The notes under the pieces were generated by a model. That model was given only the letters and a program-made list of their open reading frames with translations. It was not told the origin of the DNA and did no database searches. Positions 1 through 34,716 of a DNA stretch of 34,716 nucleotides are shown here, piece after piece. This stretch comes from a virus, in IMG/VR virus record IMGVR_UViG_3300046012_000219, positions 1 through 34,716 of that record; one strand, given 5' to 3'. The translations under genes were made by a program, and so were the position numbers. Each line of letters begins with the position of its first letter. Position 1 is the first letter of the stretch.

Positions 1-1453
1 AATTCGCTTCGACCTCGAGCTGCGGGATCGCGGCGTTCTCGACGATCAGCGCCGGGATGCCGTCGCGGCCGTAGGCGCGCTCGGCGAGCTTCAACACGTC
101 GACGCGTGCGTGCAGGTCACCGGTGGCCGCTTGCAGCTGGCCGAGCTCTGCTTGTGCCGCGGCGATCTGTTCGAGCCGCTGCTCGGCCCGAGCGAGCTCG
201 GCGGCGCGCTGCTCGAGCGTGGCGCGGGTGTCGCGGACGGTGCCCTTCGCGATCGCGACGGCACGTTCCGCGACCGTCAGATCGCCGGCGTCGATGTTCT
301 CGGCGTCGATGGCGGACTGCTTCGCGTCGAGCGTGACGCCTGCCGCCGCGGCCTGTTCTAGGAGCGGTGTCCGTGCCGCCGCCAGCCGCTCGAGGTGGCT
401 GATCCGCTCGGCGAGCTCGCCCTGCTGTATGGCCGCGGCGCGCGCTGCGACGAGCTGGAGTTCGATCGGCCGCGGATCATCGAGCGCCGGGGGAATCTCG
501 ATCTGCTCGAGCTGCTCATGCAGGCCGGCGATCGCCTCGAGGTCCGCGGACGCCTGCGTGTCGATCTCCGCGGCGCCCTGATCGAGACCAGTCGCCTCGT
601 CACGGTAGGACTGCGCTGCCCGCGCCGCCGCTTCGGCACCGAGCGTCTGCCCGCAACGATCGCACGACGAGGCTTCGCCGATGTGGTCGTCGAGATGCTG
701 GGCCTTCGCACGGGCTTCGTTCGCATCAGCGTGAAGCGCGAGCGCCTGGTCGACCAGCCGGCCACGCGCGAGATCACGCTGTTCGATCTGCGCGGCGAGC
801 TCGTCACGCCGGCGACGCGCGTCGAGGACCGCCTGCGCCGCTTGGGTCAGATCGGCAAGCCTCGCCTCGAGGTCCCGGATCCGTGCGGCGTCAGCGGCGA
901 CCTCGTCGAGTTCGACACGGCAGTCGTCGAGCGCGGCTGCGGCGGCGTGCGTCTGGCCGAGCTGCTCGTGCAGCCGGTCGTACTCCTGCCGGGCTGCTGC
1001 GAGTTCGGCGCCCAGTCGCAGAAGCCGCTCGTTCTTCGCCGCGATCGCGGCGTGCTGCTCCTGCGCCTGCTCGAGCCTCTGCTCCGCGTCGACGACGAGC
1101 TCGGCGGCACCGTCACGCTGCCGGCGGACGAGATCCCGGGCGGCGATCGCGGCTGGCTGGTCGGCGACGGTCGCCGCGAGCCGCTCCTGGTTCGTCGACG
1201 CGGCGACCAGCTCACGCTCGACGTCGCGCAGCTCAGCGCGCGCACGGTCGAGCATCCGGTCCCACAACCCGAGGCCGAGGATCTCCGCGAGGATCGCCTT
1301 CCGATCGCGCGGCTGCGCCTCCGTGAACGCCGCACCGTCGCCCTGGCGGAGGAACGCTGACGCACGGAACGTCGTCCGCGACAGGCCGAGGGTCGTCTCG
1401 ATTGCCTCCTGAGTGGCCGTGGTCGTCTCGCGGGTGAGTGCAACCCACGTCAT
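1..1453 (-). CDS. sbcC: SbcC/Rad50-like ATPase, C-terminal fragment (runs off the window)
   Basis: This is the larger piece of a split SbcC (Rad50 family) protein, the ATPase partner of the SbcD nuclease in double-strand-end processing. Reading from ATG 1453 I checked every codon down to position 2 and found no stop, giving about 484 visible residues; the 3' end lies outside the window. Near the N-terminus is the Q-loop region (SAFLRQGDGAAF, Gln at residue 37). A long coiled-coil-like stretch rich in Glu, Ala, Arg and Leu carries a zinc hook CDRC (Cys264 and Cys267, encoded at 653-664). The visible end reads like the returning coiled coil and start of the second ATPase lobe (GRDGIPALIVENAAIPQLE). 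It has no Walker A; that motif is in the separate ORF at 1920-2225. Its ATG overlaps the stop of the endonuclease gene (ATGA at 1450-1453), so translation is probably coupled. The signature and Walker B motifs are expected beyond the window edge. Confidence 0.9.
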   Translation of the reverse strand, partial: MTWVALTRETTTATQEAIETTLGLSRTTFRASAFLRQGDGAAFTEAQPRDRKAILAEILGLGLWDRMLDRARAELRDVERELVAASTNQERLAATVADQPAAIAARDLVRRQRDGAAELVVDAEQRLEQAQEQHAAIAAKNERLLRLGAELAAARQEYDRLHEQLGQTHAAAAALDDCRVELDEVAADAARIRDLEARLADLTQAAQAVLDARRRRDELAAQIEQRDLARGRLVDQALALHADANEARAKAQHLDDHIGEASSCDRCGQTLGAEAAARAAQSYRDEATGLDQGAAEIDTQASADLEAIAGLHEQLEQIEIPPALDDPRPIELQLVAARAAAIQQGELAERISHLERLAAARTPLLEQAAAAGVTLDAKQSAIDAENIDAGDLTVAERAVAIAKGTVRDTRATLEQRAAELARAEQRLEQIAAAQAELGQLQAATGDLHARVDVLKLAERAYGRDGIPALIVENAAIPQLEVEAN

Positions 1454-1920
1454 GCGAGCACCGACCGATGCAGGCGCCTGTAGGCGCGCTGCTGGCAATC
1501 ACGGGAGCAGTACCGTTGCTTCGCTGCGTTCGGCCCGATCGTCTTGGGTTGGAAGTTCACGCCGCATTGAGGGCACGCGCGAAGGCGCATGGCGTGCTCG
1601 CGCCACCGTGTGCGCATCGCCAGCATCTCCTTGGCCCGCGCAGAACGGCGCGCACCGAGGTACGGCAGGAGTAGATGGAGAACCGCCTCGCCGCCGTCGC
1701 CATCGGCCTGCCAGCGCCAGAGGTGACGATGATGCGGCCGACGAAGAGTCCCGTCGCCGCGCACGGCGCCGATCCTGACGATCGCGGCGAACCTCCGCAC
1801 GATGTCCTCGTCCGCCATGACGAGCGCGACGTGACGCGCCGACCTTCCGCGGTGCCCGGTGATGCAGCCCTCGCCCTCGAAGAGGCCGGCCGCCCACGCG
1901 ATCTGCTGATCGCGCGTCAT
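1450..1920 (-). CDS. LAGLIDADG homing endonuclease inserted in sbcC
   Basis: A 156-residue protein with a LAGLIDADG-type motif at residues 9-20 (WAAGLFEGEGCI, with Glu17 at the expected catalytic acid position), followed by a basic region typical of a single-motif, homodimeric enzyme. The C-terminus has a possible zinc site: CPQC (Cys116, Cys119) and CSRDC (Cys138, Cys142). Such enzymes cut a specific DNA site and drive copying of their own gene into it. The gene fills exactly the gap between the two sbcC fragments: its ATG overlaps the stop of the N-fragment (TGATGA) and its stop overlaps the ATG of the C-fragment. No non-coding flank exists for a group I intron. The three reading frames differ, so it is not an intein. 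The most likely reading is a free-standing homing endonuclease gene that split sbcC. Confidence 0.87.
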   Translation of the reverse strand: MTRDQQIAWAAGLFEGEGCITGHRGRSARHVALVMADEDIVRRFAAIVRIGAVRGDGTLRRPHHRHLWRWQADGDGGEAVLHLLLPYLGARRSARAKEMLAMRTRWREHAMRLRACPQCGVNFQPKTIGPNAAKQRYCSRDCQQRAYRRLHRSVLA

Positions 1921-2225
1921 CAGTCCTCCCACTTCTCGAAGTCCAGCGTCGTTTTGCCTCTGCCGGCGGCGTTGTAGGTGCGCCTGACCCGGTAGAGCTC
2001 GCCGGCGTGCTCGAACTCGAGCTGCAGCTCGAGCCGTTCTTCGCCCGATGTGAGCAGCGGCGGCAGCTCGCCGCGGTCGGCGAACAGCGCGATATCGACG
2101 AGGTTCAGGATGGAGGACTTCCCGGCGCCGTTCGGTCCGGTCACGGCGACGCATCCGTCCGGAAGAGCGATGTCGAGATCCGGGAAGGTCCGGTAGTTCG
2201 TCGCGGTTAGATGACGGGGGTTCAC
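1920..2225 (-). CDS. sbcC: SbcC/Rad50-like ATPase, N-terminal fragment (Walker A)
   Basis: A 101-residue ORF holding the start of an SbcC/Rad50 ATPase lobe. It has the typical opening (NYRTFPDLDIALPDG) and a Walker A P-loop GPNGAGKSS at residues 30-38. It ends after the beta strand YRVRRTYNAAGRGKTTLDFE with KWED and a stop. The family continues directly into the sequence found at the start of the ORF beginning at 1453 (TWVALTRET, then the Q-loop), so this is one gene in two pieces with the homing endonuclease between. The GTG start at 2225 is supported by GGAGG at 2231-2235 with a 5-base gap. If functional, this fragment must associate with the C-terminal fragment to rebuild the ATP-binding lobe. 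Confidence 0.88.
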   Translation of the reverse strand: MNPRHLTATNYRTFPDLDIALPDGCVAVTGPNGAGKSSILNLVDIALFADRGELPPLLTSGEERLELQLEFEHAGELYRVRRTYNAAGRGKTTLDFEKWED

Positions 2226-2230
2226 CGGGA

Positions 2231-2235
2231 CCTCC
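2231..2235 (-). promoter_or_regulatory. Ribosome binding site of the sbcC N-fragment
   Basis: GGAGG on the minus strand, 5 bases before GTG 2225, fixes the start of the sbcC N-terminal fragment. It lies in a 30-base gap whose minus strand can also be read as a 12-codon ORF (2222-2260) overlapping both neighbours by GTGA. Confidence 0.7.
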
Positions 2236-2256
2236 GCAGCGGGATGGACGTGCCGC

Positions 2257-2466
2257 TCACCAGCGACTCCATTCGATACGCGGAAGGTGCCGGAGCGACA
2301 GAATCAGGACGTGGTTGTAGGTGCGGATCGTCCAGCGAACGCGCTTCCCCCAAGTGATGTCGAGCAGGCGCGGCGTGCCGATGAAGATGCCGTTGCGGCC
2401 CAGCGTTACCCCGAACTGCTGCTTCGGCTTCGACGTAGGGCGGAGCGTTCTCAGCGAGCCAGTCAC
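2257..2466 (-). CDS. Small unknown protein between sbcD and sbcC
   Basis: A 69-residue basic protein starting at GTG 2466, overlapping the sbcD stop by GTGA. I do not recognise a family. It is rich in beta-branched and aromatic residues (GVTLGRNGIFIGTP, then WTIRTYNHVLILSLRHL), suggesting a small beta-sheet fold. Its location inside the sbcD-sbcC operon with coupled starts suggests a role linked to recombination or just co-expression. A longer upstream start (2544) exists in this frame but would lie deep in sbcD and is unlikely. Confidence 0.65.
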   Translation of the reverse strand: MTGSLRTLRPTSKPKQQFGVTLGRNGIFIGTPRLLDITWGKRVRWTIRTYNHVLILSLRHLPRIEWSRW

Positions 2467-3722
2467 GCGCCGACCTCCTGCAGATAACGAGCGCTCAGGT
2501 CCGCAAGCGGCGCACGATCTGGGATCTCGTTCGCGTCGCACCAAGCCTCGACCGCTACGAGCGGAGCGATGTCCTCGTCCATCCCGTCGACGCGTGCGCG
2601 CTCCGACCGGACGATGTCGCCCGTGATCGCGAACACCTTGTGGCAGCCGTCGAGGAGGGTGCGGAGCTTCGGCCAGTCGATCCGGCGTGCCTGCTCCTCC
2701 GTCGCGCGGTAGCGGATCTTCACGACGGCGTCGTCGAGCGGCATGTGTGTCGCGATCGCCGCGGCGACAGCATCCGTCTCGTCGACGCCGATCTCCTCAT
2801 GCCTGTCCGTCGTCAGGTCGATGTCCACCGTGACGAACCGGCGCGACTCGATCGGAACGAACCGTGCATCCGGCACCTCGCCGCCAACATCAAGCAGCCA
2901 GCACCCGTGCGGCGTCTTCGCCTCCCCGAAATCGACAGGCAGCGGCGACCCGGTATAGAAGAACGGGCTGCCCGACCTGGGTGCGCTCACGTCCATCCAG
3001 CCGAGCGCACCGTTGAAATCGGCCGCCTTGTGGATATGGCCGGCAACGACAGCGTCGAACCCGAGCGTGTTCAGCTCGTCTGCGTCAAGAACGACCTCGC
3101 GAAAGTCGTCGGTGATCGCGCCTGTAGGTGCGGATGCGCCGCTGATCGACCAGTGCGCGAGGAGGACGGCGGGAGTCTCGGCCGGGATCTCGGCGCGAAG
3201 CCCGCGCGCGGCTGCGACCAGCATCGCCGCCGCCTCCTCATGCAGCTGGTCTCGGTCGCCGCCGTCGCGTGCAGCGACGAGCAGACCGACGGGCGTCCAC
3301 GGCAGCGTCGCGATCGAGAAGCCTCCGGGGACGTAGGCCGGGCACACCTCGCCGTCGACGATGTGGATCACCTCGGGCCGCGTGGAGATGTGCCCGATTC
3401 CGCGCAACACCTCGGGTGCCTTCACGTCGCGCATGGCGGCGTCGTGGCGGCCGTTCCCGGTGATCCCGACGAACGGGATCCCCTGAACCTTGAGCTCGCC
3501 GAGCTGCTCCTGCGCGATCGCGTACATCTGCGGCGTGATCCGCTCAGCCGGACCGTCGAACATGTCGCCGGCGAACAGAACCGCGTCGACGGCGTTCTCG
3601 TTCGCGATCTGCACGATCATCGCGAGCACGTCCTGCTGATCGCAGAGCCGATCGCCCGGCTCGGCCCCATAGTCGGCGCCGGCGCCGAGGTGCAGATCGC
3701 CGAAGCACAGAAGCCGGGTCAC
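2463..3722 (-). CDS. sbcD: SbcD/Mre11-like metallophosphoesterase nuclease
   Basis: A 419-residue calcineurin-type phosphoesterase of the SbcD/Mre11 family, the nuclease subunit that works with SbcC at DNA ends and hairpins. Metal-binding motifs appear in the expected order: GDLHLG (Asp9, His11), GDMFD (Asp53), a GNHD-like motif written GNGRHD (Asn90, His93), AHWS (His190) and GHIHK (His229, His231). The usual motif is GNHD/E, so the two residues between Asn and His are unusual. About 190 residues after the last metal motif form the capping and C-terminal part, with partial similarity expected only. Start: GTG 3722 overlaps the upstream stop by GTGA. A start further upstream (3818) would overlap the previous gene and adds a low-complexity Arg-rich run, so it is rejected. 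Confidence 0.9.
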   Translation of the reverse strand: MTRLLCFGDLHLGAGADYGAEPGDRLCDQQDVLAMIVQIANENAVDAVLFAGDMFDGPAERITPQMYAIAQEQLGELKVQGIPFVGITGNGRHDAAMRDVKAPEVLRGIGHISTRPEVIHIVDGEVCPAYVPGGFSIATLPWTPVGLLVAARDGGDRDQLHEEAAAMLVAAARGLRAEIPAETPAVLLAHWSISGASAPTGAITDDFREVVLDADELNTLGFDAVVAGHIHKAADFNGALGWMDVSAPRSGSPFFYTGSPLPVDFGEAKTPHGCWLLDVGGEVPDARFVPIESRRFVTVDIDLTTDRHEEIGVDETDAVAAAIATHMPLDDAVVKIRYRATEEQARRIDWPKLRTLLDGCHKVFAITGDIVRSERARVDGMDEDIAPLVAVEAWCDANEIPDRAPLADLSARYLQEVGA

Positions 3723-3928
3723 GCGACCACCCGCAGCGAGTGCAGCTCGTCGACCTGCTCGACATACCACGCCTCGTCCTGCCACGACTCGTCGCCGTCG
3801 AGGTTCATTTCGACGCACGGCCGGCCGGTCAGGATCGCCGGGTGCTCACCACGTGTGACGGTGCCGTACCGGCCGTGGCGAGCGTCGGCGTGGTCGATCA
3901 CCTGGACGCGGGCGCCGACGTGGATCAC
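3719..3928 (-). CDS. Small KOW/SH3-like protein
   Basis: A 69-residue protein starting at GTG 3928, overlapping the previous stop by GTGA. The N-terminal half (ARVQVIDHADARHGRYGTVT) resembles a KOW/SH3-like small beta-barrel segment, in which a conserved glycine follows a basic turn. The C-terminal half is acidic with several tryptophans. It sits between a small ORF and sbcD in the recombination operon. Function is unknown; the SH3-like reading is by pattern only. Confidence 0.65.
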   Translation of the reverse strand: MIHVGARVQVIDHADARHGRYGTVTRGEHPAILTGRPCVEMNLDGDESWQDEAWYVEQVDELHSLRVVA

Positions 3929-4116
3929 GACGCCACCCCGAGCTCGCGGCACAGCTCGCGGTAGGACGCGACGGCCTGTCGGCGAAGTTCGGCGAGCTCC
4001 GGGTCGGTGACGCCGTCGACGATCTTGACCTCGAACTGTGGCTCGCGCTTCGCGTTCAGCGACACACGGATCGTCGACTTCGACTCGACCTGCTGCTCGT
4101 GCTCGGGCGCGCTCAC
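3925..4116 (-). CDS. Small unknown protein downstream of recT
   Basis: A 63-residue charged protein starting at GTG 4116, overlapping the recT stop by GTGA. It has a beta-strand-like middle (TIRVSLNAKREPQFEVKIVDG) and a helical C-terminus (ELAELRRQAVASYRELCREL). No family recognised. The tight coupling to recT and the conserved-looking composition support it as real. Confidence 0.65.
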   Translation of the reverse strand: MSAPEHEQQVESKSTIRVSLNAKREPQFEVKIVDGVTDPELAELRRQAVASYRELCRELGVAS

Positions 4117-5243
4117 GCTGCCGCCGCTTCCTTCTCGGCGAGCACCTGCTGGTACAGCTCCGGCTTGTGAACCCGGCAGAAATTCCACACCGCGGTCGAC
4201 ACGACCGGGTTCAGGTCGTCCTTGCGGAGCCCGTACACGAACCAGCCGTCCGACCCTTCGATGCCCGCGATCTCGCCGAGCGTCTTGCCGACGTGCTTCC
4301 CGGACGGCAACTCGAAGATCGCCGCCTCGTTCGCGGCGGCCTCGATCGCTGCCTGTTCGTCCGCGTTCAACTCGGGACGGTCAAGGTCGGGCTCGTCGTC
4401 TGGGCCAGGAGCCGCCGACACACCGGGGTCAGGTGGTGCGTCGGCGGCCTGCTGGCTGTCGCCACCCTGCTCCGCCGTCGGTGTCCCTGTAGTCGGGGGA
4501 ACCGTTGAGGGGGCGGCGATCTGCCGGGCCGGGGGAGAATCAGGCCCGTACAGACTCTCGATAGCTTCGGCCGGGTCGATGCTGACCGCGTCGACGATGC
4601 GGAAGAGCCGCTCGCGGTCGGCGTCCGTCAGTGGCAGCTCCTTTACGACGGCCTTCGCGGGCGTCTTGGCCCACATTTCGTCTGGCCACTTGTCCCAGAT
4701 CTGCTTGGTCGTCGCGATCTCGCGCCGCTTGAGGATGTCGACGGCGTACATCACCTTGATCTGGCGGCGGCCGTCCCGATGCGTCGCGATCGCGTATGCA
4801 GCGATGAGGTCACCGCGGTCGAGGCCGGGGCGCGGCAACCGATGCTGGATCGACGGCGGCTCCTCGGTGTACTCGAACTCGTCGTGCTCGCGCACGGACC
4901 GGTAGCGGAGCGCCCAGCCGAAGTCCGCGGCGGTCTTCTGCAGCCCGTACACCATCGGCTGGAACACGGCTTTGCCGCCACGCCCGACGATCGCGGCTTC
5001 CTTCCCGTCCGGCATAAGGCCGGCGGCGGCCGCCTGCACGAACGCGCGCATGATCGACTGCTGGTCGGGGATCTTCGCTATCTCCGCGTTCGTCATGATC
5101 GCGGTCGTCGCGATACGCGCGAACCGCTCCGGCGTGACGGTTGGAGGGAGCACCATCGCGATCTGCTGCTTGAACGCGTCACCGCGAACAGCCGCGACGA
5201 GCTGCTGCTCCGGGGTGCGCTGGACTACGTCAGTCCCAGTCAT
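4113..5243 (-). CDS. recT: RecT-family single-strand DNA annealing protein with C-terminal extension
   Basis: A 376-residue RecT-type annealase, which coats and pairs single-stranded DNA in phage recombination. The core (about residues 15-225) has hallmark features: TPERFARIATTAI, then SIMRAFVQAAAAGLMPDGKE, QPMVYGLQKTA and the later WAKTPAKAVVKEL. A linker rich in Pro, Ala, Asp and Gln (about 230-300) leads to a C-terminal segment (about 310-376) with FELPSGKHVGKTLGEI and GWFVYGLRK, resembling the small G-K-x-x-GKTL domain (DUF3820/ExoX C-terminal type) found on some nucleases. Start ATG 5243 follows AAGGAG. The partner exonuclease is usually RecE/YqaJ/lambda Exo; none is seen here, but SbcCD is in the same operon. 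Confidence 0.93.
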   Translation of the reverse strand: MTGTDVVQRTPEQQLVAAVRGDAFKQQIAMVLPPTVTPERFARIATTAIMTNAEIAKIPDQQSIMRAFVQAAAAGLMPDGKEAAIVGRGGKAVFQPMVYGLQKTAADFGWALRYRSVREHDEFEYTEEPPSIQHRLPRPGLDRGDLIAAYAIATHRDGRRQIKVMYAVDILKRREIATTKQIWDKWPDEMWAKTPAKAVVKELPLTDADRERLFRIVDAVSIDPAEAIESLYGPDSPPARQIAAPSTVPPTTGTPTAEQGGDSQQAADAPPDPGVSAAPGPDDEPDLDRPELNADEQAAIEAAANEAAIFELPSGKHVGKTLGEIAGIEGSDGWFVYGLRKDDLNPVVSTAVWNFCRVHKPELYQQVLAEKEAAAA

Positions 5244-5260
5244 AGGTTGTGGGGCTCCTT

Positions 5261-5482
5261 TCAGACGTGGCGGCGCAGACGCGCCAAACGGTTTCCTGCA
5301 TCGATCACAGGCCTACGGATCGCCGCTACCGCGACGGCAAGCTGGTCGTCTTCGATGTCGGCGACTACGCACGACAAATCGGTCTGCAGCTCGTTCAGCC
5401 GTGCGGCCAACCTGAACGCCTGCTCGATCCGGTAGTCGCGCTCCTCGAGCGCCTCGACGAGGCGATCCGCCACCGTCGTCAC
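5261..5482 (-). CDS. Small helical protein upstream of recT
   Basis: A 73-residue protein starting at GTG 5482, overlapping the stop of the upstream membrane protein by GTGA. It is predicted to be mostly helical (ADRLVEALEERDYRIEQAFR and later helices). No family recognised. A longer start at 5551 exists in the frame but would lie inside the upstream gene. Confidence 0.6.
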   Translation of the reverse strand: MTTVADRLVEALEERDYRIEQAFRLAARLNELQTDLSCVVADIEDDQLAVAVAAIRRPVIDAGNRLARLRRHV

Positions 5483-5655
5483 GACACCCTCCGCTCGAGG
5501 TGCGCCCCAACAACGCAGATCGCGATCACAGCCGCCAGGAGGGCGAGGCACCAGAGGACGCCGGCGTCGGCGCCCATCGCGTCGTAGTGGAGAGCCGTGT
5601 AGGCCGCGACCGCGAGCGGGAACATCGCCAAGCTGAGAGCGGCGAGCAACCTCAC
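5479..5655 (-). CDS. Small two-span membrane protein
   Basis: A 58-residue protein starting at GTG 5655, overlapping the stop of the HTH gene by GTGA. It has two hydrophobic segments (about residues 3-20 and 30-50) joined by a short polar loop, and ends in a basic tail (ERRVS). It is the second gene of the early operon. Function unknown; it might act at the membrane in exclusion or lysogeny, but nothing in the sequence proves this. The longer reading of this frame up to 6063 crosses the operator and is rejected. Confidence 0.6.
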   Translation of the reverse strand: MRLLAALSLAMFPLAVAAYTALHYDAMGADAGVLWCLALLAAVIAICVVGAHLERRVS

Positions 5656-5915
5656 GCGGCAGCCTTTTTGAGTGGTTCTCCTGTGAAGAAGAACGACATC
5701 GGCTTCTTGAGCACCGCCGCGTAGCGGCGAAGGTTCGCGTTGCCTGGGGCGTTGTCGCCGGCGCGATGCTTTTGCACGAGGCGCAGGCTGATCCCGATCT
5801 CGTGGGCGAGGTCTTCGGTCTTCAGCCCGAGCTCTTCCTGCGCGTCCCGGATGCGGGCCGCGATGATCAGCTTGACCGGGTCGGCCTCGCCGTGGCGTGG
5901 TTCGTGTCGCGTCAT
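5652..5915 (-). CDS. HTH (XRE/Cro-like) regulator, first gene of the early operon
   Basis: An 87-residue DNA-binding protein with an XRE-type helix-turn-helix: ARIRDAQEELGLKTEDLAHE followed by IGISLRLVQKHRAGDNAPG. The C-terminal part (RRYAAVLKKPMSFFF) matches XRE proteins. It heads the recT-sbcCD operon and faces the plus-strand HTH gene at 5956 across the 5919-5952 operator, as a Cro-like gene would. I chose ATG 5915 because the likely -10 on this strand (5929-5924) puts the transcript start near 5917, so the mRNA is leaderless. The earlier in-frame start at 5942 lies inside the promoter. Which regulator plays repressor and which Cro is not certain. Confidence 0.85.
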   Translation of the reverse strand: MTRHEPRHGEADPVKLIIAARIRDAQEELGLKTEDLAHEIGISLRLVQKHRAGDNAPGNANLRRYAAVLKKPMSFFFTGEPLKKAAA

Positions 5916-5918
5916 CCA

Positions 5919-5947
5919 TTGACACGGTATACGACACAGCATAACGT
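5919..5947 (+). promoter_or_regulatory. Promoter for the plus-strand HTH gene
   Basis: -35 TTGACA at 5919-5924, 17-base spacer, -10 TAACGT at 5942-5947 (TAnnnT). The expected transcript start lies at about 5954-5956, on or next to ATG 5956, so the message would be leaderless. Confidence 0.7.
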
Positions 5948-5952
5948 GTCAA
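5924..5952 (-). promoter_or_regulatory. Promoter for the minus-strand early operon
   Basis: -35 TTGACA at 5952-5947, 17-base spacer, -10 TACCGT at 5929-5924. The expected start near 5917 is 2 bases before ATG 5915. This promoter shares its DNA with the opposite one, so the two polymerases cannot bind at once. Confidence 0.7.
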
Positions 5953-5955
5953 GCG

Positions 5956-6474
5956 ATGGCACGTCATATGTCGGCGACACAGCTCGGCGGGCTGAGTACC
6001 TTCCTTCTGGAGATGGCCTTGGACAAGGCGCGCATGAAGGGTCGGCTCGCCGCTGTCCTGCAAGACGAACGGAGGATCAGAGGTCGCGGCGATGCACGGC
6101 GGTTCCCACAGCCCGAAATGGCTCGGCTGCTCGGTTACTCGCTACGCCAGTACCAGCGGCTCGAGGATCCCGATGATGGGTCGCTTCCCACGTGGGACGA
6201 CCTCAACGAGATCCTCGCGAAGCTTGGCCGTCCGCAGTCAGACATCTTCGCCGAGGAGTCCGACGAGCCGCCTCTCAACGGAGAGTTGGGAGCTACTCCT
6301 GATCCGCCAGAGGCGGCAACAGTCGAAGAAACCCGCGATCTCCGGATCCTCGTCGATGCCCTGCTGCGTGACCGTGGCCTCGACCCGGAGGAGATCCTCC
6401 GTGACGCCCGGCTTCGGAACGGAGAGCCTGAACCAGGAGCTGAAGATCGCGAAGCTCCTGGCGAAGCTGCCTGA
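5956..6474 (+). CDS. HTH regulator (probable phage repressor)
   Basis: A 172-residue protein with a helix-turn-helix-like region at about residues 50-75 (RRFPQPEMARLLGYSLRQYQ followed by RLED), resembling XRE/Cro domains. The C-terminal half is acidic and helical. It is transcribed divergently from the minus-strand HTH gene across the shared operator. Start choice: ATG 5956 fits a leaderless transcript; ATG 5968, ATG 6014 and the ATG before KGRLAAVL are alternatives. The last 182 bases are opposite another ORF (6293-6637, minus strand), so the true C-terminus could be shorter only if a frameshift exists. Most likely the immunity repressor, by position. Confidence 0.75.
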   Translation: MARHMSATQLGGLSTFLLEMALDKARMKGRLAAVLQDERRIRGRGDARRFPQPEMARLLGYSLRQYQRLEDPDDGSLPTWDDLNEILAKLGRPQSDIFAEESDEPPLNGELGATPDPPEAATVEETRDLRILVDALLRDRGLDPEEILRDARLRNGEPEPGAEDREAPGEAA

Positions 6475-6637
6475 CCGGGGTGTCCCGGACCTCGCCGAGC
6501 ACGAAGAGCCCGCACCGCTGACAGACCAGGAGTGCGAGCGCCCCGACCATGTAGCGGTGGGCGTCGGGCATTTCGCATGTGCAGGCGAGGTCGAGGATGG
6601 CCTCGCGCAGTTCGTCGGCCGCAGCCACGGACGGCAT
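6293..6637 (-). CDS. Small protein with possible zinc site, antisense to the repressor 3' end
   Basis: A 114-residue ORF starting at ATG 6637. The N-terminal 80 residues look coding: an alternating helical pattern with CTC and CQRC pairs (Cys-x-Cys, then Cys-x2-Cys about 20 residues later) that could bind zinc, and a leucine-rich helix after it. The last third is Gly/Arg/His-rich and looks like antisense of the repressor gene. No ribosome binding site is clear. Its start is only 23 bases from GTG 6661 of the plus-strand HTH gene, so the two are divergent. Family not recognised. Confidence 0.5.
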   Translation of the reverse strand: MPSVAAADELREAILDLACTCEMPDAHRYMVGALALLVCQRCGLFVLGEVRDTPVRQLRQELRDLQLLVQALRSEAGRHGGSPPGRGHGHAAGHRRGSGDRGFLRLLPPLADQE

Positions 6638-6660
6638 TGTTCCAAGCGCCGGGGTTTCGC

Positions 6661-6981
6661 GTGACGGGTTCGAACGGCCACGTTGATCTAGGACGGTTGC
6701 CGATCGAGCAGCGCGCGCCGGCGCTCAGGAAGCTCCTCGGGCTCAAGCAGACGGATTTCGCGGCTCAGGTCGGAGTCAACGTTCGGCAAGTGAAGCGTTG
6801 GGAAGCCGGGGCGGTCCCGTCGGAGGAGTCAGCGCACGAGCTTGCGCGGGTCGCGCCGAGGAAGCTGAAGGCGAGGCCGGAGTGGTTCTTCATCCCGCGC
6901 GAGCGCCGCGAGGAGCGCGTCACCGAGCTCGAGCGGCGCGTCAACGATCTCGAGCGGCGGCTGCGGAAGGCTGGCCTGTAG
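6661..6981 (+). CDS. HTH protein with C-terminal coiled coil
   Basis: A 106-residue DNA-binding protein. The helix-turn-helix is clear: LRKLLGLKQTDFAAQVGVNV followed by RQVKRWEAGAVPS, a pattern shared by XRE and MqsA-like regulators. The C-terminal end (RVTELERRVNDLERRLRK) is a short leucine-zipper-like coiled coil suggesting dimer formation. I chose GTG 6661; the frame is open back to 6532, but the upstream part is Arg/Pro-rich and lies opposite the 6293-6637 gene. Its stop is directly followed by the ATG of the zinc-ribbon gene. Confidence 0.78.
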   Translation: MTGSNGHVDLGRLPIEQRAPALRKLLGLKQTDFAAQVGVNVRQVKRWEAGAVPSEESAHELARVAPRKLKARPEWFFIPRERREERVTELERRVNDLERRLRKAGL

Positions 6982-7224
6982 ATGGGGGCGCTGGCTGATT
7001 ACACGTACGGGCCGGTCAACCCGCAGATCGGTTGCCCACATTGCGGCAAGGCAGGGTCGGTCCACACAAAGGGCGTGAAGCTGAAGAAGGGTGTCAGCGG
7101 CGGGAAGGCCACCGGCGCTGTGTTGACCGGTGGCCTATCGACGCTCGCGACCGGCTTGTCGCGGAAGGAGAAAGCGATCCAGGCTCACTGCGACAACTGC
7201 GGCGTGACCTGGCATATCGGCTAG
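6982..7224 (+). CDS. Zinc-ribbon protein
   Basis: An 80-residue protein with two cysteine pairs, CPHC (about residues 18-21) and CDNC (about 70-73), forming a zinc ribbon around a Gly/Lys-rich hydrophobic middle (KATGAVLTGGLSTLATGLS) that could be a short membrane-associated helix. Small zinc ribbons of this type occur in actinobacteria and their phages. It begins right after the TAG of the HTH gene and is co-transcribed with it. Its last 131 bases overlap, tail to tail, an ORF on the minus strand (7094-7435). Confidence 0.75.
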   Translation: MGALADYTYGPVNPQIGCPHCGKAGSVHTKGVKLKKGVSGGKATGAVLTGGLSTLATGLSRKEKAIQAHCDNCGVTWHIG

Positions 7225-7435
7225 CTGTGCGGAGTGAGGCCCCTTGCTCCGAGCCGACGACTGACCGGACGACGAACGTGTCGCCGCGGCCGGCTTCGCG
7301 GCCTGCGGTGTTCCAGAAGCCGCCGATCAGGTAGTCGCCCTGTTCGCGGCCTTCGTCGTACTCGATAACCCCTGCGGGCACATCGCCGTGCTCGGAGTGG
7401 TAGACGGCCTTGTGGCCTGGCTTGACTGCTGCCAT
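7094..7435 (-). CDS. Small protein ending the lysis region, antisense tail
   Basis: A 113-residue ORF with a strong start: AAGGAGG 5 bases before ATG 7435. The first 65 residues look like a small beta-rich domain (KAVYHSEHGDVPAGVIEYDE, then YLIGGFWNTAG and DTFVVRSVVG). After that the composition turns Arg/Ser-rich and runs opposite the zinc-ribbon gene to a stop at 7094. The natural protein probably ended near 7220-7240, so the present tail may result from a junction or loss of a stop. Function unknown; last gene of the minus-strand late operon. Confidence 0.6.
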   Translation of the reverse strand: MAAVKPGHKAVYHSEHGDVPAGVIEYDEGREQGDYLIGGFWNTAGREAGRGDTFVVRSVVGSEQGASLRTASRYARSRRSCRSEPGSLSPSATSRSRASIGHRSTQRRWPSRR

Positions 7436-7445
7436 GTGAGCCTCC

Positions 7446-7673
7446 TTAGTCGGTGGTGAAGAGTCCTTGGGTTGCGGCGGCCTTGGCGCGGCTGCCGCGC
7501 AGGAACGCGTCGGCGAGCTTCCACGCGACCGCGACCAATGTGCCGCCGGCGGAGATGAGGACCTGGGCCTGGTCGTTGTCGACCCAGCCGAACGCGACGA
7601 TCTGGGTGACGATGAACGTGATCACGGCGGCGATCTGCGCCTGCGTCACGACTGGGGTTTTGCCTCCGAACAT
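7446..7673 (-). CDS. Holin-like protein (r1t type)
   Basis: A 75-residue protein with two hydrophobic segments (about residues 14-30, IAAVITFIVTQIVAFGW, and 40-55, ISAGGTLVAVAWKLADAF) separated by a polar turn (VDNDQAQ), and a basic C-terminal tail. This is the layout of the r1t-like phage holin family, which makes membrane holes that release or trigger the endolysin. AAGGAGG lies 5 bases before ATG 7673. It lies in the lysis cassette about 900 bases downstream of the endolysin gene. Confidence 0.78.
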   Translation of the reverse strand: MFGGKTPVVTQAQIAAVITFIVTQIVAFGWVDNDQAQVLISAGGTLVAVAWKLADAFLRGSRAKAAATQGLFTTD

Positions 7674-7690
7674 TGTGTCCTCCTTCAGGA

Positions 7691-8146
7691 CTAGGGGATA
7701 TTTCGCGCGCGGAGTTCGGCGGCGATCACCGATGTGCGTCCGCGTGCGAGGTCGAGCATCTGGCCGCGCTGGGTGTAGTCACGCCACGATCTGTGCGCCG
7801 TCAGTCCGGCGATCACGACGAGGGCGGCGGTGACGGTGAGACCTGTCCATGTCGTGCGGCCGCCCAGCGGGTTCGCTTGCAGCACCCCGACGATCCCGGT
7901 GAGGCAGATGAGCAGGCAGATCACGAGGCGCGTCCATTGCGAGTCGCGTCGGCCCTTGGCGGCGAGCCGGATCATCTTCCAGTGGCCCTGATGCATCGCC
8001 GGGTCTTTGCGAAGTTCGTCGACGAGCGCTTGGTCGCGGAACGAATCGCGGAGGTTCGCGGTCGTGACGGCGGCGCCGATGCCGCCGGAGGCGAGCCAGA
8101 GCGCCTCGAGGAGGGTCGCGTGCCACCAGTACGGGATGTCGATCAG
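7691..8146 (-). CDS. Three-span membrane protein with probable CTG start
   Basis: The obvious ATG (7996) gives a 101-residue protein with two membrane spans, but the frame is clearly coding further upstream: IDIPYWWHATLLEALWLASG and GAAVTTANLRDSFRDQALVD form an extra membrane span and helix. Just before that is a stop, and the only start-like codon is CTG at 8146, overlapping the previous stop as CTGA, like the GTGA and ATGA overlaps of its neighbours. From CTG the protein is 151 residues with three hydrophobic segments (about 6-27, 70-90, 98-118). Similar small membrane proteins occur beside actinophage lysins, so a holin or lysis role is possible. The CTG start is an inference. Confidence 0.65.
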   Translation of the reverse strand: MIDIPYWWHATLLEALWLASGGIGAAVTTANLRDSFRDQALVDELRKDPAMHQGHWKMIRLAAKGRRDSQWTRLVICLLICLTGIVGVLQANPLGGRTTWTGLTVTAALVVIAGLTAHRSWRDYTQRGQMLDLARGRTSVIAAELRARNIP

Positions 8147-8301
8147 AGCGAGGATTTCGCGTCCTCTTCATCGAGGACGGGGGGCCGATAAATCTCGACC
8201 TCTGCTTCGAGGACGGCGAGCCGTGCTGCCATCTCGACGATGCGGAGTGCGCTCGCGTCCAACGCGGCCATCACTTCTTCGTGCTCGTTCTCGGCCGTCA
8301 C
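8143..8301 (-). CDS. Small helical protein of the lysis cassette
   Basis: A 52-residue acidic protein starting at GTG 8301, overlapping the upstream stop by GTGA. Nearly all of it can form one amphipathic helix (ALRIVEMAARLAVLEAEVEI) followed by a short polar tail. No family recognised. The tight coupling to the membrane-protein genes on both sides supports it as real. Confidence 0.62.
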   Translation of the reverse strand: MTAENEHEEVMAALDASALRIVEMAARLAVLEAEVEIYRPPVLDEEDAKSSL

Positions 8302-8564
8302 ACGACGGTCTTTCTCTCGAGCGCTTCCAGGGCGCGTTGGGCGATTTCGGCCTGCTTGTAGACCTGCTCCAACGCCCGGTCGCGTTCTTCGCGCAGCCGG
8401 CCACACTCCGCCTCCGCTGCCACCCGCTGCTGGTTGTACGTCGAACCAGAGACGATCCAGCCCTTCCAGAAACCGATGACGACCGCGGCCAAGATCCCGG
8501 TCGGGCCAGCCGATGTAAGCCATGTCCATTCCGGCGAGGACACCTCTGCCAAGAGCCAGCGCAC
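8298..8564 (-). CDS. Small membrane protein with coiled coil next to the endolysin
   Basis: An 88-residue protein starting at GTG 8564, right after the endolysin TGA. It has one hydrophobic segment (TGILAAVVIGFWKGWIV, about residues 22-38) followed by a charged coiled-coil helix (residues 45-85). This layout is common for minor lysis proteins in actinophages and might work as a holin partner or a spanin-like factor, but the sequence alone cannot decide. Confidence 0.7.
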   Translation of the reverse strand: MRWLLAEVSSPEWTWLTSAGPTGILAAVVIGFWKGWIVSGSTYNQQRVAAEAECGRLREERDRALEQVYKQAEIAQRALEALERKTVV

Positions 8565-9332
8565 TCATCCGACCCTTACGAAGTGCGAGACCATCGACTT
8601 CGACCGTTTCTGCCGCATTACAGCGCCGCCGTTCGAGATGTCGGATGGGCCAGTGTTTCCGCCGACGTCGTCGAAGCTGCCGGCGGCTTGGTCGATCCAA
8701 CGTTCGAAGAACGACGTGTGCGCGAACGGGTCGCCGTGAAGGTTGAAGATGCAGAGGTCACCGGGCATCGGCGACCACACCTCGCGACACTTATTGACGC
8801 CCGCGCGCGCCCATCCGTAGATCTCTTCGCATGACGCAGTGCGGAACTTCGACCAGCCCGTATGAGCGAAGCAGTAGGACTCGAAGATCGCGCACCAGAA
8901 GACGCCGTTCCAGCCAAACCATTCGCCGTATTTCGTTCGGTTCGACCCGTACGGAGACTCGTGGTTGCCGATCTCGTTGACCGCGAACGCGAGCGCTTTC
9001 ATGCCGGGCGTCTTTGTCGCTGCCGCGATCCGTTGCGCACGCCGCGCGCGGTACGCATCGGGCAGAGGCCGCCAGTCTTTCGGCCGCAGGTACTCGTACA
9101 GCGTCTGCCCGAACACGCGGTCGCACGCGGAGGTCGGATAGCCAACCCAGTATTTCGCGCTCTTCGTCGCTGCCGCGGTCGCAGGACCGTAGTCGCCGTC
9201 GACCTTGCCGTCCTTGTAAGGCGCGAGACCGTCGAAGCGGCTGTGGCCTGCGAGAAGGTATTGAGCATCCCTGACGCGTGGGCCGCGCATGTGCGGCGTC
9301 GTGAGAAGAAGCGGAGTATCGAACTCCTTCAC
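8565..9332 (-). CDS. Endolysin with CHAP/amidase-type cysteine peptidase domain
   Basis: A 255-residue cell-wall hydrolase. Residues 1-85 resemble a peptidoglycan-binding domain (RDAQYLLAGH, then KVDGDYGPATAAATKSAKYW). Residues 110-255 are a CHAP/NlpC-like catalytic domain: FWCAIFESYC with Cys147 as the likely nucleophile, FAHTSFFE with His205 as the base, and a later GGNTG segment near residue 225 where the family usually has EGNT. It releases phage by cutting the wall peptide or amide bond. Start GTG 9332 is supported by GGAGG 5 bases upstream. The domain order (binding first, catalytic last) is reversed from many lysins. Confidence 0.88.
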   Translation of the reverse strand: MKEFDTPLLLTTPHMRGPRVRDAQYLLAGHSRFDGLAPYKDGKVDGDYGPATAAATKSAKYWVGYPTSACDRVFGQTLYEYLRPKDWRPLPDAYRARRAQRIAAATKTPGMKALAFAVNEIGNHESPYGSNRTKYGEWFGWNGVFWCAIFESYCFAHTGWSKFRTASCEEIYGWARAGVNKCREVWSPMPGDLCIFNLHGDPFAHTSFFERWIDQAAGSFDDVGGNTGPSDISNGGAVMRQKRSKSMVSHFVRVG

Positions 9333-9396
9333 GGTCGCCTCCGGCGAGTGCTCGCGCGTTCGGGCTTGGGGACATACACGATGCCACTCTACGTCC

Positions 9397-9429
9397 CCTA
9401 GCGGCGGTTGCCTAGCGGCGGTTGCCTAG
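9397..9429. repeat. 14-bp direct tandem repeat
   Basis: The unit cctagcggcggttg occurs at 9397-9410 and 9411-9424, followed by a partial third copy (cctag). It lies at the 3' end of the 9426-9674 gene and in the 93-base gap before the endolysin. No promoter or terminator was recognised in that gap. Confidence 0.85.
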
Positions 9430-9674
9430 TTTCGGTCGTGCTGACGGCGGGCTGGGAGCGGCACCAGGAATAGGGATCGGAGACAGTCAGCGATGAACGG
9501 ATCGGTGGCGTCGACGAGTGCCTCTGCGCCGCAAGGGAGCGGCTGGTCGCCGGTGGGGCTGGCTAGGTTGACGGTTGCGCGCACCAGGACGTATGAGGGT
9601 GCGTGGGGGAGCGCCGCCGTGTCCCCGTCCTGGGCGTCGTCCCCCACGCGTGTGTTGCGCTCGTCGTCGCGCAT
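9426..9674 (-). CDS. Small protein after the adhesin gene
   Basis: An 82-residue protein starting at ATG 9674, 2 bases after the stop of the 577-residue protein. The middle (YVLVRATVNLASPTG, then PCGAEALVDATDPFIADCLR) resembles the small phage proteins of the type 'protein must be at least x' that carry a short beta-rich domain near tail genes; the match is weak. It precedes the tandem repeat and the lysin. Confidence 0.6.
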   Translation of the reverse strand: MRDDERNTRVGDDAQDGDTAALPHAPSYVLVRATVNLASPTGDQPLPCGAEALVDATDPFIADCLRSLFLVPLPARRQHDRN

Positions 9675-9676
9675 CT

Positions 9677-11410
9677 TTAGCCGGCTGCCTGGTGGACGGG
9701 GCCGCCGTCGAACAGGCCTCGGGCGGCGGCTTGCTCGAGCGTGATCCTGACGGTGGCTGTGCCGCCGTTGCCGTCGTAGGTGAATGTGTCTGTGCCTATG
9801 TACGGGCAGTCCGGGATGTAGGCGAACGACCCGTCGGCGTTGAGGGTGACGGCCCCGTGGGCCGGCCCGGTATTCAGGCTTGCTGTTGTGGGGTCGATGT
9901 CGTTTCCGAGCACGCCTGGTGCTGCTTCGGTGAGCGTGTGGCAGGCGTTCACGGTGTAAGCGTCATCGATGGGGTGGGCGGTGGTTGCTTCGCCCGTGCA
10001 GGCGTCGAAGTCGGCACCTGAGCCGACGCCGTTGAAGAACGCGGCCGAGAGATCCGCCGGGCCGATGCGTGCGTTTTGCGACCAGTGGAAGTCGTCGACG
10101 TAGTAGATGAGGTCTGGCCCGTGAGAGTCGTCACCGATCCAAATGTGGCTTGGCGGCGTACCTGTTCCTGTCCCGGAGTCGAGGACGCCGGAGTCAGTGC
10201 CGTTGATCCAGTATCGAGCCGCGTCGTTGCCGGTCCCGTCGTCCGCGACGTATGCGATCTCGACGGCGATCCAAGATCCGTCTCCGAAAGGGGTTGAGTC
10301 GAGCAGTGTCCCAGCGTCTAACTCGATTACACCGGTCGTCGGTGACGTGGCGTGCAGATGAAACGACGGATAGTTGAACAGCCCGATGCCTAGCCCTACG
10401 AGCCGAATGTCGAACGGGGAGCCGCCCGCCCAGAATGGCGACCACGATGGAACGTAGAGCGCGAAGGACGTGTAGACCCATGTGGTTGGGCCTGGTGCCG
10501 CTCCGGGCTGCGGCAGCTCGATCCATGACTCGTCGCTGGAGAGGTCTAGCTTTAGAGATGACGGCCCTTGTGAAGCTCCATCGCTGGAGATGCGTGCTCC
10601 GAGCGGAGTCGAGCAGGAGATGGCGTCCGCGACCGGAGCCTCGTCAAACAGTTCGTCAAGGTCGGGTTGGATCGGCGGCGTGAACCACGGGTTCGGCTTG
10701 ACGCTGCCCTGCCACGCGAGCGCATCGTTCTGCGTGAGGCCCGTGCCGACAGCGGCGAGGAACGCGCCGGTGCTGTCGATCGTCGCGACGCTGTTGCCGG
10801 TCGCGCTGCCGAAGTTATTGAGCACGACCCACATGACGCCGCCGTCGTCGAACGATGCCGCCGAGATCGCGTCACCGGAGAACGGGAAGTCGTCGCCGTT
10901 CTGGATCGTCCCGATCTCGGTGCCCGCGCCGGTCGCGAGGTCGATTGAGTAGAACGGCTCCCCGTTTTCGGAGCCGAAGCCGAAGATGTAGCCGACGTCG
11001 GCGGCGTCGATCTCGAACGCAATGCCGGCTCCTCCAGCGTGGGTGGTCCCGATGTGTGTCGGGACGCCGGTCACCTTGTCGATCGTGTAGAGATGCGCGT
11101 CGTTGCCGGCGCCGTACAGCGTCCCGTCGCTCTTGAATGCGATGTCGGCCATCGTGCGGCTGCCCGCGAGCCCGTACACCCCGACGAGCGTCCCGGTGCC
11201 TGTCGCGGGGTCGACGATGATCAGAGACTTCGGGTTGGTGGGCGACTGGGAGCTCGTCGACCCGTAGAGGATGCCGCTTCCCGGGTCGAACGCGAGCCCG
11301 GTGACCGCGAACCCGATCGGGCCAACCGATGTCCACACGCCCGTGGCCGGGTCGATCGTGTAAAGATCCGAGTTGGAGGAGCCGCCGGTCGCGCCGTACA
11401 ACGTCGCCAT
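9677..11410 (-). CDS. Large modular tail/adhesin protein: beta-propeller, LamG-like and Ig-like
   Basis: A 577-residue protein with at least three modules. Residues 1-235 contain about five repeats of the form LYxID-x-tG (for example LYTIDPATGVWTSVG, LIIVDPATGTGTLVG, LYTIDKVTGVPTHIG, FYSIDLATGAGTEIG), a beta-propeller-like pattern. About residues 270-440 resemble a concanavalin/LamG jelly roll (SSLKLDLSSDESWIELPQ and later ESWIELPQ/GSWIAVEIAYV). About residues 480-560 form a cadherin/Ig-like domain of the kind that ends in GTDTFTYDGNGGTATVRITL. It is probably a tail-tip or fibre protein that binds the host surface. Start ATG 11410 overlaps the previous stop (TAATG). Confidence 0.7.
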   Translation of the reverse strand: MATLYGATGGSSNSDLYTIDPATGVWTSVGPIGFAVTGLAFDPGSGILYGSTSSQSPTNPKSLIIVDPATGTGTLVGVYGLAGSRTMADIAFKSDGTLYGAGNDAHLYTIDKVTGVPTHIGTTHAGGAGIAFEIDAADVGYIFGFGSENGEPFYSIDLATGAGTEIGTIQNGDDFPFSGDAISAASFDDGGVMWVVLNNFGSATGNSVATIDSTGAFLAAVGTGLTQNDALAWQGSVKPNPWFTPPIQPDLDELFDEAPVADAISCSTPLGARISSDGASQGPSSLKLDLSSDESWIELPQPGAAPGPTTWVYTSFALYVPSWSPFWAGGSPFDIRLVGLGIGLFNYPSFHLHATSPTTGVIELDAGTLLDSTPFGDGSWIAVEIAYVADDGTGNDAARYWINGTDSGVLDSGTGTGTPPSHIWIGDDSHGPDLIYYVDDFHWSQNARIGPADLSAAFFNGVGSGADFDACTGEATTAHPIDDAYTVNACHTLTEAAPGVLGNDIDPTTASLNTGPAHGAVTLNADGSFAYIPDCPYIGTDTFTYDGNGGTATVRITLEQAAARGLFDGGPVHQAAG

Positions 11411-11724
11411 TACTGGACGCCTCGGTGGGGTCTCAATGGATCGAAGATCGGATGCGGCAAGGCCACGGTGATCGTGACGGTCGCCGTGTCGGTATCGCTT
11501 CCCGACTGCAGCTGGTAGACGAACGTGTCGCTACCGGTGAATCCCGCGACCGGGGTGTAGATGAACGAGCCGTCGATGAACATCTGCAGAGTGCCGTGAG
11601 ATGGGCCACTGTCTACGGACGTGAACGGCTGGTCCGTGTAGACGTCATTCTCCAGAACGCCGGGCGGAGCGACCGTGAGAGGCCCGGTCGCGTCGTAGGA
11701 GTCTGGGTTCGCGGTAGCGGTCAT
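11410..11724 (-). CDS. Single cadherin/Ig-like domain protein
   Basis: A 104-residue protein that is essentially one cadherin/Ig-like (Big_9/VCBS-type) domain: PDSYDATGPLTVAPPGVLEN, then GPSHGTLQMFIDGSFIYTPV and GSDTFVYQLQSGSDTDTATV. It is clearly related to the C-terminal domain of the 577-residue protein that follows (GPAHGAVTLNADGSFAYIPD, TDTFTYDGNGGTATVRI), pointing to domain duplication. ATG 11724 overlaps the previous stop by ATGA. Likely a structural part of the tail tip or a decoration protein. Confidence 0.75.
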   Translation of the reverse strand: MTATANPDSYDATGPLTVAPPGVLENDVYTDQPFTSVDSGPSHGTLQMFIDGSFIYTPVAGFTGSDTFVYQLQSGSDTDTATVTITVALPHPIFDPLRPHRGVQ

Positions 11725-12596
11725 CGGCTCGCTTTATGCCTCGTGCGGAAGATCGGATACGCGACTCGTTCAGCGCACGGCGGCAACAGCTGATGGGCCG
11801 ACTCGATCGGATAGCTGACCGCCGAATACGCTTGCTCCAACGTAAGGTCGGTCAGAGTGGCGGCGAACGCTGAGCCGTCCGGGACACCGACGCTGAGACA
11901 AAGCTCGATTGCGGGGTCGGTCGCGAGATGCTGTTTCGGGACGTCCGACCCCCAGGGTCCAGTCAGTCCTAGATATGCGCCGAGACGGTCCTTCGGGCCG
12001 AGAGTGTCAGCGACGTCGTGATGGGCGCCGACCCACGCATCCCAATAGTCGAGGCTGTTCCAGAAGATCGAGCCGCTGCTTGAACACGGCGGCCCAGAGG
12101 GGGCGAAAGCTCCTACTCCGACGCCGGTCCCCATGTAGAACTCGCGGTATCCAGGGCGGTCGTTGTAGGTGGCGGCGAGCCAAAACTCGTGAGGAAGCTT
12201 CCAGTTCAGCCGTGCCGCCAAGCTGACGGTGATCGGCCCGGCTGTCCCGTCGAATTCATTGATCGTGGCGAGCTGGTAGCCGTCCACCATCACGGCCCAC
12301 GACTCGGCGCCTCGCCCCGACCATTTCGCCTCGATCTCGAAAGGGAGAGCGATACCCATCTCGAGGTATTCGAGGCAGCACCCGTCGTAGCTGTGCCCGC
12401 CACCCGGGATGTCGGGGAGCGCTTCCGGGTCCCTGTCCATCACCGGCATCGTGTCGAGCGTGAGCTCGGCGACACCGAGACATCCGTGCGGGTAGGCGAT
12501 CGTCATGACCGGTTCGCGAGCGACGGTCACGGGCGGGAGCGGCGGGACCTCTCCGTCGGGTGCGTTCTTGATCGTGAACGGCGGGGTGACCGACAC
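11721..12596 (-). CDS. Structural protein, tail region (unknown fold)
   Basis: A 291-residue protein starting at GTG 12596 just after the previous TAG. Beta-rich, with several Cys residues (CCLEYLEMGIALPFEIEAKW, PPCSSSGSIFWNSLDYWDAW). The middle (WAVMVDGYQLATINEFDGTAG) resembles a jelly-roll segment. No family recognised. Its location between tail-tip proteins and the Ig-like ORF suggests a minor tail or fibre component. Confidence 0.7.
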   Translation of the reverse strand: MSVTPPFTIKNAPDGEVPPLPPVTVAREPVMTIAYPHGCLGVAELTLDTMPVMDRDPEALPDIPGGGHSYDGCCLEYLEMGIALPFEIEAKWSGRGAESWAVMVDGYQLATINEFDGTAGPITVSLAARLNWKLPHEFWLAATYNDRPGYREFYMGTGVGVGAFAPSGPPCSSSGSIFWNSLDYWDAWVGAHHDVADTLGPKDRLGAYLGLTGPWGSDVPKQHLATDPAIELCLSVGVPDGSAFAATLTDLTLEQAYSAVSYPIESAHQLLPPCAERVAYPIFRTRHKASR

Positions 12597-12998
12597 CTAG
12601 ATCACGGTGCCGAACACGACGTCGCCGTTCGGCTCGATGTAGCAAGTCGACACATGCGCGACATCGCTCGTTCCGATCGGGTGCGGCCCGTGCCGCCCTG
12701 CCGGCCGGTACCCCGCCGGCAGGTTGAACACGACACTGCCGTCCGGCCCGCCGAGGAACCCGCCGCGAATGTGCACCCAGCCGTTGATCCGGGTGAAACT
12801 GACGGGCAGATCCACGCCCAGGCTGTTCGTCCAGCCGTTCTCAAACGGCGGCGAATCAGGCGAGATCAGATCATCGACGCCGTCGACGCCGACAGTGCCA
12901 ACATAGATCCACGGAGACCCCGAGGCCTCCAGAGAGCGGAGCCGACCAACATGGTTGCGAAGAACACCAGGGTATGTGAGCTGTTCAACGCTGCTCAC
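12597..12998 (-). CDS. Minor tail protein (beta-sandwich-like)
   Basis: A 133-residue protein starting at GTG 12998, overlapping the hub-like gene stop by GTGA. The C-terminal half (FTRINGWVHIRGGFLGG, VVFNLPAGYRPAGRH, CYIEPNGDVVFGTVI) resembles the pattern of phage tail/collar proteins that end in a small beta-sandwich (GxVxxRG..., LPxGYRP). Probably part of the tail tip. Confidence 0.72.
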   Translation of the reverse strand: MSSVEQLTYPGVLRNHVGRLRSLEASGSPWIYVGTVGVDGVDDLISPDSPPFENGWTNSLGVDLPVSFTRINGWVHIRGGFLGGPDGSVVFNLPAGYRPAGRHGPHPIGTSDVAHVSTCYIEPNGDVVFGTVI

Positions 12999-14350
12999 GA
13001 CGACACCGACGGTGTCCGATAGTCAGCCGAAGCGACAAACCCGGTGACGTGTTCGATGCCGTTATCGTCGATCTGGAACGGGATCGACTGCACACGCTGA
13101 TAGCCGTCCGCTGTCACACGTAGCCGGTCGGACGCGTAGATCGGGACACGATCGCCGAGTCCGTAGGCGAGGAGCGGGATGGGTGAGCGCTCCGGGATCG
13201 GCGTGATCGTCATCGTGCGTTTGCCCTGCTTGGCGAGCACGAGCTGCTGCCGCATGAACTTGAGGACGGCCGCGCCGGTCGGGTCGTTCAGTTGCATCCC
13301 GGGCTGGAAGTTCTGTGCCCAGTAGACGCCGAACGCGGTGATCGAGTCGCCGTTGTCCAACGTGCCTGCGGCGGGGACGGGGGCGCCACCCTGGCCGGCG
13401 TAGCCGACGCCACGGTTGAAGAACGAGCCGGGGGTCGCGTCGTGCATCCGGTCGATGTTCGCGACGCACCGGTTCAGGCGGTCCCAACCGAACACAGCGG
13501 CTGGCCGGTCTTCTCCGGCGATCCGGTAGATCGACAGGTCGTGTGTGATGCCGGGCCGGTTGACCGGGTCGTAGACGGGGGTGAGGACGATGTCGCAGTT
13601 GCCTGCATCCTCGAGTTGCTGCCAGATGTCCGCGACCGTCGAGCCGGCTTGGGCGGTGATCCCGATCGGATCGGTCGTTTCGATCGTCCCAGCCCAGAAC
13701 GACGAGCCGCCGTAAGAGGGGCCGGCGTCGATGAAGCACGGGCCGTCCGCGTTGATCGTCGCCTGCAGTACCGTGAGAGCGATCTGGTCGCCAGTCATGA
13801 ACTGGCCGGGATGGGCCGGATCAAGGAACACGGGGCTGTCCGGGCCGGGCAGCGAAAACGGCCCGGTAGCGGCGCCGAACTGGACCGCCCGTCCGGCAAG
13901 CAGCTTCCGCGGCCCATAGGCGGTGAACGTCGATACCGGCAGGTTCGCGTCCGCTTGATCTTCTGGCTGCATCAAGATCCCGGCCGCGCGCGGCCGCCAC
14001 AGCGTCTCGCCTGACCCGTCACGGCGGAACGCCCACACGATCCTCTTCGACGGTGCCACCTTCGGATAGGCGTCATCCCAGATCGTGTTCACTCGCGGGT
14101 CGTCAGGCACGACCTTGCCGGTGATCACCTCGGCCTGCCCCAACGACAGCAGCACCGACCGTTGCGACACGATCCCTTCAGCGAACGTTGTCGTGATGCA
14201 GTTCAGATCGGTGAAGAGGTACCGCCACTGGAATCCGCGGAAGAACCGTGTTCCTACAGACGGCGCCGGAGACGGCCCTGTGTCGAGGATCCCCGCTGTG
14301 AGCGTCTCTCCCTCTTCGGGGATGCCGCCGACGACAACTTCGAGCGGCAC
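12995..14350 (-). CDS. Minor tail protein, hub/Gp37-like
   Basis: A 451-residue protein located directly after the Dit-like protein. N-terminal half: WRYLFTDLNCITTTFAEGIV, followed by a GKVVPDDPRVNTIWD stretch; the C-terminal half ends in PIPLLAYGLGDRVPIYAS and RVTADGYQRVQSIPF. The layout resembles the ReqiPepy6 Gp37-like baseplate hub proteins of actinophages, which anchor the tail tip to the tube. The assignment is by gene order and general pattern, not a firm motif. Confidence 0.7.
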   Translation of the reverse strand: MPLEVVVGGIPEEGETLTAGILDTGPSPAPSVGTRFFRGFQWRYLFTDLNCITTTFAEGIVSQRSVLLSLGQAEVITGKVVPDDPRVNTIWDDAYPKVAPSKRIVWAFRRDGSGETLWRPRAAGILMQPEDQADANLPVSTFTAYGPRKLLAGRAVQFGAATGPFSLPGPDSPVFLDPAHPGQFMTGDQIALTVLQATINADGPCFIDAGPSYGGSSFWAGTIETTDPIGITAQAGSTVADIWQQLEDAGNCDIVLTPVYDPVNRPGITHDLSIYRIAGEDRPAAVFGWDRLNRCVANIDRMHDATPGSFFNRGVGYAGQGGAPVPAAGTLDNGDSITAFGVYWAQNFQPGMQLNDPTGAAVLKFMRQQLVLAKQGKRTMTITPIPERSPIPLLAYGLGDRVPIYASDRLRVTADGYQRVQSIPFQIDDNGIEHVTGFVASADYRTPSVSS

Positions 14351-14353
14351 GGG

Positions 14354-15235
14354 TTAACTCCAGGGGACGTTGTAGAGGACGTCGATGTCGGCGCCGATCG
14401 GCTCGATCACGTTGGTGCCTTTGACGAGCGGCCAGAAGTCCGACACGGACGGGTCGACGCCAGCGTCGAGGAACGTCACGGCCCCATCCAAGGTGACGGT
14501 GCCGCGGAAGAAATCGATCTCGGCGTACTGGCCTGAATCGACGCTTGCGGCTCCAGGTCGTGCGCCGTCGTACTGGATGAACCCGCCGGTGGTTGCGTTC
14601 GTGATCCCGAACGACGTGAACGGTCCGTGCGCCTTGATCACCGGCTTGAAGTCGGAGGTGCCAGTGTTGTCGACAGTGACCGAGTCACCGTCCGCGATCG
14701 ATATGAGCTGCTGCACCGAATCGATCGCGTAAGGGAACGGCGATGCGAACTCGACCGGAACCTCGTATCCGATCACGCCCTCGACGGGGGCAGGCCACGC
14801 GGACGTGAGGATGTTCGTGAGCATCCGCTGATTGCCGCCCGCGCCCGGGCCGTATTCGGTGCCAGAGGGCGTCCAGTAGAGGCGCTGCTGGTCGAAGCTC
14901 GCCGACGGGAACCGGAGCTCGTCGAGGAACGCTGACAGCAGGTCGTCCATCTCGCGAAGGTCGACGCCGCAGGCAGGGCCACCTTGGCCCTTGTCGCCCA
15001 TGACGTAGGCGACGGAGAACGACGCGACGACACCGTCTTTCCATGATGGGTGCGGGACACCGCCGTCGGCTTGCGAGAGCGGGTCGGAGGTGTAGCGGAG
15101 GGCGGCCGGCACGATCTTGTAGCCGGCAGGGACGATCAGATAGTTCCGGTTGGTGGCCGGGTCGGGCGTGTTGAAGTTGATGGTGCCGAGGTCGCATTGC
15201 AGCGTGTGCGGCACATCGGACTCGAGGTTGATCAT
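14354..15235 (-). CDS. Distal tail protein (Dit-like)
   Basis: A 293-residue protein that overlaps the tape measure stop (ATGA). Position between tape measure and hub proteins and a beta-rich composition with a jelly-roll-like C-terminal half (SVTVDNTGTSDFKPVIKAHG, YAEIDFFRGTVTLDG) fit a Dit-type minor tail protein that closes the tail tube end. The TVDNTGT...DFKPVIKAHG pattern is typical for the galectin-like domain in such proteins. Confidence 0.78.
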   Translation of the reverse strand: MINLESDVPHTLQCDLGTINFNTPDPATNRNYLIVPAGYKIVPAALRYTSDPLSQADGGVPHPSWKDGVVASFSVAYVMGDKGQGGPACGVDLREMDDLLSAFLDELRFPSASFDQQRLYWTPSGTEYGPGAGGNQRMLTNILTSAWPAPVEGVIGYEVPVEFASPFPYAIDSVQQLISIADGDSVTVDNTGTSDFKPVIKAHGPFTSFGITNATTGGFIQYDGARPGAASVDSGQYAEIDFFRGTVTLDGAVTFLDAGVDPSVSDFWPLVKGTNVIEPIGADIDVLYNVPWS

Positions 15236-18200
15236 GGCCCTGCTGCCCCGTTCAGCGCGGCGGCGACTGCCGCGCGTTCGCCGCGCGGCAGTGACGCGAT
15301 GAACTTCGCCGCCTGCTGCTTCTCGTTCAGCGTCTTCAGCAGCGCCGTCTGCTTCTTCGCTTCCGAGAGCTGGTAGGAGTCACGCTGCTTTTGCTGCTCG
15401 GCAATGGTCTGCGTGACCTGCTTGAGGGTATCGAGTGGCCGGACGATCGAGGGCACAAGCCCGGCACCGGGCAGTTTCGGCACGCCGACGAACGCCTGCA
15501 CCTGGTCACGAATGCCTTTCAGTTCGGCGACGAAGTTGTCGGCGTACGCGATCCCGTCTATTTTCGCGACCCTGGCGATGTCGATGTGGTTCTTCGCGAG
15601 GACTGCGGAGATGCCGCGGCTCACCGCGGCGCCGCTGATGTCGCCGCGGTTGAACCTGTCGGTCAGGTCGGCGATCGTGCGGGTGGCGGCGGTCCCCTTC
15701 GCCGTCGCCTGGTCCTGCTGCACAGCGAGGCGGGCCTGCTCGAACTGCAACAGGAACGCCTGGAGCGTAGGCTGATTCGTCCCGGGATGTCCTGCGAGCT
15801 GCCGAAGCTGGCGTTCAGCGGCCGCGTCGTTCGTTGACAGCGTCCGGCCGCCCGGCAGGATCACCGACCGCTTCAACTGGTTCAAGGTGAGCCTGTTCTG
15901 CTCAGCGGTGAGGGCAGCCTGCTCCTTTTGCAGGGGCTTGGAGAAGATGTCGCCAATCGACGCGGCGATAGATCCGCCGATCGTGTTCAGGTTCTGCTTC
16001 GCCTGGTTGATCGCGTCCGCGACCTGCTGGCCGCCCTGTGTGATGGCTTGGTCGATCGCGCCATGCAACGCGGCCTGCACCTCTGGCGCGCCGGTGTTGA
16101 TCCCGACCACGATCCCCTGTGCGAGCGGCAACCCGATCTCGTTCGCTGCCCGCCTGGACGGCGAGTGGGCGTCCGCGGCGTTCTTGCCGGCTCCGATCGC
16201 GGCGAGCACGTGATCGACCATCGCCTGGACGGTCTTCACGTCCCGGTCGATGATCCCCTGGGCGACACCGTCGCCGAGCGCCGCGCCGACGTCATGGCCG
16301 CCACGCTTGGCCGCGGTCTTCAATCCTTCGCCCTGCAGAAGTTCGCGCTCGACTACGTTCAGCGACTGATGCGCACGGGAGGGATCCAGGATGAAATCGA
16401 TCTGCTTCTTCGACGGCAACGTTCCGATCGACTGTGTGAACTGCTCGAGCAGCCTGAGCGACGTCGCGAGCCCCGGATTTTTTGCCTGCAACTGACCGGC
16501 CGTGTCGGCGATCCGCTTGACGAAGTCCTGCGACGCTTGCGCATCCAGGGCTGCGACGTTCCCGCGGAACACGGGACTCGTTGATGGTGTGCCGGACCCG
16601 GCGAACCGCTGCCGGGTGAGGGTCTCGTCGCGGCTCCGCTCGGCGTCAGCCAACGCGATCGTCGTCGCGAGGGTGTCGCGACGTCCCTGCTGGATGTTCT
16701 TCTCGTTCGTACGTTGGGCTGCTGCGGCCTGTGTACGACGCTCCTCCGACTGGGTGATTTGAAGGGCAGCTGCGGCGTCCTGATCGCGGGCCGTCTTGAG
16801 GACGAGGACAGCGGACGCATGGTCTTTCGTGCCGCGCGTTGCCTTCTCGCGCGCCTCAGCTTCGCGCACCGCTTGGTCGGCTGCTGCCTTGGCGTCCTTC
16901 GCGAGCGCGACATCCACCTTCGACTGCGCGACTGCGTCGACGAGCTCGCGAGTCTTGTTCAACGCACCGCCGAGCAGATCAAACGACGACCGAAGCGAGT
17001 CAGTCGCCCGCTGGATGTCGCCCTCCCGGGTACCGAGATAGACGAGCCCGCCCGCAAGAACCGAAACGCCAGCGATGGCCAGACCAACCGCGCTCCCGCC
17101 GCCGAGAGCAAGCGCGCCGACGCCCCGCGCGAAGGTTCCTAGACCGCCGACCGAGGCCGCTTCGCCCTCGACCGCGACAGCCGTTTCTGAAGCGGCGAGC
17201 GCGACGTTCGCGGCCGTCGCTTCAATCTTGGCTGGCTGCCCTGCGATCAGCGCGCGGGTGTAGAACGCCTCCGCTGTCGCCACGGCCGCGGTTGCGATGC
17301 CGAGCGCCTTGTAGGTTCCGATCGCGGTGACGAGCGCCGGCGCGCCGATCGCTGAAGTGACACGCTCAACACCGGTCGCGACGTCGAGCAGCGGCGGCCC
17401 GATCGTGACAACAACGTCACGGAACTCGCCGTAGAAGCCGGCGATGTCGTGGACGCCGGCGCTGACCGCGTCCTGCACGGTCTGCGAGTTCGCGAGCTCG
17501 GTCGCGTACTTGCCGATCCCTTCGGCGAGGTCGTTGACGACCGGCAGCGCGTGCTCGCCGACCGACACCTCGAGCTGGTGGATGTCCTGCTCTGTCCGTT
17601 GGAACTGCCCCGAAGCGGTCTGCGCGAACTTCGCCGCCGAACCGCCGAACCGGTCCTGCACGGCCGCGAGCGCAGCGACCCGGTTCGCGACCTTGTCTTG
17701 CGCCGCCGCAACCTGCAACGCGTTCGCGTAGATCAGCTTCTGCTGCGCATCGAACTTCGCCCCCGCAGCAACAGCCTCGTCATGCCGCTGCTTCAGCTCG
17801 CCGACGTTCTGGTTCACGCCGTGCAGCACGATCCCGAGCCGCGACAGCGACTGCGTCGATCCTTGCTCTGCCCGCGACAACGCCAATGCGGCGACGGCCA
17901 CGTCGATATGCCGTGCCCGGGCGACGTCCTCGGCTAGCCCGAGATCCCGGTAGGCGGTCGCCGAGTTCTTCGTCGCGGACACCAGCCTGATGAACGACGA
18001 CGCGAGGCTCTCGTCAGAGAACCCCTTCAGCCGGGCTTCCTTCTCCAGCAGCGCCTCAACCGACTGGCCGTACAACTCCGTCGACTGGTGCGCGTTCTTC
18101 AGCGTCTGGTCGACAACAGCGAAGGCCGACTGATGCTCCGCCGCCGCCTCAATGATGTGCTTCGCACCTTCGAACACCCCGGCGGCGGCGAACGCGCCGC

Positions 18201-18312
18201 CGATGATGTTCCGGACGTTCGAGAACCCCGCCCGCACACCACGCTCGACCTCCGACTGGTAGCCGGTCGAGTCCGAGCGGAGGCGGACGTAGGCGACACC
18301 GACCTCGTTCAC
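15232..18312 (-). CDS. Tape measure protein
   Basis: A 1026-residue tape measure protein, by far the largest tail gene, which sets tail length. The N-terminus (VAYVRLRSDSTGYQSEVERG) and the middle are helical. A hydrophobic segment around residues 395-430 (GALALGGGSAVGLAIAGVSV) is a likely membrane-spanning part. A long coiled-coil-like stretch follows, then the motif DAHSPSRRAANEIGLPLAQG that is typical of tape measure proteins. If 1.5 angstrom per residue holds, the tail would be about 150 nm (estimate). Start GTG 18312 overlaps the preceding chaperone stop by GTGA. Confidence 0.93.
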   Translation of the reverse strand: MNEVGVAYVRLRSDSTGYQSEVERGVRAGFSNVRNIIGGAFAAAGVFEGAKHIIEAAAEHQSAFAVVDQTLKNAHQSTELYGQSVEALLEKEARLKGFSDESLASSFIRLVSATKNSATAYRDLGLAEDVARARHIDVAVAALALSRAEQGSTQSLSRLGIVLHGVNQNVGELKQRHDEAVAAGAKFDAQQKLIYANALQVAAAQDKVANRVAALAAVQDRFGGSAAKFAQTASGQFQRTEQDIHQLEVSVGEHALPVVNDLAEGIGKYATELANSQTVQDAVSAGVHDIAGFYGEFRDVVVTIGPPLLDVATGVERVTSAIGAPALVTAIGTYKALGIATAAVATAEAFYTRALIAGQPAKIEATAANVALAASETAVAVEGEAASVGGLGTFARGVGALALGGGSAVGLAIAGVSVLAGGLVYLGTREGDIQRATDSLRSSFDLLGGALNKTRELVDAVAQSKVDVALAKDAKAAADQAVREAEAREKATRGTKDHASAVLVLKTARDQDAAAALQITQSEERRTQAAAAQRTNEKNIQQGRRDTLATTIALADAERSRDETLTRQRFAGSGTPSTSPVFRGNVAALDAQASQDFVKRIADTAGQLQAKNPGLATSLRLLEQFTQSIGTLPSKKQIDFILDPSRAHQSLNVVERELLQGEGLKTAAKRGGHDVGAALGDGVAQGIIDRDVKTVQAMVDHVLAAIGAGKNAADAHSPSRRAANEIGLPLAQGIVVGINTGAPEVQAALHGAIDQAITQGGQQVADAINQAKQNLNTIGGSIAASIGDIFSKPLQKEQAALTAEQNRLTLNQLKRSVILPGGRTLSTNDAAAERQLRQLAGHPGTNQPTLQAFLLQFEQARLAVQQDQATAKGTAATRTIADLTDRFNRGDISGAAVSRGISAVLAKNHIDIARVAKIDGIAYADNFVAELKGIRDQVQAFVGVPKLPGAGLVPSIVRPLDTLKQVTQTIAEQQKQRDSYQLSEAKKQTALLKTLNEKQQAAKFIASLPRGERAAVAAALNGAAGP

Positions 18313-18581
18313 GCGTGCTCCATCCCGAGCGCGGAATCGAGCATCGCCATCGCGTCACGCTGCCGGGTATCCGTCAGAGATGGGCCGGGCTCGTCCGGGG
18401 CCAGCAGCGAACCCACCTGCTCCGGTCCGACCCGCTCGAGCAGGGCGGCGTACGCGATGCGGCCTAGCGTCGGCATCGTCAGCTCTGCGAGCCCTCCACC
18501 GCCGGCGAGCCGGATGCGGCCGTCGAGCTCTCCCCAGACGGAGGCTGTGCAGATCCATTCGAGGAGGAAGCGGATGGAGTA
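18309..18581 (-). CDS. Tail assembly chaperone, frameshift extension (gpT-like)
   Basis: This reading frame, offset by -1 from the gpG-like gene, encodes about 90 residues (SIRFLLEWICTASVWGELDG and TLGRIAYAALLERVGPEQVG), a typical second part of phage tail chaperones, with no start codon of its own in a suitable place. It ends 18309, overlapping the tape measure start. The product would be a gpG-gpT fusion made when ribosomes slip near 18581-18590. The frame remains open upstream to 18680 but that part is the antisense-like shadow of gpG. Confidence 0.78.
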   Translation of the reverse strand, partial: YSIRFLLEWICTASVWGELDGRIRLAGGGGLAELTMPTLGRIAYAALLERVGPEQVGSLLAPDEPGPSLTDTRQRDAMAMLDSALGMEHA

Positions 18582-18919
18582 GGAGGGCGGCCGTTCTGCA
18601 CCGCCATGCAGTAGTCGACGACCTCGGAAATCGTGCGGATCGTGATCGGCGGATCGGCGTGGTCGCGCACCTGCCGCCACCGGTCCGCCTGGTCGGGCTC
18701 GATCAGCCCGGCGACTGTGTCGTCGAGGATCGCGACGAAATCAGCGTTGGTGAGCGTGCCGTCGGCGCTGGTGCTGTCGCGGAGCCCGTCCCAGTAGCGG
18801 ACATACACGGCGGGTTCGCTGGCGACCCTGACGGTGAAGCGTTCGCCGCCGATCGTGAACTCGCGAAGCTCGTCGTTGACGTGGGCGACGCGTTCCTGGT
18901 CGAAGTCCTTCACGTTCAA
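18479..18919 (-). CDS. Tail assembly chaperone (gpG-like)
   Basis: A 146-residue protein just upstream of the tape measure gene. The first 105 residues (VNDELREFTIGGERFTVRVA and PITIRTISEVVDYCMAVQNG) match the fold of gpG-type chaperones that keep the tape measure protein soluble during tail assembly; the last 40 residues are Ser/Pro/Gly-rich, a typical non-shifted tail. The start could be TTG 18919 or GTG 18913; the latter has an AGG 6 bases upstream. Together with the shifted frame it forms the usual G/GT pair. Confidence 0.82.
   Translation of the reverse strand: MNVKDFDQERVAHVNDELREFTIGGERFTVRVASEPAVYVRYWDGLRDSTSADGTLTNADFVAILDDTVAGLIEPDQADRWRQVRDHADPPITIRTISEVVDYCMAVQNGRPPTPSASSSNGSAQPPSGESSTAASGSPAVEGSQS
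18581..18590 (-). promoter_or_regulatory. Probable -1 frameshift region
   Basis: The zero-frame codons CGC CCT CCT (18589-18581) are preceded by C, and the -1 frame then reads TAC TCC ATC. The run GCCCTCCT allows Pro tRNA to re-pair in the P site, but it is not a classic X-XXY-YYZ heptamer, so the exact slip position is uncertain. Confidence 0.45.
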
Positions 18920-18971
18920 CCTGCGCTTTCGATGGGGGACACAGCGAACGTCACTTTACGACACTCGCTGG

Positions 18972-19307
18972 TCAACCACTAGCCGCCGGCAAAGCCGGGC
19001 GCAGATAGGGCCGGTTGTAATCAACCTCGACCCGGTTCGCGTAAACCAGCTTCGAACCGACATCCACGAAGATCCCGAGCCCGTCGCGGCCAGGAACCGT
19101 TGTGATCGAGGCCCGCAGCCTCCCGCTTCGCACGGCAGGACCGGTACCTGGCTGCGATGGCGGCGGATGGGATGCGTTCAGCTTCGCCTGCGTCTCAACA
19201 CGGAATCCGCGCCGGTAGAGATCACGAAAGGCAGGCCCGAGCGGGCCGTGGCGGATCTCGTCAATGACGAACGGGAACAGCTCGACATGCCCGACACCTA
19301 ACTCCAT
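18972..19307 (-). CDS. HK97 gp10-like neck/tail completion protein
   Basis: A 111-residue protein starting at ATG 19307 inside the end of the upstream gene. The segment VRSGRLRASITTVPGRDG resembles the GxLRxSI motif of HK97 gp10-type proteins, and the C-terminal NRPYLRPAL also fits the end of that family (RPFLRPAL). It acts at the head-tail joint or the tail end. A longer start (19697) exists in frame but would run across the upstream gene and gives a basic, unlikely N-terminus. GTG codons shortly after ATG are alternative starts. Confidence 0.72.
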   Translation of the reverse strand: MELGVGHVELFPFVIDEIRHGPLGPAFRDLYRRGFRVETQAKLNASHPPPSQPGTGPAVRSGRLRASITTVPGRDGLGIFVDVGSKLVYANRVEVDYNRPYLRPALPAASG

Positions 19308-19840
19308 TGGTCGTCGGGGATGCCGTCGATGGCGAACCGGATCACCATCTGCCAGCCCGCGCAGCCTCCGGAGGGCGCGATCGCTTGGAGGCCGTCCATG
19401 AAGTATTCGGAGCAGCCTCCGCCCGGGAAGAGGTTCTTGGCGCGGATCCGTTTTTGGATGCCGTTCCAGAGCGCCCACCCGTCGGTGATGACTGTCTTGG
19501 CGGCGGCGGTGATCGCGTCCGCGGCGGGCGGGTTGCCGCGGGAGTCCGGGGTCGGCACGCACCGCGTCGCGAGCAGATGGAGGGCGGGGAGGTTGCGGGA
19601 GCCGTCGAATACACGGTGGCCCGGCTGCAACGGTGGCAGAAGCGGCGCCGTCGTGCCTTGCTGGAGCGACTGCACCCAGACTGCGAGCTCGCCGCAACAG
19701 TCAAGCGTCGGCGTGCCGTAGTAGACAACCTGGCGGCCAGGTGTTCCGGCGTCGGTCTCGTCAAGAGCATCCGCGGCCGCCGTAAGGAGGCACTGGGCGA
19801 GTTCGTAGAGGCTGTCGAGCGTCGAGACGGCGACAGTCAC
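19298..19840 (-). CDS. Tail terminator-like protein
   Basis: A 180-residue protein starting at GTG or ATG-like codon 19840, overlapping the adaptor stop. N-terminal half: LYELAQCLLTAAADALDETD, then TLDCCGELAVWVQSL; C-terminal half: GGCSEYFMDGLQAIAPSGGC. Such Cys-containing proteins occupy the tail-terminator position in actinophages (before the gp10-like or chaperone genes), where they close the tail tube for head joining. The assignment rests mainly on gene order. Confidence 0.65.
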   Translation of the reverse strand: MTVAVSTLDSLYELAQCLLTAAADALDETDAGTPGRQVVYYGTPTLDCCGELAVWVQSLQQGTTAPLLPPLQPGHRVFDGSRNLPALHLLATRCVPTPDSRGNPPAADAITAAAKTVITDGWALWNGIQKRIRAKNLFPGGGCSEYFMDGLQAIAPSGGCAGWQMVIRFAIDGIPDDQWS

Positions 19841-20697
19841 ACGCCAGCCTTACGGGCGAACTGGGCGGTGTCGGGCGACCATACAGCCGGCCGCCGCGTC
19901 CCCTTCACGGGGTAGGCAGCGATGAATGCGTCGACGAGCGGGATCCCCGACGCGCCCTCCCGCAACAAAGCGGCCAGAGCGTTCACCCGGTCGATCGTGA
20001 CTCCCTCCCTCACAACCCTCGTCACGGACGCGGGCAGGCGGCAGTCGCCGCCATTGCACGCGTTGTACAACTCCCCCGCCAGCTCGCTTGCGGCGGCGAC
20101 ACCGAGCGGCGGTGGCGAGTTCCCGTACTGGTATGTGATCGAGAACGTTCCGGGCTGGTCGTCGTCGAGGGCGAGGTTCTGGCAGCCGGGCCAGCGGCGC
20201 GCGAGCGACGGCTGTGCCGGGTCAGACATACGGGTCAGCCACCGCCAGCCGTCAAGGCGCCAGTTCGGATTGCCGTCCGTGTCGAGCTCGTCGAGGGCTA
20301 CGCCGTCGATCCTGACCTCGGTGATCGCGCGGGCGGGATAGCCAGCCAGTTTCACCCGTGACAGCGGCTGACAGCCGCACCATGCGCCTGCGGCGGTATG
20401 GCCGAACCCCCAACCCAGGCCGCCGTAGTAGCCGAACGACGGCAACGCGACATCACCGGGGATCGATCGGTTCCAGCATGAGCACCGGTCGCGGCACGGC
20501 CGAACAGTCCGCTCGCACAACCCGGGAAACTGGCGGCCGGACGCCTCGAACAGCAGCATCGACGCCTCCACAGCGACCTCGCTGAGGCTCGCGCCGCTCG
20601 CCTCATTGGCGGCCGCGTCGCCCATGCACGCCGCGACATCGTCGCGCGAGCACCAGCTAACACAGGGACCGAGGACTGGGCCGGGGACGGTGCTCAT
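19837..20697 (-). CDS. Head-tail adaptor protein
   Basis: A 286-residue protein starting at ATG 20697, preceded by GAGG, directly after a long hairpin. The N-terminal helical part (EVAVEASMLLFEASGRQFPG) followed by a Cys-rich stretch and a beta-rich middle (SRVKLAGYPARAITEVRIDG) is the layout of gp6-like connectors in actinophages. The C-terminal helices include an element like LAGELYNACNGGDCRLP followed by ASVTRVVREGVTIDRVNALA, also typical. It forms the ring joining portal and tail. Confidence 0.75.
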   Translation of the reverse strand: MSTVPGPVLGPCVSWCSRDDVAACMGDAAANEASGASLSEVAVEASMLLFEASGRQFPGLCERTVRPCRDRCSCWNRSIPGDVALPSFGYYGGLGWGFGHTAAGAWCGCQPLSRVKLAGYPARAITEVRIDGVALDELDTDGNPNWRLDGWRWLTRMSDPAQPSLARRWPGCQNLALDDDQPGTFSITYQYGNSPPPLGVAAASELAGELYNACNGGDCRLPASVTRVVREGVTIDRVNALAALLREGASGIPLVDAFIAAYPVKGTRRPAVWSPDTAQFARKAGV

Positions 20698-20706
20698 GGC
20701 ATCCTC

Positions 20707-20763
20707 GCCGCCAAGCGGGACGCCAGACGGGGAGAGAATGTCCGGCGTCCCGCTTCAGGCGGC
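20707..20763 (-). terminator. Very long hairpin after the probable major tail gene
   Basis: Arms: 20707-20712 pairs with 20758-20763 (6 bp); 20713-20724 (aagcgggacgcc) pairs perfectly with 20744-20755 (12 bp); 20725-20728 pairs with 20040-43-equivalent bases 20740-20743 (4 bp, one G-U on the minus strand); only a 2-base bulge (20756-20757) interrupts. The total of 22 bp with an 11-base loop is exceptional. On the minus strand it begins 1 base after the stop of the 217-residue gene and ends just before the ribosome binding site of the adaptor gene. No T-tract follows, so it may be a terminator, a processing site or an mRNA stabiliser. Confidence 0.75.
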
Positions 20764-20764
20764 T

Positions 20765-21418
20765 CTAGCTTGCGGGCGCCACCGTCGCGTAGCCGCACGC
20801 CGCCGTCGGGATAGCGCTCCCGGTGAGGAACTTCCCGAAGATGCCGGTGATCGGCGCGGGCTGGTCGCTGTAGGGGCCGTGCGACCAGAGCGGGTTACGG
20901 CGGGAGAACCCGGTCAGCGCGTTCGGGTTGAAGTCGTTCTGCGCCTGGTTCTGCGCGTACTGCCACTCCGTCCACGGGAACACGTAGTGAACCCACGGAT
21001 AGGTGGGGTTCTGGTGGTCGGCGGTGATCGCCTTCGACCAGAACTCGAGCGCGACCCCGGGTGCCTGCGGATCGTCGCAGAACAGCTGGCCGGCGACGTC
21101 GACGCCGACGGTCTGGCCGCCGTCCGTGACGAGTGTGGCGCCGAGCAGCATCTCGTGCATCCCCGCTTCGAACGCCCCATCGACGAACTGGAACGTGAAC
21201 CGCTTCAACCGGTCCTTATCCTTGAACGTCGCGACGACGCAGCCGCAGCCGTTGACCATGTCGCGGTCTGCGCCGGTGAGGACTTCAGGGGTGATCTGGA
21301 TCGACTGGATCTTGTCGGTGACCCAGCTGTTGTTCGGGCCGGCTGCGACGTTCCCGAGGGAGTCGAGCCGGGTAAGACGGGCTGCGCAAATGCCCAATTC
21401 GACGGGGCATACGCTCAT
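20765..21418 (-). CDS. Probable major tail protein
   Basis: A 217-residue protein starting at ATG 21418 after GGGAGG. The N-terminal half (SIQITPEVLTGADRDMVNGC, VVATFKDKDRLKRFTFQFVD, MHEMLLGATLV) has the pattern of tail-tube proteins (a beta-rich sheet followed by a short helix and a LLLGATLV-like strand). The gene is followed by a strong hairpin, which commonly follows major structural genes. Its place before the adaptor genes is unusual for a tail tube gene. A different head protein cannot be excluded. Confidence 0.6.
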   Translation of the reverse strand: MSVCPVELGICAARLTRLDSLGNVAAGPNNSWVTDKIQSIQITPEVLTGADRDMVNGCGCVVATFKDKDRLKRFTFQFVDGAFEAGMHEMLLGATLVTDGGQTVGVDVAGQLFCDDPQAPGVALEFWSKAITADHQNPTYPWVHYVFPWTEWQYAQNQAQNDFNPNALTGFSRRNPLWSHGPYSDQPAPITGIFGKFLTGSAIPTAACGYATVAPAS

Positions 21419-21447
21419 CGGAAAACACCTCCCTCGAGGTTAGGGGT

Positions 21448-21466
21448 CCGGATGTTCAGCATCCGG
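21448..21466 (-). other. Small hairpin overlapping the stop of the 281-residue gene
   Basis: ccggatg (21448-21454) and catccgg (21460-21466) are perfect inverted copies with a 5-base loop, spanning the end of the upstream gene. No T-tract follows; meaning unclear. Confidence 0.6.
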
Positions 21467-22301
21467 TCTTGTTTCTGTCGACCAGCACTCCGGTCTGGAG
21501 CTGCTGATCCCAGTAGACGACGTACAGCCGCTCCGCGTAGAACAAGAGCGTGTTGGTTGACCGGTTCAGGCTTTGCGCGATGTCCCCGATCACGGTGACG
21601 TCGGTTGAGCGGCGAATGTGCACGGGGCCGGTCGCGAACGCCCAGCCTTCACACGCCGACGGGTCGCCGTGGCCGACGGGGTGCGCGCCGATGTAGCCGT
21701 CGCCGACCGCGACCGGTGTCCCGTTCGCCTTGGTCACCATGATCGCGCCCTGCGACTCGATCAGCTGCAATGCCCGCCACGCGGTCGCGGTTGCCGGGTC
21801 GACATGGATCAGCCCGCCACGCTCTGTCGCCCCGATCTGGTTCTCGAGCACAGACAAGGCGTTCGCCGGCGACGTCGATGTCGTGCCGAGCGGCAGAACC
21901 AGATTCGGGTCGGCGAGATACGGGTTCGTCGGGATGTAGGTCGCTCCGACGAGCTGCTTCTCAGCCGCCGCACCTTCGACAGCGGTGAACGCGGCCACCG
22001 CCCGGGCGCGGAATTCGTCGTTGGTCGCGATGCCGCGGGCGTTGCAGGCCGCGTTCAGATAGGCGGTGAACGACCCGAACGTCGGCTTCGACACCACCGA
22101 CCCGCCCGTCTTCTGTGCGGTCGACCCGGACGCGCAGGGATCATGCCCCTGAGCCCCATCTGGCGGGAACGGCCACACCTCGACCCCGTTCGCCCACCGC
22201 TCATCCTCTGACGGGATGATCGCGGCGGCGGCGAGCAGCCCGTACTTCGGCGGCTGCGGCGCCGGCCCGTCAACCGGCAGCAGGATGTAGCCGGTCGTCA
22301 C
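21456..22301 (-). CDS. Structural protein downstream of the capsid gene
   Basis: A 281-residue protein starting at GTG 22301. Near the middle it reads TFGSFTAYLNAACNARGIAT and AAAEKQLVGATYIPTNPYL; the C-terminal half (GGLIHVDPATATAWRALQLI, then GDGYIGAHPVGHGDPSACEG and IGDIAQSLNRSTNTLLFYAE) looks like an HK97-fold-like or head structural protein that often follows the capsid gene in actinophages. No named family is certain. Possibly a minor capsid or vertex protein. Confidence 0.68.
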   Translation of the reverse strand: MTTGYILLPVDGPAPQPPKYGLLAAAAIIPSEDERWANGVEVWPFPPDGAQGHDPCASGSTAQKTGGSVVSKPTFGSFTAYLNAACNARGIATNDEFRARAVAAFTAVEGAAAEKQLVGATYIPTNPYLADPNLVLPLGTTSTSPANALSVLENQIGATERGGLIHVDPATATAWRALQLIESQGAIMVTKANGTPVAVGDGYIGAHPVGHGDPSACEGWAFATGPVHIRRSTDVTVIGDIAQSLNRSTNTLLFYAERLYVVYWDQQLQTGVLVDRNKTGC

Positions 22302-22322
22302 AGCTCACCGCCCTCACGGAAA

Positions 22323-22357
22323 GCGGGGCCACACACCCTGATGGTGCGCAGCCCCGC
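22323..22357 (-). terminator. Terminator-like hairpin after the major capsid gene
   Basis: On the minus strand GCGGGGC pairs with GCCCCGC, and the inner GCGCACC pairs with GGTGTGT through two G-U pairs, giving about 14 bp with a short loop. It is followed by TTT. It lies in the 92-base gap between the capsid gene and the next gene and may lower downstream transcription relative to the capsid gene. Confidence 0.55.
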
Positions 22358-22393
22358 CATACCGATCGTCACGGTGATCGCTTCGGCCCCTGT

Positions 22394-24112
22394 CTAGTAG
22401 GCCGGGTTCGTGATCGTGGCCGCCGCGCTCAGCGCGCCGGTGTCCTGCACCGTGCTCGTGACCTCGTACGAGACCGCGCCGACCTTCGCCACGTTCTCCC
22501 ACGTCTCGCCGAACATCTGGAAGGTGTTCGTCGCGTTGAGCGTCGAATCGCGGACGAGGCCCAGCTCGAGCGTGCCTCCGTCGAGGTACAGCCAGGTGCC
22601 CTCGGGGAAGATGAACCATTTCACCGTCGTCGGCCACCCGTTCAGCGCACCTGCGGACTGGGTGTTGAGCACCTGGCCGCCGCCCGTCTCGCCGTCGAGG
22701 TAGAACGACGGCTCCAGGTTGAACGACCGGATGATCGCGACCATCTCCGCGTCGGAGATCTGGAACTTGTCGAACGGCTGCCGGACGACGTCGGCCTTGA
22801 GCAGGTCCTTCGCCCATGCCGGGATCAGGACACGCAGCGTCGCGTCGGAACCCATCCGGAAGTGCGACCGGATCTGCGCTGCCGCGTTGATCATCGCCGG
22901 GAACAGCGACGCGGTCGCGCCCGCAACCTGCGCGGCCGTCACCTGCGTCGAGCCGGCCGAGATGCCGTCGAGGAGCGCCGTCTCCGCCGCCCTTGCGTGC
23001 GCCGCCATCAGCAGGTCGGTGAACTGCGCGAGCTGCTCCGGGTAGGCGCGGGCGCCGAGGTTGCCGGCGGACAGGCAGTGGTAGATCGCCGCCACGTCGA
23101 CCTCGGAGAACGACGGGCAGATGACCGTCTGGCAGGTCTTCGTCCCGGACGAGCCGCCCGCGGCATCCTGGGCGGCGGTGATCTTCCCGACGCCGGTCGT
23201 GATGTCGCCGATCGTCGGCGGCGCGGCGAACCGCAGGCCGCCGCGGACCGCCTGGAACGCCGCGAGCGCGTCACGGACGGGCCGGTCGGTGACCGCGATG
23301 TTCTGCAGCTCGTAGTACGGCGTGACGGGGGCGCAGAGGCCACCCGAGGCGACGAGCGCCTCCTCGCCGATGATCGAGTCGAGCTTCGCCTGCGTCGCTT
23401 CCGTCGAGTCGCGCGGATCGAGCCTGCGCTCCTCCGGGAAGTCGTAGCGGGCCGAGGCGACGACGACGTCGGCGGCGCCGGGGCGCGCGTCGAACCTCTG
23501 CGTCGCCTCCTTGAGCGTCTGGACGAGCGTCTCCCGGTCGAGAGCAGCGCCGGCCTGCACCGACTGGAACCCGGCCGACGCGATCAGCGCTGACCCGGGC
23601 CGCTTCGGCTGCGGTGTGTGCCTCGGCGACACGCGCGGCGGTCGTGCGAGCCTGCGCGGCTCGTCGGGCTTGACGTCGGCGGCGGCCGCGACAGCCTCCG
23701 GCTCCTCGACAGGAGCGGTCTCTGCGTCGAGCTCGACAACAGCTTCCGCCTCGCCATCGGTCTCGGTTTCTGCCTCTTCGACCTCGACAGCTTCGGCCTC
23801 GTCGGTCGCGGCTTCGGGCTCGTCGCTGTCGGCCGTCAGTTCGACGTCGGCGGTGAGCCGGTCGATCTCGGCCTGGAAGTTCTCCTGCGCCTCCACACGC
23901 GACGCCTGCTCGGCATTGAGCTTGTCGTACTGCTCGCGTCCGGTGGTGAGCTGCGTGATGACCTCGGCCGCGGTGAGCTCGCCGAGGAAGTCGGTGTCGT
24001 TCGCACGGATCTTCGCCATCGCCTGCTCGTGCTCGGTGCGGGCGGCGGCGAGCTCTTCGTCGTTCAGGTCGGAAAGGTTCTCCGGAAGGTTCTGGAACAG
24101 CTTGGGCTTCAT
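22394..24112 (-). CDS. Major capsid protein with N-terminal scaffold domain
   Basis: A 572-residue HK97-fold major capsid protein. Residues 1-92 are a charged helical stretch (LNDEELAAARTEHEQAMAKI and onward), 95-150 are very acidic, 151-171 basic; this is the usual N-terminal scaffolding (delta-like) segment removed on maturation. The capsid part starts near residue 200 (GLCAPVTPYYELQNIAVTDR) and includes ICPSFSEVDVAAIYHCLSAG, RVLIPAWAKDLLKADVVRQP and the end VGAVSYEVTSTVQDTGALSA. No separate scaffold gene is seen, matching the fusion. GGAGG lies 8 bases before ATG 24112. A promoter-like sequence is at 24220-24249. Confidence 0.9.
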   Translation of the reverse strand: MKPKLFQNLPENLSDLNDEELAAARTEHEQAMAKIRANDTDFLGELTAAEVITQLTTGREQYDKLNAEQASRVEAQENFQAEIDRLTADVELTADSDEPEAATDEAEAVEVEEAETETDGEAEAVVELDAETAPVEEPEAVAAAADVKPDEPRRLARPPRVSPRHTPQPKRPGSALIASAGFQSVQAGAALDRETLVQTLKEATQRFDARPGAADVVVASARYDFPEERRLDPRDSTEATQAKLDSIIGEEALVASGGLCAPVTPYYELQNIAVTDRPVRDALAAFQAVRGGLRFAAPPTIGDITTGVGKITAAQDAAGGSSGTKTCQTVICPSFSEVDVAAIYHCLSAGNLGARAYPEQLAQFTDLLMAAHARAAETALLDGISAGSTQVTAAQVAGATASLFPAMINAAAQIRSHFRMGSDATLRVLIPAWAKDLLKADVVRQPFDKFQISDAEMVAIIRSFNLEPSFYLDGETGGGQVLNTQSAGALNGWPTTVKWFIFPEGTWLYLDGGTLELGLVRDSTLNATNTFQMFGETWENVAKVGAVSYEVTSTVQDTGALSAAATITNPAY

Positions 24113-24219
24113 GGGTAGGTCCTCCGATGCGCGAAGGGCTGGTTCTGCGCGCTCGGGACCTATGGCCCGAACTGGAGACGGGCGGCTACGCCGACCTGCG
24201 TCTCGTTATGTCGCCCGGG

Positions 24220-24249
24220 ACGCTAGCACGACCAGGGGACGTTGCACAA
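24220..24249 (-). promoter_or_regulatory. Possible promoter for the major capsid gene
   Basis: In the 147-base gap before the capsid gene, the minus strand has TTGTGC (24249-24244), an 18-base spacer and TAGCGT (24225-24220), matching the loose TTGnnn / TAnnnT pattern of actinobacterial promoters. It would let the capsid gene be expressed apart from the preceding sugar-modification genes. Nothing else was recognised in the gap except the capsid ribosome binding site. Confidence 0.45.
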
Positions 24250-24259
24250 GACCTGCGCG

Positions 24260-24910
24260 TCACCAGTCGAGCGCGAGCGGATCGTGGTCGCCGATCCAGC
24301 AGCACGCCACCCGTGCCGGGTTCATCCCCGCCATCGCGTGCGTCCCTATCAGCGACTTCACCGTGTCCGGGTGCTGCACGAGATTCGGGACGGTCGCCAA
24401 CGCAAGATCGCCGGTGTGACGGACGTACTCACCGAGCCGGTGGTCATCTCCGAGGTGGCCGTGCCGCCACCGCCGGGCGTCGACGAACTCGAGGATCCCC
24501 GACACGGCCCGGTGCGGGTAGATCGTCGCGACGCAGGGGAGCCAGTCGGCGGGGTCGAGCTCGACGTACCGGTCGTCACGCCAGCCCGCCTGACGGACGC
24601 GCTCTGCGGACCGGGGTGGGGCTCCGCCGACGAAGAGGCAGATGATCCGGTCTGGATGAGCGGCCACGATCCGGGCGGCGACGGCGGCGAGGTGCCGACA
24701 GGGGATGGCGTCGTCTTGGATGACCAGGAGATGGGTCTCCTCGTCGAGAGACTCCAGACAGGCTTGGTAGCTCCGCCACGCGTTCGCGAACGCGACCGGC
24801 TCCGGATCCTCGATCACCCGCATCGTTTCGAACCCTTCGAGCCGCTGGGTCAGCCGAGGGATCAGGTGGGCGCGGGCGGGATGGGTCTGGATTCGGCAGC
24901 CGATGGTCAC
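24260..24910 (-). CDS. Glycosyltransferase-like protein
   Basis: A 216-residue protein resembling small phage and bacterial glycosyltransferases: the segment HLLVIQDDAIPC (about residues 62-72) matches the acidic sugar-nucleotide site of these families, and RYVELDPADWLPCVATIYP plus HLGDDHRLGEYVR (an acidic GDD) fit the later acceptor part. It lies next to an acyltransferase, so the pair may modify a sugar on a virion or host surface. Start choice: GTG 24910 follows GGAGG (13 bases); the TTG at 24949 would include that site inside the protein. Not a firm family assignment. Confidence 0.68.
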   Translation of the reverse strand: MTIGCRIQTHPARAHLIPRLTQRLEGFETMRVIEDPEPVAFANAWRSYQACLESLDEETHLLVIQDDAIPCRHLAAVAARIVAAHPDRIICLFVGGAPPRSAERVRQAGWRDDRYVELDPADWLPCVATIYPHRAVSGILEFVDARRWRHGHLGDDHRLGEYVRHTGDLALATVPNLVQHPDTVKSLIGTHAMAGMNPARVACCWIGDHDPLALDW

Positions 24911-24970
24911 GCATCCGACTATGCCTCCGGATTCGGCGGGCGTCGGCAAATCGTGATGCGCGTTCCTACG

Positions 24971-26056
24971 TCAGACGGTGTCAGGGGCGGGCTCGAGCGC
25001 CTGAACGATCGGCTTCGGCCGCGCGCGCCGGTTCTTAAGCCGCAGCGCTGGGCGCTCGACGAGGAACCACGAGACGGCCACAGCGATCGCCAAGAGCGCG
25101 TATTCGACGGCGTACTCCTTCGGTTTGCTCGCCCACCGCTCGTGCTGAACCCACTGGAAGATCGGGAAGTGGAAGAGGTAGATCCCATAGGAGACGCGGC
25201 CGATCCAGACGAATGGCGTAAACGCGAACAGCGCGGACAGGGTGCTGCCGTCGGAGACCATCAGATGGCCGATCAGTACGGCAGAGGCGATCCCGGCAAC
25301 GGTGAGTCCGCCGTAGAGGGCGAAGTGGCCCTCGGATCCGTTCTTGGTCGCTGTGCCAATGACCACGAGCGCGGCGAGCGCGGCGAGTGCGAGCCATCCG
25401 GCAGGTTCGCGGCGCAGCGACGAGAGGCCGCCCCGCAGATAACCGACAGCAAGGAGTGCTCCGATGAGTAGCTGGTCGGTCTGGGAGATCAGCCAGTCGG
25501 GAACGCCTCGAACGTCGCCGGCGGTCATTGCAGCTCGGGACACGATCGCCAGGATGATCAGCACGGGAAGCGCTTTGCCGAGGAGCCGCCGCGAGGCGAG
25601 GAGCACGAGGAGCGCGGGCCAGAGGAGATAGAACTGCTCCTCGACAGCGAGCGACCACGTGTGGGCAAGAAAGCCGAGCGGATGCCCGAGCGCGGCGACG
25701 ATGTTCGCGACGTAGAAGAGCGCGGCCGGGATGGAGTACCACCTGCTGATGGAGACACCATTGTTGGCGCCGACGTACACGTTCGGGAGGAGCGCGACGA
25801 GCGCGAGCGCGAGAAGGAGCGGCGGGATGAGCCTGAGCGCCCGGCGCGCGTAGAAGCCAGCGAACCAGACTTTCCCGCGTGCCTCGAGCTCGACGAGAAG
25901 GAGAGCGGTGATCAGGAAGCCGGACAGCGTGAAGAAGATGTTCACGCCGTAGCCTCCGCCTTCGGTATGGGGGAACGAATGAGTCACAAGGACTAGGCCG
26001 ATCGCGAGAGCGCGTACGCCGTCAAGCGCTGGCTCGTAACGAAACCGCGGCTGCAC
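24971..26056 (-). CDS. Acyltransferase family 3 (OafA-like) membrane protein
   Basis: A 361-residue integral membrane protein of the acyltransferase-3 family, which moves acetyl groups onto surface sugars. Clear signs: LDGVRALAIGLVLVTHSF (Arg15, His26) at the start, then VNIFFTLSGFLIT at residues 39-50, YARRALRLIPPLLLALALVA (the conserved RR), WSLAVEEQFYLLWPALLVLL with the family's EEQFYLLWP, and about ten hydrophobic spans. It ends in a basic tail. In phages such genes modify the host surface (serotype conversion) or exclude other phages. It begins at GTG 26056 and has no strong ribosome binding site. Confidence 0.92.
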   Translation of the reverse strand: MQPRFRYEPALDGVRALAIGLVLVTHSFPHTEGGGYGVNIFFTLSGFLITALLLVELEARGKVWFAGFYARRALRLIPPLLLALALVALLPNVYVGANNGVSISRWYSIPAALFYVANIVAALGHPLGFLAHTWSLAVEEQFYLLWPALLVLLASRRLLGKALPVLIILAIVSRAAMTAGDVRGVPDWLISQTDQLLIGALLAVGYLRGGLSSLRREPAGWLALAALAALVVIGTATKNGSEGHFALYGGLTVAGIASAVLIGHLMVSDGSTLSALFAFTPFVWIGRVSYGIYLFHFPIFQWVQHERWASKPKEYAVEYALLAIAVAVSWFLVERPALRLKNRRARPKPIVQALEPAPDTV

Positions 26057-26078
26057 CGCGGGAGTATGCCTCGGTTGA

Positions 26079-26318
26079 TCAGGTTCCGTTCGTGGTGTCG
26101 AATTGGCCCAGCGTCAGCCGGATCAGAGCGTTCATCTGACGGGTAAGCGACTGGACTTGGGCAAGCGTTTGAGCGTTCGTCGGAGAGCCGAGCGCGAGGA
26201 AGGTCGCGTTCGAGGTGAGCGCGTTCTGGCCCTTGGCGACGAGTGATGCGACGTTCCCGTTCGCGTCGTCGCGGTCGTAGAAGCTTCCGTCCCAGTCGAA
26301 TTTTCTGACGGTCGCCAT
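26079..26318 (-). CDS. Small protein after the fibre gene
   Basis: A 79-residue protein starting at ATG 26318 right after the fibre stop. It starts with VRKFDWDGSFYDRDDANGNV and ends in a helix (AQTLAQVQSLTRQMNALIRL). No family recognised; it may help fibre assembly, as short genes after fibres often do. That is inference from position. Confidence 0.62.
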   Translation of the reverse strand: MATVRKFDWDGSFYDRDDANGNVASLVAKGQNALTSNATFLALGSPTNAQTLAQVQSLTRQMNALIRLTLGQFDTTNGT

Positions 26319-28760
26319 TTACGAGATCCTGCAGATGATCGCGGTGGTCTTCTGGTTCGCGGTGATCGACGATTCGGCGATCGTCGAGGGGATCGTCGAG
26401 CCGACAGATCCGGTGAACCAGGAGAGGATGGGCAATCCGCCGAGTGGCGACACGTGAAAGGCCGACGGAAGCTGCGGCAGAGCGTTCTGAACGGCGAGCA
26501 CCGCGGCTGCGAAAATGCTTGAGTTGCTGTCGGTGGAAAGGACCAGGTCGAGTTGGTCGCCTGCATTCACGGCAAGGTTCGGGTCGGCGAGGATCCGCCA
26601 GCCGGTGCCCGGACTCGCGATGGCTCCGCTGTGGTACAGGCGGTTCCTTGTCGTAACCGTGGTGTCGATGATCCCGATGTCGAGGTTGCCTGCCGAGGCG
26701 GTGATGTAGACGGCGAGATCGTGGAGCGTTCCCGAATAGGGGATCGTGACCCTGACCCCGACCATGCCGTTCGCTCCTGGAGTGGTCGTGCTGTTGAACA
26801 AGCGCGGGTCGATGGGTGCGATCAACCCTGGAAGCTGGATGCTTTGTCTAGCCGACGGCGGGACACTGTCGGAGACCACGTACCAGATCGCGCTCGAGGA
26901 CTTGTACTGCAAGAGGATCGACTGGTGGAGAAACGGCAGCTTCGCCGAGGTCACCCCTGACGCGATGTTGAAAACGTCTGATCCCTGGCAGGCGATCGTC
27001 ACGGCGTTGTTCGACGACTGCTTGATCAGCTTGATCTCAACGACTGACCCGTCCGCGGGAGCGTTCGGAAGAGTGATCGTGACCGCGCCGCTCGACGTGT
27101 CGACCGGAACGAAATCGCCGGCGGCTGCTGTGTAGCCGCTCGTCTTGACCGCGGTCGGCGTCAGGCCGAGCTTATCCGCTGATCCAGCGGCGATCGCGAC
27201 GGAGCTGAGTGCCGTGACGCGGCCTTGCGCGTCGATCGTGACGGCGGCAACGTGGGTGCTGTCTCCGATTGGACCCGAGGCGCCTGGGCCGGTGTTCGGT
27301 AGCGAGATCGTCCGGTCAGCTGAGAGGTCGCCGCCGCCCGAGAGTCCTGTGCCGGCGGTGATCTGCCGCGTGTTGAGGACAGCGCCGACGAGGTTCGTCT
27401 GAATGACTGCCCAGCTCGAACCCACGGCCGCCTGGGTGCCCCCGGCGTTCGTCGCGATCGCGGTGAACATGTCGCCCGCCTCGACACTGACTCCGGATGC
27501 GCCGCCGATCTTTCCTGCGACAGAGACGATGTAGAGGTCTCCAAGTGTCGCCGCCGGGTAGTTCGGATTCGCGGAGCAGTCCTGAGCGCCCTGGAACTCA
27601 AGCGCGTGCGCGGCACGAACGACACCGTCTGCGTACGTCTTGACGGCCTTTTGCGACGGAACTCGAGTGTCGCTGTTTGCGGAGAGCGTGCCGTCGGTGT
27701 CGAGCTGCGAAGCCTTCAACTGTGCATCGTTCGTGACGCTTCCAAGGCCAACGTCAGACGCGACTAGCGAAAGGAGCGTCTTGACTGCCGCAGCGTTCGC
27801 AGCCGCAAGGATCGACTGGGCGATAGCGGTCGGCGTAATCCCTGCGTACGTATCGAGGTCTGCGTCGTGGGCCTGAACATCGGTGCCGACGACGAGCGAG
27901 AGAAGCGTTCGGAGCTGCGCCGGAGTCGCGGCGACGATCCCGCCTGAAGCGAGACGGGCCAGGATGGTTGAGGCGCCCATCGTCAAGGCCGCGGGTGTGT
28001 CGTCGCTGTCGGCCTTGAGGATCGTGTTCGCGTCGTAGAGCGAACTCGCGACCTTCCCTGCCAGAGCCGTCGTGACGGATGCGGCGAAGCTTGCGTCGTC
28101 GTTGATCGCGTCCGCGAGCTCCTTCAGCGTGTCAAGTGCTCCTGGCGCCCCGTTGATCAGGTTCGCAATAGCGGTTGCGATCGCGGTGTCGCGTGCAGTC
28201 GCCTCCGCTGCGACGGCGGCTGTGACCTCGGAGTCGCGTGCGATCGCCGACGGAATCTGAGCGTCAGGGACGAGCCCCGAGCCGTCGAGGCTGGCGTAGC
28301 CGCTCGCCTGGCCTTTCTCCGACTCCTTCTGGTACTGAGTGTGGGGATCGGATGCGGCGACGTGCGCCGCGAGGCCGGCGTCGGTGTAAGCCTCGGCTGT
28401 CGAAACTGCTTCTGCGTCGCCTGTCGCTCGCGAGGTCGCCTCCGCAGTGACGGCGCCCTCGACATCCGTGAGCGTTTTGGCGGTGATCGTGGCAGCGATT
28501 TGGTCGCCGACGCCGATCGACCGTGCCGACGATCCCTCCTGTGCGCGGGTGATCGTGAGCGTGTCACCGGAGACGGTGCAGCGGACGATCTCGGCGTTCG
28601 CGTCCGTCGGCATGACGTTCGCCGGCCAGACCGTAGCGTTGAAGCTGCCGGACGGGAACTTGGCGCCATCTCCCGCCTGAACGGCCAGCGACGTGCCAGA
28701 GGTCGCCGGCGAGGGGGCAGTCGCGATGGTCGAGTACGCGAAGTTCTTGTGTGCGTCCAT
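26319..28760 (-). CDS. Long fibre/receptor-binding protein in the head module
   Basis: An 813-residue fibre-like protein. The N-terminal 110 residues form a particle-binding type domain (SLAVQAGDGAKFPSGSFNAT, LTITRAQEGSSARSI), a start shared by many tail and head fibres. A long alanine-rich helical region with repeated LLSLV, AADLDTYA and VTNDAQLKASQLDTDGTL elements follows, then beta-rich segments (ITAGTGLSGGGDLSADRTIS, DGSVVEIKLIKQSSNNAVTI) and a C-terminal beta-sandwich (GSVGSTIPSTIAESSITANQ). Such a protein binds the host. Its place between the protease and capsid genes, rather than with the tail genes, is unusual. Confidence 0.82.
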   Translation of the reverse strand: MDAHKNFAYSTIATAPSPATSGTSLAVQAGDGAKFPSGSFNATVWPANVMPTDANAEIVRCTVSGDTLTITRAQEGSSARSIGVGDQIAATITAKTLTDVEGAVTAEATSRATGDAEAVSTAEAYTDAGLAAHVAASDPHTQYQKESEKGQASGYASLDGSGLVPDAQIPSAIARDSEVTAAVAAEATARDTAIATAIANLINGAPGALDTLKELADAINDDASFAASVTTALAGKVASSLYDANTILKADSDDTPAALTMGASTILARLASGGIVAATPAQLRTLLSLVVGTDVQAHDADLDTYAGITPTAIAQSILAAANAAAVKTLLSLVASDVGLGSVTNDAQLKASQLDTDGTLSANSDTRVPSQKAVKTYADGVVRAAHALEFQGAQDCSANPNYPAATLGDLYIVSVAGKIGGASGVSVEAGDMFTAIATNAGGTQAAVGSSWAVIQTNLVGAVLNTRQITAGTGLSGGGDLSADRTISLPNTGPGASGPIGDSTHVAAVTIDAQGRVTALSSVAIAAGSADKLGLTPTAVKTSGYTAAAGDFVPVDTSSGAVTITLPNAPADGSVVEIKLIKQSSNNAVTIACQGSDVFNIASGVTSAKLPFLHQSILLQYKSSSAIWYVVSDSVPPSARQSIQLPGLIAPIDPRLFNSTTTPGANGMVGVRVTIPYSGTLHDLAVYITASAGNLDIGIIDTTVTTRNRLYHSGAIASPGTGWRILADPNLAVNAGDQLDLVLSTDSNSSIFAAAVLAVQNALPQLPSAFHVSPLGGLPILSWFTGSVGSTIPSTIAESSITANQKTTAIICRIS

Positions 28761-29065
28761 CAGTAGACCACCAGTTCGCCCGACGGCAAGATCGGGGCCT
28801 CAGGGCTGTCGGTGACCTTCACCCACACCTTGTAGGAGCCAGCGGTGAGAGCCACCGTCCCGCCGGGACCGACGAGACATTTCGCGTAGTAGCGGGTGCC
28901 GGACGTCTCCCAGACCGCGCTCTTCCAGTCTCCGCTGACGGGGTTGGTGAAGCGGGCCGTGAACGCCATCTTCACCGTGTCAGCCGTGGGGTCATAAGCG
29001 TCGCCGTCGACGACGGCGGATACGGGCACCTTCACGTACTGGAGCGAATCGATCTCGATCTTCAT
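28760..29065 (-). CDS. Small beta-rich structural protein
   Basis: A 101-residue beta-rich protein starting at ATG 29065, overlapping the preceding stop (ATGA), and ending with TGATG at the fibre start. It reads like a single Ig-like or head-decoration domain (VKMAFTARFTNPVSGDWKSA, TSGTRYYAKCLVGPGGTV, GSYKVWVKVTDSPEAPIL). Similar small proteins occur with fibres in actinophages. Function inferred from position. Confidence 0.68.
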   Translation of the reverse strand: MKIEIDSLQYVKVPVSAVVDGDAYDPTADTVKMAFTARFTNPVSGDWKSAVWETSGTRYYAKCLVGPGGTVALTAGSYKVWVKVTDSPEAPILPSGELVVY

Positions 29066-29235
29066 GACGGCGAGCCCGCGCTCCAGCCGGACAGCGGCTC
29101 GTAGGCGCTCCAGCCGCTGGTTGGCTTGCCGATCCGGAGCCGAAGCGCCGGACCGTCGACAAAGCTCGTGGTCGTGATCGTCCCTGCGTACGCCTGTCCG
29201 AACTGCGGCCAGGCGAAGGCATTCGCGCCGAACAT
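29062..29235 (-). CDS. Small protein (57 aa) in the head module
   Basis: A short gene in a stretch that otherwise lacks a plausible ORF. It starts at ATG 29235 directly after the TAG of a 17-residue ORF and ends overlapping the next start (ATGA at 29062-29065). The protein has aromatic residues and Gly (FGANAFAWPQFGQAYAGTIT, LRIGKPTSGWSAYEPLSGWS), a pattern seen in small structural proteins of phages. No family is known to me. Confidence 0.65.
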   Translation of the reverse strand: MFGANAFAWPQFGQAYAGTITTTSFVDGPALRLRIGKPTSGWSAYEPLSGWSAGSPS

Positions 29236-29289
29236 CTACGCCTCGAGGGCGGGCCGCGAACCGCCGAGCGCACCGGCCAAAACTGGCAT
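29236..29289 (-). CDS. Possible 17-residue mini-ORF
   Basis: A 17-codon ORF (MPVLAGALGGSRPALEA) starting at ATG 29289, overlapping the preceding TGA (TGATG) and ending with TAG right before ATG 29235. It tiles the gap exactly between its neighbours. It may simply couple translation between the protease-associated gene and the next small gene. Confidence 0.4.
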   Translation of the reverse strand: MPVLAGALGGSRPALEA

Positions 29290-29927
29290 CAGTGGCCCCG
29301 GCCTGGACGGGCGAGCCGCAGCGGCTCGGCGATCTGCGGCATCAGGCCGGTCGATGCCACCAACGCCAACGGCGCCCCTGACGCCGCCAGCCGAACCTCA
29401 GACCGCGGCACCTGAAAACCCGGGGTCGGCACACAATGGACGGCGATCATCTCGCCGCCGCGCCAATCACCGGACGGCGGGTTCGCGCGGAGATCACGCA
29501 GCCTCTCCGCCGGAAGGTCAGACCGGATCGCGCCGGCGACCCAGATGCCGTAACTGTCCTCGCCGGCGCGAACGAAAGCCGCGACGGTGCCGGAGTCGTC
29601 GTAGTGGGCGCGCGCCTCAGCCTCGCTGAGACCGACCGTGGAAGCGTGCCCGGACGCGAGCGTGATCCTTCCGACGGGCAGCAGGTCGCCGTCGTCGGTC
29701 TCGATCGCGCCCAAGTGGAAGTGGCCGTAGCCCGTCATTGACCGCGGCGGGTTTACGCACCGTCCCGAAAAGCCGGTGTGGCAACTCGACCAGAGAGCGG
29801 CGTGGCCGTACACCCGGCCGTCTGCCGTGACCGTGAGCGGTGTCGGCTCGGCGAGGCCTGGATCGTCAAACCATGCGAGCGGCGGCTTGACCGGCGCCAG
29901 CGCTGCAGCGACGAGCTCGAGCGTCAT
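29289..29927 (-). CDS. Protease-associated head protein (second part of the capsid maturation protease)
   Basis: A 212-residue protein resembling the second half of actinophage capsid maturation proteases: WFDDPGLAEPTPLTVTADGR, then VYGHAALWSSCHTGFSGRCV and VGRITLASGHASTVGLSEAE, AHYDDSGTVAAFVRAGEDSY and GIWVAGAIRSDLPAERL. In related phages these segments belong to one protein together with the S78-like domain; here they start at ATG 29927, overlapping the stop of the MuF-protease fusion by ATGA. Its exact role is unknown, but it should act in head assembly or maturation. Confidence 0.8.
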   Translation of the reverse strand: MTLELVAAALAPVKPPLAWFDDPGLAEPTPLTVTADGRVYGHAALWSSCHTGFSGRCVNPPRSMTGYGHFHLGAIETDDGDLLPVGRITLASGHASTVGLSEAEARAHYDDSGTVAAFVRAGEDSYGIWVAGAIRSDLPAERLRDLRANPPSGDWRGGEMIAVHCVPTPGFQVPRSEVRLAASGAPLALVASTGLMPQIAEPLRLARPGRGH

Positions 29928-31591
29928 ACGTTCAGCGCGGCGCGCATCCGCCGGCGCTCCTCGAACTCATGGTCGACGGCAGCTTTCAACGCCAGCACGG
30001 TTTCTGTGAGCTCTTGGAGTTCGCTGACGGTGGAGGCCGCGACGATCGGGCCGGCGGTGCGGGTGAGAACGAAGCAACTAGCCGTCGCGACATGCGCTGA
30101 CTCGACCGAACCGTCATCGTTTTCGACCAGCGAGATCGTTGCGCGTTCGAGCGCCTGGAACGCGCAGATGGTGGCGCCACCGATCACGTATTCCGCGAAC
30201 GTCATCAGGGTCGGTTGCACCCCGATCGTTCCAGCCGAATCGTCTTCGAGAGGCGGCTCGATGATCTCGAGCGTCGCGACGTACGGGTCGATCGACACGC
30301 CGCGCAGCGAGAGGTTCCCGACCATCTCAGCCGCACGCATACCGATCTCGTCGGGGTTGAAGACGCCGGCACCCCAGATCTCGTTGGGGTTCACGGTGTC
30401 GCGCCAGATCTGGTCGATCCGGCCGCACACGACCGCGTCTGCGCCGTCGCTGTGCGGAGTGTCGTACATCACGCCGAGAGGCAACGGCAGCGTCCGCCAT
30501 GTACCACCGCCCGGCTTCAACATCCGTACGAGCGACGGGCCGTCCTGCGACGGTTCGCCCTCAACACAGAGCAGTGCGCGCCACGCGACGGGGGAACCGT
30601 CAGCTGCGGCGGGTGCGGCAGCGTCATCGACCGTGACGGTTACGGCTGCGGTCGACGCCTCCAACTCCGCAAGATCGGAGGCAGCGATCGTGGTGTCTTC
30701 AAGGGACTCGGACACAGTCCCGTCCAAGGCTACATCGTTGGTCGGCTCGCTACCAGACGCCGCCAACGGCATCTCCGCTTCGACATCTGCGCCGCCGCCG
30801 TTGTCGACGAACACGACTGTGCACCGGCAATTGGCCGCTTCCTCGTCGGACAGGTCGGGGTCGCCGGGATAGTCCGCTTGTTCGCTTCCGACCTGGAACG
30901 GCTGGTCGATCGGCACGATTTGTCCGTCGGCGTCGGCGTGCGTTTCGCGGGTGCGTTCGTCTTCCGTCGCGAGCCACTGCTTGTACCCGACCGGCGGCTC
31001 GTCGGCGCCGGCGGTGTTGTTCACGAGCCGCGCGGCGAGGATCGACCCGCCGTTCGCGATCCCGTTCAAATGTGTGCGGGCGAGCATCATCGCGCGCGGC
31101 GTCGCGATGTCCCACGCGGCTTGTTTGATCGCCTTCGCCGTATCGGCGACTGAGAGCCCTTGCTGGTAACCGTGGAGGATCGCGGTCGCGATCTGGTCGC
31201 GGACCGCTTCCTCCAGATCTTGTGCCCGAACGCCGAGACCGTCCAGGAGCCCGGCGGCTAGCGGGTTCGCGAGATCGAACGAGATCCCCACCTCTCCGAG
31301 CGCCGACCCGACCACGGCGCGGAGCGCGGCTTTCTGTGCTGCCGCGGTGCGCTTCCGCGCGTCGCGCTGCAGTTCGGCCGCGTCGACGAGCTCCTGATTC
31401 TCAGGTGGTGTCCATCCGGGGTTGGTCGCATCAGCCGTCAGGTGGGCGGTCGCGAGCCGAGCGAATCGTTCGGCGGCTTTGCTGCCGGCGGTCTGCAACG
31501 CGATCCGGTAGCCGTCCGCGATCCGGCCGAGATGCTCCTCGGCCTGCTGCCGGCCGCGCTCGAGGTGCCGGTTGAACGTGTCGGAGTTCAC
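29924..31591 (-). CDS. MuF-like minor head protein fused to an S78-like prohead protease domain
   Basis: A 555-residue fusion. Residues 1-262 are a MuF/SPP1 gp7-like minor head domain: helical N-terminus, then MMLARTHLNGIANGG and the end motif EEAANCRCTVVFVD. Residues 335-490 resemble the S78 prohead protease: GGTWRTLPLPLGVMYDTPHS with His380, GADAVVCGRIDQIWRD, and LSLRGVSID with Ser433 as the probable nucleophile. A charged helix (520-555) ends the protein. The linker (265-332) is acidic and Ala-rich. It overlaps the portal stop at 31588-31591 (ATGA or GTGA). The protease cleaves scaffold and capsid N-termini in related phages. Confidence 0.83.
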   Translation of the reverse strand: MNSDTFNRHLERGRQQAEEHLGRIADGYRIALQTAGSKAAERFARLATAHLTADATNPGWTPPENQELVDAAELQRDARKRTAAAQKAALRAVVGSALGEVGISFDLANPLAAGLLDGLGVRAQDLEEAVRDQIATAILHGYQQGLSVADTAKAIKQAAWDIATPRAMMLARTHLNGIANGGSILAARLVNNTAGADEPPVGYKQWLATEDERTRETHADADGQIVPIDQPFQVGSEQADYPGDPDLSDEEAANCRCTVVFVDNGGGADVEAEMPLAASGSEPTNDVALDGTVSESLEDTTIAASDLAELEASTAAVTVTVDDAAAPAAADGSPVAWRALLCVEGEPSQDGPSLVRMLKPGGGTWRTLPLPLGVMYDTPHSDGADAVVCGRIDQIWRDTVNPNEIWGAGVFNPDEIGMRAAEMVGNLSLRGVSIDPYVATLEIIEPPLEDDSAGTIGVQPTLMTFAEYVIGGATICAFQALERATISLVENDDGSVESAHVATASCFVLTRTAGPIVAASTVSELQELTETVLALKAAVDHEFEERRRMRAALNV

Positions 31592-33453
31592 GCGGCCACC
31601 AGCTGCGGCTCAAGAAGCCTGCCGACGAACACATCGAAGCCGACAGGAAGCGGGGTGGGCTCGACGTCGTAAAGGGTTCGGGCTGCGTGCGCTTCGACCT
31701 GGTCGCCGATCGCGCGCGCGGCGACAGCGGGAAGGTTCCATCGGTGAAGCGTTTCGACGAGATCGTCGGCGCCGCCCTGCACTAGGGCCCGCTCGCCGGG
31801 AATGCCGGGAAGCAGACGGACCTGGTCGAACCCGAGCGCGGCAGCGACGAGCCGCTGCGGAACGGCGCCGATCGTCTGTTTGCATTCCGCGCAGGAGTTG
31901 TTTGCACGGGTCCTGATCCTCGATCCCGCGAGCGACCGTGACCGCTCAACCGCGAGCTCGGCGGCACCGAGGATCCGTGCCGACGCGACCGTGTCAGGTG
32001 GCCCATCGGGTGGCGGTCCGGCTTCGACCTCGGCGCCGGTTGTCGGGCCGGTCGGGGTGTCCTGCGATCCTTGGGCGTTCTCGATCTCGCCGGGCTCCGG
32101 CTCGATCCCTCCTGCTTTAACCGACGGGATCCCATACCACGCAAGCGACGAATCCCTTGTCGCGATACCGATCCGTTCGGCGCGCTCCACCTCGGTCGGC
32201 GCGTCATCGTCGTCGAAGTCGCACGCATCGCGGAGCGCAGCGAATCCGACCGCGCCGAGCGCCCACAGGTCCTTAGCGTCCTTAGCTCGGTCAGGATGGT
32301 TGATGATCGCGGCAGCGTCGTAGCCGACCACGAGATGCTCCCAGTCCTTGACTCCAGCCTCACGTGCGGCCGGCCGCAGATACGCCGACGTCAGATCGTC
32401 GCACAGCTCCTGACACACCGGCTGAATGTGCGCCTTGAACGTGCTCTCATCGACCTGCCACGCCGACCAGTGATTCACCTCGGCGAGTCCGAGCAGCACT
32501 TCCGGCGGCATGTCGAGGCCGATCGCGACACGCTTCAGCGCCTCGTCGCGCAGCGTGACCTCGCGGTACTCCTCGTTCGAGTCGCGGAAGCTGATGAAGT
32601 TGAACCCCTCCTGTACCCGCTCGGCACCGACACGAACGAGGAACGGGACGGCGGCGGCCGCAGTGCCTTCGTTCTGGATCGGCTCGGTGACGGCCTCGAT
32701 CAGATCCTCGTAGAACGGGTCGCCGACCATGTCCTCATCGCCGACCGGCTCCGGAGGAGGCGGCGAGATGTCATCAGCCATCACCAGCATCCCCGGCCCC
32801 GCTAGCCGCGAGCGGACACGCGCGCGGACGGCGGCCTGCAACAGAAGCAGCTCCTCGCAATCGCCGAGGACGCCTTCCAGCGACGAGTCTGCGCGGCCCG
32901 ACCAGACAGGATGCGGGCGCCACAACCGATACACGATCGCGAAGCCCGGCTGCAGAGCTGTCTCACCGTCCGGAAGCGCCTTCAACTCAACCGTCCCGGT
33001 CTCCGGCGAACCCTGCCGTGTGTACGTGCCTTCACCAGTCACGCGCAGCTCGAGCAGCGAGAGCATCTCCCATTTCTCGCCGAGCTCTTCGTCGTACGTG
33101 GCGGTCAGATAGCTCTCGCCGACAAGGAAACGCTGCCGGCCGTAGTTGCCGAGGAGGCTGGAGCGGCCACCGTTCGGGTCTTTGATCCGGTCGAGCAGGT
33201 CACGGATCTTCGCGTCTTCGGTTTCTTGTGGTTCCCCGTTCTCGTCGAGGAACGCCGGAAACACACGGATGTTCGAGAGGTTGCGGGCGAAGAAGTTGCC
33301 GGCGTACTTGATCGCGCCGAGCAGGTCGTAATACTCGAACGCTCGCAGCTGCCACTCCAACGCCTGCCTGCGCGCGGACGGCGACTTGACGGTCGCTTTC
33401 GCGGCCGACGCGGTGACCGCTGCCGGCGGGCGCCGGCGGGAGAGCAGGCCCAT
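31588..33453 (-). CDS. Portal protein
   Basis: A 621-residue portal protein, the dodecameric ring at one capsid vertex. The N-terminus (AFEYYDLLGAIKYAGNFFAR, NLSNIRVFPAFLDENGEPQE) and LLGNYGRQRFLVGESYLTAT match actinophage portals; RDEALKRVAIGLDMPPEVLL and WSAWQVDESTFKAHIQPVCQ are conserved core segments. It is longer than the usual 450-550 because of a C-terminal part (about residues 505-621) with a CAEC pair and GFDVFVGRLLE, perhaps linked to MuF. The start ATG 33453 is 5 bases after the stop of the previous small gene. Confidence 0.92.
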   Translation of the reverse strand: MGLLSRRRPPAAVTASAAKATVKSPSARRQALEWQLRAFEYYDLLGAIKYAGNFFARNLSNIRVFPAFLDENGEPQETEDAKIRDLLDRIKDPNGGRSSLLGNYGRQRFLVGESYLTATYDEELGEKWEMLSLLELRVTGEGTYTRQGSPETGTVELKALPDGETALQPGFAIVYRLWRPHPVWSGRADSSLEGVLGDCEELLLLQAAVRARVRSRLAGPGMLVMADDISPPPPEPVGDEDMVGDPFYEDLIEAVTEPIQNEGTAAAAVPFLVRVGAERVQEGFNFISFRDSNEEYREVTLRDEALKRVAIGLDMPPEVLLGLAEVNHWSAWQVDESTFKAHIQPVCQELCDDLTSAYLRPAAREAGVKDWEHLVVGYDAAAIINHPDRAKDAKDLWALGAVGFAALRDACDFDDDDAPTEVERAERIGIATRDSSLAWYGIPSVKAGGIEPEPGEIENAQGSQDTPTGPTTGAEVEAGPPPDGPPDTVASARILGAAELAVERSRSLAGSRIRTRANNSCAECKQTIGAVPQRLVAAALGFDQVRLLPGIPGERALVQGGADDLVETLHRWNLPAVAARAIGDQVEAHAARTLYDVEPTPLPVGFDVFVGRLLEPQLVAA

Positions 33454-33457
33454 CCGG

Positions 33458-33628
33458 TTAGTCGCTGGTTTTCGCGGGTGTCGGCTGCGGGCCGTTCCAC
33501 ACGCGCGGCTCAGGCTTCGCCGTCGGGGCGAAGTAGCCAGGAGCCGAAGGCCCGGTGGCCGCGACTACAGGCTGTGCGTTCTCGGCCGGCGGCTGCCACT
33601 GCCCCGACCCTCCACAGTTACACGGCAC
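33458..33628 (-). CDS. Small Cys-containing protein before the portal gene
   Basis: A 56-residue protein. I chose GTG 33628 because AAGGGG lies about 6 bases upstream; the TTG at 33643 would include that site. It begins PCNCGGSGQW, a start seen in small actinophage proteins (CNCGG), followed by a Pro/Ala/Gly-rich disordered tail. Function unknown. Confidence 0.62.
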   Translation of the reverse strand: MPCNCGGSGQWQPPAENAQPVVAATGPSAPGYFAPTAKPEPRVWNGPQPTPAKTSD

Positions 33629-33674
33629 GCGTTCCCCTTTCAAAGCTGCTTGACGGCTTCGATAGTAGGGGACG

Positions 33675-33699
33675 ACGGGGACGTTGGATAGGTCCCCGT
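33675..33699 (-). other. Hairpin between the DUF1360-like and Cys-rich genes
   Basis: acggggac (33675-33682) and gtccccgt (33692-33699) are perfect inverted copies with a 9-base loop, in the 75-base gap of the minus-strand operon. No T-tract follows. It could be a weak terminator or RNA-processing element. Confidence 0.55.
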
Positions 33700-33703
33700 G
33701 CGG

Positions 33704-34057
33704 TTACGCGTCGAGTTGCTTCGAAATCAGCCCGACGACACCTGACGCGGCCCACGGTATCGCGAGCACCTCAACCCAGTGCGGCCAGATCGTCCACGCG
33801 ACGTAGCCGATCACGCATAGCCACCACGAAACGCAGAACGGGCAGTGGAGGAACTCGTCGACCTTCGGCCGGTAGTTCGGGAGACGCCTCCCGACTTTCG
33901 AGCTGCGCGCGTTCGCGCCCGACCCGACCTCGTGCCGTCCCGTGATCTTCTTTCGAGCGGGTTCGGTGATTGAGTCCCATCCGACGAAGCGTGTGAGTCG
34001 ATAGCCGGCGAGTGTGAGCAGCACGAACGCCCACGGCGATGGCACAGACCAGGTCAT
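33704..34057 (-). CDS. DUF1360-like membrane protein
   Basis: A 117-residue membrane protein with three hydrophobic spans (about residues 7-26, 75-92 and 95-112) and the motif CPFCVSWW just before the second, matching the DUF1360 family of phage and bacterial small membrane proteins. ATG 34057 overlaps the stop of the upstream glycosyltransferase (ATGA). In phages it is found near the head genes; its function is unknown, possibly superinfection exclusion. Confidence 0.82.
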   Translation of the reverse strand: MTWSVPSPWAFVLLTLAGYRLTRFVGWDSITEPARKKITGRHEVGSGANARSSKVGRRLPNYRPKVDEFLHCPFCVSWWLCVIGYVAWTIWPHWVEVLAIPWAASGVVGLISKQLDA

Positions 34058-34716
34058 GCAACGACCGGCGCGGCGTGCGCGAGGATTGCCTCACGGTACG
34101 AGCCGAGCGCTTCGGGCCACGGCCGTCCATGCATCCCAACGTGGCCGTCCGGCCACAGGATCGAATCAAGATGCGCAGAACGGTGGAAACGGCCGCCGTC
34201 CGCCACCGCGTACCGCTCATGCCGTGCCGCGCGCTCCGCCTCGTTCGCCCAGCCGAAATGCAGAAGCTGCGTGCCGGTCGTCTGCGCGTACCCGGCGCGC
34301 TCATCAATCGACACCGGTACACGGCCACACGCGAGAGCGCGATCAGCGATCCGCAACCGCGACACATCAGCTGGGACGCGCCAGAGCGCGGGGATCCGGT
34401 GGGGCCGCCAGCCGCCGTCCATCCGTACGCACAAGCATTCGTCGAACGCACGCCACACCTCCGCCATCTCCAACCCGAACTCCGATGACGGGCTCGACTC
34501 GATGACCCGACGCAGCGTCGATCCGTCGCTAACGAACTCGTCGGCGTCGATCGCGAGAATGTGCGTCGGCTCCCATGACAGCGTCGCCTCTAGGAGCGCC
34601 TGGCGTGTGCGGCCCTCGTGCTGGAAGAACTCGCTCGTCGCGCGGCTGTGCAGTCGGATCTGTGGGTGGCGGCCGGCGAGCGCGCGGATCGTGTCGTCGT
34701 CGGATCCGTCGTCCCA
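34054..34716 (-). CDS. Glycosyltransferase family 2-like, N-terminus cut by the window edge
   Basis: The 220 visible residues start inside the protein. The visible beginning (WDDGSDDDTIRALAGRHP) is the DDGSxDxT segment of family-2 glycosyltransferases, and AIDADEFVSD is the DxD-like metal site about 50 residues later; LRRVIESSPSSEFGLEM and ARHERYAVADGGRFH follow. The true start and first strand lie beyond 34716. Substrate unknown; presumably it glycosylates a virion protein or a host surface sugar. It overlaps the next gene by ATGA. Confidence 0.78.
   Translation of the reverse strand, partial: WDDGSDDDTIRALAGRHPQIRLHSRATSEFFQHEGRTRQALLEATLSWEPTHILAIDADEFVSDGSTLRRVIESSPSSEFGLEMAEVWRAFDECLCVRMDGGWRPHRIPALWRVPADVSRLRIADRALACGRVPVSIDERAGYAQTTGTQLLHFGWANEAERAARHERYAVADGGRFHRSAHLDSILWPDGHVGMHGRPWPEALGSYREAILAHAAPVVA

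Follow-up and report, generated by a model that had tools for sequence, protein, structure and literature searches.

A phage sbcC gene in two pieces with a LAGLIDADG homing endonuclease gene between them

Phage genes split by homing endonucleases

The splitting of phage genes by homing endonuclease genes (HEGs) is an already known phenomenon. The nrdA gene of Aeromonas phage Aeh1 is split by mobE, and the split enzyme was demonstrated to be active (PMC2988022; PMC3653736). HEG-associated splitting has also been described for the T4 topoisomerase genes, with mobA, and for gene 43 of Aeromonas phage 25, with a seg gene; in these cases the pieces reassemble (PMC2988022). A related arrangement is found in actinophage DNA methylase genes, where the ShiLan HNH element and a lone LAGLIDADG endonuclease each lie inside the host gene in one open frame (PMC11855218, PMC9957025).

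Here we describe a split sbcC gene at the left end of a 34,716-bp stretch of viral DNA (“the window”), which is the complete IMG/VR record IMGVR_UViG_3300046012_000219, classed as linear and probably a fragment. The window carries tailed-phage genes (portal, capsid, tail and endolysin), and the relatives of its portal among sequenced phages are actinophages. As in Aeh1, a free-standing HEG lies in a conserved enzyme gene that has no detectable intron or intein and is left as two coding pieces. However, mobE is an HNH enzyme of a T4-like phage and interrupts ribonucleotide reductase, whereas the HEG described here is of the LAGLIDADG class, resides in tailed-phage contigs that resemble actinophages, and interrupts the Rad50 ATPase head; moreover, unlike in Aeh1, two non-sister lineages are split at one site. 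The enzymes at the T4 topoisomerase genes and phage 25 gene 43 also differ in class (HNH and GIY-YIG) and in target, and the reassembly known there is what we would expect of the sbcC pieces. The methylase inserts share with the window the lack of a detectable intron or intein, but they leave the frame open and the host protein is one chain, whereas in the window stop codons separate the pieces and there are new start codons. A Rad50 head built from two chains has a parallel in the Pyrococcus furiosus structures 1f2t and 1f2u. Those chains correspond to an N-half and a C-half and omit the coiled coil (1f2t_A matches residues 8-129, and 1f2t_B residues 619-723, of the intact SbcC of contig L050), whereas in the window the break falls within the N-lobe, after residue 101 or so. 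The sbcC/Rad50-head target, the LAGLIDADG class and the probable double invasion look new; a search of the available literature turned up no account of a split SbcC or Rad50.

Anatomy of the split sbcC locus

The left end of the window is occupied by recT, sbcD, a small open reading frame (ORF) and the split sbcC, all on the minus strand. The features are as follows:

4113 to 5243, minus strand: recT, single-strand annealing protein (Pfam RecT, 3.1e-23)
2463 to 3818, minus strand: sbcD, Mre11-like nuclease partner, upstream of sbcC (Metallophos, 1.1e-8; PHROG 100, SbcD-like, 5.9e-29)
1920 to 2225, minus strand: SbcC N-piece, 101 aa, GTG start, Walker A GPNGAGKSS (Pfam AAA_23, 3.3e-12); MNPRHLTATNYRTF...GPNGAGKSS...TTLDFEKWED*
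1925 to 1930, minus strand: ribosome-binding site of the HEG, GGGAGG (duplex with the 16S tail, -11.7 kcal/mol)
1918 to 1922, minus strand: junction 1, TGATG, where the N-piece stop overlaps the HEG ATG (from the sequence)
1450 to 1920, minus strand: HEG, single-motif LAGLIDADG, 156 aa (PHROG 5046, 4.5e-19)
1450 to 1453, minus strand: junction 2, ATGA, where the C-piece start overlaps the HEG stop (from the sequence)
2 to 1453, minus strand: SbcC C-piece, ATG start, Q-loop FLRQGD, hook CDRC (PHROG 77, SbcC, 2.7e-30); MTWVALTRE...FRASAFLRQGD...CDRC...GRDGIPALIVENAAIPQLE, 484 aa visible before the contig ends at base 2

An earlier note, made from the sequence alone, had described a 101-residue ORF with a Walker A motif, a LAGLIDADG gene and an ORF with a Q-loop and CDRC, joined by stop/start overlaps. 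All three ORFs and both overlaps are present at the coordinates given above, and the observation of a split sbcC is confirmed. The features that define SbcC/Rad50 are divided between the pieces, with the two N-lobe motifs falling on either side of the break (Walker A in the N-piece, Q-loop in the C-piece), together with a CxxC zinc hook in the coiled coil (CDRC, positions 364-367 of the joined sequence; the cysteines are invariant) and an SbcD/Mre11 gene as neighbour at 2463-3818, although the listed start of that ORF may be placed too far upstream. The record ends inside the C-piece, a point absent from the earlier note, placing the ABC signature, Walker B and H-loop outside the window.

The two pieces are continuous on a single SbcC profile, since the match of the N-piece to PHROG 77 stops at profile position 386 (residue 85 of 101) and that of the C-piece starts at position 403 (residue 5). 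The joined pieces also align through the joint, without a gap, to the SbcC of a Moorella phage, in agreement with the proposal that the parts join where the family is continuous. The N-piece, the HEG and the C-piece are each in a different reading frame.

Uninterrupted relatives and the site of the break

The earlier note looked to uninterrupted sbcC alleles in related phages as a check on its reading, and such alleles exist. An alignment-based scan for sbcC found 70 loci, whereas neither a strict DNA pattern for the Q-loop nor searches of viral contigs with the individual sequences of the three ORFs gave any match. The contig L050 carries an uninterrupted sbcC, an open frame of about 732 aa, in the same order recT-sbcD-sbcC as the window. 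Its product is 48-50% identical to the whole SbcC sequence of the window; the N-piece is 65% identical to its residues 2-98, and the C-piece 47% identical to its residues 108-586. The gene is also uninterrupted in L008-L014, L173, L178, L179 and Chloroflexi genomes, and the HEG of the window thus lies between pieces of a gene that is continuous elsewhere.

Intact relatives vary in length exactly at the break, between TTLDFE and W.PLTRE. The N-lobe of L050 was modelled (pLDDT 89) and resembles Rad50 and E. coli SbcC in fold; residues 91-99 form a strand, 100-108 a loop and 109-111 a strand. As modelled, the break is therefore in a loop of the ATPase head that tolerates change, and because this loop lies between two β-strands, whole secondary-structure elements would stay in each piece.

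A different kind of disruption is seen in a Chloroflexi metagenome-assembled genome (L200, JABFGC010000002.1, 5064-5591), where a chromosomal sbcC looks frameshifted and has no HEG. It has a 175-codon ORF followed downstream by further pieces in other frames, and reflects either an assembly error or a true break.

A second split sbcC and the number of invasions

A second contig, L032 (IMGVR_UViG_3300005445_000009), has the order sbcD, N-piece, HEG, C-piece and is split at the same site as the window:

6001-6315: N-piece, 104 aa
6312-6926: HEG, 49% identical to the window HEG
6923-8779: C-piece, 618 aa, complete, with ABC signature (FSGGER), Walker B (LLAIDEP) and H-loop (SHHP)

The finding of the same architecture in an independent metagenome rules out an assembly or sequencing artefact, and this second, independent occurrence also excludes a chance arrangement. 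The same three ORFs thus occur in a relative, and uninterrupted homologues exist as well, as the reading of the earlier note demands.

Evidence on the number of insertions came from phylogenetic analysis. In a maximum-likelihood tree, the window sbcC is sister to the intact gene of L050 (support 99/97), while the L032 sbcC is placed elsewhere, with the intact gene of L011 as its nearest relative. Monophyly of the two split genes was rejected, at a cost of 48.6 log units (AU p = 0.0003; p = 0.003 in the first data set), and L050 is nearest to the window gene whether the N-part or the C-part is considered. Given that the split genes are not sisters, the site has probably been invaded twice, and one HEG lineage probably entered the same sbcC site at least twice. 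A variant of this history is that a single ancient insertion was inherited vertically and lost precisely in the intact relatives. The position and the frame relations of the insert are the same in the window and L032, and the two HEGs are mutual nearest known relatives (55% identity over the core domain, with weak support), as a single insertion would predict. However, that history requires several precise losses among the interleaved intact lineages (L050, L011-L014 and L008-L010), and the tree rejects monophyly of the split genes. We therefore favour two invasions over one old insertion followed by several exact losses, which is possible but less likely; we would give it roughly one chance in five.

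The endonuclease

The HEG of the window has the motif WAAGLFEGEG, including the acidic residue that closes a LAGLIDADG motif, and a zinc-finger-like CxxC...CxxxC at its C-terminus. Across 32 aligned sequences, W9, A11, G12, L13, E15, G16 and G18 are invariant and E17 is nearly so. Profile matches are uneven: Pfam LAGLIDADG_3 gives 1.3e-3 only, under the Pfam cut-off, while the strong match noted above is to PHROG 5046, which carries the name “HNH”. An AlphaFold model of the HEG (pLDDT 91) is matched by Foldseek to I-CvuI (3e-6) and I-CreI (2e-4), with TM about 0.54, and this model supports a LAGLIDADG fold of the I-CreI type. Single-motif LAGLIDADG enzymes work as homodimers.

Annotated relatives of the HEG in Microbacterium and Arthrobacter phages are named either LAGLIDADG or HNH endonucleases and are 29-41% identical to it. 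These free-standing PHROG 5046 genes, and an HEG in a group I intron of phage LittleE, belong to the same endonuclease family, but their settings are intergenic or intronic, whereas the window HEG lies between two pieces of one gene. Among 80 viral loci with related HEGs, most of the HEGs sit between genes, and no interrupted sbcC was found besides L032 (= L087). A search for the HEG in about 300 genomes from the phylum to which L178 belongs gave no match, but it had no positive control and so says little. That related HEGs occupy one site in two sbcC genes that are not sisters is an indirect hint that the enzyme may cleave empty sbcC alleles and home into them.

Related sequences are found in three other settings. 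In L088 (IMGVR_UViG_3300045391_001067, 3880-4400), a related HEG lies at the extreme end of another gene, whose last codons, QDRLP* (CAGGACCGATTGCCTTGA), overlap the TTG start of the HEG. The HEG has a synonymous version of this ending, VQDRLP* (CAGGACAGGCTTCCGTGA), at its own end, as though it had brought along a recoded tail to restore the host gene. In a Miltoncostaea oceani megaplasmid, one unannotated open frame (L007, 4440-5320) encodes a pair of LAGLIDADG domains from this family. Finally, about 1.1 kb upstream of the intact sbcC of L173, positions 3689-3856 match the C-terminal half, with the zinc finger, of the L032 HEG (39%).

Junctions and expression of the three ORFs

The joints of the window are formed by overlapping codons, GACTGATGACG at the first and CGCATGACG at the second. 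L032 has a GTGA overlap at both sites, as well as at its joint between sbcD and the N-piece, and the frame relations at both HEG joints are identical to those of the window. Both HEGs start RTGACGCG, the TGA of which terminates the upstream frame; the window alone has an extra TGA one codon before it. Both HEGs end RTGA, with RTG serving as the start of the downstream frame.

The predicted ribosome-binding site of the HEG, GGGAGG, falls within the last codons of the N-piece (W-E-D/E; W-E-D in the window). Its duplex energy, and the corresponding value for L032 (-11.5), are stronger than the -11.3 kcal/mol that marks the best 1% of the window background. The C-piece ribosome-binding site is weak in both cases (-7.0 and -7.9), so that C-piece translation is likely coupled to the HEG stop.

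The evidence is most readily explained by a model in which sbcC was split by a free-standing HEG and its pieces, once translated as separate proteins, come together again as a working SbcC ATPase; we consider this model likely, at rather better than two chances in three. A free-standing LAGLIDADG HEG would have inserted into phage sbcC and broken it in two within a surface loop of variable length that joins two β-strands in the N-terminal ATPase lobe. The RTGA at the HEG start codon would close the upstream frame, and the RTGA at the HEG stop codon would open the downstream one. One message would then yield three proteins by coupling at the overlapping stops and starts, with HEG initiation from the GGGAGG inside the final N-piece codons of sbcC itself. 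The two SbcC pieces are expected to pair non-covalently, each bringing whole structural elements, and together with SbcD would form a working SbcC ATPase, while the endonuclease would spread by cutting uninterrupted sbcC alleles. A more far-reaching proposal is that a LAGLIDADG HEG lineage has specialised on one loop of the Rad50 head, with a two-piece head arising at least twice, overlaps replacing splicing, and sbcC codons acting as the ribosome-binding site. We put this forward tentatively, as a little short of an even chance.

Alternative explanations

Several alternatives would restore a continuous SbcC. An intein was rejected since the insert is out of frame with its flanks and stops lie between the pieces, and an out-of-frame element of the ShiLan type was rejected since the host frame is closed within the insert by three stops in the window and five in L032. 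A self-splicing intron requires more discussion, given that LAGLIDADG genes often travel in introns and that a related HEG sits in the LittleE group I intron. A systematic check also found in-frame splice-site pairs fitting the loose T|...G| rule at both junctions; these exist because the loop tolerates length change, and with such pairs present, splice-site rules alone do not decide against an intron. However, a permissive Rfam search for group I and group II introns, up to E = 5, found nothing in the window or at the L032 split locus, while the same search detected the LittleE intron at 2.3e-5, and a group I or II intron was rejected on these grounds. Moreover, nearly the whole 467-nt insert codes for the endonuclease, leaving no room for a separate ribozyme core, and the RNA folds of the insert (z = +0.46 and -1.05) are not clearly stabler than shuffled sequence. 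It is thus improbable, at a little under one chance in ten, that the HEG lies in a degenerate or unrecognised intron and that continuous SbcC is made from spliced RNA. The earlier claim that the insert is neither an intein nor a typical group I intron is supported at the level of sequence, as is the reading of an HEG-split sbcC. Programmed bypassing or frameshifting could also fuse the pieces into one polypeptide, since ribosomes hop 50 nt in phage T4 gene 60. We know of no precedent for ribosomes hopping some 470 nt across a gene that is itself expressed, and the host-frame stops and the start codons of the C-piece in both the window and L032 further argue against this mechanism, which we consider exceedingly unlikely.

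A different possibility is that the insertion inactivated sbcC, leaving a recent pseudogene of a dispensable gene and the HEG as the sole functional product. Insertion of an HEG without a splicing element would be expected to damage the gene, and many such phages seem to lack sbcC (five of six portal-related contigs show no match). Conserved residues were compared between split and intact genes. The window gene has lost 0 of 23 family-conserved residues in the N-piece and 2 of 44 in the C-piece; L032 has lost 1 of 23 and 4 of 44, and 0 of 38 at the C-piece end. Intact genes have lost 0 to 6, 2 to 10 and 0 to 15, respectively, over similar numbers of positions, and relative-rate counts for each split gene against its intact neighbour are equal within noise. 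A visibly degrading pseudogene was rejected on the basis of these data. While the split genes look like functional genes, a gene that was broken recently would look alike; contig fragments cannot date the insertions, and the absence of decay could thus reflect a recent break. The two separate split cases make a recent break less likely. In addition, exact stop/start overlaps are kept at both junctions, and all C-lobe motifs are retained in L032. Inactivation is therefore unlikely, at about one chance in six, and SbcC probably still works as a two-piece enzyme, as judged from the pattern of conservation. No second sbcC was found in the window contig or the L032 contig; both may be incomplete, so another SbcC could lie outside them.

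Significance and other genes of the window

After phage ribonucleotide reductase and topoisomerase, sbcC provides another natural experiment in which a selfish endonuclease splits a conserved enzyme without an intron or intein. That the same gene was probably hit twice at the same site raises the question of what makes this site tolerable, with the length-variable loop and the internal ribosome-binding site as candidate features. The arrangement suggests a route to a harmless insert without splicing, in which stop/start overlaps are carried at both ends. If the pieces assemble, they would offer a naturally split Rad50 head in which to follow the ATP-driven shape change of SbcCD/Mre11-Rad50.

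Two further genes of the window are of interest. The small ORF between sbcD and the N-piece (2257-2466, minus strand, 69 codons) has no family match and overlaps the sbcD stop (GTGA); L032 lacks such an ORF, and sbcD and the N-piece overlap directly there. Between the tail-fibre and capsid genes, positions 24971-26056 on the minus strand encode an O-antigen acetylase-like protein (PHROG 6705, 2.6e-48), which possibly modifies the host surface.

Follow-up and report, generated by a model that had tools for sequence, protein, structure and literature searches.

Genes around the control region

The window, that is, the whole stretch of 34,716 nucleotides analysed here (67% GC), is an IMG/VR virus record in which two divergent genes face each other across a short control region. 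On the minus strand, an 87-aa HTH protein (5652-5915) is encoded by the first gene of an early operon that continues with a RecT-like annealing protein (4113-5243, minus strand; PF03837, E = 3e-23) and SbcCD-like genes. This candidate Cro-like protein matches HTH_3 (E = 3e-4) and phage repressor/regulator PHROGs down to E = 3e-8. The plus-strand operon opens with a 172-aa HTH-like regulator, the candidate repressor (5956-6474), continues with a second HTH regulator (6661-6981; HTH_3, E = 1.5e-8) and ends with a small zinc-ribbon-like protein (6982-7224). The preliminary description had placed HTH genes on both sides, which the matches support better for the 87-aa protein than for the 172-aa protein, whose matches are weak (HTH_31, E = 0.01; phrog_8 transcriptional regulator, E = 0.0035) and whose AlphaFold model has a mean pLDDT of 45. 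The locus is of the CI/Cro type in that two divergent DNA-binding genes (the HTH match of one being weak) surround a shared control region and one of them, the 87-aa gene, heads the early operon. Gene order on both sides is what would be expected if the early operon were led by a Cro-like gene and a short lysogeny operon by a repressor.

Structural genes (portal, head, tape measure, tail and endolysin) run leftward at 7.4-34 kb, and the relatives of the portal protein are found in Mycobacterium, Gordonia, Microbacterium and Arthrobacter phages. The window, itself a fragment, yielded no integrase. Relatives of either HTH protein were absent from 84,980 bacterial and archaeal genomes, and among annotated phages the 87-aa protein had only distant HTH matches and the 172-aa protein none.

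A predicted mirrored pair of superimposed promoters

Two predicted promoters on opposite strands occupy the DNA between these genes. The plus promoter consists of a -35 box TTGACA (5919-5924) and, after a 17-nt spacer, a -10 box TAACGT (5942-5947), while the minus promoter consists of TTGACA (5952-5947) and, again after 17 nt, TACCGT (5929-5924). Each -10 has a single base in common with the opposing -35 (positions 5924 and 5947), and the ATG codons (5956 on the plus strand, 5915 on the minus strand) are separated from their -10 boxes by 8 nt on both sides. The two halves are mirrored about position 5935.5, start codons included. The boxes, spacers and overlaps reported in the preliminary description are thereby confirmed at 5919-5952, and they are kept in the one relative described below.

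Such sites are rare in DNA of this composition. The pattern TTGACA-N16-18-TAnnnT occurs in the window at these two sites and nowhere else, for an expectation of 0.03 per strand per window, and the exact pair of -35 boxes did not occur once in the 6 Mb of simulated first-order Markov sequence, matched to the window's composition, from which that expectation was derived. A stock sigma-70 scan of the window reported neither promoter because each -10 matches TATAAT at just three of six positions; the -10 boxes are thus weak by the E. coli consensus. Rfam returned no RNA family in the window.

The two superimposed antiparallel promoters make up an imperfect palindrome of 34 bp (5919-5952, both strands), which had been described as fully symmetric. 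That description is overstated: the promoters are mirrored, but pairing in the 34-mer is limited to 12 of 17 positions (11 of 12 in the outer arms) and, outside the promoter hexamers, it falls to chance level (3/8 in the window, 4/8 in the relative). Since the -35 and -10 boxes of mirrored superimposed promoters generate a palindrome on their own, the palindrome by itself is no evidence for an operator, and the 34-bp symmetry appears to be largely that of the two promoters themselves. An operator dyad extending past the promoter hexamers was considered and rejected, as symmetry at these free positions is not significant.

The predicted transcripts would start at about 5954 (plus) and 5917 (minus), 7 nt past each -10 and approximately 37 bp apart. 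Computed leaders of about 0-3 nt would agree with the earlier claim that both transcripts begin within some 3 bases of a regulator start codon, and we infer that both mRNAs are leaderless or nearly so. The 8-nt distance from -10 to ATG is found on both sides in both phages and is accompanied by the absence of a Shine-Dalgarno-like motif from both regulator genes, which is a weak sign alone since 11 of 25 other genes checked also have none. Leaderless translation is common in mycobacteria, where it concerns nearly a quarter of transcripts (PMC4633059).

Conservation and recurrence of the promoter pair

Single-sequence and alignment searches of IMG/VR yielded one relative, IMGVR_UViG_3300015203_000012 (50 kb), and no other. 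It is syntenic with the window over 1.3 kb, with 73% DNA identity (over 1.34 kb) and identities of 74% and 77% for the 172-aa and 87-aa proteins, respectively; a gene similar to that for the second HTH regulator lies at the same place (ORF 31678-32016). Its element, TTGACATGTTAGGCGACGCGACCTAACGTGTCAA, retains both -35 boxes and the plus -10 box unchanged, the minus -10 box being TAACAT. In this two-sequence comparison, counted from the alignment, 20 of 22 hexamer positions are kept as against 6 of 12 central bases; hexamers and start positions were retained, with both ATGs 8 nt past the -10, while the centre diverged. The mirrored pair is also the sole match to TTGACA-N16-18-TAnnnT in the 50 kb of the relative. 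Tyrosine recombinase matches at 38.8-40.4 kb of this genome support a temperate lifestyle of the lineage; there are two of them, adjacent (38765-40392, loci L018-L020) and encoded on the strand that carries the early operon.

When IMG/VR was scanned for the arms of the palindrome at any gap from 5 to 19, 33 stretches were returned, which sort by eye into 17-18 distinct families. Nine to ten of these have gaps of 12-13, equivalent to promoter spacings of 17 and 18, an excess in two of the 15 gap classes with P between 3e-5 and 1e-4 under equal chances over 15 gaps. The fixed 34-bp form is present in five contigs, the relative among them. In an unrelated GC-rich phage (L005) an HTH gene begins 5 bp away, in another contig (L008) the element adjoins an HTH gene, and in a third (L006) it lies between genes that, named by eye, are Arc-like and P22-type antirepressor-like. 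These occurrences suggest that predicted mirrored promoters have appeared repeatedly in phages that are not related, in many cases next to a regulator gene. When start codons were added to the search, with the -35 relaxed to TTGAC and a spacer of 17 or 18, only the relative was matched; the predicted doubly leaderless mirrored form is rare and found in this phage and one relative only.

Two details of the scan may be mentioned. The Arc-like protein of L006 is of the ribbon-helix-helix kind, and a second related repeat, GGTGGTAGTGTTTTGCTACCACG, adjoins the palindrome (6813-6846). Mirrored pairs with 18-bp spacing also lie between divergent genes in unrelated phages (L026, L030; L028, L032, L036, L040, L044), the flanking genes being, by eye, HTH/ATPase or peptidase-like/cyclotransferase-like.

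Polymerase exclusion and bistability

As all elements of both predicted promoters fall within 34 bp and have two bases in common, binding of polymerase would be exclusive, and it follows from the geometry that two RNA polymerases cannot occupy these 34 bp in both orientations. The proposal that polymerase on one side must exclude the other is therefore supported by the layout, and exclusive binding has been stated and tested at other overlapping promoters (PMC4207663, PMC12825309). Whether exclusion matters depends on promoter occupancy. All five E. coli bidirectional promoters that were tested had too little basal activity for competition, competition being seen only once one direction had been activated (PMC12825309).

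The further suggestion that DNA layout could make the switch bistable was not borne out. In a toy model, exclusion alone, or exclusion together with regulators blocking both promoters, never produced two stable states, and bistability arose only with regulators whose repression was confined to the opposite promoter. A toggle would be poorly served by a perfectly symmetric operator because a bound protein silences both sides, and selectivity would consequently need sites or contacts outside the symmetry. With direction-selective repressors, exclusion widened the bistable range from 9 to 14 of 20 settings (n = 1.5) and from 14 to 17 of 20 (n = 2). Tentatively, it could be proposed that a single RNA polymerase binding at the mirrored, doubly leaderless pair picks which regulator is made, and that exclusion lowers the repressor cooperativity needed for a stable decision.

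A putative lysis-lysogeny switch

The locus is probably that of a CI/Cro-like lysis-lysogeny switch whose divergent control region carries superimposed mirrored leaderless promoters, and the uncultured phage to which it belongs is probably a temperate, actinophage-like siphovirus. From the sequence layout, its conservation in one relative and the gene neighbourhood, all of which are observed, we infer promoter activity and start sites, binding of the regulators, the identity of the repressor and a temperate lifestyle. One RNA polymerase bound to two housekeeping-sigma-type promoters superimposed in mirror image would fire left or right, never both at once. Leftward firing would produce the 87-aa Cro-like HTH protein followed by RecT and the SbcCD-like early genes, while rightward firing would produce the 172-aa protein and the rest of the short regulator (lysogeny) operon, both mRNAs starting no more than about 3 nt from a start codon. 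The regulators would probably bind in and around the 34-bp element, autoregulate and tip the balance through non-symmetric sites or contacts.

Candidate sites for such binding, unproven, are five GACAC/GTGTC motifs (at 5904, 5921, 5933, 5946 and 5976, within 5904-5980), two of which belong to the palindrome arms. They form the densest cluster in the window (0.2 expected per 75 bp, for a motif picked after the fact), and the relative has a looser GACRC cluster of six copies. Together with position 12, which differs between the window and the relative on both arms, the cluster gives weak hints of regulator sites. These same hints would be expected if the palindrome served mainly as a regulator operator, a single dyad to which a dimer or tetramer binds, and if the promoters were incidental to it or just one of the two were real; the recurrence of the TTGACACG arms beside the HTH gene of the unrelated GC-rich phage L005, where the symmetry runs further in, points the same way. 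We nevertheless regard this as unlikely: symmetry at the free positions is at chance in both phages, mirrored elements across IMG/VR cluster at promoter spacings of 17-18 instead of being spread over arbitrary ones, and the 8-nt ATG gap kept on both sides is something that an operator alone does not need.

Still less likely is that the HTH genes are an autoregulated pair, toxin-antitoxin-like or timing early genes, in a lytic phage. The lack of an integrase in the window and the fact that the 87-aa and 172-aa proteins match only general HTH/regulator families would agree with such a pair, but the syntenic relative has tyrosine recombinases, and divergent regulators next to early recombination genes are typical of temperate phages. 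The least probable of these alternatives, and a very improbable one, is that of a bistable switch encoded in the DNA, in which the state would be stored by RNA polymerase exclusion itself. The geometry makes steric exclusion inevitable and, in the toy model, such exclusion does widen the bistable range of direction-selective repressors; alone or with symmetric repression, however, it is monostable, and the basal activity of tested bidirectional promoters falls short of what competition demands (PMC12825309).

Relation to known switches

Neither overlapping divergent promoters nor doubly leaderless cI/cro genes are new in themselves. Overlapping divergent promoters under repressors occur in Tn10 tetA/tetR and P22 immI Pant/Pmnt, neither of which is, to our knowledge, doubly leaderless or mirror-symmetric. 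The immB region of the N15-type telomere phage PY54 similarly has divergent cI and cro genes, both transcribed from the AUG onward, but its cro promoter is up to 40 bp away from OR3, its operators are separate 16-bp palindromes, and mirror-image promoters sharing one stretch of DNA are not described for it (PMC4488713). The Pc/Pr conjugation switch of pLS20 has coinciding or overlapping divergent promoters that accommodate one polymerase at a time and adjoins an autoregulating master regulator; unlike the phage pair, it is located on a plasmid, with promoters of very unequal strength, a long untranslated Pc leader and looping operators (PMC4207663). Among actinophages, mycobacteriophage BPs has divergent repressor and early promoters, Prep and PR (genes 33-34), with intergenic operators; its operator, the 12-bp palindrome CGACATATGTCG, is situated between the -10 and -35 of PR, with a second operator downstream of Prep, and it is not known to have a mirrored superimposed promoter pair (PMC4557955). 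A likeness by eye of 5963-5974 to this BPs operator (one mismatch) was dropped, the stretch being coding and having two mismatches in the relative.

The E. coli bidirectional promoters of Warman and colleagues also use pseudo-symmetric DNA that polymerase binds in either orientation, one at a time, but they have a shared -10 and starts typically 10, 18 or 23 bp apart (PMC12825309). The phage pair falls outside this class, since its -10 boxes are separate, each overlapping the opposing -35 by one base, and its predicted starts are some 37 bp apart. It is best viewed as a pair of promoters conserved at what is probably a phage immunity switch; it varies the known theme of overlapping divergent regulator promoters without amounting to a new type of switch. 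Provided that both promoters function as predicted, they would constitute a minimal switch, with both promoters and both translation starts packed into the 46 bp that run from one start codon to the other, and this would provide a compact natural test of the respective shares of RNA polymerase exclusion and repressor binding in a lysis-lysogeny decision.

Other genes of the window

An SbcC-like gene (2-2225, minus strand) appears to be split into an N-terminal ATP-binding piece (1920-2225) and the remainder of SbcC (2-1498). Between them lies a homing-endonuclease-like ORF (1450-2154) with an HNH PHROG match and, by eye, a GLFEGEGC motif. The split is possibly due to an intron, an intein or an endonuclease insertion; there was no Rfam intron match at this gene. 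O-antigen acetylase-like and glucosyltransferase-like genes are found inside the structural cluster (24260-26056, minus strand).
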